Source of the DNA: Brachybacterium sp. P6-10-X1
GTDB lineage: Bacteria > Actinomycetota > Actinomycetes > Actinomycetales > Dermabacteraceae
Assembly (NCBI RefSeq): GCF_001969445.1
Contig: NZ_CP017297.1
Coordinates: 3,968,001-4,032,000, forward strand
DNA length: 64,000 nt
Direction of reading: 5' to 3'
The number at the start of each line of letters is the position of its first letter. The stretch's first letter is position 1. Both the position numbers and the translations under genes were made by a program. The notes beneath the pieces are model-generated. The model worked only from the letters and a program-made list of their open reading frames with translations, was not told where the DNA came from and made no database searches. Positions 1-64,000 of this stretch are shown here, in pieces.

Positions 1-436
1 CGGGCTCACCGTCCTGGGCTCCCGAGTCGTCCTCCGTGCTCGCCGCGCCGTCCTGACCCGACCGATCGCCCGCCCCGGGTGTCCCCTCGGCGTCGGAATC
101 AGAGCTGTTCGTGTCCTCGGCCTCCGACGAATCGTCCGCCGTCCCGTCCCCGTCCGCTTGCGATGCGTCGTTCGCCGGGTCGGGGTTGCTCTTCGAATCA
201 CCGGGGACGACGCCCTGATCGGTCGTCAACTCGTCGACCGCAGGGACCTCATCGCTGGACACCGCATCCCCGACGTCCCGTGTCGTCTCCGCCACGGTCT
301 CGGCGACAGCGCCCTCGCACTCCTCCGATGCCGTTCTTGTGGACTCTTCCGATGCCGCCAGGGCCGGCGCTGCGGTGAGAGGGAGCGCGACAGCGACAGC
401 TGCGGAATAAGCACACAGGCGTGCACGCAGGCGCAT
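1..436 (-). CDS. Secreted acidic Ser/Asp/Glu-rich protein, 3' end outside window
   Basis: An open frame runs from an ATG (complement of 434-436) to the left edge without a stop, so 145 codons are visible. A Shine-Dalgarno stretch AAAGGGGGG lies at 446-454, nine bases before the ATG, which fixes the start. The N-terminus (MRLRARLCAY) is basic and followed by a hydrophobic Ala/Val/Leu core ending APALAA near residue 28, a good Sec signal peptide. The rest is low complexity, rich in Asp, Glu, Ser and Thr, with no recognisable domain. Such a region could be the stalk of a surface or secreted protein. The C-terminus (possible anchor or enzyme domain) is not seen, so no function is assigned. Confidence 0.7.
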   Translation of the reverse strand, partial: MRLRARLCAYSAAVAVALPLTAAPALAASEESTRTASEECEGAVAETVAETTRDVGDAVSSDEVPAVDELTTDQGVVPGDSKSNPDPANDASQADGDGTADDSSEAEDTNSSDSDAEGTPGAGDRSGQDGAASTEDDSGAQDGEP

Positions 437-807
437 AGGCGCGGTCCCCCCTTTCCATGTCGCATGCCGGTCGGCAGCGGTCGGTGTCATCTCTGGTGGG
501 TCCGGCGGAGCATATTACCCTACTGTCCCTTTACCTTCCGCTGTCATGGTCCAGGCAACCGGGGGAGGCGCGCAAGGGGGGTGTGGACGGTGCCACGCCC
601 GCGTGAAGGACGAGATCTTGGGGCAGGCTTGACGATTCCTTGACTATTGACCTGGTCACACAGCGTGAGCGGGGGACGATGCCTCGTCGGATGGACGGAT
701 GGACGGTGGTGGGGAGGACGGGCGGAATGCCCTCGAAAGCCACCGAGAGGTCACGGGAGACACGCCCTGACCGCGTCGAGAACGGATCCGGCGGGCCGCC
801 CCGGGGC
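437..807. other. Intergenic region without a gene
   Basis: I see no credible gene in these 371 bases. The minus strand carries the ribosome binding site of the secreted protein and a relatively AT-rich patch around 512-517 (TAATAT on the minus strand) that could be its -10 box. Three TTGAC pentamers occur on the plus strand at 629, 640 and 648, without a convincing -10 partner. Confidence 0.4.
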
Positions 808-2451
<1,644 letters not shown>

Positions 2452-2560
2452 CACTCCATCCTCGGGGCGGTTGATGCCGCCACTCTAAGACAGGGAGCTC
2501 TCCCGGGTGGCAGGCGCGGTCGTTCTCTGAGACGCCGTCGACCGGACCGGACGCGGCCGT

Positions 2561-3358
2561 TCAGGACCGTCGGCTGCGCACCAGGAGCAGGATGCCGACC
2601 ACGATGAGCACCAGCCCGACCAGGCCGGCCACGATCCCGATGACCGGCCCGATCAGCATGGGTGCGGCGACGCTCAACAGGCTGTAGGGCCCCAGGAATG
2701 CGGGGGCGTCGGTGCCGGTGCACGAGATCGACACCGTGGTGTCCGCGCTGGCGGCCACGCCCATCACCTGCTCGTACTGCGTCCCGTCGCCGAAGGTGAC
2801 CGATCCGGAGGTCGGCACCTCGGTGATCGACCCGGACGAGCTGCCCTCCGCCGTGCATTCCGCCTCGGCCGCGTCCTCGGCGGGCACGTACAGGATCAGC
2901 ATCTCGTTGGCGCTCATCTCGTGCTGGCCGGTGCCGCCCTCGATCACGGTGGGGCCGGAGGAGGCGTCGTCGACCAGGGAGCCGAAGGCCCACACCAGGC
3001 CGCCGACGGTCGCGGCGGGAGCGATGATCAGCAGCAGGGCCAGTCCGATCAGCAGCGGCCACAGGCCCCGTCGCCGACGCGGTGCGGCGGGCCCGCCCGG
3101 CTGCGGCGGGAGCGGGCCGGTGGCGGGGGCGTAGGCGCCGGACGGGTCCGCGGACGCGTTGGCGTCGTGGGCATGGGTGTGCTGACCGAAGGACGCGCCC
3201 GGGGCCTCGGGAGATCCGTACGGAGCCGGCGCTCCGTGCGGCGCGGGGGATCCGTACGGGGAGGCCGACGGGCCGCCCGGCTGCGGCGTCGTGGGGCCGG
3301 GAAGCCCGTAGGTGGGGCGCTTCCTCGGGGCGGGCGTCGTGGACTCGCCGTCGGACAT
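2561..3358 (-). CDS. Pro/Gly-rich membrane protein of unknown function
   Basis: 265 residues. The first ~95 are a disordered Pro/Gly/Ser/Tyr region with repeated YGSP-like segments. A first transmembrane helix follows at about 99-125 after an Arg cluster (PRRRRGLW). A roughly 100-residue, probably extracytoplasmic, domain has two Cys (CTAE, SCTG) that could pair. A long Gly/Val/Leu-rich hydrophobic C-terminus (about 228-261) ends in RSRRS. The start has GAAGGAG upstream. The layout of a disordered cytoplasmic tail, two helices and a small outer domain is common in actinobacteria, but I recognise no family and assign no function. Confidence 0.75.
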   Translation of the reverse strand: MSDGESTTPAPRKRPTYGLPGPTTPQPGGPSASPYGSPAPHGAPAPYGSPEAPGASFGQHTHAHDANASADPSGAYAPATGPLPPQPGGPAAPRRRRGLWPLLIGLALLLIIAPAATVGGLVWAFGSLVDDASSGPTVIEGGTGQHEMSANEMLILYVPAEDAAEAECTAEGSSSGSITEVPTSGSVTFGDGTQYEQVMGVAASADTTVSISCTGTDAPAFLGPYSLLSVAAPMLIGPVIGIVAGLVGLVLIVVGILLLVRSRRS

Positions 3359-3494
3359 CAGCTCTCCTTCGCGATCGGGCTGGCCCAGGATAGCCGTCGG
3401 AGCAGGGCGGGGCGCGGGCGTGAGACGAGGGTGAGCGGCCGGCGCGACGTCGGTCGGGCCGCCCGGTGACGGGAACCTGCCCTCGTGCGGGGGA

Positions 3495-4511
3495 TCACCC
3501 TGCGGCGACCTCGAGCATCAATCCGGCCAGAGCGGCTCCGAGCACGGCGGTCGCGATCGGCGTCGCGAGCCAGGTCAGGACCATCGTGCGCGCCACCGGC
3601 CAGCGCACATGCCGCGGCCCCATGGCGACGCCGGCGCCGACCACGCTCGAGGCGAGGCCGTGCGAGGAGGACACGGGGGAGTCCAGGCCGAACAGCGCGA
3701 CGGACATCGAGATCACCGCGGAGGACTCCGCGGCCAGACCCTGGGCGGCCGAGAGATCCGTGAGGCGACGGCCGATCGTGCGGATGATCCGGTGCCCGCC
3801 CAGCAGGGTGCCCGCGGCCACGGCGACGGCCACCGCCGACATCACCGTCAGGGAGGAGCCGGCCGACAGGCCCGAGACGGAGGTCGCCACGACGATGACG
3901 GCCAGGGGGAGGCGGGCGTCGCTGAGCCCGTGCCCGGTGGCGACCGCACCGGCGGAGACGGTCTGGGCGAAGCGGATGTGGGCCACGCCCAGGCGCTCGT
4001 TGCGGGCCAGCGCCAGCAGGCCCTGCATCACGACGTATGCCAGGACCACGGCGATCAGCGGGCCGACGAGCGAGGCGACCAGGATCTCCACCAGATGGTT
4101 CCAGGCGGCTGCCGCGCCGATCGCCAGCGAGGCTCCGAGGGCGCCGCCGAAGAAGGAGTGCCAGGTCGAGGACGGCATGCCGATCCACCACGTCAGCACC
4201 TCCCAGGCCAGGGTGGCCAGCATGATCGCGATCAACCCCGCGCCGAGCACGTCCGGTGCGCCGGCGGTGCTCTCCGCCAGGCGGCGCAGCCCCAGCAGTG
4301 CGAGCGCCCACTCGGCGGTCACGGACAGCAGAAGCATGCCCAGCAGCGCGCCGAGCAGGTTGAGGATCGCGGCCATCCCCAGGGCCGTCGATTCCCGCAG
4401 GGACCGGGTGGTGATGGTGGTGGAGACCGCGTTGGAGGCGTCGTGGAAGCCGTTGTAGAACGCCATCACCAGCGCCAGGACGACGACCACGACGAGCAGT
4501 CCGGGCGTCAC
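3495..4511 (-). CDS. pit: Inorganic phosphate transporter, Pit family
   Basis: 338-residue, almost entirely hydrophobic protein with the duplicated Pit signatures: GFHDASNAVSTTI near residue 21 and HGLSDARLP in the second half, plus PVSSSHGL near the C-terminus. The family couples metal-phosphate import to the proton gradient. The second signature normally reads HGxND; here Asn is replaced by Ser in HGLSD, a mild deviation. The GTG start at 4511 directly follows the TGA of the DUF47 gene (TGAGTG), so translation is coupled. The DUF47 neighbour is the usual partner of Pit permeases and supports the call. Confidence 0.9.
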   Translation of the reverse strand: MTPGLLVVVVVLALVMAFYNGFHDASNAVSTTITTRSLRESTALGMAAILNLLGALLGMLLLSVTAEWALALLGLRRLAESTAGAPDVLGAGLIAIMLATLAWEVLTWWIGMPSSTWHSFFGGALGASLAIGAAAAWNHLVEILVASLVGPLIAVVLAYVVMQGLLALARNERLGVAHIRFAQTVSAGAVATGHGLSDARLPLAVIVVATSVSGLSAGSSLTVMSAVAVAVAAGTLLGGHRIIRTIGRRLTDLSAAQGLAAESSAVISMSVALFGLDSPVSSSHGLASSVVGAGVAMGPRHVRWPVARTMVLTWLATPIATAVLGAALAGLMLEVAAG

Positions 4512-5135
4512 TCAGGCGTCCTTGACGCGCAGCAGGTCCGCGATCCGGGCGATGCTCTCCTGCAGGGCGACGGTGCGGCCGATGGATGCGGTGATGTCAT
4601 GCAGGGGCAGCAGTTCGGTGGTGGCGCCGCCGCGTCCGTAGAGCTCGGCGAGGCTCTGGCGGACCAGCCGCTCGCCCTGACGCGTGAGCTTGCGGATCTG
4701 GGGGTAGTAGTCGCCCAGGTCCCGCACCCGGTGCAGCGTCCAGCTGGCCGCCACGGTCAGCTCGGCGGAGCGCTCGATGCCCTTGGCCGCCTCGAGCAGC
4801 GGGGTGGGCAGGGCGCCGACGCGCGAGAGGACCAGCAGCTCGGCCGTGTTCTCCATGGAGTCGACGGCGTCGGCGATCGTCAGGGCCAGGTCGTAGAGCA
4901 GCTCCGCCTCGTACGGCGTGATCAGGGACTGCGCGAGGCGCTGGGAGATCCGTCGGCTGAGCTCCTCTGCCCGGGTCGACTGCTCGTGCAGCTTCGGGGC
5001 GATGCGGGTGCGCTCGCGGTAGCCGTGGCCGAGCAGCTTGGAGTGGGTGTCGGTGGCCTGGACCAGGACTTCGGCGAGCTCGCCGAACAGGTCGTTCATC
5101 GGGCGTTCGACGCGGCGGGGGAAGAGCTGCACCAC
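4512..5135 (-). CDS. DUF47 (PhoU-like) Pit accessory protein
   Basis: 207 residues, predicted all-helical, with the DUF47 pattern: an N-terminal FPRRVE-like segment, a helix around MNDLFGELAEVLVQATD, Asp-rich metal-contacting positions in LALTIADAVDSMENTAEL, and a helical C-terminus. DUF47 proteins resemble PhoU and are encoded next to Pit permeases, where they are thought to regulate transport. It is first in a two-gene operon with the permease and its stop abuts the permease start. The start is GTG with GGAGG about ten bases upstream; an internal ATG at 5099 is possible but lacks a ribosome binding site. Confidence 0.9.
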   Translation of the reverse strand: MVQLFPRRVERPMNDLFGELAEVLVQATDTHSKLLGHGYRERTRIAPKLHEQSTRAEELSRRISQRLAQSLITPYEAELLYDLALTIADAVDSMENTAELLVLSRVGALPTPLLEAAKGIERSAELTVAASWTLHRVRDLGDYYPQIRKLTRQGERLVRQSLAELYGRGGATTELLPLHDITASIGRTVALQESIARIADLLRVKDA

Positions 5136-5444
5136 CTCAGGTCCCCCTCCTCACGCCCGAGGGCGCAGTACCCGGCGCCGTCGTCCCCGGGTGAGCGAGG
5201 AGCGGCCGTCTCGTGAAGCTTGGAGCGCCGGACCGGGATGCGCCTGTCGGCGCGAAGGCCGCTCGAAGCGGCAAATGTTGGAGCCCGGGGCAACCGCGGC
5301 CCGGCGCCCGATCATCGTAGGGCACGGGGCGGGGCCGGTTCCACCCGTGCGACGGGACGGCATGGGAAGTGCCACCACGGGCCCGATCCGGGAATACGTC
5401 GGTCGCGGCCCCGACCGGATCGCCCTCGGCCGAGGCGGCGGTCC
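5136..5444. other. Intergenic leader region of the Pit operon
   Basis: No gene is visible in 309 bases. It should hold the leftward promoter of the DUF47-Pit operon. A perfect small hairpin, GCCGCT-CGA-AGCGGC, lies at 5258-5272 within the likely transcribed leader. No T-tract follows it on either strand, so it is not a standard terminator. Confidence 0.4.
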
Positions 5445-6068
5445 TCAGCCGAGGGTCCCGGCCTCTGCGTGCCGGGCGGCGGCGGTGAGCTCCTCCCCGG
5501 TGCTCAGCAGACGTTCCGCCTGGCGGGTGCGGTCGCCGTTGCGGTCCTCGTCGGCCAGTTGGGCGGTGCCGTGGGCCACGATCGTGGCCACCGCCCCGGC
5601 CCGGGTCAGGGCGAGGCCGAGATCGCCGGTGAAGGCGCCGCGCAGGATGTCGTCCATGGTGCGCTGCACCTGTCGGACGTCGGGCGGTTCCGCGAACCCC
5701 GAGAGATAGCGCAGGCCCGGGATGGTGTGCGAGCCGGCGCGGTAGCGGTGGACGACGTCGTCCCCGCTGCTGAGGACCCAGGTGTGCAGCACGTACAGCC
5801 GCCACAGCGCGCCGGGCAGCGTGGTCGCGGGGGAGCCGGACCACAGGGCGGCGAGGTCCGAGAGCCCGTCCTCGGCCGCCAGGCGCAGCACCCGATCGAC
5901 GACCTCGGGATCCGAGCTGTGGAACACACCGTCCAGCAGGGCCTGGGCCGAGTCGTGGGCCAGGTCCGTCGAGGTCGACGGGTCCGGTTCGCCGGGGATC
6001 GCCTCCGCGGTGGCGGGGAACAGCGACGCCGGGCGACGGAAGCGGGGAGAGGATCCGGAAGGGGCCAT
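5445..6068 (-). CDS. Conserved actinobacterial protein of unknown function
   Basis: 207 residues beginning MAPSGSSPRFRRPASLFP. It is predicted mainly helical with no membrane segment or signal peptide. From memory, related sequences of about 220 residues are widespread in actinobacteria and often carry unreliable automatic names (including an RNA polymerase label); nothing here supports any of those. The ATG at 6068 is chosen because TAGAGT lies seven bases upstream on the coding strand (plus 6076-6081), matching the leaderless-promoter pattern in this window; an ATG 18 bases upstream lies ahead of that box. Confidence 0.7.
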   Translation of the reverse strand: MAPSGSSPRFRRPASLFPATAEAIPGEPDPSTSTDLAHDSAQALLDGVFHSSDPEVVDRVLRLAAEDGLSDLAALWSGSPATTLPGALWRLYVLHTWVLSSGDDVVHRYRAGSHTIPGLRYLSGFAEPPDVRQVQRTMDDILRGAFTGDLGLALTRAGAVATIVAHGTAQLADEDRNGDRTRQAERLLSTGEELTAAARHAEAGTLG

Positions 6069-6075
6069 GACCGGA

Positions 6076-6081
6076 ACTCTA
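6076..6081 (-). promoter_or_regulatory. Putative -10 box of a leaderless gene
   Basis: TAGAGT on the minus strand, seven bases before the ATG at 6068. The spacing would place the transcription start at or next to the start codon. There is no Shine-Dalgarno sequence. Confidence 0.4.
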
Positions 6082-6214
6082 CGCATCGCCGGGGCCGCGC
6101 CGCATCGGCGGTGCGCACAGTCGTCGCCGGGGCCCGGTGCGCCGCTCACGCCGGGGCGTGAGGCATGGTTCCGCATGGGCAGTTCGCCCCATCGCGGGCT
6201 CCTGGAACTCGCAT

Positions 6215-6220
6215 TAGCCT
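6215..6220 (+). promoter_or_regulatory. Putative -10 box of a leaderless gene
   Basis: TAGCCT followed by six bases (GGGCTC) and the ATG at 6227. Almost the same arrangement, TAGCAT-GTGCTC-ATG, precedes the kinase gene at 28825. Confidence 0.5.
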
Positions 6221-6226
6221 GGGCTC

Positions 6227-6886
6227 ATGACCATTCCCCGGCAGCTCGGGCCCCGGACCGGGCCGCGCACCGCCCTGCCCGACTACTCGCGCAGCACCGC
6301 GACCATCGAGCGCATGGTCTCGAACCTCGGTCGCATCTCGTCTCCGCGTTCCGGCGCTCGGGCACGGGGTGTCCGCACGCTCCTGCCCCGTGCTGCCATC
6401 CGGGACACGGCGCTGCGGGCCGTGGTCTGTGCGCTGGGGCTGGGCGCTGCGCTCGTGCTGGCAGTGGTCCTGGTGGCCCTGGGGCTGACCGTCGAGGACG
6501 GCCACGCGCCGGGCATCGCTCTGCTGCTGGTCATGCTGCTGCTGGGGGCCTCCATGGTGCTGATCGGCCTGCTGGGGGTCCGCTTCGGCCTGGTCGCGCT
6601 GGGAAGTGCGAGGTCGCGCGTGGACATCTCCGAGGACGGTTTGCACGTGGTCGGCGTCGTCCGCTCCCGCACGGTGCCCTGGCATCGGATCCTGGCCATT
6701 GAGTCGAGGGTGGTCCATCCGGTGCATTGGCTGACCGCGGCGCTGCGCCTGGACGATGGATCCCGGGTGGTGATGCCGGCGTTCGACCGCCACATCTGGA
6801 CCTACTCCGAGCCCTCCGGCCAGGACATCCGTGCGCTGCGCATCGAGCTGCACCGCCGTCGGAAAGCGGTGGCCCGACCCGTCTGA
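6227..6886 (+). CDS. Membrane protein with bacterial PH-like domain
   Basis: 219 residues. A basic N-terminal region of ~60 residues precedes two adjacent transmembrane helices (about 65-85 and 95-118). The C-terminal ~90 residues read as a bacterial pleckstrin-homology fold: SRVDISEDGLHVVGVVRSRT, then VPWHRILAIESR and a strand containing DDGSRVVMPAF. Such small two-helix PH proteins are common in actinobacteria and their role is not established. The start is supported by the TAGCCT box six bases upstream. It is transcribed divergently from the conserved gene ending at 5445. Confidence 0.75.
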   Translation: MTIPRQLGPRTGPRTALPDYSRSTATIERMVSNLGRISSPRSGARARGVRTLLPRAAIRDTALRAVVCALGLGAALVLAVVLVALGLTVEDGHAPGIALLLVMLLLGASMVLIGLLGVRFGLVALGSARSRVDISEDGLHVVGVVRSRTVPWHRILAIESRVVHPVHWLTAALRLDDGSRVVMPAFDRHIWTYSEPSGQDIRALRIELHRRRKAVARPV

Positions 6887-6971
6887 CGGTCGGGGATCCG
6901 GGGTCGGCGGTCGAGCCCTCGGCCGTTCGAGCCCTCGGCAGGGCGGGCCCGGAGAGGCAGGGCTCGGCGGA

Positions 6972-7664
6972 TCAGGCCCCGGTCGCCGACGGAGCCGTGG
7001 CGGCGCCGTCCTCCCACAGCCCTCGGACCGCCTCCGTGACGTCCTCGCGGACCAGGTCGGAGACGCTGAGGATGCCGTCCTCGTCCAGCGGCAGGTGCCC
7101 GAGCTTCCAGGCGCCGTCCTCCTCGACATGGAACATCAGCGGCACCTCCTCGCCGTCGTCGCCGACGTCCCGGCGGCGCAGCGAGACGGTGCGTCCGCGC
7201 TGCTCCTCGAGGAAGGCGGTGACGATGTCGCTGACCGAGGCGGGCACGTGCGAGGGGTCCGGCAGCGCCGAGACCACGAAGGAGTCCAGTTCGTCCTGGG
7301 TGAGCATCAGGATCGCTTCGTTCGCCTTGATCACGAAGGCCATCCGCATCGCCTCGCCCTCGGCCAGCGCGATGCCGAGCCAGCGATCCGCGGCGGTCAG
7401 CGCGGTGGCGATGACCTGCCCCTCCTCGCCGAGCAGCCACTGGCCGTCCTGCGAGCGCTCGACCTTGCCGCGAGCCCGCAGGCCCGAGGTGACCGCTGCG
7501 GTGACGAACTCCTGGGCAGCCTCCGGGGCGCGACGCAGGCCGATCTGCTCGCGCGTGATCGCCCCGTTGTCGGTGGGGCGCAGGGACAGCATGAAGTCGA
7601 TCTCGTAGGCGGTGTAGATCGTGGCCTGCTCGTCGGTCGCGGCGTCCGCCGGCGTCTCGCTCAT
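6972..7664 (-). CDS. Conserved protein of unknown function
   Basis: 230 residues, soluble, no signal peptide. Starts MSETPADAATDEQATIYTAYEIDFML and has a predicted mixed alpha/beta composition, with an acidic second half and an Ala-rich tail. I recognise no family. The ATG at 7664 is chosen over an in-frame extension to 7880 because AGGGGAG sits just upstream and the extension would run through the tandem repeat at 7746-7872, giving only Pro/Arg/Gly-rich sequence. A plausible cytoplasmic protein with no operon context. Confidence 0.65.
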   Translation of the reverse strand: MSETPADAATDEQATIYTAYEIDFMLSLRPTDNGAITREQIGLRRAPEAAQEFVTAAVTSGLRARGKVERSQDGQWLLGEEGQVIATALTAADRWLGIALAEGEAMRMAFVIKANEAILMLTQDELDSFVVSALPDPSHVPASVSDIVTAFLEEQRGRTVSLRRRDVGDDGEEVPLMFHVEEDGAWKLGHLPLDEDGILSVSDLVREDVTEAVRGLWEDGAATAPSATGA

Positions 7665-7745
7665 GGGCTCCCCTGCTGCGTGTCGTGGAATCTCCCGGTG
7701 CCGCGCGGTGCGGGCCGGGTGGTCTGGGAAGAAGCATGGCAGATC

Positions 7746-7872
7746 GGGCGGGGCTGTTCCACCGCGGCGAGCCCATTCCCGGGGCGGGGCTGTTCCCGGG
7801 GTGGGCCTGTTCCACCGAGGCGGGCCTGTTCCGAGGGCGGGCCTGTTCCCGGGGTGGGCTGTTCCTCCGGCA
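7746..7872. repeat. Short tandem repeat with a 53-bp higher-order period
   Basis: Seven copies of a GGGSCTGTTCC core occur with the CTGTTCC part at 7754, 7773 (degenerate, CCATTCC), 7790, 7807, 7826, 7843 and 7860. Spacings are 19, 17, 17, 19, 17, 17, so three short units make one 53-bp unit repeated a little over twice. It lies upstream of the gene starting at 7664 and downstream of the hydrolase gene ending at 8047 is the adjoining GC-rich DNA, in the 382-base gap 7665-8046 that holds no gene. Confidence 0.8.
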
Positions 7873-8046
7873 GCGACCACCGACAGCTGCCCCGGTGTCG
7901 TCGGCCGGGCGACCGGGCTGAGTTCTGCGGAAACGGTGCCAAGGTGCCCGGTGGCCCCGTCAACGCAGGTCTCGGCCTGACGGGTGGGCGGGGTGGCGGC
8001 TGACGGGCGGGCGAGGTGACGGCCGACGGGCCGCCCGGGTGCGGGC

Positions 8047-8997
8047 TCAGCTGGTCTGTTCGCGCAGCCACTCCCGGATCCCGGCCATCACGGAGCGCGG
8101 CAGCGCATGCCCGCTGTCGTGCAGCAGCAGGTCGAGCCCCTGCTCGTCGGGCCAGTGCCGACGGGCCTCGCGGATCAGCTCCAGGTTGTGCTCGCCGTCG
8201 CGGTCCCCGCCGCCGGAGACCAGGAAGGGGCGCGGGGCGATCAGGGCGAGCAGCTCGTCCTGGTCATGGTCCCGGGGCACGTCGCCGTCGAGGTACCAGG
8301 GGGCGCCCCAGTTCGGCTGATCGAAGCCGATCCCTGCCTCGTGCACGGCGGCGACCTCGATGCGCGGATCGAGCGCCGCCAGGTGCAGCGTGAGCTTGCC
8401 GCCCAGGGCGTGTCCGAAGGCGGCCAGTCGGGCGCCGTCGGCGAGTCCGGAGCCCTCCAGAGCGGTGACGGCGAGCATGACGTCGGCGACGCTCCGGCCC
8501 AACGGTGTCACGGACTGCTCGCGCCGGTGACGCTCGGCGGCGGGGCCGTAGCGCTCCGCGAAGTCCTGGGCGTGGGACAGGGAGGGGTCCTCGGTCGCGA
8601 CCTGCTCGAACCACCACGGCACCGCGAGGACCGCGTGCCCGACCTCGGCGAGCTGGAGGCCGTGTGCTGCCAGGGTGGGATCCTGACCGCTCAGCTCGGT
8701 GCGCTCGGTCGACTCGGCGAACAGGCCTGGGGTGTCGTAGGAGGGCACCACCACCACGACGCCCGTCGACGGCACCGACGTCGGCCGGAAGAACTCGGCG
8801 ACCAGTTCGGTGCCGTAGCTGGTCAGCAGCAGCTGATGGATCTCGCCGCGCACCCCGGGATGCTCCGGCGGGCGGCTCACCCCCGGCCGCCAGCTGCCGT
8901 CGGGATCGGGGATCGCGCCCAGGCGGTCCTGCCACCAGGCGCGGTCGGAGGGGACGGTGGACATCGACGTCGATGAGGTCTCGTGAAGGCTCGGCAT
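8047..8997 (-). CDS. Alpha/beta hydrolase (acetyl-xylan-esterase/dienelactone hydrolase-like) lacking the nucleophile serine
   Basis: 316 residues of alpha/beta-hydrolase type. Landmarks are the VVVVVPSYDTPG strand-loop, an elbow motif reading GHALGGK, the family-like stretch HEAGIGFDQPNWGAPWYLDG, an acidic loop VSGGGDRDGEHN and a C-terminal HDSGHALP carrying the likely catalytic His. The elbow should be GHSxGG: the Ser codon is replaced by GCC (Ala) at plus 8407-8409, one base from TCC. The acid and His appear kept. The protein is therefore predicted inactive as an esterase, or to use another mechanism. The start is uncertain; a second ATG at 8964 (MSTVPSDRAWW) is equally possible, and neither has a clear ribosome binding site. 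Confidence 0.8.
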   Translation of the reverse strand: MPSLHETSSTSMSTVPSDRAWWQDRLGAIPDPDGSWRPGVSRPPEHPGVRGEIHQLLLTSYGTELVAEFFRPTSVPSTGVVVVVPSYDTPGLFAESTERTELSGQDPTLAAHGLQLAEVGHAVLAVPWWFEQVATEDPSLSHAQDFAERYGPAAERHRREQSVTPLGRSVADVMLAVTALEGSGLADGARLAAFGHALGGKLTLHLAALDPRIEVAAVHEAGIGFDQPNWGAPWYLDGDVPRDHDQDELLALIAPRPFLVSGGGDRDGEHNLELIREARRHWPDEQGLDLLLHDSGHALPRSVMAGIREWLREQTS

Positions 8998-9165
8998 ATC
9001 CGATGAGGGTGGCGGGTGGGGAGGACCAGGGTATCGGTTCTGCTCGTCCCTGCCGAGGGAGTCTCACGACGGGCGCTTCGCAGGGGACGGCCCCCGGGGT
9101 GGACGGGCCCCGGTGCAGGTGGCCCCGGTGCTGAGGACCGTGCACGGGGAGCGGTCCGTGCCGGA

Positions 9166-9171
9166 TAAGCT
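9166..9171 (+). promoter_or_regulatory. Putative -10 box of the ROK regulator (leaderless)
   Basis: TAAGCT, then six bases (CGTCCC), then the ATG at 9178. No Shine-Dalgarno sequence precedes the ATG. Confidence 0.5.
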
Positions 9172-9177
9172 CGTCCC

Positions 9178-10344
9178 ATGCAGGGGAGCGAGGAGGACCG
9201 GGCCGCTGGAGCGGGCACCGTGGCGGCCCTCGGCGGGGACAGCGCGCGCGCCGTCTACCGCGACCTGCTCCGCTTCGGCCCCCGTTCCCGCAGCGAGCTC
9301 ACCTCGCGGCTGGGCCTGTCGGCCCCGACGGTCACCCGGGTCACCCGCGACCTGCTGGACGCCGGCCGCCTCCATCAGCTCGGAGCCGTGGTGCGCGCCA
9401 AGGGCCGCCCGCACGAACCGCTGGACATCGAGGAGAACCTCGGGCCGCGGTTCATCGGCGTGAAGGTGACGGCCGACGAGATCCACGCCGTGGTCACCAC
9501 GGTGCGCGGCAACGTCCTCGAGGAGCTGGTGCTGCCCGTCCAGGACACCGCGCCGGAGGCCGTCATCGAGGCCGTCCTCGCGCCCGTCCAGGCGCTCGCC
9601 GCGGCGCATCCGCACCTGGCCGGGGTGGGCGTGAGCCTCGGCGGGCCGGTCGGCGACCGGCGCCGGGTGCTCTCCTCGTACCTGCTGGGGTGGGAGCAGG
9701 AGTTCGACGTCGCCACCGCCCTCGAGACGCGCCTGCTGCTGCCCGTGGTGGTGGAGAACGACCTGGTCGCCATGGTCAACGGCCTGCACTGGTTCGGGAT
9801 CGGACGGTCCTACCGCTCCTTCGCCGTGCTCACGGTCGGTGCCGGCATCGGGACCGGAACCGTGATCGACGGCCGCTTGATCGAGGGCCGGCACCACGTC
9901 GCCGGCCTGACCGGTCGCCTCCCCATCGGCCGACGGGCGGACGGAACGCCGCTGCCCGTACGGGAGGTGGCCAGCACGGACTCGATCCTGCGCCGCGCCC
10001 ACGCCTCCTCGATGCTCGCGGCGGACCAGGGCATGGACGAGCTGCGGCGCCTGCTCGCCGACCAGGACCCGGACGCGCTCGAGGTGGCCCGGGAGCTCGC
10101 TCAGGCCCTCGCCGCCGCGGCGGCCGGACTGGTCGCGACCGTGGACCCCGACGCGATCGTGCTCGGCGGGGAGAACGTCGACCTGGTGCGGGCCGTCGGC
10201 CCCCTCTTCGAGGACACCCTGCGCGGCGCGATCTCCGAGGCCCAGCAGGGCCTCGTCGTGCGCGTGCTCAGCGGGGACTTCGACGAGTGGGCGCGCGGCG
10301 CCGCCGTCATCGCGATCCAGGAATTCGTCGGGGTCGAATCCTAG
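9178..10344 (+). CDS. ROK-family transcriptional regulator
   Basis: 388 residues. Residues ~15-65 form a winged helix-turn-helix (AVYRDLLRFGPRSRSELTSR, then LGLSAPTVTRVTRDLLDAGR), followed by a ROK/actin-like fold with GVGVSLGGPVGDRR, VENDLVAMVNG and LTVGAGIGTGTVIDG. The ROK zinc signature (CxCGxxGCxE after the conserved His) is missing: the region reads TGRLPIGRRADGTPLPV, so this is a divergent member. It converges on the alpha-galactoside ABC operon, ending 63 bases from the binding-protein stop, and is the natural candidate for its sugar-responsive repressor. Confidence 0.9.
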   Translation: MQGSEEDRAAGAGTVAALGGDSARAVYRDLLRFGPRSRSELTSRLGLSAPTVTRVTRDLLDAGRLHQLGAVVRAKGRPHEPLDIEENLGPRFIGVKVTADEIHAVVTTVRGNVLEELVLPVQDTAPEAVIEAVLAPVQALAAAHPHLAGVGVSLGGPVGDRRRVLSSYLLGWEQEFDVATALETRLLLPVVVENDLVAMVNGLHWFGIGRSYRSFAVLTVGAGIGTGTVIDGRLIEGRHHVAGLTGRLPIGRRADGTPLPVREVASTDSILRRAHASSMLAADQGMDELRRLLADQDPDALEVARELAQALAAAAAGLVATVDPDAIVLGGENVDLVRAVGPLFEDTLRGAISEAQQGLVVRVLSGDFDEWARGAAVIAIQEFVGVES

Positions 10345-10407
10345 GAGACGACCACCTCTCGGACCTGACCCCGACCCCGACCCGCACGACGCTGCGCCGC
10401 CGAACCG

Positions 10408-11826
10408 TCACTCGAACAGGGCGTTGACCCGTTCGTTGTACGCGGCGAAGTCCGCCCCGTCGATCTGCCGCATCCAGCACTGGTCGAAGGCGCTCTGCAT
10501 GATCGTCATGATCGAGGCGGAGTTCTCCACCAGCGGATACAGCCCGGTCTCGCCGTTCGCCACCCGATCCGTGAAAGGCGTGACGTCCAGGCCTTCGGCG
10601 GCGTAGGCATCGATCGCCGCCTGGGTCCCCACGTCGGTCGCGGGGAAGAACGGGGCGCGCTCGCCGATCAGCTGCTGCGCCTCGTCGGTGGCGAGGAAGG
10701 CGACCAGCCGGGCGGCCTCCTCCTTGTTCCCCGACTGGGCCGAGATCGAGTCGCCGAGTCCGTTGAACATCGAGACCGGGTGGCCGACGGGCCCTGCCGG
10801 CAGCGGGGCGATGCCGAGGTCCATGCCCTCCATGTTGTTGTACGTCGTGATCATCCACGACCCGGCCGTCGCCAGGGCTGCGCTGCCGGACTGCAGCTGG
10901 ACCTGCTCCGGGCTCGAATCGCCGAAGGTGCCGAACGGCGGGAAGAATCCCTTGTCGACCAGCCCGAAGTACCAGTCCATGGTGGCGGCGAACCGCTCGT
11001 CGTCGTAGTTGAAATGCGTTCCCCAGGTCTCGGCGTCGGTGAACGTCCAGCCGGTGGACAGGGCGAAGGGCGACCAGCTGGTCTGGCCGACGTAGTCGGT
11101 GCCGGCGCCGGCCCCCAAGCCGTAGCGGACCACGTTCTTCGGGTCGAACCCCTCCTGGTCGCCGCGGACACCGTTCGCATCCAGGCTCAGCCGGGCGAGC
11201 ATCTTCTCGAAGCTGCCGCCGTCCTCGGGGTTCCAGTCCAGGTCCTCGAGGTCCTCGGGGGCCAGCCCCTCCTCCTCGAGCATCCCCTTGTCGTACAGCA
11301 CCGCGATGGTGTCGTAGTCCTTGGGCAGCCCGTACCGCTTGCCGTCCTGGCCGGTCCACAACTCCTGCAGACCCTCCTGGAATCGTTCGGGCGGGATCGC
11401 GTCGAGCTCGCCGAGCCCGTCCAGCGGGGCGATCACGCCCAGCTCGAGGAACTGCGGATATCGCGCGAGATGGTCGGCGAAGGCATCGGGGCCTGCTTCG
11501 GCCACGAAGCTCGCCGTCAGCTTGGTCCAGTAGTCCTCCCAGCCCAGCTGGGTGATGCGGACGAAGACGTCGGGGTTGTTCTCCATGAACAGGTCGATGG
11601 CGGCGGAGTAGGCGGGAAGCTGGTTCGCGTCCCACAGCCAGTAGTCGATCTGGGTCGCCCCGGCCGGTGCGGAGGTCCCGCCGCAGGCGGCCAGGGCCCC
11701 CGTGCCGGCGACCCCGGCGGCGAGGGCGGCGGAGCCCTGCAGGAGACGACGACGGGACAGGGCGCCCGCGGAGCGCGGGGACGGGGTGGTGCGAGCGGTG
11801 TGTGCTCGCTGGATCGGGGAGTTCAT
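10408..11826 (-). CDS. ABC transporter sugar-binding lipoprotein, Tat-exported
   Basis: 472-residue extracellular solute-binding protein of the sugar-binding group (SBP_bac_1 type). The N-terminus carries a twin-arginine motif (SRRRLLQG) and a hydrophobic stretch ending in the lipobox LAAC, so it should be folded before Tat export and lipid-anchored at the Cys. The mature part has the typical pattern of this family (IDYWLWDANQLPAYSAAIDL, SWMITTYNN). It is last in the operon after two permeases. The ATG at 11826 is preferred over the GTG at 11835 because GAGGTG then sits six bases upstream. Substrate is inferred as an alpha-galactoside (melibiose/raffinose type) from the cotranscribed GH36 gene. 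Confidence 0.9.
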   Translation of the reverse strand: MNSPIQRAHTARTTPSPRSAGALSRRRLLQGSAALAAGVAGTGALAACGGTSAPAGATQIDYWLWDANQLPAYSAAIDLFMENNPDVFVRITQLGWEDYWTKLTASFVAEAGPDAFADHLARYPQFLELGVIAPLDGLGELDAIPPERFQEGLQELWTGQDGKRYGLPKDYDTIAVLYDKGMLEEEGLAPEDLEDLDWNPEDGGSFEKMLARLSLDANGVRGDQEGFDPKNVVRYGLGAGAGTDYVGQTSWSPFALSTGWTFTDAETWGTHFNYDDERFAATMDWYFGLVDKGFFPPFGTFGDSSPEQVQLQSGSAALATAGSWMITTYNNMEGMDLGIAPLPAGPVGHPVSMFNGLGDSISAQSGNKEEAARLVAFLATDEAQQLIGERAPFFPATDVGTQAAIDAYAAEGLDVTPFTDRVANGETGLYPLVENSASIMTIMQSAFDQCWMRQIDGADFAAYNERVNALFE

Positions 11827-11836
11827 CTGGGGCACC

Positions 11837-12775
11837 TCACTTGATCCCGCTGAAGCCGATGGAGTTGACGATCTTCTTCGCGAACAGGGCGAAGAGGATC
11901 AGCATGGGCGCGGCCGCGACCAGGGTGGCGGCCATCAGACCCGACCAGTCGGGACCGGTGCCCGGCGCCTGGGCGCGGAAGACGCCCAGCGCCACCGTGA
12001 GCACCCGGGACTGGTCGGTGTACGAGACCATCAGCGCCCAGAAGTACTCGTTCCACGCCGTCATGTACGTCAGCAGCGCGAGCGTGGCCAGCGGGGCGCT
12101 GGACAGCGGCAGGACCAGGGTGAAGAACACCCGCACCTTGCTCGCGCCGTCGATCAGCGCCGCCTCCTCCACCTCGCGCGAGATGTTGTTGAAGAACTGT
12201 CGCAGGAAGAAGATCGCGAAGGACGAGATGAACAGGGTCGGGAGCATGATGCCCAGCAGCGTGTCGACCAGGTGCAGGTTCTTGATCAGGATGAAGTTGG
12301 GCAGCAGGGTGAAGATCTGCGGGATCATCAGCGAACCCAGGAAGATCATGAACACCGTGTCGCGCCCCTTCCAGTGCAGGCGCGAGAACGCGTAGGCCGC
12401 CATCGCGCAGGAGAAGGTCTGCACGACGGTGATCGAGGTCGCCACGATCACGGAGTTCAGCAGGTAGCGCCAGAAGTTGATGGAGGCGCCCGAGCCGCCC
12501 TGGGAGATCGCGGTCTCCACGTCCTGCATGCCGAAGACCCGCTCGAAGCCGCCGGTGTTCAGACCCACCGGCAGCAGACTGCCCGGATCGGTGCCCAGAG
12601 CGTTGTTGCTGGACAGCGCGGTGCGCAGCATCCAGTAGAAGGGGAACATGGTGATGAACAGGAAGATCACCATCACGGTCCAGGCCGCGATCTTCCCCCA
12701 GGGGATGGGCCGGCGCGGCTTGTGGACGGCGGGCCGCTGCGAGGTGTCGGTGACGGGGTGCGTCGTGGTGGTCAT
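11837..12775 (-). CDS. Carbohydrate ABC transporter permease (MalG type)
   Basis: 312 residues with six predicted membrane helices and the cytoplasmic EAA loop EEAALIDGASKVRVFFTLVL that contacts the ATPase. The C-terminus KKIVNSIGFSGIK is typical for the CUT1 MalG-like subunit. It starts with MTTTTHPV at an ATG 14 bases after the first permease gene and ends 10 bases before the binding-protein ATG. No ATPase gene follows, so a shared MsiK/MsmX-like ATPase elsewhere is presumed. Confidence 0.9.
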   Translation of the reverse strand: MTTTTHPVTDTSQRPAVHKPRRPIPWGKIAAWTVMVIFLFITMFPFYWMLRTALSSNNALGTDPGSLLPVGLNTGGFERVFGMQDVETAISQGGSGASINFWRYLLNSVIVATSITVVQTFSCAMAAYAFSRLHWKGRDTVFMIFLGSLMIPQIFTLLPNFILIKNLHLVDTLLGIMLPTLFISSFAIFFLRQFFNNISREVEEAALIDGASKVRVFFTLVLPLSSAPLATLALLTYMTAWNEYFWALMVSYTDQSRVLTVALGVFRAQAPGTGPDWSGLMAATLVAAAPMLILFALFAKKIVNSIGFSGIK

Positions 12776-12789
12776 GGTGTCCTCTCCCG

Positions 12790-13704
12790 TCAGTCCAGGT
12801 CCGATTGGCCGGCCCGGCTCATCCAGTACTGCGCGAAGGTGACGATCATGAGGATCAGCAGCAGGGCGACGGACAGGGCCGAGGCGTAGCCGAACTCGTA
12901 CTCCGCGAAGGCGTTCTGGTAGATGTACATCTGCAGCACCCGGGAGGCGTCGGCCGGGCCGCCCTGCGTGGTCACCGAGACGGTGTCGAACACCTGGAAC
13001 GAGCCGATGATCGTCATGATCAGCACCAGCGCCAGGATCGGTCGCAGCAGCGGCAGGGTGATGCGTCGGAACTGCGTGATCTCGCCGGCGCCCTCGGTGC
13101 GCGCCGCCTCGTAGAGGTGCCCGGGGATGGACTGCAGGCCGGCGAACAGCAGCAGCGCCGTGTAGCCCATGTGCCGCCACACGTTGACCAGGGCGACCGT
13201 CGGGATCACCCAGGTCTCGTTGGCCCAGAAGGCGACGGGGTCGAAGCCGATCCACTGCAGGAAGATGTTGAAGATGCCCAGCTGGGTGTCCAGGATCCAC
13301 AGGAACACGAGCGCGGCGACCACATTGGAGACCAGGTACGGGGCCAGCACCAGCGAGCGCAGCAGGGTCGACTGGGTCAGGCGCTGCATGAGCACCGCGA
13401 TCACCAGCGCCACCACGGTCTGCACGCCGATGTTGATGAGGACGTACAGGACCGTCACCTTCAGCGAGGTCCAGAAGATCGGATCGGCCAGCAGCTGCTG
13501 GTAGTTCGCCAGCCCCACCCACTCGGGCGGGGTCAGCGTCGTGTACTCCGTGAAGGAGTAGTAGATGCCGGTCAGCAGCGGCCACACGAGGAACACCAGG
13601 AGGCCGACGGAGGCGGGCGCGATGAACATCAGCGCCAGCTTCGTGTCGTCCTTCCGTCGGCGTCGCCTCGGGGCCGACCGCGTCGACGTCGTCGCGGTGG
13701 ACAT
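12790..13704 (-). CDS. Carbohydrate ABC transporter permease (MalF type)
   Basis: 304 residues. A basic Arg-rich N-terminus (RRRRRKDD) is followed by six predicted helices, beginning KLALMFIAPASVGLLVFLVW. The EAA loop reads EAARTEGAGEITQFRRITLP. GAAGGTAG lies just before the ATG. It forms the membrane channel with the MalG-type partner downstream; the two genes are 14 bases apart. Confidence 0.9.
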   Translation of the reverse strand: MSTATTSTRSAPRRRRRKDDTKLALMFIAPASVGLLVFLVWPLLTGIYYSFTEYTTLTPPEWVGLANYQQLLADPIFWTSLKVTVLYVLINIGVQTVVALVIAVLMQRLTQSTLLRSLVLAPYLVSNVVAALVFLWILDTQLGIFNIFLQWIGFDPVAFWANETWVIPTVALVNVWRHMGYTALLLFAGLQSIPGHLYEAARTEGAGEITQFRRITLPLLRPILALVLIMTIIGSFQVFDTVSVTTQGGPADASRVLQMYIYQNAFAEYEFGYASALSVALLLILMIVTFAQYWMSRAGQSDLD

Positions 13705-13776
13705 GGCTACCTTCTTTCCGTCGTTCCATCGGACGGAGCCGGACCACCCGGCTCCGTGCGTGCAGGGGGCGAGAGG

Positions 13777-16029
13777 TCAGGAGACCTCGGCGCGGGTCAG
13801 GTCGATCAGGAGCGCCTGCTCGGGATCGAGCAGCGGGGCGGCCAGACCGGCCGCGGTCAGGACGCTGCCGGGCACCGGCAGCCCGCCCTCGTCGGCCGCC
13901 AGCTCGGCGAGCTGCATCCAGCGGGGCGGGACCAGGCTGGAGGTGCGGGCGGCGGACGGCAGCGGCAGGATCCGATAGACGGCCTCGGGGTCCAGCCCCG
14001 GGAAGCGCAGGCGGGTGTGCTGGGAGCGGCCGGAGCGGCCGACGGCGGCGAGCGTGAACAGGGCCCGCTCTCGATCGGGCGAGACCACGCCGTGCAGCCA
14101 CAGCGGGCTGTCGCCGCGGTCGGCCCGTACCAGGTCACCGGTGAACAGCAGCTCGCGGCGGTCCTTGTACAGCGCGATCCAGCCGCGCAGGGCGGAGAGC
14201 TCCTCGGCGCTCGCCTGCGTGAGATCCCATTCGATGCCGAGGTGCCCGAACAGCGCGGTGGCGGCCCGGAAGTCGAGGCCGTGGAAGCGGCCGGTGGCGT
14301 GCGAGGCACCGGAGGCGATGTGGCTTCCCATCAGCTCGAGCGGGACCAGCTGCGCGGTCCAGCGGTTCATCTGCTGGCGCTCCAGCGGATCGATGCAGTC
14401 CGAGACCCACACCCGGTCCGTGTGCTCGAGCACGCCGAGGTCCACGCGGGCGCCGCCGGAGGAGCAGGACTCGATCTCGAGACCGGGATGGGCCGCCTTC
14501 ACCGCGTCCATCAGGGCGTAGGCGGCCCGGGTCTGGGCGTGCACAGCGGCGCGCCCGGAGCTGCGGGTGGCGGCCTCCAGCAGGTCCCGGTTGTGGTCCC
14601 ACTTGATGTAGCCGATGTCGTGGGCCGCCAGGACCGCGGACATCTGTCCGCGCACGTGCTCGAACGCCTCCGGGATCGACAGGTTCAGCACCTGCTGGTG
14701 GCGCGACGGCAGCGGCAGGCGGTCCGGGGACGGGGCCATGATCCATTCGGGATGCGCGCGGGCGACGTCGGAGTCGAGGCTGACCATCTCGGGCTCGAAC
14801 CACAGCCCGAACTCCATGCCGGCGGCGGTGACGTGGTCGACCAGGGGGCCGAGGCCGTCCGGCCAGACGTCGGGGGAGACCACCCAATCGCCCAGGCCCG
14901 AGGTGTCGTCGCGGCGGGAGCCGAACCATCCGTCGTCCAGCACGAACCGTTCCACACCGAGGGCGGCCGCCTGATCGGCGAGCTCGGTGAGCGTCGCCAG
15001 GTCGTGGTCGAAGTAGACGGCCTCCCACACGTTCAGGGTGACCGGGCGCTCGGCGCCCACGTGGTGCGCCCGTGAGCGCAGGTGGCGGTGGAAGCGGGAG
15101 GCCACCGCGTCCAGCCCCTCGCCGTAGGAGGCGTACAGCCAGGGCCCGAGGTACTCCTCGCCGGAGGCCAGCACGACCTCGCCGGGCAGCAGCAGCTCGC
15201 CGCCGCCGAGGATCCGGTCACCCGTGTTGATCTGCTCGGCCAGGTGGCGATGGTTGCCGGAGAAGGCGGTGTGCACCGCCCACACCTCGCCGTCGCGGAA
15301 GCCGGCGCCGGGACACCCGGCGTGCAGCACGTGGGCGGCGTCGGGCCCGGTGCGACCGCGACGGTTCTCGCGCAGGTGGGTGCCGACGGTGAAGGCGCTG
15401 CGCTGTGGGGTGCGCTCCTTGCCCCAGCGGCCCGCGAAGTCCAGCAGCTCGTCGGCGTCGCCCGGCACCGGGACGGTCACGGTGAGCTCCTCGAGCGTGT
15501 AGGGGAGGGTGGCGGAGTTGATCAGGCTCGCGCGCTGGCGGAGCAGACCCGTGGGCAGCAGCTCGACCTCGAGCCCGACCATCAGCCCGAGCTCCTCATC
15601 GGCGAGGTCGACGCGCACCAGGGCGGCCCCGGTCTCGGTGTGGGCGGCGGTGAGCGGTTGGCCGTCGAGTCCGACTGCCCGAGTGAGAAGCCTTGGCGCC
15701 CAGCCGGAGCCGTCGGGCCGTGATCCCGTCAGGCCCGGTCGGCCGATCCACCCGTCGCACTGCTGAGGGAGGATCGCGACCCGCGCCGGGACGTCGACCG
15801 CATTGTGGGGCACCGGCGCGATGCTCGCCGTGCACACCGCGTCCAGGCCCGTCGGCCCGAGCGTGCCGAGGTCCGCGCCCCAGTGCACGAGGGCGGGGGA
15901 GCGGCCGTCGGTGACGTCCAGGACCACCGAGACCCCGGCAGCGCGCAGGTGGATGCGCTGCGTCGAGCCGGGCACGGGCGAGGTCACGGCGGTCGCGACG
16001 GCGTCGCCGGCGAGGCGGTGCGGGGACAT
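13777..16029 (-). CDS. Alpha-galactosidase, glycoside hydrolase family 36
   Basis: 750-residue enzyme that removes terminal alpha-galactose from melibiose, raffinose and similar sugars. It has the GH36 plan: an N-terminal beta-supersandwich, a central barrel and a C-terminal sheet. Visible active-site elements are VLDDGWFG (~363-370), YIKWDHNRD with nucleophile Asp478, ESCSSGGARVDLG (~520-532) and WVSDCIDPLERQ with acid/base Asp544. There is no signal peptide, so it acts on imported sugar. The ATG at 16029 (MSPHRLAGDAV) is chosen because the extension to 16161 would run through the AT-rich promoter region. It is first in the operon with two permeases and the binding protein. Confidence 0.95.
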   Translation of the reverse strand: MSPHRLAGDAVATAVTSPVPGSTQRIHLRAAGVSVVLDVTDGRSPALVHWGADLGTLGPTGLDAVCTASIAPVPHNAVDVPARVAILPQQCDGWIGRPGLTGSRPDGSGWAPRLLTRAVGLDGQPLTAAHTETGAALVRVDLADEELGLMVGLEVELLPTGLLRQRASLINSATLPYTLEELTVTVPVPGDADELLDFAGRWGKERTPQRSAFTVGTHLRENRRGRTGPDAAHVLHAGCPGAGFRDGEVWAVHTAFSGNHRHLAEQINTGDRILGGGELLLPGEVVLASGEEYLGPWLYASYGEGLDAVASRFHRHLRSRAHHVGAERPVTLNVWEAVYFDHDLATLTELADQAAALGVERFVLDDGWFGSRRDDTSGLGDWVVSPDVWPDGLGPLVDHVTAAGMEFGLWFEPEMVSLDSDVARAHPEWIMAPSPDRLPLPSRHQQVLNLSIPEAFEHVRGQMSAVLAAHDIGYIKWDHNRDLLEAATRSSGRAAVHAQTRAAYALMDAVKAAHPGLEIESCSSGGARVDLGVLEHTDRVWVSDCIDPLERQQMNRWTAQLVPLELMGSHIASGASHATGRFHGLDFRAATALFGHLGIEWDLTQASAEELSALRGWIALYKDRRELLFTGDLVRADRGDSPLWLHGVVSPDRERALFTLAAVGRSGRSQHTRLRFPGLDPEAVYRILPLPSAARTSSLVPPRWMQLAELAADEGGLPVPGSVLTAAGLAAPLLDPEQALLIDLTRAEVS

Positions 16030-16069
16030 CGGCGGCCTCCGGGGTGGCAGGGGCGCGGCGGTCCTCCCG

Positions 16070-16109
16070 GTGCGCGCCGCACATATAATTACGCACTGAA
16101 AGTAAATGA
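16070..16109. promoter_or_regulatory. Divergent control region of alpha-galactosidase and AbgT genes
   Basis: An AT-rich island (about 16081-16109, beginning ACATATAATTACGCAC) stands out in very GC-rich surroundings. TATAAT on the plus strand (16084-16089) and TAATTATAT on the minus strand could serve the two divergent genes. Immediately left is a 13-base palindrome GTGCG-CGC-CGCAC (16070-16082), between the island and the alpha-galactosidase start, a reasonable operator candidate for the ROK regulator. Promoter positions are inferred. Confidence 0.45.
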
Positions 16110-16240
16110 CGTGGTGCGGTCCGTCAAGGGGAGCGGGCGCCGAGTCCCACGGGCTGGACACCTACGATGGATCCTCGTGCGCGGGCCCTGCGCACCGGCC
16201 TCCCGGGGAAGGGACGCCGCGCCCGTCCCAGGAGAGCTCG

Positions 16241-17902
16241 ATGTCCGTCCCCGTCCCGTCCCGCCGTCCGCGGCGCCTCGACCGGACTCTCGATGCCGTG
16301 GAGCGACTCGGCAACCGACTGCCCGATCCGCTCGTGCTCTTCGCCGGCCTGTTCCTGGTCACGGCCGTGCTCACCACGGTGCTGGCGGCGCTCGACGTCC
16401 AGGTGCGGGTGCCCGGTCAGGACGAGGCCCAGAGGGTCAAGGGCTTCTTCAGCAGCGAGGGCCTGACCTGGTTCACCACCACCGTCGGCGAGAACTACAT
16501 CGGCTTCCCACCGCTGGTCAACGTTCTGCCGATCGTCCTGGCCGTGGGCATCGCCGAAGGATCAGGACTGCTGAGCGCGGCCATCCGCTGGCTGTTCGGC
16601 TCCGCGCCGCGCTGGTTGCTGCCCTACGTCGTCGCGCTCGTCGGGGTGAACGGGAACCTCATGAGCGACGCCTCGTTCGTGGTGATCCCGCCGCTGGCCG
16701 CGCTCGTGTTCTCGGCGGCAGGACGCCATCCGATGGCCGGACTGATCGGCGCCTTCGCAGCGGTCGGGGCCTCCTTCTCGACCGCCATGCTGCCCTCGCC
16801 GATCGACGCGAACTTCGCGGGCATCACCACCGCCGTGATGGGCTCGCTGTCCGAGTCGCTCGGCGCGTCACCCGTCACCGTGGTCTCCAACTACTGGATC
16901 AACCTCGCCTCCTCCCTCGTGCTGGTGCTCGCCTGCGGCGCTCTCATCGACCGGGTGCTCGAGCCGCGGTTGGAGCGCGCCGGCATCTCGACGGTGGGAA
17001 GAGACGATGCGGCGGGGGGCGACGCGGCCGGGGCGGACGGGGCGGGGGCGGATGCGGCGGGGGTCGACGCGGCGGGGGCCGACGCGGCGGGGGCCGACGA
17101 CTCCCGGAAGCAGCCGGGTCCGGACGGTTCCTCCCTCGACGGCGGGGAGAAGCGGGCCCTGGCCACGGCGGGCCTCGCCCTGGCGGGCCTCGTGGCTCTG
17201 ATCGTCGCGCTCGCTGTCGTGCCCGTCTCCCCATGGCGGAACGAGGACGGCGGTCTGCTGCCGGACTCGCCGTTCATGGGGTCGATCGTCTTCCTCATCG
17301 TGCTGGTCTTCTCGGTCACCGGGATCGTCTACGGCATCCGCGCGGGGACCATCCGCGCCGGGGCCGACGTGGCCGGTCACATGGGACAGGGCCTGCGCTC
17401 CATGACCAGCTTCCTGGTGGTGGCCTTCGCGCTCGCGCAGTTCCTGGCCCTGTTCGAGTGGAGCGGTGTCGGCACCTACTTCGCCGTGCACGGCGCGGAG
17501 TGGCTCGAGTCGGCGCAGCTGGGCGGACTGCCCGTGGTGCTCGCCTTCGTGGTGCTGTGCGCGGTGGCGAACCTGTTCATCACCTCCGGCACCTCGATGT
17601 GGGGTCTGATGGCGGTGGTGTTCGTCCCGATGCTCGCCCTGACCGGTCTGGAACCGGCGTTCGTGCAGGCGGCATTCCGGATCGGGGACTCCTCCACCCA
17701 GATCATCACCCCGCTGAACCCGTACCTCATCGTGCTCCTGGGCATGGTGCGCCGCTATGAGCCGCACGCCGGACTGGGCACTCTGGTGGCCCGCCTGGCG
17801 CCCTTCACCGTGGTCTACTTCACGGTGTGGGTGGTGGTCCTGCTCGTGTTCTACGGCCTGGACCTGCCCGTCGGCCCGGCCAACGGCATCCACCTGGGGT
17901 GA
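16241..17902 (+). CDS. AbgT-family transporter (p-aminobenzoyl-glutamate/antimetabolite type)
   Basis: 553-residue polytopic membrane protein. AbgT signatures are clear: an N-terminal DRTLDAVERLGNRLPDPL, GIAEGSGLL, NGNLMSDASFVVIPPLAA, and the C-terminal re-entrant motif with LNPYLIVLLGMVRRYEP. Family members import p-aminobenzoyl-glutamate or export sulfonamide-like compounds. An unusual Ala-Gly-Asp repeat (about residues 252-286) is inserted in a loop after the helix ending LERAGIS; the DNA there is a degenerate 15-base tandem repeat (17025-17100). The start has GGAGAG four bases upstream. It is divergent from the alpha-galactosidase gene. Confidence 0.9.
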   Translation: MSVPVPSRRPRRLDRTLDAVERLGNRLPDPLVLFAGLFLVTAVLTTVLAALDVQVRVPGQDEAQRVKGFFSSEGLTWFTTTVGENYIGFPPLVNVLPIVLAVGIAEGSGLLSAAIRWLFGSAPRWLLPYVVALVGVNGNLMSDASFVVIPPLAALVFSAAGRHPMAGLIGAFAAVGASFSTAMLPSPIDANFAGITTAVMGSLSESLGASPVTVVSNYWINLASSLVLVLACGALIDRVLEPRLERAGISTVGRDDAAGGDAAGADGAGADAAGVDAAGADAAGADDSRKQPGPDGSSLDGGEKRALATAGLALAGLVALIVALAVVPVSPWRNEDGGLLPDSPFMGSIVFLIVLVFSVTGIVYGIRAGTIRAGADVAGHMGQGLRSMTSFLVVAFALAQFLALFEWSGVGTYFAVHGAEWLESAQLGGLPVVLAFVVLCAVANLFITSGTSMWGLMAVVFVPMLALTGLEPAFVQAAFRIGDSSTQIITPLNPYLIVLLGMVRRYEPHAGLGTLVARLAPFTVVYFTVWVVVLLVFYGLDLPVGPANGIHLG

Positions 17903-18022
17903 TCCCGAGAGACCTCCTCGCGGCCAGGGGCGTGTCCGGCGGGCGGTCCCCGGACTCCGCGAGCCCGGCCGACCGCTACCCTGGGCCGGTCCTGATCGAC
18001 ACAGGAGAGCCAGGAGCCCCCG

Positions 18023-19234
18023 ATGATCTTCACCCAGTCCTCCAAGCTGCGCGACGTGTGCTACGAGATCCGCGGGCCGGTGCCCGCCGAGGCCGCCCGC
18101 ATGGAGGCCGAGGGACACCAGATCATCAAGCTGAACATCGGCAACCCGGCGCCATTCGGCTTCGAGGCGCCCGACGAGATCCTCGTCGACATGATCAAGA
18201 ATCTGCCCACCGCGCAGGGGTACTCCGACTCCAAGGGCATCCCGGCGGCCCGGCGCGCGGTCGCGCAGTACTACCAGATGCGGGACATGCCCGGGATCGG
18301 CCTGGACGACGTCTATCTCGGCAACGGCGTCTCCGAGCTGATCCAGATGGTGTGCCAGGCCCTCGTCGACGACGGGGACGAGGTGCTGATCCCGCAGCCG
18401 GATTACCCGCTGTGGACCGCCTCGGTGTCGCTGGCCGGTGGCCGCGCCGTGCACTACCGCTGCGACGAGGAGGACAGCTGGTGGCCGGACGTCACCGACA
18501 TCGCCGACCGGATCACGGAGCGCACCAAGGCGATCGTGGTGATCAACCCCAACAACCCGACCGGCGCCGTGTACCCCGAGCACGTGCTGCGCGACATCGT
18601 CGAGGTGGCCCGCAAGCACGGGCTGATGATCCTGGCCGACGAGATCTACGACAAGATCCTCTACGACGATGCGGTCCACACCTCGATCGCCTCCCTCGCC
18701 CCCGACCTGCTGTCGATCACCTTCAACGGCCTGTCGAAGGCGTACAGGGTGGCCGGTTTCCGCGCCGGGTGGATGGCGCTGTACGGCCCGAAGGACGACG
18801 CCACCAGCTTCATCGAGGGCCTGGACGTGCTCTCGAACATGCGGCTGTGCCCGAACGTGCCCGCCCAGCACGTGGTCGCCACCGCGCTGGGCGGCTACCA
18901 GTCGATCGACGAGCTGCTGCTGCCCGGCGGGCGGCTGCGCGAGCAGCGCGATGTCGCCTACGAGGGGCTCAGCGCCATCGACGGCATCAGCGTGGTCAAG
19001 TCCCAGGGGGCGCTGTACATGTTCCCGAAGATCGACCGCGAGATGTACGCCATCGAGGACGACGAGCAGTTCGCCTACGACCTGCTGCGCTCGCAGAAAC
19101 TGCTCGTCACGCACGGCACCGGCTTCAACATGACCACTCCGGACCACTTCCGCCTGGTCACCCTGCCCTCGGTCGAACTGCTCGAGGACGCCGTGGACCG
19201 CATCGGGGACTTCCTGGCCGGCATCCGCCGCTGA
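18023..19234 (+). CDS. PLP-dependent aminotransferase, AlaA-like (fold type I)
   Basis: 403 residues, class I/II aminotransferase, cytoplasmic. Starts MIFTQSSKLRDVCYEIRGPV, characteristic of the AlaA/AspC-like alanine (glutamate-pyruvate) aminotransferase group. Visible elements are NIGNPAPFGF, the GNGVSELIQM cofactor loop, PNNPTGAVYP, DEIYDKILYD, the PLP-binding Lys in NGLSKAYRVAGFRAGW, and the C-terminal substrate Arg in DHFRLVTLP. The likely reaction is pyruvate plus glutamate to alanine plus 2-oxoglutarate. GGAGCC lies upstream of the ATG. Monocistronic. Confidence 0.9.
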   Translation: MIFTQSSKLRDVCYEIRGPVPAEAARMEAEGHQIIKLNIGNPAPFGFEAPDEILVDMIKNLPTAQGYSDSKGIPAARRAVAQYYQMRDMPGIGLDDVYLGNGVSELIQMVCQALVDDGDEVLIPQPDYPLWTASVSLAGGRAVHYRCDEEDSWWPDVTDIADRITERTKAIVVINPNNPTGAVYPEHVLRDIVEVARKHGLMILADEIYDKILYDDAVHTSIASLAPDLLSITFNGLSKAYRVAGFRAGWMALYGPKDDATSFIEGLDVLSNMRLCPNVPAQHVVATALGGYQSIDELLLPGGRLREQRDVAYEGLSAIDGISVVKSQGALYMFPKIDREMYAIEDDEQFAYDLLRSQKLLVTHGTGFNMTTPDHFRLVTLPSVELLEDAVDRIGDFLAGIRR

Positions 19235-19260
19235 CGTGCTGGGCCCGCGTTCTGCCGTGG

Positions 19261-19380
19261 GGGTCCTGGTCGGTTGTGGGGGCCCTGGTCGGTCGTGGCG
19301 TTCCCGGCCGGCTGTGGGGTCCTGGTCGGTCGTGGGGGTTCCCGGTCGGCTGTGGGGCCCTGGTCGGTTCTGGGTCTCCC
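19261..19380. repeat. 18-20 bp GC-rich tandem repeat after the aminotransferase gene
   Basis: A core CCTGGTCGGT(C/T)GTGGGG recurs with its GGTCGG part at 19268, 19287, 19306 (GGCCGG), 19324, 19344 and 19362. The copies vary in sequence and spacing (18-20 bases). It starts about 25 bases after the stop codon. The gap 19235-19685 contains no other gene. Confidence 0.75.
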
Positions 19381-19606
19381 GTTCTGTGATGGGTGGCGAC
19401 GAGGCCGCGACACGCCGTAGTGCGTCGCCCATTCCGCTGATGCGGATCGCTCATGGTGCGGATCCGTGGAACGGGCCAGCGTGTCGCGTCCGCGAGTGAC
19501 CGTCGGAGATCACCGCGCGAAGGCCGTGACCGTCCTCCACATCTCCGCGCCGTCCACACGCCGACCGCTCCGCGTGCGCGGCACGCTCATCGCCCCTACC
19601 GTCGAG

Positions 19607-19671
19607 CTGGCCGCTGGCGGCTGGCGGCTGGCTGGCGACTGGCGACTGGCGACTGGCGGCTGGCCGCTGGG
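19607..19671. repeat. Heptanucleotide tandem repeat CTGGCGR
   Basis: CTGG starts at 19607, 19614, 19621, 19628, 19632, 19639, 19646, 19653, 19660 and 19667, i.e. strict 7-base steps with one 4-base step. It ends two bases before the GAAGGAG ribosome binding site of the DUF559 gene. Confidence 0.8.
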
Positions 19672-19685
19672 CGAAGGAGTGATGC

Positions 19686-20651
19686 GTGATGGCGCGAGGA
19701 GCGCGGGGTGAGCGGGGAGCACGCGAGAAGGGCGTGGTGCCCCCGCGACGGGTGTTCACACGAGCGGGACTTTTCAGGATGGGGGTCAGCGCCCGTCGGC
19801 TGTCCTCCTCGGAGTTCCGCAGGGTCCTTCCCGGGTGCTACACGCTCGAGGAGCACCCGGCAGATCTGCGAGAGGTGGCGCGGGTCGCCCAGCGTCATGT
19901 CGTTCCAGGCGGCCTCATCAGCCACGTCACGGCGGCCGAGCTCCTCCGCCTCCCGCTGCCGGAGGGCGTGACGTGGAAATCTGGAGAGCCGATCCACTGC
20001 ACCATCGAGCCCGAGCGCAAGAGGAACTCTGCTAGGGAACTCACGATCCATGTGCGCAGCGGACGGCACGCTCTCGCTCACGAAGGGGTCCAGATCGAGG
20101 ACCCACTCGGAGTGCTCCTGGACCTCGCGTCCGTGCTCGACCACGACGATCTCGTGGCCTGCATAGATTCCCTGGGATCACGGCGCCGCGAGGTCCAACG
20201 GATGTCCGTCGGTGCGATACGGGTGGCTTGTGAGAATGCGCGGGCACCCGGTGTTCGAGCGCTGAGGGCGGCGATTCGCGACGCCGGGGACTGGGTCGAC
20301 TCCCCGCGCGAGACCGCCACCCGTCTCCTGCTGCTCAGACATGGCTATCCGGAACCGGAGGCGAACTGGCCGGTCACGGATCCCGTCACCGGCATGGAGT
20401 ACTGGGTCGACCTCGCCTACGTTCAGCGGCGGATCGCCATCGAGTACGACGGGAAAGACCACTTCACGCCCGAGCAACAGCGCAAGGACCATCGCAAGGA
20501 TGAATTGCTCCACCGGCTGGGGTGGACGGTCTTGCGGATCACGGTCGAGGACCACCGGAATCCGGGAGACTTCTTCGCACTCCTCGATGAGCATATCCGT
20601 GCGGCGGCCTCCGAAGATGACGGAGCCGCCCCGGTCGATGCTGCACGGTGA
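19686..20651 (+). CDS. DUF559-type endonuclease-like protein with AbiEi-like N-terminus
   Basis: 321 residues. The first ~70 resemble the winged-helix start of AbiEi-like proteins in actinobacteria (RRVFTRAGLFRMGVSARRLS, FRRVLPGCYT). The C-terminal ~100 form a PD-(D/E)XK/Vsr-like DUF559 domain: YWVDLAYVQRRIAIEYDGKD supplies the acidic and EYDGK residues, followed by RKDHRKDELLHRLGWTVLRI. This suggests a metal-dependent nuclease fold. The target is unknown; many such genes are orphan. GAAGGAG at 19673-19679 precedes a GTG (19686) and an ATG (19689), either of which may be the start. The stop overlaps an ACGGTG hexamer repeat. Confidence 0.75.
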   Translation: MMARGARGERGAREKGVVPPRRVFTRAGLFRMGVSARRLSSSEFRRVLPGCYTLEEHPADLREVARVAQRHVVPGGLISHVTAAELLRLPLPEGVTWKSGEPIHCTIEPERKRNSARELTIHVRSGRHALAHEGVQIEDPLGVLLDLASVLDHDDLVACIDSLGSRRREVQRMSVGAIRVACENARAPGVRALRAAIRDAGDWVDSPRETATRLLLLRHGYPEPEANWPVTDPVTGMEYWVDLAYVQRRIAIEYDGKDHFTPEQQRKDHRKDELLHRLGWTVLRITVEDHRNPGDFFALLDEHIRAAASEDDGAAPVDAAR

Positions 20652-20680
20652 CGGTGACGGTGACGGTGACGGTGACGGCC
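20645..20680. repeat. ACGGTG hexanucleotide repeat
   Basis: Five perfect ACGGTG units plus a partial one, starting inside the last codons of the DUF559 gene (its TGA at 20649-20651 is within the repeat) and ending at the left edge of the 151-bp array. Confidence 0.85.
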
Positions 20681-21352
20681 CAGACACGCACCGTGGGCGC
20701 TGCCGGTTCCACCGTTTCGGCCCGCTGGTGAAGCGGATCGGTGGAATCGATGAGCGTGTTGCGGAGGCCTGGGCGTGAGGGGTGGCTGCAGAGGGTGGCC
20801 AGGTCGAGCGGGTGTGATCGCGCGGATTGGAGCGACACGCACCGTGGGTGTTGCCGGTTCCACCGTTTCGGCCCGCTGGTGAAGCGGATCGGTGGAATCG
20901 ATGAGCGTGTTGCGGAGGCCTGGGCGTGAGGGGTGGCTGCAGAGGGTGGCCAGGTCGAGCGGGTGTGATCGCGCGGGCTGGAGCGACACGCACCGTGGGT
21001 GTTGCCGGTTCCACCGTTTCGGCCCGCTGGTGAAGCGGATCGGTGGAATCGATGAGCGTGTTGCGGAGGCCTGGGCGTGAGGGGTGGCTGCAGAGGGTGG
21101 CCAGGTCGAGCGGGTGTGATCGCGCGGGCTGGAGCGACACGCACCGTGGGTGTTGCCGGTTCCACCGTTTCGGCCCGCTGGTGAAGCGGATCGGTGGAAT
21201 CGATGAGCGTGTTGCGGAGGCCTGGGCGTGAGGGGTGGCTGCAGAGGGTGGCCAGGTCGAGCGGGTGTGATCGCGCGGGCTGGAGCGACACGCACCGTGG
21301 GTGTTGAAGCGCCCTGGGTTCCGTTCCGAGTCTCAGCAAGGAGAATCGGAGT

Positions 21353-21667
21353 ATGCCCAAGAAGTTCAGTCCGGAGCTGCGTGACCGTGCCGTGCGCATG
21401 GTCTACGACCGCCAGGCACTCGAAGGTGGCCCACGATCGGAGTCGATCCGTGCTGTCGCGCCCCAACTCGGCGTTGGCATGGAGACGCTGAGGATCTGGT
21501 GCAACCGCTACGGGCCAGCCGAGCCCTCGGCCGGCCCCGCGGAGTCTCTCGAGGAGGAGAACCGCAGACTGCGTCGAGAGCTCGCCGAGTCCCGGCGGGC
21601 CAACGAGATCCTCAAGGCCGCCTCCGTGTTTTTCGCCAGGGAACTCGACCACCCCACGACGAAATGA
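21353..21667 (+). CDS. IS3-family transposase OrfA (helix-turn-helix subunit)
   Basis: 104 residues. Starts MPKKFSPELRDRAVRMVYDR, the IS3/IS911 OrfA N-terminus, then a helix-turn-helix region (SIRAVAPQLGVGMETLRIW) and a C-terminal heptad-rich helix (EEENRRLRRELAESRRANEIL) for multimerisation. CAAGGAG precedes the ATG. The stop TGA overlaps the OrfB ATG (ATGA at 21664-21667). A run GTTTTTC near 21629, in phase G_TTT_TTC, could support -1 frameshifting to make the OrfAB transposase. Confidence 0.95.
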   Translation: MPKKFSPELRDRAVRMVYDRQALEGGPRSESIRAVAPQLGVGMETLRIWCNRYGPAEPSAGPAESLEEENRRLRRELAESRRANEILKAASVFFARELDHPTTK

Positions 21668-22578
21668 TCGCCTTCATCGATAGGCATCGCGATCACTTCG
21701 GGGTCGAGGCCATCTGCCGCGTCCTGGGCGCGACGGAACGTGGGTTCCTCACCTCTCGCGGATACCGTGCCGCGAAGCAGCGCCCGGCATCGGCCAGAGC
21801 GGTCCGTGACGAGGTGCTCGTCGAAGAGATCCGTCGGATTCATGCCGAGAACTACGGCGTCTACGGGTATCGGAAGATGCATCACGCGATGCGCCGTGCC
21901 GGATGGGAAGTCGGCCGCGACCAGACCGCTCGGCTGATGAAAGCTGCTGGTCTGTGCGGGATACGCCGTGGTCGAAAGGTGTTCACGACGAGCCCTGCTG
22001 GTGGCCTGGACCGTCGTCCTGATCTGGTCGAGCGGAACTTCACGGCTGCCGGACCGAATCAGCTCTGGGTCGCTGACATCACCTACGTCCGGATCCCGTC
22101 CGGGTTCTGCTACACCGCGTTCATCACGGACGTTTTCACGCGAAGGATCGTCGGCTGGGCAGTGGCCACCAGCCTCCGCACTGAGGCACTGCCACTGCAG
22201 GCTCTCGAGCAGGCCCTCCAGACCTCCCCGGCAGAAGCGTCTCGGACTGGGCTGATCCATCACAGCGATAGGGGCAGCAACTACGTCTCGCTGGCCTACT
22301 CCGATGCGCTGATCACCGCCGGAGTCCAGGCCTCGGTCGGATCCGTCGGAGACAGCTACGACAACGCCCTGGCTGAGACCGTCAACGGCCTCTACAAAGC
22401 CGAGCTCATCCACCGACGCCGCACCTGGCCCTCAGCGACCCCCGTCGAGATCGCCACTCTGGACTGGGTCACCTGGTGGAACACGAAGCGCCTGCACGAA
22501 GCACTCGACTATCGCACCCCGGCCGAAGTCGAAGCGTCCTACACTCACCCCACGACGACCGCGCCCGCGACCGTCTAA
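21664..22578 (+). CDS. IS3-family transposase OrfB (DDE integrase domain)
   Basis: 304 residues from its own ATG; the reading frame is open upstream to 21499, in the -1 frame relative to OrfA, as expected for an OrfAB fusion made by frameshifting. The HTH_21-like region (YGVYGYRKMHHAMRRAGWEV) is followed by an rve integrase core with catalytic residues in WVADITYVRI (D), HHSDRGSNY (D) and DSYDNALAETVNGLYKAEL (E). All three acidic residues are intact, so it should be functional. Confidence 0.95.
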   Translation: MIAFIDRHRDHFGVEAICRVLGATERGFLTSRGYRAAKQRPASARAVRDEVLVEEIRRIHAENYGVYGYRKMHHAMRRAGWEVGRDQTARLMKAAGLCGIRRGRKVFTTSPAGGLDRRPDLVERNFTAAGPNQLWVADITYVRIPSGFCYTAFITDVFTRRIVGWAVATSLRTEALPLQALEQALQTSPAEASRTGLIHHSDRGSNYVSLAYSDALITAGVQASVGSVGDSYDNALAETVNGLYKAELIHRRRTWPSATPVEIATLDWVTWWNTKRLHEALDYRTPAEVEASYTHPTTTAPATV

Positions 22579-22812
22579 CCACGGAACGGAACCCAGGGCG
22601 CTTCAGTGTTGCCGGTTCCACCGTTTCGGCTCGCTGGTGAAGCGGATCGGTGGAATCGATGAGCGTGTTGCGGAGACTCGGGCGTGAGGGGTGGCCGCAG
22701 AGGGTGGCCAGGTCGAGCGGGTGTGATCGCGCGGGCTGGAGCGACACGCACCGTGGGTGTTGCCGGTTCCACTGATTCGGCCCGCTGGTGAAGCGGATCG
22801 GTGGAACCGGCG

Positions 22813-22884
22813 GGCGTGTCCGCCCACGCGGTGCTCGCCGGCGCGACGGGCGTGTCCATCCGCGCGGTGTTCGCCAGCGCGGCG
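22813..22884. repeat. Two-copy 36-bp direct repeat
   Basis: Two adjacent 36-base units beginning GGCGTGTCC at 22813 and 22849, about 80% identical by eye. They sit just right of the end of the 151-bp array and left of the reductase stop codon. Confidence 0.6.
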
Positions 22885-22903
22885 AGATCCCGGGCGCCGG
22901 ACC

Positions 22904-24376
22904 TCAGACGCCCGCGGGGGAGTTCGAGTTCATGCCTTCGCGGGCCACGCGCACCATCTCCTCGCGCTCGACCACCTTCACCCGGGCGCGCGGCTCGCCC
23001 TCGGCATCGACCGCGGCGGTGCCGAGAGCCTTCTCGTGCTCGTCCAGGGACATCCAGCCGTCCCAGGTCGTGTAGGGCACGCCCTTGTCCTCGAGCAGGC
23101 GCAGGATCGCGTCCTCGTCCCGCTCTCGGGCGGGCGGGAGCGTGCCGGCCTCGATGTCCTCGAGCAGCGAGGTGATCGTCTCGATCGCATCGGACTTGGT
23201 GGCGCCGATCAGTCCCACCGGCCCACGCTTGATCCAGCCGTTGGCGTACAGGCCGGGGACGAGCGCACCGTCCCTGTCCGTGACCCGTCCGGCGAGGTTG
23301 CGGATCACGCCGCGGCGGGCGTCGTACGGGATATCGGGCAGCTCGGAGCCGTGGTAGCCGACGGCGCGGTAGACGGCGCCCAGTGCGTAGTCGACGAACT
23401 CGCCGGTGCCCTCGACGCGGCCTTCGGCGTCCAGGCGCGTGCGCTCGAAGCGCATCCCCGTGACTCGTCCGTCCTCGCCGAGCACCTCGACGGGGCGGTG
23501 CCAGAAGTGCATGTGCAGGCGGCGGCTGACGGGCCCGCCGTGCTTGTCCGTCGGCTCCTCGCCGGCGGCCTCGCGGCGCTGCTGCTCCTCGAGCCAGCCG
23601 ACGAAGTTCCGCACGACCTGGTCGGTGCGCTTGTCGGACCTGATGGTCTCCCATTCGGCCTCGGTGATCTGCTCGAGGTCGCGCGGATCCATGACCACCT
23701 GCAGGCCCCGGGGATGGGCGAGCTCGCGGGCCTCCAGCGGGGAGAACTTGGTCTGCGCGGGTCCGCGGCGGCCGAAGATGTGCACATCCGTGGTGTTCGC
23801 GGCCTGCAGGCCCTCGTAGACGTTGGCGGGGATCTCGGTGCGCAGCAGTTCGTCGGCGCTCTTGGACAGCACCCGCGCGACGTCGAGGGCGACGTTCCCG
23901 TTGCCGATCACGGCGACGGACTCGGCGTCGAGCTCCCAGGTGCGCGGGTAGTCGGGGTTCCCGTCGTACCAGGCGACGAAGTCGGCGGCACCGTAGGAAC
24001 CTTCCAGCTCGATGCCGGGGATGTCGAGGTCGGCGTCGTGGAGCGCGCCGGTGGCGAAGACGACCGCGTCGTAGTGGGCGCGCAGGTCCTCCACCGTCAG
24101 GTCGGTGCCGAACTCGACGTCGCCGAGGAAGCGGATGTCGCCGCGGCCGAGGATGCGGTGCAGGGCGGTGATGATGCCCTTGATGCGTGGATGATCAGGG
24201 GCGACGCCGTATCGGATCAGCCCGAACGGCGTCGGCATGCGATCGAACAGATCGATCGAGACCTCGAGATCGCCGTTCTTGACCTGCTTCGAGCGCAGCA
24301 GGGTCTCGGCGGCGTAGACGCCGGCGGGACCGGAGCCGATCACGGCCAGACGGAAGGGCTGCTGGGAGGAGGACAT
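22904..24376 (-). CDS. fprA: Ferredoxin/adrenodoxin-type NADP+ reductase
   Basis: 490-residue flavoprotein that moves electrons between NADPH and ferredoxin, cytoplasmic. An FAD Rossmann motif is at 13-26 (IGSGPAGVYAAETL), the conserved MPTPFGLIRYGVAPDHPR at 47-64, an NADPH-binding VIGNGNVALDVARVL at ~156-170, and the C-terminal ANGWIKRGPVGLIGATKSDA typical of the FprA/adrenodoxin reductase group. GAGGTGAG lies directly before the ATG. It resembles mycobacterial FprA; the electron acceptor in this organism is not known. Its 3' end faces the repeat array. Confidence 0.92.
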   Translation of the reverse strand: MSSSQQPFRLAVIGSGPAGVYAAETLLRSKQVKNGDLEVSIDLFDRMPTPFGLIRYGVAPDHPRIKGIITALHRILGRGDIRFLGDVEFGTDLTVEDLRAHYDAVVFATGALHDADLDIPGIELEGSYGAADFVAWYDGNPDYPRTWELDAESVAVIGNGNVALDVARVLSKSADELLRTEIPANVYEGLQAANTTDVHIFGRRGPAQTKFSPLEARELAHPRGLQVVMDPRDLEQITEAEWETIRSDKRTDQVVRNFVGWLEEQQRREAAGEEPTDKHGGPVSRRLHMHFWHRPVEVLGEDGRVTGMRFERTRLDAEGRVEGTGEFVDYALGAVYRAVGYHGSELPDIPYDARRGVIRNLAGRVTDRDGALVPGLYANGWIKRGPVGLIGATKSDAIETITSLLEDIEAGTLPPARERDEDAILRLLEDKGVPYTTWDGWMSLDEHEKALGTAAVDAEGEPRARVKVVEREEMVRVAREGMNSNSPAGV

Positions 24377-24534
24377 CTCACCTCGGTCTCGTGGCGCGGA
24401 GCGCCGGGTCGGATGCGTCGTCGAGCGCGCGCTGATTTCCGCACCACTGTATACGCGAAATTCGGGGACGGATCGGCCCGTGTGAGCTGGACGACGTGGT
24501 CCGACCGCCCCCCCGACGCCGATGTGCGGGGCAG

Positions 24535-24591
24535 CGGCGTCGCGCTGCGTGGGCCGCCCCCGGCGTCGCGCTGCGTGGGCCGCCCCCCCCC
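24535..24591. repeat. 26-bp tandem duplication ending in a C9 run
   Basis: Two perfect consecutive copies beginning CGGCGTCGCGCTGCGTGGGC (24535-24560 and 24561-24586), followed by nine Cs (24583-24591). It lies in the 267-base gap between the reductase start (24376) and the transglutaminase stop (24644). Confidence 0.8.
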
Positions 24592-24643
24592 GGGGTCGCG
24601 AACGCGCCGGTGGGACCGCCGCCCGAGGGCGGGTCCGACCGGA

Positions 24644-25624
24644 TCATTCCGGCGCAGAGGTCTCCGAGGGCACCGGCACCACGCCGACGGCGACGTCGAG
24701 GGTACTGGTCGCCCCGGGTGGGCCGACCACGATGCCCTTCAACGGCGGCACGTCCCCGTAGTCGCGGCCCCAGGCGGTGGTCACGAAGCGCTGGTCGACG
24801 AAGGTGCGGTTGGTGGGGTCGATGTCCACCCATCCCGCGCCGGGCACCAGCACGCTGAGCCAGGCATGGGAGGCGGCCGAGCCGATCATCTCCCCGGCCG
24901 GCTGGGTGCCCAGAGCCCCTTCGGCCGACGGGGCCGTGCGCAGGTACCCCGAGACGTACCGCGCGGCCAGCCCCGCGGCACGCACCGCGGCCACGCCCAC
25001 GTGCGAGAAGTCCTGGCACACCCCGTGTCGGGCCGCGAGCACGTCCTGAAGAGTGGAGGTCACCGTGGTGGCGTACGAGTCGTAGGTGAAGTCCGTGTGG
25101 ATCAGGCCGGTCAGCGCGGCCAGGCACTCCCCGATGGGTCGCTCCGGCGTGAACACGGCCTCGGAGAGCTCCCGAGCGGCCGCGAGCGTCGGGACCCTCG
25201 GGGAGGGGTGGAGGAAGTCGATGCCCTCGGCGGGCAGCAGCTGGCCCCAGTGGTCGGAGGCGCACTGCTCCCAGGGCCGGGACATCCCCTCGGCCCCGTA
25301 CCGGCGCTCGGAGACCGTGACGTGGGCATGGGAATGCACGTCGAGCCGTTCATGCACGTCGTCGACCAGCAGATACGTCGAGGAGTTGCCGTAGAAATCG
25401 GTGTGCGCCGTGAGCCGCGCCGGGGAGGGGTCCACGACCACCTCGTGCGAGAGCACCCGCTGGTGCGGGGTGGCGCGCGGCTCGACGTGCGCCCGGCCGT
25501 AGTTGCGCGAGACCGGCTTCGCGTAGTGGTAGCGGGTCAGGTGGTGGACGCGGTAGTCGACGGCCTCGGCGGGCGGCTCGTCCTCGGTGCGCAGGGGGAT
25601 CATCGGATCGGGGTTCTCAGACAT
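24644..25624 (-). CDS. Transglutaminase-like Cys protease-fold protein
   Basis: 326 residues with the bacterial transglutaminase N-terminal domain (YRVHHLTRYHYAKPVSRNYG, residues ~24-105) and a transglutaminase core. The catalytic triad is visible: Cys203 in ARHGVCQDFSHV, His253 in ASHAWLSVLV and an Asp in WVDIDPTN (~267-269). No signal peptide. The ATG overlaps the end of the ATP-grasp/alpha-E gene (ATGTCTGA), so the two are coupled. Comparative genomics links this combination to predicted peptide or amide ligation and cleavage systems; the substrate is unknown. Confidence 0.88.
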   Translation of the reverse strand: MSENPDPMIPLRTEDEPPAEAVDYRVHHLTRYHYAKPVSRNYGRAHVEPRATPHQRVLSHEVVVDPSPARLTAHTDFYGNSSTYLLVDDVHERLDVHSHAHVTVSERRYGAEGMSRPWEQCASDHWGQLLPAEGIDFLHPSPRVPTLAAARELSEAVFTPERPIGECLAALTGLIHTDFTYDSYATTVTSTLQDVLAARHGVCQDFSHVGVAAVRAAGLAARYVSGYLRTAPSAEGALGTQPAGEMIGSAASHAWLSVLVPGAGWVDIDPTNRTFVDQRFVTTAWGRDYGDVPPLKGIVVGPPGATSTLDVAVGVVPVPSETSAPE

Positions 25625-27902
25625 CGTCGACCCCCCACAGCGAGGTGGACTCCGAGGGGCGGAAGAATCGGTTCTCGAGCGCGCCGGCGAGCTCGCGCAG
25701 GGTGAGGATCGCGGCGTCGGCCTCCTCGAGCAGTGCGGTGGGGGCGCCGTCGGAGGCGTCGGCCCCGTCGGCCGGACGCAGCAGCTCGCGCGGTTCCCAG
25801 GCGCCGATGCGACTGCGCAGCGCCGTCAGCGGAGACCGCAGCTCGGGGGAGGGGTCCAGCTCCGGCAGGCGGTCGAGCGTCGAGTGCAGGCGATCCAGCT
25901 GGAAGGCGATCGAGCGCGGCAGGGTGGTGTCGGTCAGGAGCAGTTCGAGCAGCAGCTCGGACTGCACGGCCGCGTGGTAAGCGCGGCGGTAGGACGCCCC
26001 GGACTCGGTGATCACGGCGACCGCGCCGGCGATACGGGCCTCGGCGGCCCGGCTGCGGCGCCGGCCCAGGGTGGCGCGCAGCAGGGCCAGCAGGCCCATG
26101 GTCCGTTCGATCTTGCGGCCGATCTCCGTGAGGTCCCAGCCGAGGTTGCGCGGCATCGAGTCGGCGACGGCGCCGGAGAGGGTCAGGCAGCCGTCGACGA
26201 TGTCCGTCAGCCCGCGTTCCAGCGGTGGGGAGTCCGGGCCGGCGAGGGTGTGGATCCGGCCCCGCATGCGGGCGATCACGGGCCAGATGTCGTCGGAGAT
26301 GAGATCGCGCAGGGTGCGGGTGGTGTGGGCGAGGGAGGCGTAGGACTGGGCGAGGGATCCGGGGCGGCCGACGTCGGTCAGCAGGCTCGTGACCTCGGTG
26401 TGGACGTCCTCCGGGTCGTGGGGGTCGCGGGAGAGGAAGCCCGGGTAGGTGGTGGTGACGTCGGTGACCGCCCCCAGCAGCACGGCCTGGGCGGTGCGGG
26501 CGGTGGGGCCGTGCTCCGAGCCGAGGTCGTTGGAGGTGTCCAGCACGGTGCGCAGCAGGCGGGCGGTGGAATCGACCCGTTCCAGGTAGCGGCCGAACCA
26601 GAACAGGTCCGAGCCGATCGAGCGCGTCATCGCAGGGTAGGCCGTGAGCACGCCGCGGGTCACAGCGGTCAGGGCGGGGCCCGCCGGGTCGGGTCCCGGC
26701 AGCTCCTCCCCGGGCGCGGCGGGCAGTGCAGAGGTCTCCGGAACGGTCACCCAGACGTCCTTGAGCGCCTCGGGTCCGTCGTCGTCGGTCAGGGCGACCC
26801 CGCCGGGCAGCACCTCGAAGCCGTCCTCGGAGGCGACCACCAGCACGCGCAGGCGCACCGGGCGCTCGACCAGCTCGTCGCCGCCGCCGGGGTCCAGCGA
26901 GAGCCAGCCCGCGCGTCCGTTCGCGGTGCCGGGAGCGGCGGGGCGCAGCTGGAGGTCCTCGTGGAGGATCTGCCGGCACAGGTCGGGCAGCGCCTCGCGC
27001 AGCGCGGGATTCTCCAGCAGTCCCGCCCCGAAGGGGTTGAGCACCTCCACGTCGCCGCAGCGGGCGGCCTCGATCAGTCCGGTGACGCCGCCGAGGCGGG
27101 TCGACCCCAGGTCCAGCGGGTCCAGCAGCTCGGAGGGCAGCAGGCGGATCAGCGCGTCGACCGCGTCCCCGGGATCGGCATCGGCCCCCGGCAGACGCAG
27201 GGTGAGGGTCCCGGAGCCGGTGCGCAGATCGCCCGCCGAGACCACCGGGGCGCCCAGCAGGTTCGCGAACCAGCTGTCGTCGAAGGCGCGCAGCGGATCC
27301 TCGACGTCGTCGTCGGTGAGCACGACGGTCCGCCCGGCGCGGCCGTCGGTGCGGGTGCGGTGGTGCAGGGCGCTGCGGACCGTGTCGAAGAAGGGGTGCA
27401 GGCGGCGCAGGGCCGTGGTGCGGTACAGCGTCGGGGCGCAGCGGGACAGCGCGCGACGGACCTCGAGCGCGGTCCCGGCCCCGTCGGGCACGTCGACCGA
27501 GTCCTCGAGCACCACCCAGGACCCGTCGTCCGTGCGGGTCAGCGTGCTGGTCACGGCGAAGAGATGATGGCTGCCGCGGGCGGGGATCCCGATCGCGGAA
27601 CGGAGGTAGGCCGGGTCCTGCAGGAGTTCGGAGGTCGGGGCGACGTCGGTGCCCAGCACCGTGCGCGGCCCGTAGAGGTCCGCGTACAGCGCATCCAGCA
27701 CCCGGACCCGCTGGATCAGGCCCGCGGAGATCGCCTCCCAGTCCTCGGGGTCCAGGACGACGGGGACCGGGTCGACGACGGGCTGGGCGACGGAGACGTC
27801 GGCGGCGATCATCGCGGCCGCCGACGTCGCCGCCCGGCGCCGCCCCCGGGGACCGAGTGCGGCCAGCGCCTCGGCCAGGGCCGGTGGTGGTGCGATGCTC
27901 AC
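25617..27902 (-). CDS. Fusion of degenerate circularly permuted ATP-grasp and alpha-E domains
   Basis: 761 residues from the GTG at 27902 (VSIAPPPALAEALAALG); a longer frame to 28256 overlaps the upstream gene and is rejected. Residues ~1-430 follow the type-2 circularly permuted ATP-grasp pattern (YADLYGPRTVLG, AFDDSWFANLLG, VEVLNPFGAGLLENPALREALPDLCRQIL). From ~450 the alpha-E domain begins (MTRSIGSDLFWFGRYLERVD) and runs to the end. Compared with the family as I remember it, the stretch after LHEDLQLRP is much shortened, losing the TWWCG and IKPA lysine region, and the RRxDDxFxDPLEL acidic motif reads RLLPSELLDPLDL. The ligase may be inactive. Middle of a three-gene operon. Confidence 0.8.
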   Translation of the reverse strand: MSIAPPPALAEALAALGPRGRRRAATSAAAMIAADVSVAQPVVDPVPVVLDPEDWEAISAGLIQRVRVLDALYADLYGPRTVLGTDVAPTSELLQDPAYLRSAIGIPARGSHHLFAVTSTLTRTDDGSWVVLEDSVDVPDGAGTALEVRRALSRCAPTLYRTTALRRLHPFFDTVRSALHHRTRTDGRAGRTVVLTDDDVEDPLRAFDDSWFANLLGAPVVSAGDLRTGSGTLTLRLPGADADPGDAVDALIRLLPSELLDPLDLGSTRLGGVTGLIEAARCGDVEVLNPFGAGLLENPALREALPDLCRQILHEDLQLRPAAPGTANGRAGWLSLDPGGGDELVERPVRLRVLVVASEDGFEVLPGGVALTDDDGPEALKDVWVTVPETSALPAAPGEELPGPDPAGPALTAVTRGVLTAYPAMTRSIGSDLFWFGRYLERVDSTARLLRTVLDTSNDLGSEHGPTARTAQAVLLGAVTDVTTTYPGFLSRDPHDPEDVHTEVTSLLTDVGRPGSLAQSYASLAHTTRTLRDLISDDIWPVIARMRGRIHTLAGPDSPPLERGLTDIVDGCLTLSGAVADSMPRNLGWDLTEIGRKIERTMGLLALLRATLGRRRSRAAEARIAGAVAVITESGASYRRAYHAAVQSELLLELLLTDTTLPRSIAFQLDRLHSTLDRLPELDPSPELRSPLTALRSRIGAWEPRELLRPADGADASDGAPTALLEEADAAILTLRELAGALENRFFRPSESTSLWGVDDV

Positions 27903-27937
27903 CGCACCATCGTAGGCATGGCGGCTCCCGGTCGTGA

Positions 27938-28615
27938 TCAGGAGGAGGGCGTGACGGGCATCCCCTCGGAGGGCTGGACCACCACGAAGCCCGGCCCGTG
28001 GAAACCGAGCTGGAAGGACTCCCCGGAGCCGCGCCCGATCAGCGAACCCATCTTGAAGTCGTTCTTGATCTGCGGCTGGAGGTTCGCCGACCAGCACACC
28101 GCCGCCTGGGGATCGACGAAGGTGGGCTGCTGGGAGCAGTCCAGCAGCATCGGCGGGCCGTCGGAGGTGACGGCGACCATGCCCTGGCCCTGCAGGAACA
28201 GGTTGAACAGACCGCCGGCCATGAATCCCGCGCCGCCGAGGGACTTGATGTCCCACTGGATGGAGCCGTCGAAGGCGAGCATGTTCTTCGTGTTCAGCGT
28301 GAGGGCCTCGCCCTCGAGCTGGATCAGGAAGATCTCGTCGGCCTGATGGGCGAAGAAGATCTCCCCGTGGCCGGTGGTGCGCATCATGTTGCCGCCCTCA
28401 CCGGTGGCCATCTTCTTCAGCAGCTTCATGCCGCCGCCGGAGCCCTGGTAGGCGAAATCCATCTGCCCCTGATAGGCGACCATCGCCCCGGCGGAGGAGA
28501 CGATCTCGGGGGACTGCGGGGTCAGCGAGCAGCGCAGCATCTTGGTGGACTGCAGGGCCCACCGATCGGTGGTCTGCCGTTCCTGGTTGGCCGCGTCGAA
28601 CAGATTGGAGCGCAT
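27938..28615 (-). CDS. AIM24/TIGR00266-family protein
   Basis: 225 residues, predicted beta-rich (double-stranded beta-helix type) with Gly-rich turns: SSAGAMVAYQGQMDFAYQGS, MMRTTGHGEIFFAHQADEIF and AVCWSANLQPQIK, the last typical of the family. The start MRSNLFDAANQE has GGGAAGGG just upstream. AIM24-like proteins in bacteria have no established biochemical role. It is first in the operon, 35 bases upstream of the ATP-grasp/alpha-E gene. Confidence 0.85.
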   Translation of the reverse strand: MRSNLFDAANQERQTTDRWALQSTKMLRCSLTPQSPEIVSSAGAMVAYQGQMDFAYQGSGGGMKLLKKMATGEGGNMMRTTGHGEIFFAHQADEIFLIQLEGEALTLNTKNMLAFDGSIQWDIKSLGGAGFMAGGLFNLFLQGQGMVAVTSDGPPMLLDCSQQPTFVDPQAAVCWSANLQPQIKNDFKMGSLIGRGSGESFQLGFHGPGFVVVQPSEGMPVTPSS

Positions 28616-28812
28616 GGGGCCCTTCCCTCTCGGATGCCCGGTCCGGCCCGGGTCGCCACGGCGCCCACCGCGCCGCAGGGCGATGGTCTCACGGCCCCGG
28701 GGCATCCCGGGCGCGTCCGGGCGACGCGCTGTCGACGGTCCCGGGCGAGGACTCGGGGTGGGGAGGCTGTGCGGGAGCGGTGAAGTCGGGGCATCCTCCG
28801 CGGCGCGCCTCG

Positions 28813-28818
28813 TAGCAT
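28813..28818 (+). promoter_or_regulatory. Putative -10 box of the kinase gene (leaderless)
   Basis: TAGCAT followed by GTGCTC and the ATG at 28825. There is no ribosome binding site. Confidence 0.5.
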
Positions 28819-28824
28819 GTGCTC

Positions 28825-30939
28825 ATGGCCGACACCCCGACCCCCAGGTCCTCCCGCAGCGCCCGCCGCGATCCGCGGTTGACGGCGCTCGCCGAGGACT
28901 CCGGGTACGAGATCCAGGGCCGGATCGGATCGGGCGGGATGGGCATCGTCTACCGTGCCCAGGACGCCGACGGCCGCGACGTGGCCATCAAGCTGCTGCG
29001 TCACGAGGTCTCCGACGACCCCCTCGCACGGGAGAGGCTGGCCCGGGAGGTCGCCGCGCAGAAGCTCGTGCGCAACGACAACATCGTGCGGATCCTGGAT
29101 GCCGAGCTGGAATCCTCCGACGCCTTCGTGGTCACCGAGTTCGTGCCCGGCCCGACGCTCGATGACGCCGTGCGCAACCACGGCGGCCTGCACCCGGAGG
29201 CGGTGCGCGAGATCGGCCTCGCCATGGGGGATGCCCTGCACGCCATCCATCGTGCGGGGGTGATCCACCGCGACCTCAAGCCGAGCAACGTGCTCCTGCG
29301 CAATGCCTCCGAGGAGGACCTGACCGGCTTCGACCCCGACGGCGACCGGCTGGACCCGGTGATCATCGACTTCGGCATCGCGATCGCCGCCGAGGAATCG
29401 CGGATGACCTCGACCGGGCTGGTGATGGGCACCGCCGCGTATCTCGACCCCGAGGTGATCCGCACCGACCACACGGGAGAGGCGGGGGACTGGTGGGGCT
29501 GGGCCGCCCTGCTGGCCTTCGCCGCGACCGGCCGCGAGCCCTATGGCAGCGGGCGCGCCGACCTGGTGTTCCTGCGCGCCGAGCGCGGGGAGATCGACAT
29601 CGACGGGGTGCCCGTCGAGCTCGGCGACTGGCTGCGCTCGGCCCTGCAGTCGGAGCCGGCGCAGCGGCCCGCCCCGGAGGATCTGCTCGCCCGCCTGGCC
29701 GAGCTGGACCTCACCCGGTACGAGGACCCGGGGCCGACGGAGGCGCTGCGCGCCGACGGTCGCACCGCCGTGCTGCCTGCTGGAGCCGCGGGAGCCGCGG
29801 CTGCGGGAGCCGGAGCTGCGGGAGCCGCAGGAGCGGCGGGCGGTCTCGAGCGCGACGACGAGAGCTCGGCGCCGGACGCCTCCGCGGAGCCGGCCACCGA
29901 GATGTTGGCACCGGTGACGAGCCCGGCCGAGCAGCGCACCGAGTCACTGCCGCGGGTGGGCTCACCCTCCGAACCGGCCACGGAGGCGCTGCCCCGTCAC
30001 AACGCCGGAGAGGATGGGCCGACCGAGGCGCTGCCCGTCACTGGCCCGCCGACCCAGCAGATGCCCGTGATCCCGCCCTCGGCGCCGCCGCAGGACGCCG
30101 GCTTCCCCACCGGCACCCAGCACCCGGTCCAGCGCGGTCCTCAGCAGCATCAGGCCTCTCCGCCCCGCCGGCAGGACCCGTCCCCGCAGGCGACGCAGCC
30201 GTATCCGGTCCAGCAGGCACCCGGTCAGCAAGCGCCCGTTCAGCAGGCACCGCAGCCCGGGCAGGATCCGCAGTGGCCGCAGGGGTACCCGCAGCCTGGT
30301 GCCGGACAGATGAGCCCGAACGGCAGCTGGGCCGCCCAGATGCCGCCGCCCCGGCGACCGCTGCTGGTGTGGATCGGCCACCTGCTGATCGTCACCCTCG
30401 CCGCTGTCGCCCCGTACGTGTCGCTGACGGTGCTCCTCCTGCTCGGCGCGCTCGCCCGGACCTGGGAGCGAGCCCATCGCGGCGTCGCCGGGAAGCGCCT
30501 GCGCGGCTCGACCGGCTCCGCGCCGCTCTGGGCCGCCGGGCTCTCGAGCCCGTTCACGTTCCTGCTGGGACTGCTCGAGATCGTGCTGCAGGCCCTGTTC
30601 CCGCTGATCCTCGGCGTGCTGGTGGGGATCGCGATCGACGCCTCCTGGACGCTCCTGCAGGGGGAAGCTCCGCCGGACGGGGTGGCCTTCGCCGCCGCGA
30701 TGGTGGTGACGCTGCTGATCACCTGGGTGGGGATCGGGTCCCGCACCACCCGCAGCGGTGCTCACCGGATGCTGGATGCCGCCGCTCCGGACGCCGTGTG
30801 GACCGCGGTCGTCGTGGTCCTGCTCTTGCTGCTGGTCGGCGCGGTGGTCTTCACCCTCTTCGCCCGCCAGGGGATGGTCGACTACTTCCCCTTCCCGAAC
30901 GGACCGCGGCTCGAGGACGTCGCGCTGTGGAGGCGGTGA
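28825..30939 (+). CDS. Membrane-associated Ser/Thr protein kinase (Hanks type)
   Basis: 704 residues. The N-terminal kinase domain (~28-290) is complete: glycine loop GSGGMG (~35-40), Lys56 in VAIKLL, VIHRDLKPSNVLL with Asp150, and DFG at 182-184. An Ala/Gly tract and a long Pro/Gln/Thr-rich linker (~310-510) follow, then a C-terminal membrane part with about four hydrophobic helices (~518-695) and no extracytoplasmic sensor such as PASTA. It probably phosphorylates cytoplasmic targets on a membrane cue. The ATG at 28825 is preferred to the GTG at 28819 because of the TAGCAT box. Divergent from the AIM24 operon. Confidence 0.9.
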   Translation: MADTPTPRSSRSARRDPRLTALAEDSGYEIQGRIGSGGMGIVYRAQDADGRDVAIKLLRHEVSDDPLARERLAREVAAQKLVRNDNIVRILDAELESSDAFVVTEFVPGPTLDDAVRNHGGLHPEAVREIGLAMGDALHAIHRAGVIHRDLKPSNVLLRNASEEDLTGFDPDGDRLDPVIIDFGIAIAAEESRMTSTGLVMGTAAYLDPEVIRTDHTGEAGDWWGWAALLAFAATGREPYGSGRADLVFLRAERGEIDIDGVPVELGDWLRSALQSEPAQRPAPEDLLARLAELDLTRYEDPGPTEALRADGRTAVLPAGAAGAAAAGAGAAGAAGAAGGLERDDESSAPDASAEPATEMLAPVTSPAEQRTESLPRVGSPSEPATEALPRHNAGEDGPTEALPVTGPPTQQMPVIPPSAPPQDAGFPTGTQHPVQRGPQQHQASPPRRQDPSPQATQPYPVQQAPGQQAPVQQAPQPGQDPQWPQGYPQPGAGQMSPNGSWAAQMPPPRRPLLVWIGHLLIVTLAAVAPYVSLTVLLLLGALARTWERAHRGVAGKRLRGSTGSAPLWAAGLSSPFTFLLGLLEIVLQALFPLILGVLVGIAIDASWTLLQGEAPPDGVAFAAAMVVTLLITWVGIGSRTTRSGAHRMLDAAAPDAVWTAVVVVLLLLLVGAVVFTLFARQGMVDYFPFPNGPRLEDVALWRR

Positions 30940-31061
30940 CGCGCGGCGGGAGGTTCGCGCTCCCCGATCGTGACGTGCACGCGGCAGCGGCCGCGAGGTG
31001 CCGCCGCACTCCCGGGCGTGAGGTGTCCCATGGGGTCTCTCGGTGCTCAGGAGCGGACCGT

Positions 31062-31067
31062 TAAACT
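31062..31067 (+). promoter_or_regulatory. Putative -10 box upstream of the thioredoxin-fold gene
   Basis: TAAACT in otherwise GC-rich DNA, about 50 bases before the ATG at 31118, implying a short leader with a ribosome binding site. Confidence 0.35.
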
Positions 31068-31117
31068 CTCACCGACCCGTCACCCACCGCAGCCCCGGCT
31101 CGGGGCGAGGAGCATCC

Positions 31118-31927
31118 ATGGCCGCGTCCGGCTCGTCGAAGTCCTCTCCGTCGAAATCAGCGCAGGAGCGCCGTTCCGCCCAGCGCGAGCAGCTGCGCCA
31201 GCAGCGGCAGGCCGAGCTGCGGCGCCAGCGCACCGTGCGCACCACCGTGATCGCCGCGATCACGGTGGTCGCCCTGGTGATCCTCGCCGGCCTGGGCTTC
31301 CTGATCTACAAGTCCACCCAACCGGAGGGCCCCGTGGCCGTGCCCGCCGGTATGAGCGAGGATGAGCCGTACCTGAGCTTCGGCGCCCCCGAGGACTCCG
31401 GCAAGCCCGTCGTGGAGATCCATCTCGACTTCATGTGCCCCGTCTGCGGCCAGTTCGAGGACATCAACGGCGAGGACGTCCAGACGATGATCGAGAACGA
31501 GGACGCCACCGTCCACATCGTCCCGCGCCGATTCCTGGACAGCCAGTCGACCACCGGTGACTACTCCTCTCGGGCGGCGGCCGCCATGGTCGCGATCTAC
31601 GAGGAGGACCCGGCGGCGGCGCTGACCTTCATGCAGCTGATGTTCGCCAACCAGCCCGCCGAGGGCAGCGCCGGACTCACGGACGAGGAGATCTGGGCCT
31701 ATGCCGAGGAAGCCGGAGCCTCCGACGCGGTGAAGGACACGATCGACAACGGCACCTACCTCCGCTGGGTCCGCGAGATCTCCGATCCCTATGCCGACGA
31801 GAAGGGGGCGGGAACTCCGTACATCGAGATCAACGGCACGCAGTTCCAGGATTGGTCCACGCCCGGTGCCCTGGCCGACGCGGTCGCGGCCGCCGGCAGC
31901 GGCGCCTCGGACGGCGGCGGGAAGTGA
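31118..31927 (+). CDS. Membrane-anchored DsbA-like thiol oxidoreductase
   Basis: 269 residues. A Lys/Gln/Arg-rich cytoplasmic N-terminus (~1-42) is followed by one transmembrane helix (~43-65) and an extracytoplasmic thioredoxin-fold domain. The active site is DFMCPVCGQFE with Cys107 and Cys110, and the cis-Pro loop is KGAGTPYIEING. This is the actinobacterial DsbA-like type that forms or exchanges disulfides in exported proteins. GAGGAG lies six bases before the ATG; an in-frame upstream start has no such site. It is followed by the tRNA-Thr gene. Confidence 0.9.
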   Translation: MAASGSSKSSPSKSAQERRSAQREQLRQQRQAELRRQRTVRTTVIAAITVVALVILAGLGFLIYKSTQPEGPVAVPAGMSEDEPYLSFGAPEDSGKPVVEIHLDFMCPVCGQFEDINGEDVQTMIENEDATVHIVPRRFLDSQSTTGDYSSRAAAAMVAIYEEDPAAALTFMQLMFANQPAEGSAGLTDEEIWAYAEEAGASDAVKDTIDNGTYLRWVREISDPYADEKGAGTPYIEINGTQFQDWSTPGALADAVAAAGSGASDGGGK

Positions 31928-31995
31928 CAGGTCCTCGCGCGGCCCACGTGCCGCGCACGGAGGTCCGCGGGGTCCGACGGCCCCGCCGGCTCGTC

Positions 31996-32001
31996 TAGAC
32001 T
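31996..32001 (+). promoter_or_regulatory. Putative -10 box of the tRNA gene
   Basis: TAGACT, about 45 bases before the tRNA 5' end. The predicted leader would contain the hairpin at 32011-32042. Confidence 0.35.
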
Positions 32002-32010
32002 TCTAGGCCT

Positions 32011-32042
32011 GAGGGGCCGGTCGATCCGTCGGCCGGCCCCTC
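32011..32042 (+). other. Strong hairpin just before tRNA-Thr
   Basis: GAGGGGCCGG pairs perfectly with CCGGCCCCTC across a 12-base loop. No T-run follows. It may end transcription of the upstream thioredoxin-fold gene or act in the 5' leader of the tRNA precursor. Confidence 0.55.
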
Positions 32043-32044
32043 CC

Positions 32045-32116
32045 GCTGGAGTGGCGCAACGGTAGCGCACCTGTCTTGTAAACAGGTGGTTGCGAGTTCG
32101 AATCTCGTCTCCAGCT
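32045..32116 (+). tRNA. tRNA-Thr (anticodon UGU)
   Basis: 72 bases that fold as a cloverleaf: acceptor arm GCTGGAG with CTCCAGC, D arm GCGC-AACGGTA-GCGC, anticodon arm CCTGT-CTTGTAA-ACAGG with TGT in the middle of the loop, and T arm GCGAG-TTCGAAT-CTCGT, which contains the invariant TTCGAAT. The discriminator base is T and no CCA is encoded. Confidence 0.97.
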
Positions 32117-32117
32117 C

Positions 32118-32988
32118 TCATTCGTCGAGTCCTGCTCCGTCCCGGACCCCGGCGCCACGGCCTCGTCCGCCGACGGCAGGGCCGAGGAGGCGAGCAGGCT
32201 CAGCTTCTCGGCCGCGGCCGTTCCCGGCTCGGGATGATAGATGACCAGCATCATCCCCTCCGTCCCCGTCACCGCGAGCTTCTCGCGGTCCAGCCGCAGC
32301 GGTCCGACCTGCGGGTGCTGGAACTCCACCGACGCGCTCTGGCGGGCCCGACGTCGTGGCGCGCCCACAGGTCGCTGAACTGCGTGCTCGCCAGCGAGAG
32401 CTCGCCGACCAGTTCGATGGAGCGGGGATCCTCGACCCCTGTGCCGACGGACTGGCGGAAACCTGCGACCAGGGCGCGGGCAGTGGCCTCCCAGTCGGGG
32501 AACAGGGCCTGCTCGGCCGGATCGAGGAAGACATCCCGCAAGCGGTTGCGACCCACCTCCAGGCGGGGTGAGATCGCCGCCGCCAGCGGGTTCGCCGCCA
32601 GCACATCGAGGTATCGGCCCTCGACGAAGGCCGGGAACCCCAGATGTGAGATCAAGCGCTGTGTCGAGGCCGGGGCCGTCTCGCGGGGCCGCCGACGGGA
32701 GGTGCGTCGCCGGGGACGGTCGGTCGCGAGAGCGAGGAGGTAGTCGACGTCGTCGAGGTCCAGCACATGGGCGATGGCCGTGAGGATCTGCGGGGACGGG
32801 TGGCGGTCCCGCCCCTGTTCCAGCCGGAGATAGTACTCGGCGCTGATCCCGGCGAGCATCGCCACCTCCTCGCGGCGCAGCCCCGGAACGCGTCGGGTCC
32901 CGCTGGAGGGGATGCCGACCTGCTCGGGGGCGATGAGGTCTCGTCTCGCCCGCAGGTACGACCCCAGGAGATTCTGCTCTTCGCTCAT
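32118..32988 (-). pseudogene. XRE/MmyB-like transcriptional regulator, frameshifted
   Basis: The start MSEEQNLLGSYLRARRDLI leads into an HTH_XRE domain (GLRREEVAMLAGISAEYYLR, LEQGRDRHPS) and an MmyB-like ligand domain. The frame is normal to FSDLWARHDV, then continues as low-quality sequence to a stop at 32269. Another frame carries the expected continuation: RARQSASVEFQHPQVGPLRL and MLVIYHPEPGTAAAEKLSLL. One missing base near 32350 explains this. The restored frame has no stop before the tRNA gene and would read through its complement. The regulator is therefore disrupted, or the sequence has an error. It is divergent from a reductase gene, the usual arrangement for such regulators and their targets. 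Confidence 0.75.
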
Positions 32989-33131
32989 GCGTCGACGATA
33001 GACCCGGGGCCAGCGCACCTGCCTGTCCCTGTCGCTGCCAGGGTCGAGGGGGCCTGGCCGGAGACGGTGCGAAGGACGAGCATCGCAGCAGAACCCGCGG
33101 ACGGACCGTGGGGTGAAGGAGAAGCAGGATC

Positions 33132-34160
33132 ATGACACAGGTACTGGTCACCGGAGGATCCGGATTCATCGCCGGGCACACCGTCCTGCAGCTGCTGGCT
33201 GCCGGGCACGAGGTGCGCACGACGGTCCGTTCGCTCGCGCGGGAGGCCGATGTGCGCGCGGACCTCGAGCAGGCGGGGATGACGCGCGGCGACGCCCTGA
33301 CGTTCGTCGAAGCGGATCTGCTGGCCGACGAGGGCTGGACGGAAGCCGTCGAAGGCATCGAGGTGGTACTGCACGTGGCCTCGCCGGTGCTCCTGGACAC
33401 GCACGGCGAGGAGGAGGTGGTGCGTCCGGCGCGCGAAGGCACTCAGCGGGTGCTGCGTGCGGCGCGCGACTCGGGAGTGCGTCGTCTCGTGCAGACCTCG
33501 GCGTTCCATGCTGTCGGCTTCGGCCACGGGCCGGATCATGGCGAGTTCACCGAGGACGACTGGTCGGTCGAGGACAGCGACGGGGTGGACGCCTACGGGC
33601 GCAGCAAGATCCTCGCCGAGCGCGACGCCTGGGAGTTCATCGCGCGTGAGGGACGCGGGATGGAGCTGGTGACCCTGGCCCCGGTGGCCGTGATGGGACC
33701 GGTGCTGGGGGCGAAGGTCTCCGGCGGGAACCGCATCATCCAGCGCAGCCTCGACGGCGCCATGGCGGCGTATCCGAACCTGTACATACCGATCGTGGAC
33801 GTGCGCGACGTGGCGGCGGCGCACGTCGCCGCGCTCGATGCCCCTGCTGCCGCCGGCCGTCGCATCCTGATCTCCTCCGGGCAGGATGCGCTCGCGATGA
33901 TGAGAATCGGGCAGATCCTGCGTGACGCCCTCGGTGAGGCGGCCGCGAACATCCCCACCCGGACCCTTCCCGACGACGTGGTGCGACAGGCCGCCCGGAC
34001 GGATGCGTCGCAGCGGGTCGCCGCCCATGACCTGGGAGTGGTCAAACGAGTCAGCACCACGCGCCTGCATGAGGTGCTGGGCATCCGGCCGCGCCCGTCC
34101 CGTGACGCCATCGTCGCGGCGGGCCGCAGTCTGCTCGAACGCGGGCCGGTCACCGGGTGA
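33132..34160 (+). CDS. NAD(P)-dependent epimerase/reductase, extended SDR family
   Basis: 342 residues, cytoplasmic. The Rossmann motif VTGGSGFIAGH is at 6-16, SAFHAVG supplies the catalytic Ser region, and DAYGRSKILAE the Tyr-x-x-x-Lys pair. LAPVAVMGPVLG and the GNRIIQRSLDG region resemble the dihydroflavonol-4-reductase/cinnamoyl-CoA reductase-like subgroup that reduces small aldehydes or ketones. The substrate cannot be told. GAAGGAG lies about ten bases before the ATG. It is divergent from the broken MmyB-like regulator, so its control may be altered. Confidence 0.88.
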   Translation: MTQVLVTGGSGFIAGHTVLQLLAAGHEVRTTVRSLAREADVRADLEQAGMTRGDALTFVEADLLADEGWTEAVEGIEVVLHVASPVLLDTHGEEEVVRPAREGTQRVLRAARDSGVRRLVQTSAFHAVGFGHGPDHGEFTEDDWSVEDSDGVDAYGRSKILAERDAWEFIAREGRGMELVTLAPVAVMGPVLGAKVSGGNRIIQRSLDGAMAAYPNLYIPIVDVRDVAAAHVAALDAPAAAGRRILISSGQDALAMMRIGQILRDALGEAAANIPTRTLPDDVVRQAARTDASQRVAAHDLGVVKRVSTTRLHEVLGIRPRPSRDAIVAAGRSLLERGPVTG

Positions 34161-34169
34161 ACGTGGCGC

Positions 34170-35636
34170 TCAGAACGTCTCGTAGGTCGACCGGTTCACC
34201 ATGAACCCGTGCCCGGTCATGACGTTCCAGCAGGTCATGCCGTCGAAACGGCTGGTGCACGCCATGTCTCCGTGCTTCGCGCTGCGATCGTACTCAAGGG
34301 TCGTCGCCTCGTCGTCGCGGGAGGACTGCCCGCAGTCGAGCTGGGGTTCCTCCCCGGCCACGGTGATGGTGAACGGGCCGTCGTCGCAGTCCTCGAGGTC
34401 TGCCTCGGAGTAGTCGCGCTCGACCAGGGAGCAGGAGACCGAGTCCTCCTCGAGGGTGCAGGAGATGTTCCCGGTGGGCGACTGCAGCGTCGTCAGTTCC
34501 GTCGCGTCATCGGGAGCGGGGGAGACGGGGTCGGGCTCCGTCGTCGGAGGCTCCTCCGGGGTCGTCTCCTCCTCCGTGGTCTCCGCCGCCGTGGTGGAAC
34601 TGTCGCGCTGGTACGTCTCGTCGTCCCCGCCGAACCAGGCACGGCCGACGAGAGAGGCGACCACTAGCAGGATGATCACGAGGATCAGGCACCCGCCGCA
34701 GGCGAACCAGATGCGCCGGCGGGAGCGTCCGGTGTCGTCGGAGCCGCCGTCGCCGGTGGGCGCAGGTGCGGCCGGAGGATGCCCGGCAGGAGGCTGGGTG
34801 CCGGATGGCTGCGCGCCAGGAGGCTGCGCGCCAGGGGCAGAGGCGGAGTAGCCATAGGCGCCCGCAGCGCCGACGCCACCGGATGCGACCGCCCCGTCGT
34901 CGACCGATCCGGTCGCGGGGGCGTCCGCGCCCGGGCCGCCGGGGCCCCCGTCGGCAGCAGCAGGACCGGCACCACCCGCAGCGGCGGCGCCACCTGCAGC
35001 GGCGGCTCCTGCAGCGGCGGCTCCTCCCGCTGCGGCTCCGCTCGCCGCCGGGCCGAGCGGCACCACCGAGGCGTCCTGGGAGACGCGGACGCCGGTGGTC
35101 CCGCCGGGTGCCGACGCACCGGACCCGCCCGCGGAAGACGGCGGAGCGGATGCCGGAGACGTGCCCCAGAGCGCCTCGTCCGGGAAATCGCCCCAGACCG
35201 AGGCCTCCTCGGGCTCCGCCGGTGCGCTCGGCGGTGCGGACTCCATGGACGGTGCCGACGGCGGCACGACGGCCGGTGCGTCAGCGGTGTCGTCGGAGCG
35301 GTCCGGGGTGCCCGACTCCCCGGGAACGCTCTCGACGGAGGTGTCCTCGGCGTCGCCCGGCAGATCGATCGGGTCCATCGCAGCGGTGGCGGGCCCGCCG
35401 TCCACGTCCCCACCGGAGGCGTCCTCCTCGGGCTCCTCAGCGGCGGTGTGCTCGTCGTAGGCCGACTTGGCCCAGGGGTTCGTGGCGAGGATCCACTGCC
35501 GCGCCACGTCGGGGCACGACGGGTTCAGCACGATCAGCCTCTGGAGCTGGGGATGCTTCTCCGTGAGTTCGAGCAGGCGCTCCGGCGTCGTGCTCGGATC
35601 GCGTGCTTCCTCTGCCGCTGATCGTGGCTCGGCCAC
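34170..35636 (-). CDS. Membrane-anchored protein with variant leucine-rich repeat N-terminus
   Basis: 488 residues from a GTG with GAGGGAG five bases upstream. Residues ~1-70 contain the helical variant leucine-rich motif (ARDPSTTPERLLELTEKHPQ, LQRLIVLNPSCPDVARQWIL). A long Ala/Pro/Gly/Ser-rich acidic linker follows, with a strong Ala/Gly tract near 205-240. One transmembrane helix (CGGCLILVIILLVVASLVG) precedes a Thr/Glu-rich stalk and a ~100-residue outer domain with several Cys (ISCTLEEDSVSCSL, LEDCDDG, DCGQ, MACTSRFDGMTCW), probably disulfide-bonded. The role is unknown; related proteins are common in actinobacteria. Confidence 0.8.
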   Translation of the reverse strand: MAEPRSAAEEARDPSTTPERLLELTEKHPQLQRLIVLNPSCPDVARQWILATNPWAKSAYDEHTAAEEPEEDASGGDVDGGPATAAMDPIDLPGDAEDTSVESVPGESGTPDRSDDTADAPAVVPPSAPSMESAPPSAPAEPEEASVWGDFPDEALWGTSPASAPPSSAGGSGASAPGGTTGVRVSQDASVVPLGPAASGAAAGGAAAAGAAAAGGAAAAGGAGPAAADGGPGGPGADAPATGSVDDGAVASGGVGAAGAYGYSASAPGAQPPGAQPSGTQPPAGHPPAAPAPTGDGGSDDTGRSRRRIWFACGGCLILVIILLVVASLVGRAWFGGDDETYQRDSSTTAAETTEEETTPEEPPTTEPDPVSPAPDDATELTTLQSPTGNISCTLEEDSVSCSLVERDYSEADLEDCDDGPFTITVAGEEPQLDCGQSSRDDEATTLEYDRSAKHGDMACTSRFDGMTCWNVMTGHGFMVNRSTYETF

Positions 35637-36088
35637 AGGCTTCTCCCTCGGTGTCGACACGGGCTCTCGGGCGCGCCCAGGACCTCGCCGCAGCCGTACG
35701 AGGCGTGCCGCGGACCCCGAGAGTCTGACACCACGGCTCGCGACGGTCCACTCCCGGGGCCGGCCGGGAGGGGCCTCGGTGGGGGTGGGCGCGGTCGCAG
35801 CGACGATCACACCCGCCCGCGTGACCAGCGCGGCAATCGTGTTCCGGGACCGGGCGGCAGAGCCGGGACGTGACGTCGGCTACCCCGTCATCGGCCCGCC
35901 GTCCGGGGGCAGCGAGCGCACCTCCCGCCAGGAGTAGCCGTGCGGTCCGGGCACGACGGTCGATGATCGTCGATGATCGGGCGGCACGGCGCCGGACGTG
36001 GCGCCACCCGGGTACGCGCCTACCATGGACATCAGCTCGGCGGACGACGACGCCTGTCGTCCGCAGCGCCGAGGGGCCAGGAGGGGAC
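35637..36088. other. Divergent intergenic region without a gene
   Basis: 452 bases between two divergently transcribed membrane-protein genes. Open frames here have no recognisable content or ribosome binding site. A perfect ten-base duplication CGATGATCG(T/G) sits at 35961-35980, and TACCAT at about 36021 could be a -10 box for the rightward gene. The rest shows nothing notable. Confidence 0.35.
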
Positions 36089-36862
36089 ATGGGTCAGCCG
36101 GATCGAGGACAGCCGGATCACGGGCAGCAGGATCACGGGCAGCAGGGACGGGGGCAGGACTCGCAGGGGCAGTTCGCCCAGGGACCGTTCGCGCCAGGGC
36201 CCGGTGCGTCGGGCGCGGGCGGCGGGCCGGGCCCGGCCGGTGCACAGATGGCTCCTCCGGCTCCGCGGCGCTCGCGCCCCGGGATCTGGATCGCGCTGGG
36301 CTGCGCGGTGCTGCTGATCCTGCTGCTGCTGATCGCCGTGACCGTCGGCGTCGTCCACCTGCTGACCCGAGACGGCGGGGAGGACGGGGCGACGGCGCCC
36401 GAGACGGTGCAGGTCTCGCAGGAGTACTTCTCCCTGCGATACCCGGCGGAGTGGTTCGAGGGGGAGATCAGCGAGGACAGCGCGAGCTCCGGCATGGTCC
36501 TCGACCTCCGCGACGAGCAGGTCGAGGGCGAGGAGGTCGCGACCAACTCCCTGGTCGTGTACGTGTTCGACGCGACGCTGCACGCGAAGTCCGAGTGTGA
36601 GAGGCAGGCGATCTGGATCGGGTACCTCTGGGACGAGGTCGGTGATCCGACGACGATCGACCCCATCACCCTGGACGGGAAGGAGCTGCCCTCGCACCGC
36701 GCCCTGGGCACCCACGACGACCGGGAGGCGGTCTCCGAGATGTACTGCGCCGACGTGGGCGATCAGGTGCTGCAGATCCTGGTGGAGACCCATGGCGCCG
36801 CGGAGGTGTCCCCGGAGATCCGGGCGATCCTGGACAGCTGGCGGTGGTCCGACGCCGCGTGA
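36089..36862 (+). CDS. Gln/Gly/Pro-rich single-pass membrane protein
   Basis: 257 residues. The N-terminus is built of short repeats (GQPDRGQPDHGQQDHGQQ) encoded by a repetitive DNA stretch, then a Gly/Pro region, an Arg cluster and one transmembrane helix (~68-93, IALGCAVLLILLLLIAVTVG). The ~155-residue outer domain begins TVQVSQEYFSLRYPAEWFEG and holds two Cys (SECERQ, MYCADV) likely to pair. This PsbP/lipoprotein-like layout is seen in several actinobacterial surface proteins of unknown role. AGGAGGGG lies upstream of the ATG. Confidence 0.8.
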   Translation: MGQPDRGQPDHGQQDHGQQGRGQDSQGQFAQGPFAPGPGASGAGGGPGPAGAQMAPPAPRRSRPGIWIALGCAVLLILLLLIAVTVGVVHLLTRDGGEDGATAPETVQVSQEYFSLRYPAEWFEGEISEDSASSGMVLDLRDEQVEGEEVATNSLVVYVFDATLHAKSECERQAIWIGYLWDEVGDPTTIDPITLDGKELPSHRALGTHDDREAVSEMYCADVGDQVLQILVETHGAAEVSPEIRAILDSWRWSDAA

Positions 36863-36937
36863 GGCGGAGTGCCTCGCCGACGGCCGCCGGCCCTGGCGCG
36901 CCTCGCCGCGGACCCGTCGGCCGCGGAGCGCGCCGGG

Positions 36938-37615
36938 TCAGTCGGGGATCCGCCAGTCGATGCCGACGGCGCCCTGCTGCTCCAGCAGCGCGTTGGCGCC
37001 GGAGAACGGACGGGAGCCGAAGAAGCCGCGGGAGGCGGACAGCGGGCTCGGATGCGGGCTCGCCAGGTGCGGGACCTGCCCGAGCATCGGGATCAAGGAC
37101 TGTGCATCGCGCCCCCACAGGATCGCCACCAGCGGGCCGCCCCGCTCGACCAGGGCGCGGATCGCGAGCTCGGTGATCTCCTCCCACCCCCGTCGGCGGT
37201 GGGAGGCCGGGGCGCCGGGCGCGACGGTCAGCACCCGGTTCAGCAGCAGCACCCCTTGGTCCTGCCAGGCGGTGAGATCGCCATGGGTGGCACGGGGGAT
37301 CCCCAGGTCGGTCTCGAGCTCGGTGTAGATGTTCGTCAGCGACCGTGGCAGCGGGCGCACGTCACGGTCCACAGCGAAGGAGAGCCCGATCGGGTGGCCG
37401 GGGGTGGGGTACGGGTCCTGGCCGACGATGAGCACGCGCACGTCCTCCAGGGGGCGGGTGAACGCCGCCAGCACCCGATCCCCGTCGGGGAGGTACCCGC
37501 GGCCGGACCCGGCCTCGGTGCGGAGGAACTCTCCCAGCGTGTGGATCCGCTCCTCCGCGGGAGCGAGGGCCCGGGCCCAGTCGGCACTGATGATCTCGGT
37601 CAGGGGCTTCGGCAT
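36938..37615 (-). CDS. ung: Uracil-DNA glycosylase, family 1
   Basis: 225 residues, the normal length. It removes uracil from DNA as the first step of base excision repair. The water-activating motif is [19 protein letters not shown] with catalytic Asp67; [10 protein letters not shown] and the leucine-loop motif [18 protein letters not shown] with catalytic His are present. The ATG at 37615 ([13 protein letters not shown]) has GGAAG upstream. An in-frame extension to 37861 overlaps the divergent gene and is rejected. Confidence 0.95.
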
Positions 37616-37680
37616 GTGAGCAGTCTTCCATCGTCGGCCGGGCGGCGGCGAGCCGTCCCGGGTGGACGCGACGGACCACG

Positions 37681-37686
37681 TAACCT
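37681..37686 (+). promoter_or_regulatory. Putative -10 box of the DUF3263 gene (leaderless)
   Basis: TAACCT followed by six bases (GCCGGC) and the ATG at 37693. No ribosome binding site. Confidence 0.5.
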
Positions 37687-37692
37687 GCCGGC

Positions 37693-38127
37693 ATGCCCCT
37701 CCGATCCGCCGGCCGCACCCCGGACTCCCCGCCTCCTGGGGCGCCGGACGGATCGACGCCGCACGAGGACGGGCGATCGACCGATACCCCCGCCGGGCCG
37801 GTGCAGAACGACGACGGGGCCGGATCCGTCGACACTCCGGCGACGATGTCCGATACGTCACTGCCGGGGCCGCAGGGCGCGCTCTCGGAGCGGGACCGGC
37901 AGATCCTCGCGCTCGAGTCCCGCACCTTCCGCTACGTCGGCGCCAAGGAGCGTGCGATCCGCGAGGAGATCGGGATCTCCAAGGTGGCCTATTACGTGCG
38001 TCTGAACGCTCTGCTCGACGAGCCGGCGGCGCTGCGCGCGGCGCCCTCGGTGGTCCACCGCCTGCGCGGCCGACGCACCTCCGAGCACGGCCCCGCCTCC
38101 GCAGACGGGTCGGGTCAGGTCGCCTGA
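37693..38127 (+). CDS. DUF3263 domain protein
   Basis: 144 residues. A disordered Pro/Ser/Asp N-terminus of ~60 residues precedes the DUF3263 domain: [40 protein letters not shown] and [20 protein letters not shown]. This is a small helix-turn-helix-like domain specific to actinobacteria, possibly DNA-binding; its function is not established. It lies next to a LytR_C protein, a pairing I recall from many actinobacteria. Confidence 0.9.
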
Positions 38128-38199
38128 CAGGCCCGACCGTCCCACCCGACAGACCCGATCCCGGGGCGTGTGCTCCGACGCCGCACCGGGTGGAGCAGG

Positions 38200-38205
38200 T
38201 TTAAT
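38200..38205 (+). promoter_or_regulatory. Putative -10 box of the LytR_C gene (leaderless, GTG start)
   Basis: TTTAAT followed by six bases (GGGGCC) and the GTG at 38212. Confidence 0.5.
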
Positions 38206-38211
38206 GGGGCC

Positions 38212-38823
38212 GTGGCTGATTCCCAGTATCCCTACCCGCCGGACCGTTTCGACGACGAGGCCGACGCCGTGTCCTTCCACGGCGCCCACCGTGCCGAGGA
38301 GCCGTTCTGGCGTCAGAACCTGCTCTACATCGTCATCATCGGCGCCGCGCTGGTGATGCTGATCGTGCTCCTCTTCGTCATCGGGGGCATGGGCGGCGGC
38401 GGCGACGAGCGTGCCGAGGACCCGACCACCCCGGCGGCGTCGGAGACCAGCTCCGCGCCCGCGGAGGAGACCACCGAGGAGGAGCCGCCTCCGGAGGCCG
38501 ACAAGTCGGTTCCGGTCCTGGTGGTCAACGCCGGCGGCATGAATGGCCTGGCGGGGACCTGGCGGGACACCCTCGAGGGGGACGGCTGGGAGGACGTCAG
38601 CGTCAGCACGGCTGACAACCAGCAGCAGGAGCCCGTCGTGTTCTACCGGGACGACGAGGACCAGGAGACCGCGCAGGCTCTCGCCGCCGAGGTGGGCGCC
38701 GGGGAGGCGCGCCAGAGCGACGAGTACGACGCCCGCATCACCTTCGTGGCCGTCGAGATGCCCGACGAGGGCGGCGGCGACGAGGGCGACGGCGGCCAGG
38801 GGGACGACGGCGGCGAGGGCTGA
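38212..38823 (+). CDS. LytR C-terminal domain membrane protein
   Basis: 203 residues starting at GTG (MADSQYPYPPDRFDDEADAV). One transmembrane helix (~41-62) follows an acidic N-terminus. A Thr/Glu/Pro-rich stalk leads to a LytR_C domain (KSVPVLVVNAGGMNGLAGTW ... ARITFVAVEMPDE), ending in a Gly/Asp tail. LytR_C domains accompany cell-wall polymer transfer enzymes, but here no catalytic LCP domain is attached. The GTG is chosen over the further upstream ATG because TTTAAT lies six bases before it. Confidence 0.88.
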   Translation: MADSQYPYPPDRFDDEADAVSFHGAHRAEEPFWRQNLLYIVIIGAALVMLIVLLFVIGGMGGGGDERAEDPTTPAASETSSAPAEETTEEEPPPEADKSVPVLVVNAGGMNGLAGTWRDTLEGDGWEDVSVSTADNQQQEPVVFYRDDEDQETAQALAAEVGAGEARQSDEYDARITFVAVEMPDEGGGDEGDGGQGDDGGEG

Positions 38824-40829
<2,006 letters not shown>

Positions 40830-40863
40830 TCGTCTGATCACCAGCCGCTCCTCCCGGAGCGCC

Positions 40864-40897
40864 CGGGCCCCGATCCTCCCCGGAGGGTCGGGGCCCG
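40864..40897 (+). terminator. Transcription terminator after groEL
   Basis: A ten-base stem CGGGCCCCGA/TCGGGGCCCG with an inner CCTC/GAGG pairing, starting 35 bases after the groEL stop. There is no clear T-run, as is common for actinobacterial terminators. Confidence 0.75.
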
Positions 40898-41015
40898 TCG
40901 TCGTCCGGAACAGGGGCTCGGCGGCCCAGAGGGTCCTGATCGACGACACCGGCCCGCGGACGGTCGGGATCCGGCTCGGTGGACGGAGGCCCTGAACGGA
41001 CCGACCCTTCGGGGA

Positions 41016-41849
41016 TCAGACGAGGAAGATCGGGATCGCACCGGGATTGTGGGCGTGCACGATGGCGAGGAAGACGACGACGTCGAAGAGCAGATGCACG
41101 ATCAGCACGTACAGCAGCGAACCGGTCCTGGTGAAGAGCCAGCCCTGGAGCAGCGCGAACGGAGCGGTGAGCAGCGGGCCCCATTCCTGGTAGCCGAGCT
41201 CCCAGAGGAACGAGACGAAGATGATCGCCTGCAGCACGTTCGCCGTCCACAGGCCGACGTGTCGGCGCAGCAGGGCGAAGCAGGTGCAGATGAAGAACAA
41301 CTCGTCCCACGTGCCCACGAAGCTCACCCCCACGAAGAACCGCGCCAGCTCGCTGCCCCCGGTGATGTGCGGCCAGTTCTCGTACGCGCCGGAGGTGATG
41401 AAGTAGAACGGCAGGATCAGCCATCCCAGCACCGGGACGGCGACGATGTACCCCTTCTCCAGGCGGGTCCAGGGCTGTCCGGTGAGCCAGGGGAACCGGA
41501 TCGCCCGGCGGCGGTGGACGACGCGGTCCACCAGGAGCGGCACCGCCACGGCGAGCAGCAGCACCGTGCCGATCGTGACGAATCGGTCCCAGTCCACGTC
41601 CGCCCTCACGGAGGTCGTCGAGAGGATCGCGATGCCGATGCCGATCAGGGCCAGGTCTTTCGCCAGCTCGCGCGAGATGAGAAAGGCGCCGATCAGGCTG
41701 ACCACGAGCAGCGCGTGTCCCCATCCGGAGAGCTGCAGCCCGAACAGCCCGACCGCGGACAGCGACACTCCTGCAGCCGGAAGCATCCCGATCCCCGGGG
41801 TGTCGGGGGGCTCATGCACGGGGACGTCAGCGAGGGGCCGGGGTGCCAT
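41016..41849 (-). CDS. CPBP-like intramembrane protease family protein, atypical active site
   Basis: 277 residues with about eight hydrophobic helices. The second half resembles the CPBP/Abi family (VGVSFVGTWDELFFICTCFA, FVSFLWELGYQEWGPLL, LIVHLLFDVVVFLA). The family's EExxxR motif here reads DELFFI, with Asp for the first Glu and no Arg, while the HxxxD-like HLLFD is kept. It may therefore not be a working protease. The start is taken at MAPRPLADV; MLVPMAPRP four codons earlier is possible. No clear operon. Confidence 0.65.
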   Translation of the reverse strand: MAPRPLADVPVHEPPDTPGIGMLPAAGVSLSAVGLFGLQLSGWGHALLVVSLIGAFLISRELAKDLALIGIGIAILSTTSVRADVDWDRFVTIGTVLLLAVAVPLLVDRVVHRRRAIRFPWLTGQPWTRLEKGYIVAVPVLGWLILPFYFITSGAYENWPHITGGSELARFFVGVSFVGTWDELFFICTCFALLRRHVGLWTANVLQAIIFVSFLWELGYQEWGPLLTAPFALLQGWLFTRTGSLLYVLIVHLLFDVVVFLAIVHAHNPGAIPIFLV

Positions 41850-42013
41850 GGGGACCAGCATGCCAGCTGACGGGGCGCAGCCTTCCCGTTCGGCGGCGGC
41901 CCGGCGACTGCCCGCCGCCGCCCCGGATCGTCGCCGACCAGGGGCAACCCTTGGCAAGCCGAGGCGTCGGGACGGGGCCCCGACTACGCTCCCCGGGAAC
42001 ATCCGAGCAGTGT

Positions 42014-42036
42014 GCCGACCGCGGAGTGCGGTCGGC
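42014..42036 (+). other. Leader hairpin of the TRAP operon
   Basis: GCCGACCGC, five-base loop, GCGGTCGGC: a perfect nine-base stem 26 bases before the dctP start. It could be a transcript-stabilising element, an attenuator or an operator. Confidence 0.6.
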
Positions 42037-42062
42037 CGCTCTGTGTTACGAGGAGGTAACTC

Positions 42063-43136
42063 GTGGCTTCATCCCCACTGCGCGGCCCGCGCAGCGGACG
42101 CCGAGCGAGCCGGCGCGACCTGCTGGTGGGTCTGCCGGCCCTGGGGCTCGGCGCCCTCGCCCTCGGCGGCTGCGCGCAGGCCGGGGCGACGACGGACGTG
42201 GAGAACGTCCTGTCGATCTCGCTGAACCAGACCGAGTCCCACCCCAGCTTCACGGCGCTGTCCTTCTTCGGCGAGCAGCTGGCCGAGGCGACCGAGGGAC
42301 GGTGGGGCGCCCGCGTGTACGCCAACGAATCCCTCGGTGCCCAGCAGGAGGTCGTCCAGCTGGTCTCGGACGGTGCCGTGGACATGGCCGTCATCTCCAG
42401 CACCCAGGTCGAGAACCTGTCGATGGACTTCCGTCCGCTGAACCTGCCCGGCGCCTTCGAGAGCATCGATCACCAACAGGCCGTGCTGGGCGATGAGTCG
42501 ATCGTCGGCGATCTGTTCTCCTCCCTCGAGCCGAGCCACCGCCTGCGTGTCCTGGGCGGATTCACCCAGGGCTCGCGTCACGTCTACACCGATCGGGGAC
42601 CGGTCGAGGGCCCGGAGGACCTCGCGGGACTGAAGATCCGGGTCCAGGAGTCGGACGTGTTCATGGCGCTCATGCGGGCGCTGGGCGGCTCGCCCACGCC
42701 GATGGCCTACGGCGAGGTGTACACCGCACTCCAGTCAGGCGTGCTCAACGGTGCGGAGAACAACGAGGTCAGCTACGTGACCCAGCGCCACTACGAGGTC
42801 GCTCCGTACTTCACGCTCACCAATCACCTGGTGGGGCTCGACTACGTGATGGCCAACGTCGACCGCGTCGAGGAGATGGACGAGGCCGATCAGCAGGCCT
42901 ACGCCGAGACCTTCGCCGCCGCCCAGGAGGAGTTCGTGCGGCTCTGGATCGAGGAGACCGACGCCAGCACCCAGCAGATGCTGGACGCGGGCGTCGAGAT
43001 CAATGACCCGGGCCCCGACGCCTTCGGTCCGGCCATCGAGGAGGTCGGCCGCACATTCCTGGAGACCGCCGAGGACGAGGAGATGTACCAGGCGGTCCAG
43101 GCGGTCGCCGAGAGCATGGGGGAGGACGGCGCATGA
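42063..43136 (+). CDS. dctP: TRAP transporter substrate-binding protein DctP
   Basis: 357 residues from a GTG with GAGGAGGT upstream. The N-terminus has a twin-arginine motif (ASRRDLLVG) and a lipobox (LGGC), so this is a Tat-exported lipoprotein. The mature protein has the TRAP DctP fold features: NQTESHPSFTALSFF, LKIRVQESDVFMALMRALGG (the Arg that pins the substrate carboxylate) and GVLNGAENNEVSYV. Substrate is probably an organic acid; C4-dicarboxylate is only one possibility. First gene of a three-gene operon. Confidence 0.93.
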   Translation: MASSPLRGPRSGRRASRRDLLVGLPALGLGALALGGCAQAGATTDVENVLSISLNQTESHPSFTALSFFGEQLAEATEGRWGARVYANESLGAQQEVVQLVSDGAVDMAVISSTQVENLSMDFRPLNLPGAFESIDHQQAVLGDESIVGDLFSSLEPSHRLRVLGGFTQGSRHVYTDRGPVEGPEDLAGLKIRVQESDVFMALMRALGGSPTPMAYGEVYTALQSGVLNGAENNEVSYVTQRHYEVAPYFTLTNHLVGLDYVMANVDRVEEMDEADQQAYAETFAAAQEEFVRLWIEETDASTQQMLDAGVEINDPGPDAFGPAIEEVGRTFLETAEDEEMYQAVQAVAESMGEDGA

Positions 43137-43771
43137 GCGCGCTGCGATCACGCGGTGTCGAGGTGCTGAGATGGATCAGCATCGGGTTGTTCGCGGTGCT
43201 GGTGGCCGTGGTCGTCTGGCAGGTGTTCGCCCGCCAGGTGCTGTCCGCGCCGAGCGCCTGGTCCACCACCGTGTCCCAGTACCTGCTGATCTGGTTGGTG
43301 CTGTTCTCCGTCGCGATGGTGTTCGGGGAGCGCGGGCACGTGGCCGTCGACTTCTTCGCCCGGATGCTGCCCCGCGCCGGGCAGCGCATCACCAACGTGC
43401 TCGTCGCGCTGTCCGTCTTCGCCTTCGCCGCACTCGGCCTGGTGTGGGGCGGGCTGCGCGGCATGTCCATCTCCTGGCACCAGGCCATTCCCGGGCTTCC
43501 GGTGACCGTCGGTCAGATGTACCTGGCCCTGCCGATCGCCGGCGTCATCATCGCCGTCTTCGCCCTCGATGATCTGGTGCACGCGGCGCGCGGCGGGGAC
43601 ATGCTCGCCGGTGACGACGCGCAGCAGGCCGCCACGATCTCTGCGGCCGAGGCCGGGGAGGCCGACGACGCGGCGACCGGCGGATCCACCACCGGTGGCA
43701 CGGCGGCCGACGACCTCTCGGCCGACGACTCCTCGACCGAGGACCCTTCGACCGACGGAAAGGGGGCCTGA
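43133..43771 (+). CDS. dctQ: TRAP transporter small permease DctQ
   Basis: 212 residues. Four membrane helices in the first ~150 residues with the DctQ pattern (WQVFARQVLSAPSAWSTTVS, VSQYLLIWLVLFSVAMVFGE, RGHVAVDFFARMLP). An unusual ~60-residue tail rich in Ala, Asp, Ser and Thr follows. The ATG overlaps the dctP stop (ATGA). It links the binding protein and the large permease. Confidence 0.92.
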   Translation: MSALRSRGVEVLRWISIGLFAVLVAVVVWQVFARQVLSAPSAWSTTVSQYLLIWLVLFSVAMVFGERGHVAVDFFARMLPRAGQRITNVLVALSVFAFAALGLVWGGLRGMSISWHQAIPGLPVTVGQMYLALPIAGVIIAVFALDDLVHAARGGDMLAGDDAQQAATISAAEAGEADDAATGGSTTGGTAADDLSADDSSTEDPSTDGKGA

Positions 43772-43773
43772 CC

Positions 43774-45093
43774 ATGGATCCCGCCATGATCGCCGGCGTC
43801 ATCCTGATCGCCGGAGTCGTCGTGCTCATCGGCATCGGCGCCCCCATCGGCATCGCCATCGGCCTGCCGTCCATCCTCGCGCTGGTCGCTGTGATCAGCC
43901 CCGACCAGGCCGTGTTCGTCGCCTCGCAGCGCATGTTCACGGGCGCGAGCTCCTTCACCCTGCTCGCGATCCCCTTCTTCGTGCTCGCCGGGTCGTTGAT
44001 GAACACCGGCGGCATCGCCGGGAAGCTGATCGACGCCGCCAAGGTGCTCGTCGGCCGCATGCCCGGCTCGCTCGCCCAGACCAACGTGGTCGCCAACGCC
44101 CTGTTCGGCTCCGTCTCCGGGGCGGCCGTCGCCTCGGCCGCGGCCATGGGCTCCACTCTCGGGCCGCGTGAGCGCAAGGAGGGCTACGACCCATCCATCT
44201 CCGCGGCCGTCAATGCCGCCTCGGCGCCCTCGGGCATGATGATTCCGCCGTCGAACACGCTGATCGTCTACTCGCTGGTGTCCTCCACGTCCGTGGCCAC
44301 GCTGTTCGTGGCGGGCTACGGCCCCGGGCTGGTGTGGGTGCTGGCCTGCATCGCGGTGGTCGCTGTGATCAGCCGCCGTCGGCCGGAGATGCGTGCCCGC
44401 GGCGAGCGGGTGCCGCTGGGCCTGGCGTTGACGACGCTGGCGAAGGCGGTCCCGTCGATCTTCATGATCGTCATCGTCATCGGAGGTCTGCTGGCCGGTC
44501 TCTTCACCGCCACCGAGTCCGCCGTGATTGCCGTCGTGTACTCCCTGGTGCTGGGGCTGATCTACCAGCAGCTCACGCTCAAGAACCTTCCGGACGTGGT
44601 CGCCGGGGCGGCCCGTACCACGGCCGTCGTGATGCTTCTGGTCGCCGTGTCCTCGGCGCTCAGCTGGGTGCTCAGCTACGCCACCATCCCGCAGACCATC
44701 TCGGACGCCCTGCTGGGCCTGGCGGACTCCACGACGATCATCCTGCTGCTGATGATGGTGATCCTGCTGATCGTCGGCGCGTTCATGGACCCGACCCCGG
44801 CGATCCTGATCTTCACGCCGATCTTCCTCCCGATCGCGCTGGAGCTCGGGGTGGATCCGATCCACTTCGGGCTGATGATCACCTTCAACCTGTCGCTGGG
44901 GACGATCACCCCGCCGGTGGGCAACATCCTCTTCGTCGCCGCGAAGGTGGGCGACGTCAGGGTCGAGCCGGTCATCAAGGCGATGATCCCGTTCTTCCTC
45001 GCCCTCGTCGTCGGCCTGCTCTTGGTGGTGTTCATCCCGCAGATCACGATGTTCCTGCCGGATGCGCTGGGGATGGTGACCGAAGCGCCCTGA
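43774..45093 (+). CDS. dctM: TRAP transporter large permease DctM
   Basis: 439 residues, about twelve helices, DctM/TTT superfamily. Family motifs are IGIGAPIGIAIGLPS, FTLLAIPFFVLAGSLMNTGG, AAVNAASAPSGMMIPPSN and FNLSLGTITPPVGNILFVAA. It is the sodium-coupled pore of the transporter. It starts two bases after the dctQ stop and ends before a strong bidirectional terminator. Confidence 0.95.
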   Translation: MDPAMIAGVILIAGVVVLIGIGAPIGIAIGLPSILALVAVISPDQAVFVASQRMFTGASSFTLLAIPFFVLAGSLMNTGGIAGKLIDAAKVLVGRMPGSLAQTNVVANALFGSVSGAAVASAAAMGSTLGPRERKEGYDPSISAAVNAASAPSGMMIPPSNTLIVYSLVSSTSVATLFVAGYGPGLVWVLACIAVVAVISRRRPEMRARGERVPLGLALTTLAKAVPSIFMIVIVIGGLLAGLFTATESAVIAVVYSLVLGLIYQQLTLKNLPDVVAGAARTTAVVMLLVAVSSALSWVLSYATIPQTISDALLGLADSTTIILLLMMVILLIVGAFMDPTPAILIFTPIFLPIALELGVDPIHFGLMITFNLSLGTITPPVGNILFVAAKVGDVRVEPVIKAMIPFFLALVVGLLLVVFIPQITMFLPDALGMVTEAP

Positions 45094-45116
45094 CGCGGGG
45101 GATGTCCGTGCTGGTG

Positions 45117-45158
45117 GCGGCCCCGGACCTCGACCCCAGCGGTCGGGACCGGGGCCGC
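45117..45158. terminator. Bidirectional terminator between the TRAP and ECF operons
   Basis: GCGGCCCCGG and CCGGGGCCGC form a perfect ten-base stem, with a second inner pairing CGACC/GGTCG. It lies between two convergent operons and can serve both strands. Confidence 0.75.
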
Positions 45159-45161
45159 TCG

Positions 45162-45992
45162 TCACACGAAGGGATTCCAGAACCGCCCGTCGTCGACGAC
45201 GAGCAGGAGGACGGGGACGGCGACCAGCAGGACGGCCATCCCGATCACGAGCATGTCCGGGACCTGCAGCCGCGAATGCACGAACCACGTGCGACCCTTC
45301 CCGCGCCCGAAGCCTCGCAGCTCCATCGCGGCGGAGACCGACTCGATGCGGTCGAAGGTGCCCAGCAGCAGCGGCGTCAGCACCGAGGTGAGGTTCCGGA
45401 TCCGCAGGCGCAGGTCCACGTCACCCGTGGTGTCCAGGCCGCGCGCCTGCTGCGCCTGGGAGATGGTGCGGAACTCCCGCTGCACATCGGGGATGTATCG
45501 CAGGGCCAGGGAGACAGCGTAGGCGATCCGGTAGGGGACTCCGATCCTGGCCAGCGAGGAGGCGAATTCCGGAGGCCGGGTGGTGGCCACGAACAGGAGC
45601 ACCGAGGGCAGCACCGCGACGTACTTGAGCGTCACGGCAAGCTGGTAGAACAGCTGCTCCGCGGTGACGTCCCAGTGCCAGGGGCCGTCCATGAGCACGT
45701 GGCGGGTGCCGAACAGCTCGCTGCCGTACCCGGGGGCGAACAGGAAGATGCCGATGTTGTTCAGGGCCGCGAACACCACGATGAACCACAGGACGACGGC
45801 GAGGTCCCGCGCCCGCACCCTCGACAGGCCCCACAGCACGATCGAGCCCACGGAGACCGCCGCCAGGTAGCGCACGTCGAATCCGATCATCGCCCCGAGC
45901 ACGACACCGAGGGACAGGCCGAGCTTCGAGACGCCCGACAGCGCGTGGAGAGGACCGGGGCGATCGACGTAACCGAGCACCGGGTCGGTCAT
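45162..45992 (-). CDS. ECF transporter transmembrane component (T)
   Basis: 276 residues of the EcfT/CbiQ type. Helices near 20-75, 110-135 and 245-265, and the cytoplasmic coupling helices with the Ala-Arg-Gly signatures: SQAQQARGLDT and SAAMELRGFGRGKG. The ATG overlaps the ATPase stop (ATGA). Last gene of the SAM hydrolase-ECF operon; it couples the ATPases to the S component. Confidence 0.92.
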   Translation of the reverse strand: MTDPVLGYVDRPGPLHALSGVSKLGLSLGVVLGAMIGFDVRYLAAVSVGSIVLWGLSRVRARDLAVVLWFIVVFAALNNIGIFLFAPGYGSELFGTRHVLMDGPWHWDVTAEQLFYQLAVTLKYVAVLPSVLLFVATTRPPEFASSLARIGVPYRIAYAVSLALRYIPDVQREFRTISQAQQARGLDTTGDVDLRLRIRNLTSVLTPLLLGTFDRIESVSAAMELRGFGRGKGRTWFVHSRLQVPDMLVIGMAVLLVAVPVLLLVVDDGRFWNPFV

Positions 45993-47761
45993 GTCGCTTC
46001 CGCCCGAGCCGCACGGTCGGTCGCGATGAAGCGGTGCACGAGGGTCCTGGCGTCGGTGATCCCGCACCGACGGGCGAGGGCGTGCAGCCCGGTCGTCACG
46101 AGGTCCGCAGAAGCGGCGAGCTCCGGATCGGTGAGCACGGCGGCCGGGTGCTGGTCGGCCAGCAGTCGGCCCCCGGAGAGCACCAGCACCCGCTCGGTGT
46201 GCTCGAGGGCGAGATGCATGTCGTGGGTGATCAGCACGATGGTGGTCCCGGCCTGATGCAGGGACCTCAGAAAGCGCATGAACTCGGAGTAATGGGCGAA
46301 GTCCTGTCCGGCGGTGGGCTCGTCGAGGATCAGCACGTCGGGCTCCAGGGCGAGCACCGCGGCGATGCTCACGCGCTTCTTCTGCCCGTGGCTGAGAGCG
46401 GAGATCGGCCAGGAGCGGAACGGGGTCAGCCCGCAAGCCGTCAGCACGGTGGTGGTGCGCCGGGCGATCTCGTCCTCCGCGATGTCGCGAGCGCGCAGGC
46501 CGAGGACGATCTCTTCGGTGACCTGGGGTCGGGAGAGCATCTGACCGGGCTCCTGCAGCACGAAGCCGACCTGCTCGCCGCGCTCGGCGAGGCTCCACCC
46601 GTGTGCGTCGACCCCACCGATGGTCAGCGTCCCACCGGTGAGCTCCTCGAATCCGCAGATCACACGGGCGAGGGTGGATTTTCCGGCGCCGTTGGAGCCG
46701 AGCACCCCGAGCATCTCGCCGCGGGACACGGAGGCGGTGACGTCCTCGAGGGCGACGCGGGTGCGTTCCGGCCCGAGGGGGAGCTCGCAGCGCACCTGGT
46801 GCAGGTCCAAGGCGGCGGGGGCGGCGTCGGTGGGCGGTGCGGCCGGTCCCTGGTCCTCCGCGCAGGCCGCGACCCACTCCCGGACGGCGCCGATCTGCTC
46901 CTCGGTCAGGTCGATGTCCTCACTGCGCTGAGGATGCTGCGCGGCGGTGACCGGGGTGCCGGCATACCGCAAGGCGGCCACGTGCAGGGGCGGGCGGATG
47001 CCGTGCTGCTCCAGCAGCCCCGAGGCGAGGATCTCCTCGGGGGCGGCATCGGCGATGATGCGGCCCTGATCCATCACCACGATCCGGTCGACGTCGCGGT
47101 GCAGCACGTCCTCGAGGCGGTGCTCCACCAGGACCACGGTCCGACCGCCGTCGCGGTGGAGATCGTCGATCAGCTCGACGGCGGCGCGCCCGGCCGCCGG
47201 GTCCAGGTTCGCCAGCGGTTCGTCCAGCAGCAGCACCTCGACGTCGTCCACCAGCACTCCAGCGATCGCGACACGCTGCTTCTGCCCGCCGGAGAGGTCC
47301 TGCGGGGCGTCGCCGAGGCGATCGGGGATCCCGGCCGACTCCGCGGCGCGGGTGATCCGCGCGGGCATCTCTCCGCGGGGGACCTGCTGGTTCTCGAGGC
47401 TGAAGGCGATGTCCTCGGCCACGGTGAGCCCGACGAACTGGCTGTTGCTGTCCTGCAGCACGGTGCCGACCACGGCGGCGGTCTCCACCAGCGGCACCGC
47501 GGACGGATCCGTGCCCGCCACGCGGACGGTGCCGGTCGCGGTACCGCGGTGGTGATGGGGGATCAGCCCGTTGATCACGCTGAGGAGGGTGGACTTCCCG
47601 GAGCCGGAGGCGCCGACTATCGCGATCTTCTCCCCTCGGCGCACCGTGAGGTCGATGTCGTGCAGGGTCGGCTCGGCCTGTGCCCGGTACTGGAAGGAGT
47701 AGCCGGACAGGTCGATCAGCGGGGTGTCGTCCCCCTCTGGTCGTGGTCGCCGCGTGGTCAC
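45989..47761 (-). CDS. ECF transporter fused double ATPase (A1-A2)
   Basis: 590 residues with two ABC ATPase domains. Domain 1 (~15-240) has Walker A GASGSGKST at ~50-58, LSGGQKQRVAIAG and LLLDEPLANLD. Domain 2 (~315-540) has GSNGAGKST, LSHGQKKRVSIAA (a one-residue variant of LSGGQ) and LILDEPTAGQD. This single-chain layout replaces separate EcfA1/EcfA2 subunits. The GTG start overlaps the S-component stop (GTGA). Confidence 0.92.
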   Translation of the reverse strand: MTTRRPRPEGDDTPLIDLSGYSFQYRAQAEPTLHDIDLTVRRGEKIAIVGASGSGKSTLLSVINGLIPHHHRGTATGTVRVAGTDPSAVPLVETAAVVGTVLQDSNSQFVGLTVAEDIAFSLENQQVPRGEMPARITRAAESAGIPDRLGDAPQDLSGGQKQRVAIAGVLVDDVEVLLLDEPLANLDPAAGRAAVELIDDLHRDGGRTVVLVEHRLEDVLHRDVDRIVVMDQGRIIADAAPEEILASGLLEQHGIRPPLHVAALRYAGTPVTAAQHPQRSEDIDLTEEQIGAVREWVAACAEDQGPAAPPTDAAPAALDLHQVRCELPLGPERTRVALEDVTASVSRGEMLGVLGSNGAGKSTLARVICGFEELTGGTLTIGGVDAHGWSLAERGEQVGFVLQEPGQMLSRPQVTEEIVLGLRARDIAEDEIARRTTTVLTACGLTPFRSWPISALSHGQKKRVSIAAVLALEPDVLILDEPTAGQDFAHYSEFMRFLRSLHQAGTTIVLITHDMHLALEHTERVLVLSGGRLLADQHPAAVLTDPELAASADLVTTGLHALARRCGITDARTLVHRFIATDRAARAEAT

Positions 47762-48312
47762 TGGCCGAGGCTCAGCGACCCGGTCCTGGTGCGGGTCCGA
47801 GCGTAGATCGACAGGATGATGGTCCCGAGGACGCATGCGGTGATCGTGTTCGAGGCGAAGGCGAACGCCCCCTGCACCCAGACCTTGGTGGCGGGCTCGG
47901 AGTAGATCAGCACGTCCCCGAGCGGCGCGATGAGCAGCCAGGCGAGGAGGTTCGCGGCGATCACCGCGAGGCAGAAGCGGGCCGCGACCGCACGGCCGAA
48001 CTCGCCGTCGGCGATCGCGTGCTTCAGCAGGAGGAGCCCGACGACCAGCCCGAACACGCCGGAGGCCAGCTCCCAGCTGATCCAGACGCCGTAGCCGGTG
48101 ACGTCGACGAGCAGATGACCGATGAAGCCGGCCAGAGCACCGACGAGGGGGCCGTACAGGACGGCGAACACCGCGAGGATCGCGTACTGGATGTTGATCG
48201 AGGTGTTGGGCACGGGGGTCGGGATCGCCGCGAAGCGGCCGAGTACGAAGAAGACGGCGGCGCCGATGCCGATGGCGACCACCTGGGTGACGGGGGAGTG
48301 GGTGCGGTTCAT
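47758..48312 (-). CDS. ECF transporter substrate-specific component (S), UPF0397-like
   Basis: 184 residues, about five or six helices. PVPNTSINIQYAILAVFAVL followed by YGPLVGALAGFIGHLLVD is characteristic of the UPF0397 group of ECF S components. It binds the vitamin or small molecule taken up. The substrate is not known; the cotranscribed SAM hydrolase hints at a nucleoside- or methionine-related compound (inference). It starts 28 bases after the hydrolase stop. Confidence 0.85.
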   Translation of the reverse strand: MNRTHSPVTQVVAIGIGAAVFFVLGRFAAIPTPVPNTSINIQYAILAVFAVLYGPLVGALAGFIGHLLVDVTGYGVWISWELASGVFGLVVGLLLLKHAIADGEFGRAVAARFCLAVIAANLLAWLLIAPLGDVLIYSEPATKVWVQGAFAFASNTITACVLGTIILSIYARTRTRTGSLSLGQ

Positions 48313-48340
48313 GAGACGTCCTTCGGAGGGAGAGGGGCGG

Positions 48341-49180
48341 TCAGCGCACCGGCACCAGGGTCACGCGCCAGGAGGCGCCGGTGCCGAGCGAGAAAGCGCG
48401 GGCGTAGTGGCCACGGTTGATGGCGATCGCCATCCGGTCCAGGGAGTTCACGTACAGCAGGGACTCGCCGACCTCGACGGCGGCGAAGCTGCGCGCGTAG
48501 GTGACCTGTGCGGCGTGCACGACCGTGTCGTGGTGATGGACGCGCACGGTGACGCGATCGCCGGGGGAGACGTCGAGTTCGGCGAAGAGAGGGCGGGGGA
48601 TCGAGGTCCAGAGCGAGCCGTAGCGCACGTCGAGCGTGTCGATGGTGCCGACGACCGTGTCCTGCGAGCGGGCCGGCGCCGTGATCGGCAGCCGCACCAT
48701 CTGCTCTCGGTCGAGCTCGGGCCCGATGTCGTCGACGTCGGTGGCGCCGGAGGCGAGCCGAGCGCCCGTGAACGCGTAGATGTCGCGGCCGTGGAAGGTG
48801 TAGGACTCCTCGGAGCCCGGGCGGCGATGGCGGGTCTCGTCGATCTCCCGCAGCGCGGTGATCTCGAAGATGTCCTCGAGATGGGTCAGCGTCCCATTGT
48901 CGGGAGTGACCACGTAGTGGCCGGTGGCGGTGCGAGCGACCACGGACAGCCGGGAGGAGCCGACGCCGGGATCGACCACGGAGACGAAGACGGTGCCCTC
49001 GGGCCAGTACTGCAGCACCTGGGCGAGGCGGTACGAGCCCTCCCAGATGTCGTAGGGCGGGATGTTGTGGGTGACGTCGTGGATGCGCAGTGTGGGGTCG
49101 ACGCCGACGGCGACGCCGTACATCGCGCTGACCGCGCCGTCGTCGAGCCCGAAATCGGACTGCAGGACCAGAGCACTCAT
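48341..49180 (-). CDS. SAM hydrolase (S-adenosyl-L-methionine hydroxide adenosyltransferase, DUF62)
   Basis: 279 residues. The N-terminal QSDFGLDDGAVSAMYGVAVG, DVTHNIPPYDIWEGSYRLAQ, VVDPGVGSSRLSVVARTA and YTFHGRDIYAFTGARLA carry the Asp-Arg-His set seen in SAM hydroxide adenosyltransferases, which split SAM with water to adenosine and methionine. The related chlorinases/fluorinases use a halide pocket; nothing here indicates that. CATACT lies six bases before the ATG (plus 49187-49192), so it may be leaderless. First in the operon with the ECF genes. Confidence 0.88.
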   Translation of the reverse strand: MSALVLQSDFGLDDGAVSAMYGVAVGVDPTLRIHDVTHNIPPYDIWEGSYRLAQVLQYWPEGTVFVSVVDPGVGSSRLSVVARTATGHYVVTPDNGTLTHLEDIFEITALREIDETRHRRPGSEESYTFHGRDIYAFTGARLASGATDVDDIGPELDREQMVRLPITAPARSQDTVVGTIDTLDVRYGSLWTSIPRPLFAELDVSPGDRVTVRVHHHDTVVHAAQVTYARSFAAVEVGESLLYVNSLDRMAIAINRGHYARAFSLGTGASWRVTLVPVR

Positions 49181-49186
49181 GGGGGC

Positions 49187-49192
49187 AGTATG
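49187..49192 (-). promoter_or_regulatory. Putative -10 box of the SAM hydrolase-ECF operon
   Basis: CATACT on the minus strand, six bases before the ATG at 49180. Confidence 0.4.
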
Positions 49193-49306
49193 CGCCGACA
49201 GGGGGGCGTCGCACCCGGAGGTCCGACACGTGGCGTCGATTCGGGACACAGGCCCCGGCCCGGGCCGTGCGTCCGCGGCGACCGTGCGACCGCGGCGGCC
49301 GTGCGA

Positions 49307-49312
49307 CAGGAT
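49307..49312 (+). promoter_or_regulatory. Putative -10 box of the EEP gene
   Basis: CAGGAT, six bases (AGGGAC) before the ATG at 49319. It is a weak match but has the same spacing as the other leaderless genes. Confidence 0.3.
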
Positions 49313-49318
49313 AGGGAC

Positions 49319-50134
49319 ATGAGGACCACCGAGGAACGCCTGCCCACCGCCCTGCGACTGCTCACCCAGAACATCCGTCAGCACCGGGCGGAGACCCGCC
49401 CCGGCCAGAGCGACCACTGGGGAGATCGAGCTCCGGTGCTGGTGGACCTGCTGCACGCGGCCGATGCCGACGTGGTCGGCACCCAGGAGGTGCTGCCCTC
49501 CCAGATCGCGACGCTCGACGAGGCCCTCGGGGCGACCCATCTGCGGCTCGGCTTCGGACGCGACGGCGGTGGACGCGGGGAGCACAACCTGCTGTTCCTG
49601 CGCCGGGAGCGCTTCGAGGTGCTCGACTGGGACCAGTTCTGGCTCTCCGAGCAGCCTGCATTGATGGGCTCGGTGGGTTGGGACGCCCACTGCCCCCGCA
49701 TCGCGGTATGGGCGAGGGTGCGGGACCTCCTCGCCGGCGGGGAGCTGGTTCTGGCCGTCACCCACCTCGACCATGCCGGTCATCTCGCCCGGGAGAGGGG
49801 CGCCGGGGTCATCGCGCAGCGACTGACGGAGGCGGCCGACGGCGCACCGGTGGTGCTGATGGGCGACTTCAACGCCGCCGGCGGGCAGAGCATCCCGTGG
49901 CGCGTGCTGCGCGACGCCGGCTTCGAGGACGCGCACGAGGTCGCCGGCGTCCACGAGGGGGAGGACATCGGCACCTTCCCGGACTACGGGCCGCCGGCGG
50001 TCGGCGGGGAGCGGATCGACTGGATCCTCACCCGCGATCTGGCCGTGGACTCTTACGCCGCCTCGGTCCCGGAGCTGGACGGCAGGGTCGCGAGCGACCA
50101 CGCGACCCTCACCGCGACGGTCACCGCGCGCTGA
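49319..50134 (+). CDS. Endonuclease/exonuclease/phosphatase (EEP) family protein
   Basis: 271 residues, cytoplasmic, no signal peptide. EEP fold landmarks are LLTQNIRQHRA (Asn), ADVVGTQEVLPSQI (metal-binding Glu), THLDHAG, VLMGDFNAAGG and the C-terminal ASDHATLTATV (Asp-His pair). It is a metal-dependent phosphodiesterase or phosphatase of unknown substrate. Divergent from the SAM hydrolase gene. Confidence 0.85.
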   Translation: MRTTEERLPTALRLLTQNIRQHRAETRPGQSDHWGDRAPVLVDLLHAADADVVGTQEVLPSQIATLDEALGATHLRLGFGRDGGGRGEHNLLFLRRERFEVLDWDQFWLSEQPALMGSVGWDAHCPRIAVWARVRDLLAGGELVLAVTHLDHAGHLARERGAGVIAQRLTEAADGAPVVLMGDFNAAGGQSIPWRVLRDAGFEDAHEVAGVHEGEDIGTFPDYGPPAVGGERIDWILTRDLAVDSYAASVPELDGRVASDHATLTATVTAR

Positions 50135-50144
50135 GCGGGCTCCC

Positions 50145-50201
50145 GGGTCGGCGCCGTCAGCCGCCCAGCGGCTTCACGGGTCGGCGCGGTCAGCCGCCCA
50201 G
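50145..50201. repeat. 33-bp period duplication covering the LLM oxidoreductase stop codon
   Basis: Two 24-base copies beginning GGGTCGGCGC (50145-50168 and 50178-50201), one mismatch apart. The right copy contains the real TGA and last codons of the gene on the minus strand; the left copy is an extra copy downstream. Confidence 0.8.
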
Positions 50202-51200
50202 TCCCCAGGCCTCGGCCAGCAGCTCCAGCCCCTTGATCCGGTCGGAGGGATCGTAGTAATAGGCCGTCAGGATGAGCTCGTCGGCGTCGGTCGCCTCGAC
50301 GATCTCCTCCAGCTGGCGCACCACGGTCGCGGGGGAGCCGACGGCCTTGATCGACAGCGTCTGGTCGACCTGCTGGACCAGGTGATCGGCAGCGATCTCC
50401 TCGATGGGCCGGGGCGGCTGGATCTTCTGCCGCTGGCCGGTGACGACGCCCAGGAACATCTGCTGGAGCGTGGAGAAGTGGCGCTGTGCCTCCTCGTCCG
50501 TCTCGGCGACCACCAGGTTCACCCCGACCATGGTGCGGGGCTTCTCGATCTGGGCCGTGGACGCCCCGGCATCGAAGTTCTCGCGATAGGCCTGCAGGGC
50601 GTGCAGGTACTGGAACGGCGCGAAGTGCGAGGCGACGGAGAAGGGCATCCCCAGCTGCGCGGCGAGGCGGGCGCCGTTGGCGGTCGAGCCAAGGATCCAC
50701 ATCGGCACCTCGGTGCCGCGGGCGACGTCGGCGGAGATCGGGAGGCCGCCGGTGGACTCCTCGCGCGACCAGTCCCGCATCTGCTCGACCGCCGCGACGA
50801 AGGCCTGCGGCTCCGCCGAGGTGCGGGCCAGCAGCTGCGCGGTCAGCTGGTCGGTGCCCGGCGCTCGGCCGAGACCCAGGTCGATGCGGTCTCCGTGGAA
50901 CTGCACCAGGGTGCCGAACTGCTCGATCACGCTCAGCGGGGAGTGGTTGGGCAGCATGATGCCGCCGGAGCCGACGCGGATCCGCTCGGTCATCGAGGCC
51001 GCGCGGTCGATCAGCAGCGAGGTGGCGCTCGAGGCGAGCGAGTTGGTGTTGTGGTGCTCGGCGAACCAGTAGCGCTCGTAGCCGAGACGGTCGGCGGCCT
51101 GCGCACCGTCCATGGAGGCGGTGATCGCCTCCCGGGTGCTCATTCCTTCGGAGATCGAGACGAGATCCAGGATCGACAGGGGGACATGCGGTGCGCTCAT
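50190..51200 (-). CDS. LLM-class flavin-dependent oxidoreductase
   Basis: 336 residues, luciferase-like monooxygenase fold. Typical segments are LSILDLVSISEGMSTREAIT, RYWFAEHHNTNSLASSATSL, RIRVGSGGIMLPNHSPLSVI and DLGLGRAPGTDQLTA. It would use reduced FMN (or F420) to oxidise a small substrate, not identifiable from sequence. It is a paralogue of, and divergent from, the gene at 51307, with 106 bases between them. Confidence 0.9.
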   Translation of the reverse strand: MSAPHVPLSILDLVSISEGMSTREAITASMDGAQAADRLGYERYWFAEHHNTNSLASSATSLLIDRAASMTERIRVGSGGIMLPNHSPLSVIEQFGTLVQFHGDRIDLGLGRAPGTDQLTAQLLARTSAEPQAFVAAVEQMRDWSREESTGGLPISADVARGTEVPMWILGSTANGARLAAQLGMPFSVASHFAPFQYLHALQAYRENFDAGASTAQIEKPRTMVGVNLVVAETDEEAQRHFSTLQQMFLGVVTGQRQKIQPPRPIEEIAADHLVQQVDQTLSIKAVGSPATVVRQLEEIVEATDADELILTAYYYDPSDRIKGLELLAEAWGLGG

Positions 51201-51306
51201 GCTCGTCAGGCTATCGGCGCGGAGCGCTCGCGGGTCGCGCCGAGGATGAGACGTTCTCGACCTCCCAGCAGGGAAGATCCTGGCAGACGTCCGCGTTGAT
51301 CACGGC

Positions 51307-52275
51307 ATGAGGCTCTCCCTGCTCGACCGCTCCCGCACGCGTCGGGGCCAGGCCGAGTCAGCGGCCCTGGAGCACTCCGTCCAGCGGGCGATCGCCACCG
51401 AGCAGCAGGGATACCACCGGTTCTGGGTGGCTGAGCACCACGCCGTGCCGGGCATCGCGAGCGGCTCCCCGGCGGTGCTGCTGAGCGCGATCGGTGCCCG
51501 CACCGCCCGGATCCGCCTCGGCTCCGGTGGCGTGATGCTCCCCAATCACCGGCCGCTCGTGGTCGCCGAGCAGTTCCGCATGCTCGAGGCGCTGTACCCC
51601 GGCCGCATCGACCTGGGCCTGGGACGCTCCCTCGGCTTCACCGCCCCGGTGCGCGAGGCCCTCGGGCGCCTGGAGGCCGATCCGGCTTCCTTCGGCCAGG
51701 AGATCACCGAGGTGCGCGATCATCTCGAGGGCACCGCGCCCCTCACCGCCCGCCCGGACGACGACGGCGAGGTGCCGCTGTTCGTGCTCGCCACGGGCAG
51801 CGGGATGGAGACGGCAGCCGCGCTCGGCCTGCCCGTGGTGATCGGCGGCCCGATCCTGGACGCCCCGGAGCTGTCGGCACGGCTCACCGCCTACCGCCGC
51901 GCGTTCCGTCCGCACCGCGGCAGCGTCGCGCAGATCATCGCGTCCGTGGACGCGCTCATCGCCGACACCGACGCCGAGGCCCGCGAGCTCGCGCTGCCGG
52001 AGATCTGGGCGATGGCCCGTTCCCGCAGCACCGGGGTGTTCGGCGCGCTCGAGCCGCCCGCCGACATCCGTGCGGCGAGGTGGGAGACCCCGGAGCGCCG
52101 CCGCGTCGAGAAGGGACTGGCGACCACGGTCGCCGGCACCGCGGACGCCGTGCGGCGCCGCCTCGAGCGGATCGCCGAGCGCACCGGCGCCGAGGAGATC
52201 CTCTCGACCGGCTCGACCTACGACCGCGCCGCGCTCGCGGACTCCGACGCCCGCCTGGCGGCGCTGCTGCGCTGA
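51307..52275 (+). CDS. LLM-class flavin-dependent oxidoreductase (MsnO8-like)
   Basis: 322 residues, same fold as its divergent neighbour, sharing RFWVAEHHAVPGIASGSPAV, RIRLGSGGVMLPNHRPLVVA and DLGLGRSLGFTAPVREAL. It ends DRAALADSDARLAALLR. Substrate unknown. The start MRLSLLDRSR has no strong ribosome binding site. Confidence 0.88.
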   Translation: MRLSLLDRSRTRRGQAESAALEHSVQRAIATEQQGYHRFWVAEHHAVPGIASGSPAVLLSAIGARTARIRLGSGGVMLPNHRPLVVAEQFRMLEALYPGRIDLGLGRSLGFTAPVREALGRLEADPASFGQEITEVRDHLEGTAPLTARPDDDGEVPLFVLATGSGMETAAALGLPVVIGGPILDAPELSARLTAYRRAFRPHRGSVAQIIASVDALIADTDAEARELALPEIWAMARSRSTGVFGALEPPADIRAARWETPERRRVEKGLATTVAGTADAVRRRLERIAERTGAEEILSTGSTYDRAALADSDARLAALLR

Positions 52276-52498
52276 GCGGCGGGCCTGAGCTGCTCACCGG
52301 AGCTGCTCATCCGATGCCCACTGCGACGCGAGCGGAGCCACGAGATGTCGACCGAGGTGAACACCCGGGACTGCGACAACGGGGACACGGGCACGAGCAC
52401 GATTGTCCTGATCCAGGTGCGACGAATGGCCGGATGACATCCCGCGGTCCCGTCGTCGACCGTGCGGACGGCGTCCTCACGAGGCGCCCTCGGCTGTC

Positions 52499-53899
52499 TC
52501 ACAGCGCCTTGCCGGGATTGAGCAGGTGCTGCGGATCGAAGGCCTCCTTCACCCGGTGCTGCAGGGCCCGGGAGGCGGGGGACAGCTCGAGATCGAGCCA
52601 GCCGCGCTTGGAGGTGCCGATGCCGTGCTCGCCGCTGATCGTGCCGCCGAGGTCCAGCGCCGTGCGGACCAGTTCGTCGGCCGCGGCGAGGATCGCAGGG
52701 GGCAGCTGACCGGAGGGGTTCTCCGGGACGCCGGGCAGCGAGAAGGAAGGATGAAGATTGCCGTCCCCCGCATGGGCGACGGCGGAGGTGCGCACGTCGT
52801 GGCGCCGGCCGATCGCCTCCAACTCGGTGAGCAGCTCCGCCAGGCGGGACTTCGGCACCGCCACGTCCTCGCCCAGGCGCGCCCGGCCGCCCCCGGCGGC
52901 TCGGCTGGAGCGGCGCAGCTCCCACAGCCGCTCCGCCTCCGCGGCGTCCTCGATCGCATGCACGGCCGCGCCCGCGCCGGCGAGGGCGGCCACCAGGTCG
53001 CGCGTCTGCTCCTCGACGCCGTAGCCGTCGAGCTCGACCAGCAGCATCGCGCCGTCACCCTCGGCGATCCGCGACCCGGTGTGCGCATCGATGTCGGCGA
53101 GGGTGCCCGCGTCCAGCAGCTCGGTGGCGGCCGGGCGCACGGGGCTGCGGGAGATCGCGCCCACCCCCGCAGCGGCGGCCGACGCCGACTCGAAGCGGGC
53201 CAGCACCGTGCGGCGGGCGACCGGGAGCGGACGGATCCGCACGGTGGCGGCCACCACCACGGCCAGGGTGCCCTCGGACCCGATCAGCAGCTGGGTGAGG
53301 TCGAGCCCCGTCACGCCCTTGATCGAGCGGTGGCCGGTGCGCAGCAGCGTGCCGTCGGCCAGCACGACCTCGAGGCCGAGCACGGACTCGCGGGTCACCC
53401 CGTATTTCGCGCAGTGCAGGCCACCGGCGTTGGTGGCGATGTTGCCGCCGATCGTGGAGATCCCGACGCTGGCCGGGTCCGGGGCGTAGAAGAAGCCGTG
53501 CGGGGCCAGGGCCGCGGAGAGATCGGAGGTGATCACCCCGGCCTCGACGACGGCGACCTCGTCCAGCGGGTCGATCTCGCGGATGGTGCTCAGGCGCTCC
53601 AGGCCGAGGACGATCGCCCCGTCCGTGGGGACCGCGCCGCCGGAGAGGCCCGAGCCGGCGCCCCGGGGCACGACGGGCGTGGTGGTCTCGTGCGCCCGGC
53701 GCAGCGTGGTCCGCACCCCCTCGACATCGTGGGGGAGGACCAGCACGAATCGGTGGTCCGGCGCGCCCGGGACGGCCCGGTCCCCGCCGTAGCGAGCCTC
53801 GACGACCGTGGGCACTGCGTCCTCGCCGAGCTCTGCGCGCAGACGGACGGCGAGGTCATCGAGGGCCCGGGCGGGACCGGAGGAGTCGGTGCGGGTCAC
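52499..53899 (-). CDS. FAD-linked oxidase (GlcD/D-lactate dehydrogenase type)
   Basis: 466 residues. An FAD-binding type-4 (PCMH) domain (~35-215) shows VPRGAGSGLSGGAVPTDGAI and IGGNIATNAGGLHCAKYGVT, and the C-terminal FAD-oxidase domain ends with GGTISGEHGIGTSKRGWLDL. It oxidises a 2-hydroxyacid such as glycolate or D-lactate; the exact substrate is not evident. The GTG start has CAGGAG upstream. Confidence 0.9.
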   Translation of the reverse strand: MTRTDSSGPARALDDLAVRLRAELGEDAVPTVVEARYGGDRAVPGAPDHRFVLVLPHDVEGVRTTLRRAHETTTPVVPRGAGSGLSGGAVPTDGAIVLGLERLSTIREIDPLDEVAVVEAGVITSDLSAALAPHGFFYAPDPASVGISTIGGNIATNAGGLHCAKYGVTRESVLGLEVVLADGTLLRTGHRSIKGVTGLDLTQLLIGSEGTLAVVVAATVRIRPLPVARRTVLARFESASAAAAGVGAISRSPVRPAATELLDAGTLADIDAHTGSRIAEGDGAMLLVELDGYGVEEQTRDLVAALAGAGAAVHAIEDAAEAERLWELRRSSRAAGGGRARLGEDVAVPKSRLAELLTELEAIGRRHDVRTSAVAHAGDGNLHPSFSLPGVPENPSGQLPPAILAAADELVRTALDLGGTISGEHGIGTSKRGWLDLELSPASRALQHRVKEAFDPQHLLNPGKAL

Positions 53900-53938
53900 G
53901 AGTGCTCCTGGTGTGTCCTGGTCACGGGCCGGCAGAGG

Positions 53939-54520
53939 TCAGTACCCGGCTGAGCGGTACCCGTCGAACGCCGCCCGCCGCGCCCCGTACTGTGCGTGCG
54001 CGGCGCCGTGCTGCGCATACTCCGCGCGCACGCGGTCGTTGTGGCCGGAGGCGGCCAGGCAGCCCCAGATGATGCTCGCGATCCAGACCGGGACCCCTGC
54101 CAGGGGTGCCAGGGCCACCAGGAACGCCCCGAGCCCGAAGGTCGCCAGGGTGATCAGTCCGATCACCACACCGGCCAGCAGCGCGATCCCGAGCGTGATC
54201 CCCAGCAGGATCAGGGCCCCGGCGACGGTCGAGTAGAACATTCCGAACGGGCCGAAGAAGAAGGTCAGCACGAAGGCCACGCCCACGCTCTTCTCCGGCG
54301 GCGGCGGGACGGGCGGCGGCCCGGCGGCGTGCGGCGGCCACGGCGGTGCGGCATAGGGCTGCAGGGGAGCCTGCTGAGGCTGCTGCGGTCCGGCGGTCCC
54401 GGCCGGTGGATCGTCGGTGCGCGCGTCGGGATCGACGGACCCGGTGGGGACCAGCTCCCCGGGGATCACGGGCCCGTGCGCCGGCGAGCGGTCCTGGTCG
54501 TGCTGCGGCACGTGATGCAT
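53939..54520 (-). CDS. Pro-rich membrane protein, TM2-like
   Basis: 193 residues. A Pro/Ala-rich cytoplasmic N-terminus (~1-75) precedes EKSVGVAFVLTFFFGPFGMF (a TM2-domain-like helix with aromatic turn), then further hydrophobic helices to ~160 and a Tyr/Arg-rich tail. AGGGGAG lies just before the ATG. Function unknown. Confidence 0.75.
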   Translation of the reverse strand: MHHVPQHDQDRSPAHGPVIPGELVPTGSVDPDARTDDPPAGTAGPQQPQQAPLQPYAAPPWPPHAAGPPPVPPPPEKSVGVAFVLTFFFGPFGMFYSTVAGALILLGITLGIALLAGVVIGLITLATFGLGAFLVALAPLAGVPVWIASIIWGCLAASGHNDRVRAEYAQHGAAHAQYGARRAAFDGYRSAGY

Positions 54521-54587
54521 CGCTCCCCCTGATCGGCCCGGTGTGGCTCGCTCATCGTAAGCTCCGGGGCCGACGTCTCGGAGGTAC

Positions 54588-55571
54588 TCAGGTCTTCGGC
54601 GGCCGCGTCGGGTCGTGCTCCCCGTCGTGGATCGGCACGTGCGCCGCAGGGATGTCCTCGTAGCTGGCCGGGTCGGAGATCGGCTCGAGGTGGGTGAGCA
54701 CCCGCAGCGAGGGCAGCGCGCCTCGCAGCTCGTCCTCGAGGCCCTCGATGTAGTCGTGGCCGTGCTTGACCGTCCACTCGTCGGGCACCAGCACGTGCAC
54801 GCTCATGAACCGCTCCTGCCCGGCCTCACGGGTCTGCAGGCCGTGGAAGGTGGTGCTCCCCTCGTCGGTGCGGCGGCGCAGGATCTCGGTGATCACCGCG
54901 TGGTCGCCGTCCGGCAGCGCCTTGTCGAGCAGACCGGAGACCGACTCCGAGAGCAGGCCGATCCCGGTGACGATGATGTTCACCCCGACGGCGAAGGCCA
55001 CGAGCGCATCGAGCCGCTCCCACCCGGTCAGGGCCACCAGGCCCACCCCGATCAGCACCCCCGCGCTGGTGACCACGTCGGTCATCAGGTGCTTGCCGTC
55101 CGCGCGCAGGGTGATCGAGTTGTGCCGCTTCCCGGCGCGCATCAGGACCAAGGCGACGACGCCGTTGAGCACCGAGGAGATGACCAGGATGACCAGCCCG
55201 ATGCCGAGGTTCTCCAGCGGGCGCGGGTTCACGAACCGCTCCACGGCGGTGACCAGGATGACCGCGGCGGCCACGAAGATCATCAGGCCTTCGACGGCGG
55301 CCGAGAAGTACTCCGCCTTCGCTCGGCCGTAGAGGAAGCGCTCGGTGGCAGGGCGGGCGGCGACGGTCAGCGCGACCAGGGCGACGACCGCCGCCACCAG
55401 GTTCACCGTCGACTCGGCGGCGTCGGAGAGCAGCCCGACGGAGCCCGTCATCGCCCATGCCGCCGTCTTCAGGACGATCGTGGCGATGGCGGTGGCGATC
55501 GAGAGCCAGGCGAACTTGCGCAGATCGACCGTCGCAGCCGCGGCAGGGGAATCGGAGCGCGAGGCAGTCAT
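54588..55571 (-). CDS. Cation diffusion facilitator (CDF) metal efflux transporter
   Basis: 327 residues, six helices and a cytoplasmic C-terminal domain. CDF features are WAMTGSVGLLSDAAESTVNL (metal-binding Asp positions), RPATERFLYGRAKAEYFSAA, RADGKHLMTDVVTSAGVL (second metal site) and a HVLVPDEWTVKHGHDYIEGL regulatory domain. It exports Zn2+, Co2+ or a similar ion using protons. The ATG overlaps the stop of the ArsR regulator gene (ATGA). Confidence 0.93.
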   Translation of the reverse strand: MTASRSDSPAAAATVDLRKFAWLSIATAIATIVLKTAAWAMTGSVGLLSDAAESTVNLVAAVVALVALTVAARPATERFLYGRAKAEYFSAAVEGLMIFVAAAVILVTAVERFVNPRPLENLGIGLVILVISSVLNGVVALVLMRAGKRHNSITLRADGKHLMTDVVTSAGVLIGVGLVALTGWERLDALVAFAVGVNIIVTGIGLLSESVSGLLDKALPDGDHAVITEILRRRTDEGSTTFHGLQTREAGQERFMSVHVLVPDEWTVKHGHDYIEGLEDELRGALPSLRVLTHLEPISDPASYEDIPAAHVPIHDGEHDPTRPPKT

Positions 55572-55933
55572 GCGCGGAGGTCCTTCAGCGGGGGATCGGG
55601 GGCGAGGGTGCCGTCGGGGGCGATGTGCTCGAAGATCTGCTCGACCAGGGACAGCACGTGCGGGTCGTCCACGGTGTAGTAGCTGTGCCGCCCCTCGCGG
55701 CGCGCGGAGACCACCCCGGCAAGACGCAGCTTGGACAGGTGCTGACTGGTCGTGGGCAAGCTGAGGCCGACGTGCGCGGCGAGCTGGCCGACGTCGTAGC
55801 GACCGGAGCTCATGCGCCACATCAGGTGCAGCCGCGCGGGGCTGGCCAGCATGGCGAAGGTGTCGGACGCCGCGGCGAGCTGCAGCTCCGTGGGCTCCTC
55901 GACCGGACCGCCGGGGGTCTGTTCGTCGTCCAT
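55568..55933 (-). CDS. ArsR/SmtB-family metal-responsive repressor
   Basis: 121 residues. A winged helix-turn-helix spans ~35-95 (LPTTSQHLSKLRLAGVVSAR). The last helix, DDPHVLSLVEQIFEHI, keeps three of four positions of the alpha5 Zn/Co site of CzrA/SmtB (Asp, His two on, His eleven further); the fourth is Pro. No cysteine site is present. It should repress this operon and release it on metal binding. GAGGATCGAGGG precedes the ATG at 55933; a longer start at 56101 is rejected. Confidence 0.9.
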   Translation of the reverse strand: MDDEQTPGGPVEEPTELQLAAASDTFAMLASPARLHLMWRMSSGRYDVGQLAAHVGLSLPTTSQHLSKLRLAGVVSARREGRHSYYTVDDPHVLSLVEQIFEHIAPDGTLAPDPPLKDLRA

Positions 55934-55961
55934 GCCCTCGATCCTCTCCCAATTTTCGCAG

Positions 55962-55969
55962 TTGCGCAA
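55962..55969. promoter_or_regulatory. Candidate ArsR operator
   Basis: A palindrome TTGCGCAA in a relatively AT-rich patch (55948-55970), about 30 bases upstream of the ArsR start. The adjoining TGCGAAAA half-site resembles the imperfect operators of SmtB-type repressors. Confidence 0.4.
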
Positions 55970-56168
55970 GAGACGAAACGTGGATGTGACATGGACGAGC
56001 TGTGACACGGACACGCTGCGAGATGGACGAGCTGCGCGGATTCGCCGGGGCACGGAGCTCGGTGCGTCGCGACCGCATCCCGCGCAGTTCCCGGAATCCA
56101 TCGCGGGACGCGGGCGCTGCTCCTATCGTGAGCAGGCAGCGTGACATCGTCGTCCGAAGGAGCCCGCC

Positions 56169-57722
56169 ATGTACAACCTCTCCCTCGTGCTGGAGGACAG
56201 CGCCCGGACCGCTCCGGACCATCCGGCGCTCGTCCTCGGTGATCTGACCCTCAGCTACTCGCAGGTTGACGCGGCGGCGAACCAGGTCGCGAATCTGCTG
56301 GTCTCCCTCGGGGTGGCCCCCGGGGACCGGGTCGCGCTCACCTGCCCCAACCTGCCGCAGTTCCCGATCATCTACTTCGGGATCCTCAAGGCCGGCGGCG
56401 TGGTGGTGCCGATGAACGTCCTGAACAAGGCCCGTGAGGTCACCTACTATCTCGACGACTCCGCGGCGACGGTCTTCTTCTGCTTCGAAGGCAGTGAGGA
56501 CCTGCCGATCGGACGGTACGGGTACGACGGGGCGACCACCGCGGCCGCGCCGCCCCATCTGATCCTGATCACGGCGGACGCGTCGGCCGCCATCCCTGTC
56601 GAGGGTGTGCCCACCCTCGCCGAGTCCCTCGCCCGGATGCCCACCACCTTCGAGACCGTGCAGGCTCGCGAGACCGACACCGCCGTGATCCTCTACACCT
56701 CGGGCACCACGGGGCGGCCCAAGGGAGCTGAGCTCAGCCACTCCAACCAGCTGATGAACGCTCTGACCTGCAACCGGCTCTTCCGCTCCGCGCCCGGGAC
56801 GGATACGCATCTGGTGGCGCTGCCTCTGTTCCACACCTTCGGTGCGACGGTGGACATGAACGCCGGGTTCTCGATGGGCGCGACCCTGGTGCTGCTGCCC
56901 CGCTTCGAGGCCCAGCAGGCGCTGGATCTGCTGGTCCGCCACCGCGTGACCCGCTTCGCGGGCGTGCCTACGATGTGGTGGGGCCTGCTGCACGCCCTCG
57001 AGAACGGGGCCGACCCCCGCGGCCTCTCCGAGCACCTGCGCCTCGGCGTCTCCGGCGGGGCCCCGCTGCCGGTCGAGATCCTCGAGACCGTGCGCGAGCG
57101 GCTCGGGGTCTCGATCATGGAGGGCTACGGGCTCTCGGAGACCTCGCCCGTGGCCAGCTTCTCCCTGGCCGAGACGCCGCGGCCCGGCTCCATCGGGATG
57201 CCGGTCTGGGGCGTCGAGATGCGCCTGATCGATCCCGCCGACCCGGACTGGACGGAGATCACCGAGCCCGGTGTGGTGGGCGAGCTGGCCGTCCGCGGCC
57301 ACAACGTGATGAGCGGATACCTGAACCGTCCCGAGGAGACGGCGGCGGTGATGCGCGAGGGCTGGTTCCGCACCGGCGACCTGGCGCGGAAGGACGAGGA
57401 GGGCTTCTACTACGTCGTCGACCGCTCGAAGGACATGATCGTGCGCGGGGGATACAACGTGTATCCGCGCGAGCTCGAGGAGGTGCTCATCTCCCACCCG
57501 CAGGTCTCGCTCGCCGCGGTCGTCGGGGTCAGCGACGAGCGCGTCGGCGAGGAGGTCAAGGCCTACGTCATCCTCGAGGACGACGCGAGCGTGACCGCCG
57601 AGGAGCTGCGCGCCTGGGGCGCGGAGCAGATGGCGGCCTACAAGTATCCGCGCGAGGTGGTGATCGTCGAGGAGCTGCCGATGACCTCGACCGGCAAGAT
57701 CCTCAAGCGCGAGCTGCGCTGA
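56169..57722 (+). CDS. Acyl-CoA synthetase (AMP-forming; long-chain fatty acid type)
   Basis: 517 residues of the ANL superfamily. P-loop ILYTSGTTGRPKGAELSHSN (~177-196), VSGGAPLPVEI, MEGYGLSETSPVASFSLAE, RTGDLARKDEEGFYYVVDRS, and the C-terminal Lys motif TSTGKILKREL are all present. It activates a fatty acid to acyl-AMP and then acyl-CoA. FadD-like; chain length cannot be told. The ATG has GAAGGAG upstream. Divergent from the ArsR-CDF operon. Confidence 0.93.
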   Translation: MYNLSLVLEDSARTAPDHPALVLGDLTLSYSQVDAAANQVANLLVSLGVAPGDRVALTCPNLPQFPIIYFGILKAGGVVVPMNVLNKAREVTYYLDDSAATVFFCFEGSEDLPIGRYGYDGATTAAAPPHLILITADASAAIPVEGVPTLAESLARMPTTFETVQARETDTAVILYTSGTTGRPKGAELSHSNQLMNALTCNRLFRSAPGTDTHLVALPLFHTFGATVDMNAGFSMGATLVLLPRFEAQQALDLLVRHRVTRFAGVPTMWWGLLHALENGADPRGLSEHLRLGVSGGAPLPVEILETVRERLGVSIMEGYGLSETSPVASFSLAETPRPGSIGMPVWGVEMRLIDPADPDWTEITEPGVVGELAVRGHNVMSGYLNRPEETAAVMREGWFRTGDLARKDEEGFYYVVDRSKDMIVRGGYNVYPRELEEVLISHPQVSLAAVVGVSDERVGEEVKAYVILEDDASVTAEELRAWGAEQMAAYKYPREVVIVEELPMTSTGKILKRELR

Positions 57723-57749
57723 GGGTCCGCAAGCTGCGCTGAGGGTCCG
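57712..57749. repeat. 20-bp period duplication covering the acyl-CoA synthetase stop codon
   Basis: AGCTGCGCTGAGGGTCCG occurs twice (57712-57729 and 57732-57749). The first contains the gene's last codons and TGA; the second is an extra copy. Confidence 0.85.
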
Positions 57750-57769
57750 AGAGCGCGCCGGCCCTCAGC

Positions 57770-58213
57770 TCAGCGCACCTGGCGGGTGGGCTGCGCCGCC
57801 GTGGGAAGACCGGTCTCCGCGTACGCACGGAAGCCGCCGACCAGATCGGTGGCCCGATGGAACCCGAGGTCCCGCAGGTCCCGCGCGGCGAGCGAGGAGT
57901 AGTACCCCTCGTCGCAGATCACGACGACCGGATCGTCGTGATCCGGCCCGCCGTCCATGCGGTTCTCGCTGCCCGGATCCAGCCGCCATTCGAGCACGAG
58001 GCGCTCGATGACGGTGGCGCCGGGGATGTGTCCCTCGGGCTCCCGGGTGCTCGCCGAACGGATGTCGATCGCATGACCTCCCTGCGCGAGCACGGCCGCG
58101 AGGTCGTCGGCCTCGACGCGCTGGACGCCCCGGCGCGCGGCCGAGAGGATCTCGTCGATGCCGTGCCGCTCCGAGGTGTCGGCGCGGCGCCGTCCGGCGG
58201 TGCCCTGCGTCAC
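57770..58213 (-). CDS. Rhodanese-like sulfurtransferase domain protein
   Basis: 147 residues, single rhodanese domain. AIDIRSASTREPEGHIPGAT is the first motif, and VVVICDEGYYSSLAARDLRD contains the active-site Cys100. It transfers sulfur through a Cys persulfide, or senses thiols. The GTG start overlaps the stop of the DEAD-box helicase gene (GTGA), so the two are translated together. Confidence 0.88.
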   Translation of the reverse strand: MTQGTAGRRRADTSERHGIDEILSAARRGVQRVEADDLAAVLAQGGHAIDIRSASTREPEGHIPGATVIERLVLEWRLDPGSENRMDGGPDHDDPVVVICDEGYYSSLAARDLRDLGFHRATDLVGGFRAYAETGLPTAAQPTRQVR

Positions 58214-59733
58214 CGGGTGCGGCCCGAGGAGAAGGACGCGAGACCGCCGCCCGAGTTCCCGCCGCGGGAGCCCTCGGAGCTGGTGGAGTACCGCGCGGGG
58301 GCGCCGTCGCGCCGTCCGCTGCGGCTGCGTGCGGGGCGGCCCTCGCCGTCCTGACCGCCGCGACCACCGGAGCGACGCGAGCCGCCGGAGCGACCGTCGC
58401 CGCCCTGGCCTCCGCGGCGGCCGCCGCCCTCACCGGGGCCTCGGCCCTGGCCACCGGAGCGACCGCGCCCGCCGCCCTGGCCGCCGCGTCCGCCGCGTCC
58501 GCCCTGGCCGCCGGAGCGCTGCGGGCGCTCGGCCGGCTCGGGCGCCCGGGGCTCGTGCATCTCGACGCGCTCACCGGGGGCGAGCTGCGAGAGCACGGGG
58601 GAGGTGGGGACCACGTGCTGGTGGACGGTGGGCTTGATGCCCGCCTTGCGCATCAGATCGCTGACGTCGCGCTTCTGCTCCGGGGTCTGGACGGTGATCA
58701 CCGTGCCGGACTCACCGGCGCGCGCGGTGCGACCGGAGCGGTGCAGGTAGGCCTTGTGCTCGACGGGCGGGTCGGCGTGGACCACGAGAGCCACCTCGTC
58801 GACGTGGATGCCGCGGGCGGCGATGTCGGTGCAGACCATCGTGGTGGCCGCCCCCGAGCCGAAGGCCTCGAGGTTCCGGGTGCGGGCGTTCTGCGAGAGA
58901 TTGCCGTGCAGGTCGACGGCGTCCACGCCGCGGGCGCTCAGCTTGCGGGCGAGGTTCTTCGCGCCGTACTTGGTGCGCGTGAACATGATGGTGCGGCCGG
59001 GGGCCGCGGCGAGATCGCGGAGCACATCGAACCGCGTGGCGGTGTCGACCTCGAGCACGTGGTGCTCCATGGTGCCGACAGGGCTGGAGGCCGGGTCCGC
59101 CGAGTGGGTCACGGGTTCGTGCAGGAACTGCTTGACCAGCTTGTTGACACCGGAGTCGAGGGTCGCCGAGAACAGCATCCGCTGGCCCTTCGGCGGGGTC
59201 TTCTCCAGGATCTTGCGCACCATGGGCAGGAAGCCCATGTCGGCCATGTGGTCGGCCTCGTCGATCACCGTGATCTCGACGGCGCTGAGGTCCGCATGGC
59301 CCTGACCCATGAGGTCGAGCAGGCGGCCGGGGCAGGCGATGAGCACGTCGATGCCCCCGGCGAGCGCGTTGACCTGCGGTTTCTGCCCGACACCGCCGAA
59401 GACGACAGCGCTGTGCAGACCGGTCGCGGCCGCGAGGGGCTTGAGCGATTCGGCCAGCTGCGTGGCGAGCTCACGGGTCGGGGCCAGGATCAGGGAGCGG
59501 GGCCGACGGGACGCGCGCCTGCGCGGCGTCTCGAGCAGGCGAGCCACCAGCGGCAGCAGGAAGGCGTAGGTCTTGCCCGAGCCGGTGCGGCCCCGGCCCA
59601 GGACGTCGCGCCCGGACAGGGAGTCGGGCAGCGTCGCGGCCTGGATGGGAGTGGGCTGGGTGATGCCCTGCGGCGCGAGCGCGCTCGTCAGGACAGAGGG
59701 CACGCCGAGGCGTGCGAAATCGGGGGAGGTCAC
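58210..59733 (-). CDS. DEAD-box ATP-dependent RNA helicase
   Basis: 507 residues. Conserved helicase motifs: Q motif, GRGRTGSGKT (46-55), APTREL, DEAD in VIDEADHMADMGF, SAT in RMLFSATLD, ARGIHV and HRSGRTARAG. The last ~110 residues are an RGG/Gly/Arg/Ser-rich tail for RNA binding. It remodels structured RNA, often in ribosome assembly or cold adaptation. GTG start; the ribosome binding site is not obvious. Confidence 0.95.
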   Translation of the reverse strand: MTSPDFARLGVPSVLTSALAPQGITQPTPIQAATLPDSLSGRDVLGRGRTGSGKTYAFLLPLVARLLETPRRRASRRPRSLILAPTRELATQLAESLKPLAAATGLHSAVVFGGVGQKPQVNALAGGIDVLIACPGRLLDLMGQGHADLSAVEITVIDEADHMADMGFLPMVRKILEKTPPKGQRMLFSATLDSGVNKLVKQFLHEPVTHSADPASSPVGTMEHHVLEVDTATRFDVLRDLAAAPGRTIMFTRTKYGAKNLARKLSARGVDAVDLHGNLSQNARTRNLEAFGSGAATTMVCTDIAARGIHVDEVALVVHADPPVEHKAYLHRSGRTARAGESGTVITVQTPEQKRDVSDLMRKAGIKPTVHQHVVPTSPVLSQLAPGERVEMHEPRAPEPAERPQRSGGQGGRGGRGGQGGGRGRSGGQGRGPGEGGGRRGGQGGDGRSGGSRRSGGRGGQDGEGRPARSRSGRRDGAPARYSTSSEGSRGGNSGGGLASFSSGRTR

Positions 59734-60018
59734 GGAGATCCGTTCTGAAGATGCAGATCCCGCCCGATGCGTGGGGTCCCCGAGCGCAGCCGTGGCGATC
59801 GCTGCGGGTCCTCGCTGTCACCACCGTGCGATGGGACCTGTGCCGCGGCGGGACGACGGCACGCTGACCCCACCGTAGACCCGGCTCTGCCCAGGGGGAA
59901 CGATCGACACCTCAGATGTGAGATACCCCTGCCCGGGCCCCGGGTCGGGTGCCCGATACAGTTCCGAGGTGGGCCGGGACGGGAACGGTCCGGGGCGAGA
60001 GGCGAGAAGGAGCCGATG

Positions 60019-61104
60019 ATGGCGCGCAGGGTGAGCATCAAGGACGTCGCGCAGCGAGCCGGGGTGTCCTGGAAGACGGTCTCGAACGTCGTCAACGAGC
60101 GTCCCGTGGTGCGGGCCGACACCCGCGCGAAGGTGCTCGCCGCCATCGAGGAGCTCGGCTACGTGCCCAATCTCGTCGGCCGCGAACTGCGCGGCGGGCT
60201 CATCCGGACGATCGCCCTCGTGGTCCCGGAGCTGCAGAACCCCTACTTCGCGCGACTGGCCGAGCGGATGCAGGCCGCCGCCCGGGAGCGCGGCTACACG
60301 GTCAGCGTCGAGGTCTCGCTGCACAGCGCCGAGACCGAGCGCGCCCACGTCCGCGGTCGCACCGCGCGTCCCGTCGATGCGGTGGTGATCTCCCCGTCGG
60401 GCCTCGATCCCGAGGACCTGCTGGACAGGGTCTCCGGGCCGCCGGTCGTGCTGCTGGGGGAGACGCTTCCGGGGGCGGCCGGCGTGGTCCACGTCGCCAT
60501 CGACAATGTCGCCTCCGCGGCCGACGTGGTGCGCCACCTGGTCGCAGGCGGTCATCGCCGCCTGCTGTTCCTCGGCGCCGAGGACGCGGTGCGCTCGACC
60601 GGGACGGACCGCTTGGCGGGATTCCGCGCCGCGACCCGCTTCGCCGGCCTCCCGCAGGATCCGTCCCTCGTGCGCGGAGTGGGGGAGTGGACGCGCGAAG
60701 CGGGCCGCGACGCCGCGCTGGCTGCCCTGGAGGACGGGGTGGAGTTCGACGCGGTGGTCGCCGGCAACGACCTGCTCGCCGTCGGGGTGCTGGCCGCCCT
60801 GCACGCCCGGGGCCTGGAGGTGCCCGGGGACGTGGCCGTGGTGGGCTGGGACGACACCGCCGAGGTGGCGTGGACCCGCCCTGCGCTCACCTCGATCGCC
60901 CCCGACCTCGACGCTCTCATCGCCGCCGCCCTGGATGCTGCGATCGGCGGCGCGGAGCAGGGAGATGCAGAGAAGTCCGGCGCGGGGCAGAGCGGCGCGG
61001 CGGCGGGACGCGTCGCCGAGGCCGTCATCGCGCACCGGCTGGTGGAGCGCGAGTCCACCCGGGCCGTCCCGACCAGCTCCCCGCCCGCCGCCCCGGGTGC
61101 TTGA
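60019..61104 (+). CDS. LacI-family transcriptional regulator
   Basis: 361 residues. The DNA-binding domain begins MARRVSIKDVAQRAGVSWKT and the hinge is RADTRAKVLAAIEELGYVPN. A periplasmic-binding-like sensor follows (VAGGHRRLLFLGAEDAVRST, VVAGNDLLAVGVLAALHARG, VVGWDDTAEVAWTRPALTSI). GAAGGAG gives a six-base gap to the ATG at 60019; a tandem ATG lies at 60016. It probably controls the GH2 gene downstream in response to a sugar. Confidence 0.93.
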   Translation: MARRVSIKDVAQRAGVSWKTVSNVVNERPVVRADTRAKVLAAIEELGYVPNLVGRELRGGLIRTIALVVPELQNPYFARLAERMQAAARERGYTVSVEVSLHSAETERAHVRGRTARPVDAVVISPSGLDPEDLLDRVSGPPVVLLGETLPGAAGVVHVAIDNVASAADVVRHLVAGGHRRLLFLGAEDAVRSTGTDRLAGFRAATRFAGLPQDPSLVRGVGEWTREAGRDAALAALEDGVEFDAVVAGNDLLAVGVLAALHARGLEVPGDVAVVGWDDTAEVAWTRPALTSIAPDLDALIAAALDAAIGGAEQGDAEKSGAGQSGAAAGRVAEAVIAHRLVERESTRAVPTSSPPAAPGA

Positions 61105-61113
61105 CTCATCGGT

Positions 61114-61163
61114 CCCCAGGGCCGGGTCCCGCCGCCGCCCCCAGGGCCGGGTCCCCGTCGCCG
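61114..61163. repeat. 25-bp tandem duplication
   Basis: CCCCAGGGCCGGGTCCC at 61114 and 61139, followed by similar GCCGCCGC segments. It begins ten bases after the LacI stop codon. Confidence 0.75.
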
Positions 61164-61170
61164 CAGGGAT

Positions 61171-61246
61171 TGGTCGGGTACGGGCGCCATGGCGTGCGTC
61201 CTGGCTATATGGCCACGACGCACGCTGTAACGCCCGTTCCCGACCA
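61171..61246. repeat. 76-bp near-perfect palindrome
   Basis: TGGTCGGGTACGGGCG pairs with CGCCCGTTCCCGACCA (one mismatch). Inside it GCGTGCGTC pairs with GACGCACGC, and TGGC pairs with GCCA around a TATATG loop. Short asymmetric bulges (CCATG, TGTAA) separate the arms. A second small palindrome CCACAG-CGCT-CTGTGG lies at 61244-61259. The 319-base gap 61105-61423 contains no gene. Confidence 0.85.
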
Positions 61247-61423
61247 CAGCGCTCTGTGGACGACGGCCACGGCGCGCGCACCCGGCGGCGGCGCCCGCCT
61301 CGCTGGCGTTTCCCACGTTGCAATCATGTCTCGTGTGCGGTTGACTGATCCCTGACCGATCCGTGCCGGCGCACCGTGCGCCGGTGACTCAGCGCCGAGC
61401 ATCACCGATCCCAGGAGCCGTTC

Positions 61424-63379
61424 GTGAACGCCCAGCCCTCCGCCCTGCCGCAGCACCTCAGCTCCCTGTTCGCCCGGGCCGATGAGCTCGCCGCGCACCT
61501 GGACGCCCCGCTGTCGGCGATCACCGACGTGCCCCGTCCGGAGCATCCCCGGCCGCAGCTGCACCGCCGAACCTGGCTGACGCTGAACGGCACCTGGCAG
61601 TTCGAGACCGACCAGGGTGACTCCGGCCGCGACCGCGGGCTGGTCGAGCGCGAGCTCGCCGGCGAGATCACCGTGCCCTTCGCTCCCGAGACGGCGGCCT
61701 CCGGGATCGGCGATCGCGACTTCCACGAGGCGGTCTGGTACCGCCGCACCGTCACCGTCCCCGCCGACTGGGAGGGTCTGCGCCCGATGCTGCGCTTCGA
61801 GGCCGTCGACCACGACGCCACCGTGTGGGCGAACGGCGTCGAGGTCGCCCGCCACCGCGGCGGCTTCACGCCCTTCGCCGCGGACCTCTCGGCCGTCCCG
61901 GGCGTCGGCCCCGGCGCGGACGTCGAGATCGTGGTGCGCGCCCGCGATCCGCACGACGTGCCGCAGGCCCGCGGCAAGCAGTCCGGCCGGTTCCGCCCCA
62001 CCCATGCCTTGTACCACCGCACCACCGGCATCTGGCAGAGTGTCTGGCTCGAGGGCGTCCCCGTCGACGAGATCCGCTCCCTGCGCGTCCTGCCGTCGCT
62101 GGCCGGGCGCTCCTTCGCGATCGACGTGCCCCTGTCGCGCACCACGGCCGGCACCCGGATCGAGATCATCGCCTCCGTACCGGGCGGCGAGGACGTCGCC
62201 CGCGCCGAGGTGCGCGCCGACCTCGATCTCGCCCCGCACCTGGAGCTGGCGATCCCCGAGGACGCGCTGCGGGTCTGGGGTCCCGGGGCCCCGGAGCTGT
62301 ACGCCCTCACGGTGCGTCTGCTGGGCGCCGACGGTGCGGTGCTCGACGAGGTCCGCTCCTACGCGGGGCTGCGCTCGACGTCGCTGCGCGGGAACGAGTT
62401 CCGGATCAACGGCGAGAAGGTCTTCCAGCGTCTCGTGCTCGACCAGGGGTACTGGGAGGAGTCGTTCATGACCTCCCCGACGGATCACGCGATGACCGCA
62501 GACATCCGGCTGGCGCTGGAGGCCGGGTTCAACGGTGCCCGGCTGCACCAGAAGGTCTTCGAGCAGCGGATGCTGTTCTGGTCGGATCTGCACGGCTACC
62601 TCACCTGGGGCGAGTTCGGCGACTGGGGCGTGGAGGGATTCGGCCCGATGGGGGACAACCAGCAGCCCACCGCCTCCTTCATCGGCCAGTGGGTCGAGGC
62701 CGTCCAGCGCGACCTGAACCACCCTTCGATCATCGGCTGGTGCCCCCTGAACGAGACGCACCAGGTCATGCATGACCGCATCACCCAGCTCGACGTGGTC
62801 ACCCAGGCGATGTACGACGCGACCAAGCTCGCCGATCCCACCCGTCCCGTGCTGGACGCCTCCGGCTACTCCCACCGGGTCCGCGGGGCCGACGTCTACG
62901 ACTCCCACTCCTACGAGCAGGATCCCGAGCGCTTCCGCACCGAGCAGGCGGGCCTGGCCGAGGGGGAGCCCTTCGCCAACCGTCGCGATCTCGCGCCCGA
63001 CCAGATGCCCTTCGCCGACGGCTCCTTCTCCCTGCCCTACGCCGGTCAGCCCTACTTCGTCTCCGAGTACGGCGGCATCTGGTGGAACGAGCAGGAGGCC
63101 CGCGAGGCCGAGGAGGCCGAGCGCGCCGGGAACAACGCCGCCGTGTCCTGGGGGTACGGGCAGCGGATCCGCAGCGAGGACGAGCTCTACGAGCGCTTCG
63201 AGGGCCTGACCCGGGTGCTGCTCGAGGACCCGGGGATGTTCGCCTACTGCTACACGCAGATGACCGACGTGTTCCAGGAGAAGAACGGCATCGTCGACTT
63301 CGAGCGCGGCCGCAAGCTGGACCTCGCCCGGCTGCGGGCGGTGCAGGAGAAGGCTGCGGCGTACGAGCAGGACGCCTGA
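61424..63379 (+). CDS. Glycoside hydrolase family 2 enzyme
   Basis: 651 residues from a GTG with AGGAG seven bases upstream. Domains in order are the sugar-binding domain (~45-215, WLTLNGTWQFETDQ), an immunoglobulin-like domain (~216-320) and the TIM barrel. Acid/base Glu444 lies in IIGWCPLNET and nucleophile Glu548 in YFVSEYGG. No signal peptide, so it acts on imported oligosaccharides. Whether it is a beta-galactosidase, glucuronidase or related enzyme cannot be decided. It sits downstream of the LacI regulator. Confidence 0.92.
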   Translation: MNAQPSALPQHLSSLFARADELAAHLDAPLSAITDVPRPEHPRPQLHRRTWLTLNGTWQFETDQGDSGRDRGLVERELAGEITVPFAPETAASGIGDRDFHEAVWYRRTVTVPADWEGLRPMLRFEAVDHDATVWANGVEVARHRGGFTPFAADLSAVPGVGPGADVEIVVRARDPHDVPQARGKQSGRFRPTHALYHRTTGIWQSVWLEGVPVDEIRSLRVLPSLAGRSFAIDVPLSRTTAGTRIEIIASVPGGEDVARAEVRADLDLAPHLELAIPEDALRVWGPGAPELYALTVRLLGADGAVLDEVRSYAGLRSTSLRGNEFRINGEKVFQRLVLDQGYWEESFMTSPTDHAMTADIRLALEAGFNGARLHQKVFEQRMLFWSDLHGYLTWGEFGDWGVEGFGPMGDNQQPTASFIGQWVEAVQRDLNHPSIIGWCPLNETHQVMHDRITQLDVVTQAMYDATKLADPTRPVLDASGYSHRVRGADVYDSHSYEQDPERFRTEQAGLAEGEPFANRRDLAPDQMPFADGSFSLPYAGQPYFVSEYGGIWWNEQEAREAEEAERAGNNAAVSWGYGQRIRSEDELYERFEGLTRVLLEDPGMFAYCYTQMTDVFQEKNGIVDFERGRKLDLARLRAVQEKAAAYEQDA

Positions 63380-63451
63380 GCCGTGGGAGCGGGGCGCCCG
63401 GGGCACGGATAATCCCGTGACGCCCCGGACGACCTGCTCCACGATGGGGAC

Positions 63452-64000
63452 ATGGTCGATCAGTCACGCCTGTGGGACGCCCACGCCGCCGCCGAGTACG
63501 ACACCCCCGGCGAGGGGATGTTCGCCCCGGAGGTGCTGGGTCCGACGGTCGAGCGCCTGCAGGAGCTCTCCGCCGGCGGGCCCGTCCTCGAGCTCGCGAT
63601 CGGCACCGGCCGCGTCGCGATCCCGCTGCGCGAGGCCGGCGTCGAGGTCACGGGGATCGAGCTGTCGGAGGCGATGATCGCCCGGCTGCGCGAGAAGGCT
63701 GACGCCCTCGAGATCCCCGTCGTCATGGGCGACATGACCACGGCGAGCGCGGGCGAGGGGTACTCGCTGGCCTACCTCGTCTTCAACACGATCGGGAACG
63801 TCCTGACCCAGCAGCAGCAGGTGGAGTGCTTCCGCAACGCCGCCCGGCATCTCGCCCCGGGCGGCTGCTTCGTGATCGAGCTGAGCGTGCCGGACCTGCG
63901 CTCGCTCACCCCGGGCACCGGCGGCACCCTCGAGCACTCCGAGCCCGGGTACCTGCTGGTGGACACCTACGACACCCTCGCCCAGATCCTCGTCTCCCAT
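63452..64000 (+). CDS. Class I SAM-dependent methyltransferase, 3' end outside window
   Basis: 183 codons are open from an ATG at 63452 to the right edge. Starts MVDQSRLWDAHAAAEYDTPG. The SAM-binding motif is VLELAIGTGRVAIPLREAG, then GIELSEAMIARL and VVMGDMTTASAG, followed by LVFNTIGNVLTQQQQVECFR and HLAPGGCFVIEL. This is the methyltransferase-25 type with unknown substrate. Hairpin-forming DNA (CACGG-ATAAT-CCCGTG, about 63402-63419) lies just upstream, and GATAAT within it may be a -10 box. Confidence 0.85.
   Translation, partial: MVDQSRLWDAHAAAEYDTPGEGMFAPEVLGPTVERLQELSAGGPVLELAIGTGRVAIPLREAGVEVTGIELSEAMIARLREKADALEIPVVMGDMTTASAGEGYSLAYLVFNTIGNVLTQQQQVECFRNAARHLAPGGCFVIELSVPDLRSLTPGTGGTLEHSEPGYLLVDTYDTLAQILVSH

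Follow-up and report, generated by a model that had tools for sequence, protein, structure and literature searches.

Palindromes repeated with a period of 151 bp lie directly behind a gene for a DUF559 protein in Brachybacterium sp. P6-10-X1, and this layout raises the question of whether the array is an ordinary tandem duplication, a set of structured RNAs, a protein-binding array or a form of selfish DNA. The locus was analyzed within a window of 64,000 nucleotides, spanning positions 3968001-4032000 of the single 4.39-Mb contig of this genome, and its palindrome was compared across the genome, the genus and other families of the class.

The 151-bp array in the window

The array is composed of six palindromes of about 40 bp, at 20705, 20856, 21007, 21158, 22614 and 22765, which recur with a period of exactly 151 bp, as the initial annotation had it; its accompanying features are collected in Table 1. 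The tandem repeat over 20683-21306 received a TRF score of 1220, with 99% matches. The inner units are most alike and the end units differ, also as first described: the units at 20834, 20985 and 21136 are 100% identical to the query unit, versus 97% for the first unit and 96% and 92% for the two beyond the insertion. The sixth element carries a canonical outer box and is the top match of the element model in the window. The array was correctly placed between convergent genes beside the DUF559 gene, which is encoded on the forward strand, with a ferredoxin reductase-like gene on the reverse strand at the other side.

The insertion that splits the array was likewise rightly assigned to the IS3 family. 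It lies in array unit 5, is bounded by perfect 24-bp inverted repeats (21305-21328 and 22582-22605) and by a GTGT target duplication (21301-21304 and 22606-22609), and its open reading frames match HTH_Tnp_1 and rve. It is a later passenger that stands outside the palindrome system. An ALIL frameshift pseudoknot was matched within the IS3 element (window 21625-21721) with 46.7 bits, against an Rfam gathering score of 50. Elsewhere in the window, a 53-bp tandem repeat at 7746-7869 presents TTCCACCGAGGCG-like half-sites, and the element model gives no match there.

Table 1. Positions of the DUF559 gene, the palindromic elements and the insertion in the window
Feature	Position	Core	Strand	Remarks
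Upstream palindromic element	19405..19488	19432-19471	-	outer GACACGC and GCGTGTC boxes; 67.4 bits, E 8.5e-20
DUF559 gene	19686..20651		+	predicted AbiEi-like winged helix and Vsr/I-Bth0305I-like PD-(D/E)XK nuclease
ACGGTG hexamer run	20645..20678		+	3' end of DUF559 gene, directly before array
Whole 151-bp tandem array	20683..22808		.
Array element 1	20680..20763	20707-20746	-	element model
Array element 2	20831..20914	20858-20897	-	element model
Array element 3	20982..21065	21009-21048	-	element model
Array element 4	21133..21216	21160-21199	-	element model
IS3-family insertion	21305..22605		+	orfA 21353-21667; orfB region to 22578
Array element 5	22604..22672	22616-22655	-	element model; one side cut by IS3 insertion
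Array element 6	22740..22821	22767-22806	-	element model; 70.1 bits, E 1.2e-20

The palindrome is dispersed through the genome

A scan of the P6-10-X1 genome for TTCCACNGAT-N(6..34)-ATCNGTGGAA returned 14 places and its reversed control none; all 14 exact matches were 40 bp long despite the free gap length. When the gap was set to 20 and up to three mismatches were tolerated, 39 cores were obtained, compared with 0 for the reversed pattern. Taken together, the pattern scans, relaxed scanning and a model of the element (R1), built from this genome only, place the palindrome in at least 47 intergenic-type copies in the 4.39-Mb genome. Further full or partial copies of the 151-bp unit were found elsewhere in the genome by searching with the unit, and tandem copies of the palindrome recur at several other places with periods of 116, 141, 143, 168, 176 or 183 bp. 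The 151-bp array is thus secondary: a dispersed site has been amplified locally in tandem at several places, and the array is one of these. A stretch of about 140-150 bp of the array unit also occurs singly at G000:C1:3162484-3162625 and 2459678-2459801, with more than 90% identity, and the presence of this unit at three unrelated places is the best sign of copying within the genome. Apart from it, most copies have diverged from place to place, which is unlike what would be expected of a recently spreading element.

None of the 42 sites collected first falls inside a gene predicted with a simple gene finder. At 28 places where the orientation of neighboring genes was established with the same gene finder, about 13 gaps are convergent, 4 divergent and 11 lie between genes running in the same direction; in a small control of 21 wide gaps from the window, 9 were divergent and 4 convergent. 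Several simple origins or roles were rejected on these and related grounds. A transcription-factor operator is contradicted by the avoidance of divergent gaps, and a common function of the adjoining genes by the 54 neighbors examined, which fall into 87 Pfam families, none of those shown having more than two members. A phage or plasmid origin was discarded after IMG/VR yielded no exact match to the palindrome. The exact degenerate core was not found outside Brachybacterium in a species-wide exact scan, which may have missed near records.

A core of two half-sites flanked by outer boxes

The conserved element extends beyond the 44-base palindrome and measures about 80 bp with its outer boxes. 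Its 40-bp core consists of fixed dyad-symmetric bases around a free 4-bp centre, and an alignment of 28 independent places yields a half-site that reads roughly RYCSR-TTCCAC-CGAT-N-CG-NNY-CR, mirrored about the centre. The outer boxes read GAC[A/G]CGC and GCG[T/C]GTC; in most sites a spacing of 7 bp to one box is combined with 15-18 bp to the other, and in some both spacings are about 17 bp. As one turn of DNA takes 10 bases, the two spacings differ by about one helical turn.

Symmetry of this kind may reflect either a hairpin in RNA or the paired half-sites of a DNA-binding dimer. At the variable positions 7, 18, 0, -1, -3 and -4, pairing across the dyad is at the level of shuffled columns, and transitions on the oriented strand produced G.U and A.C combinations with no preference (35 vs 41). 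Some covariation is seen at positions 1 and 5 and in the outer boxes, giving a weak overall signal. Against shuffled DNA the core shows the stronger folding (z -3.4); as RNA, the complete 151-base unit does no better than its shuffles (z 0.10), and no Rfam family was matched besides the IS3 pseudoknot. For the most part, bases at symmetric positions change independently of each other, and the palindrome fits a pair of half-sites for a dimeric DNA-binding protein better than a hairpin RNA. Of the three options offered by the initial annotation, protein binding and selfish DNA are supported, in the form of a protein-bound selfish or REP-like population; a structured RNA is not supported by the evidence of pairing, G.U combinations, folding and the Rfam search. 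The question raised there, whether the DUF559 protein binds or cuts the palindrome, proved to be the pertinent one.

A predicted winged-helix nuclease beside the array

The AlphaFold2 model of the DUF559 protein (pLDDT 93) provides a candidate for such a protein. Residues 206-309 align with I-Bth0305I (Z 11.3, rmsd 2.6 over 95 residues), the nuclease part also aligns with Vsr (Z 9.2, rmsd 2.6 over 98 residues), and residues 12-201 align with AbiEi (6y8q; Z 8.2, rmsd 7.4 over 172 residues). The PADLOC model for AbiEi matches the protein as well (E 6.8e-7). Three residues, E209, E253 and H259, do not vary across 28 sequences, and D242 is almost constant. The predicted architecture is an AbiEi-like winged helix (approximately residues 12-201) fused to a nuclease of the Vsr/I-Bth0305I type (approximately 205-309) whose catalytic residues are invariant.

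AbiEi proteins bind two 23-bp inverted repeats located 3 bp apart, and Rv2827c binds repeats 13 bp apart (PMC7319586). In the Brachybacterium element, a half counted from position -4 through 18 has a length of 23 bp, with 4 bp between the two halves. Such a likeness in half-site length and spacing is suggestive, not a test. The DUF559 protein likely binds the half-sites.

Association of the palindrome with DUF559 genes in Brachybacterium

The closest relatives of the DUF559 gene share 52-66% identity with it and occupy the same position in seven other species (G036, G021, G003, G026, G025, G016 and G030), so that in eight species the neighbors are an aminotransferase gene and the ferredoxin reductase-like gene. 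Elements matching R1 bracket the DUF559 gene in the window, and likewise in G036, G003 and G021; in G030, where the contig ends at this point, an element is present on the visible side. The palindromes that flank the gene in G026, G025 and G016 differ in sequence.

Copy number follows the gene. Counting both strands, the median number of R1 matches is 18 in the eight genomes with a close DUF559 relative, versus 0 in 30 others (Mann-Whitney p 4e-5, or 1e-4 without P6-10-X1 itself; these p values are optimistic, given that the genomes come from a single genus and are not independent samples). Two genomes without a close DUF559 gene also have R1 matches, G027 with 18 and G009 with 12, both strands counted. 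Within the genus, 21 of 30 DUF559 loci (20 of 29 when P6-10-X1 is left out) have a palindrome scoring at least 12 within 400 bp, compared with only 24 of 183 control genes from G009 (p 1e-9). The association between DUF559 genes and palindromes is well supported, and the DUF559 protein is the probable partner of the palindrome.

The sister species G009 allows a comparison at closer range, its coding flanks being about 91-96% identical to those of P6-10-X1. The segment that holds the DUF559 cassette in P6-10-X1 (3987261-3990894) is missing from G009, where its flanks are adjacent, and the cassette is present in the seven other species; we therefore infer that G009 most likely lost it. With both strands counted, G009 has 12 model matches against 94 in P6-10-X1, equivalent to about 6 sites versus about 47. 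Several P6-10-X1 sites have no counterpart in G009, nor in G021 at the places tested there, a pattern that indicates either gains in the P6-10-X1 lineage or repeated losses. No clean 80-bp empty site was found, the P6-10-X1 inserts relative to G009 being variable and 170-460 bp long, and no target-site duplication by the outer boxes was seen by eye.

At two places where P6-10-X1 and G009 share a site, 0 of 40 recognition positions and 12 of 40 centre positions have changed, and the flanks are about 67-81% identical. This difference between recognition positions and centre suggests that selection acted on both sites during most of the period following the split. Cutting at the centre, read from hypervariability, was considered and rejected: the pair at P6-10-X1 position 2718642 looked hypervariable, but the centres of two further pairs are no more diverged than the flanking DNA. 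In a separate case, the counterparts of the gap behind an ABC-transporter permease gene (P6-10-X1 G000:C1:3487683; L184, L318, L321, L322, L323) contain palindrome families that differ between Brachybacterium species, as if the spot had been used repeatedly.

A candidate mechanism and its alternatives

We consider it probable, with a fair margin of doubt, that the array arose by local amplification of a palindrome that is dispersed in the genome and belongs to the adjacent DUF559 protein, by way of dimer binding, nicking or cutting, and copying through repair. The AbiEi-like winged helix would bind the two half-sites of about 23 bp as a dimer. The Vsr/I-Bth0305I-like nuclease might then nick or cut near the 4-bp centre, and repair of the break might copy the element into other intergenic gaps and build tandem arrays, these two steps being less certain than binding. 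On this reading, the palindromes would be mobilized by the DUF559 nuclease, in a manner comparable to RAYT and REPINs, with a resident, vertically inherited enzyme serving a non-autonomous palindrome population. Points against it are the divergence of most copies, the variable inserts with neither target-site duplication nor clean empty site, the retention of recognition bases at two sites in G009 despite the loss of the gene, the overall covariation, and the R1 matches in G027 and G009.

The same sites could instead serve the host, for instance in chromosome organization or gene-end insulation, and be bound by the DUF559 or another protein, selected and immobile. The contrast between recognition and centre positions at the two orthologous places would fit such a role, as would the strictly intergenic location of the 42 first sites and the excess of convergent over divergent gaps. 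The conservation test, however, rests on two usable orthologous sites, and a housekeeping role would be expected to keep copy number more stable than the range of 0 to about 47 within one genus; many places are moreover empty in the sister species and G021, and the same place holds different palindrome families in different species. We regard a host function as unlikely, yet deserving of more weight than the view that the DUF559 gene and its flanking palindromes form a mobile element of which the dispersed palindromes are solo ends or remnants. The latter is improbable: palindromes do bracket the gene in many genomes, and the entire bracket is absent from G009, but eight species keep the gene at a single orthologous position with identical neighbors on either side, so that it is vertically inherited, with loss in G009 most likely, and in P6-10-X1 neither a duplicate of the cassette nor a target duplication was seen.

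Two further readings have very little probability. Bidirectional terminators or structured RNAs would agree with the location of sites at gene ends and in convergent gaps, and draw some support from the folding of the core and the weak covariation. Terminators, however, do not need conservation base by base, variation at position 7 and at the flanking R/Y positions takes no account of pairing, outer-box spacings one helical turn apart suit DNA rather than RNA, and neither the folding of the 151-base unit nor Rfam, the IS3 pseudoknot aside, speaks for an RNA; hairpins of this kind are accordingly very improbable. Hardly credible at all is an ordinary local tandem duplication with no meaning beyond the array, to which the initial annotation would have reduced a unit found only here. 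Homogenized inner units are as expected from unequal exchange, but the palindrome recurs throughout the genome and across the genus and is conserved elsewhere, and only its local copy number is ordinary. Tandem duplication is refuted for the palindrome and stands for the length of the array only.

Relation to known systems

Amplification of a dispersed palindrome by a resident DUF559 protein, the reading that we prefer, has its nearest counterpart in REP sequences. These are short intergenic palindromes at convergent gene ends that flank a single-copy, vertically inherited enzyme gene, and their copy number follows that gene (PMC8049555, PMC3733652). The Brachybacterium palindromes share with REPIN-RAYT systems the intergenic location in tens of copies, the enrichment at convergent ends, the position around a single-copy, vertically inherited enzyme gene and a copy number that follows this gene. 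They differ in that the flanked gene encodes a PD-(D/E)XK DUF559 protein and not a Y1 tyrosine transposase, and in having a longer core with a free centre, outer boxes and much more diverged copies. No GTAG or CGTC tag, as defined for the families in PMC3733652, is conserved in the aligned sites or their flanks, and no RAYT is found in the families shown for the 54 site neighbors, the gene flanked in four genomes being DUF559. With neither of these two defining features, tag and RAYT gene, seen at the sites, the pair is not filed under RAYT-REPIN, although layout and population pattern are alike.

The AbiEi antitoxins of type IV toxin-antitoxin systems (AbiE; Rv2827c) have the same predicted N-terminal fold, and a likeness exists in their 23-bp inverted repeats with spacings 10 bp apart (PMC7319586). 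The DUF559 protein, in contrast, carries a fused nuclease domain, its repeats are located on both sides of the gene and genome-wide rather than in the promoter only, and no AbiEii/DUF1814 toxin gene lies beside the DUF559 gene in the eight species. With Vsr and the EDxHD homing endonucleases (I-Bth0305I), the protein shares the predicted nuclease fold and the conserved acidic and histidine residues, but it is not intron-encoded, has no link to Dcm, and its putative sites are palindromes dispersed in the same genome. MITEs are likewise small, non-autonomous palindromic units, in keeping with the one unit of about 150 bp at three places, but no target-site duplication was seen by eye at the outer boxes of the palindromes, and no parent transposon came up in the analysis. 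No literature linking DUF559 with palindromic repeats was found in a search of papers outside subscription, and there is a fair chance that the palindrome-DUF559 system merits its own category.

Other DUF559 genes and their palindromes

A second DUF559 paralogue, present in G009 and G010, is flanked by a different palindrome, GCGC-N3-GCTTCC-N6-GGAAGC-N3-GCGC. Four copies surround the G009 paralogue (2624620-2625471) and 33 were counted genome-wide, with 4 for the reversed control; around the G010 paralogue there are two copies, and 12 genome-wide, again with 4 for the reversed control. The second palindrome family also forms a tandem array, of four copies with an 82-bp period, at G009:C1:2025783-2026060 (L339). 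A strong palindrome of a third sequence type, CATGTGTGCGCTGAGGACCGATG..., was observed at L184:7862 and in other G009 stretches, and perhaps goes with a further DUF559 gene.

Beyond Brachybacterium, a palindrome scoring at least 12 was found within 450 bp of 24 out of 28 DUF559 loci from other families of the class, and 12 of the 28 are flanked on either side; in two of these genomes, positions placed at random gave a match in about 10-11% of cases. Most of the sampled relatives of the gene across the Actinomycetia are thus flanked by palindromes of their own, which suggests an undescribed partnership of repeat and nuclease. At most of the two-sided loci both palindromes have common arms. Dispersal outside the genus is only weakly supported, since in 200 kb sampled from each genome G131 presented one further copy and G211 no further copy of the half-site.

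It is a tentative proposal, for which we would put the chances somewhat below even, that AbiEi-like DUF559 proteins are resident nucleases throughout the class in Actinomycetia, each binding and copying its own palindrome family, as a counterpart of RAYT-REPIN that employs an unrelated enzyme. DUF559 proteins are common in these bacteria, where they have no known function and where many genomes of Actinomycetia encode several, and a cognate palindrome beside each gene offers a testable DNA target for every one of them. If the link is true, the dispersed palindromes of high-GC genomes gain an enzyme, REP-like systems will have arisen also around a nuclease that is not related to tyrosine transposases, and many matched pairs of protein and palindrome may reveal how nuclease and site change together. 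In G131, a genome from outside Brachybacterium with four DUF559 genes, the 200 kb sampled (L301, L303, L304, L306) contain several long palindromes with centres of 16-19 bases and differing arms.
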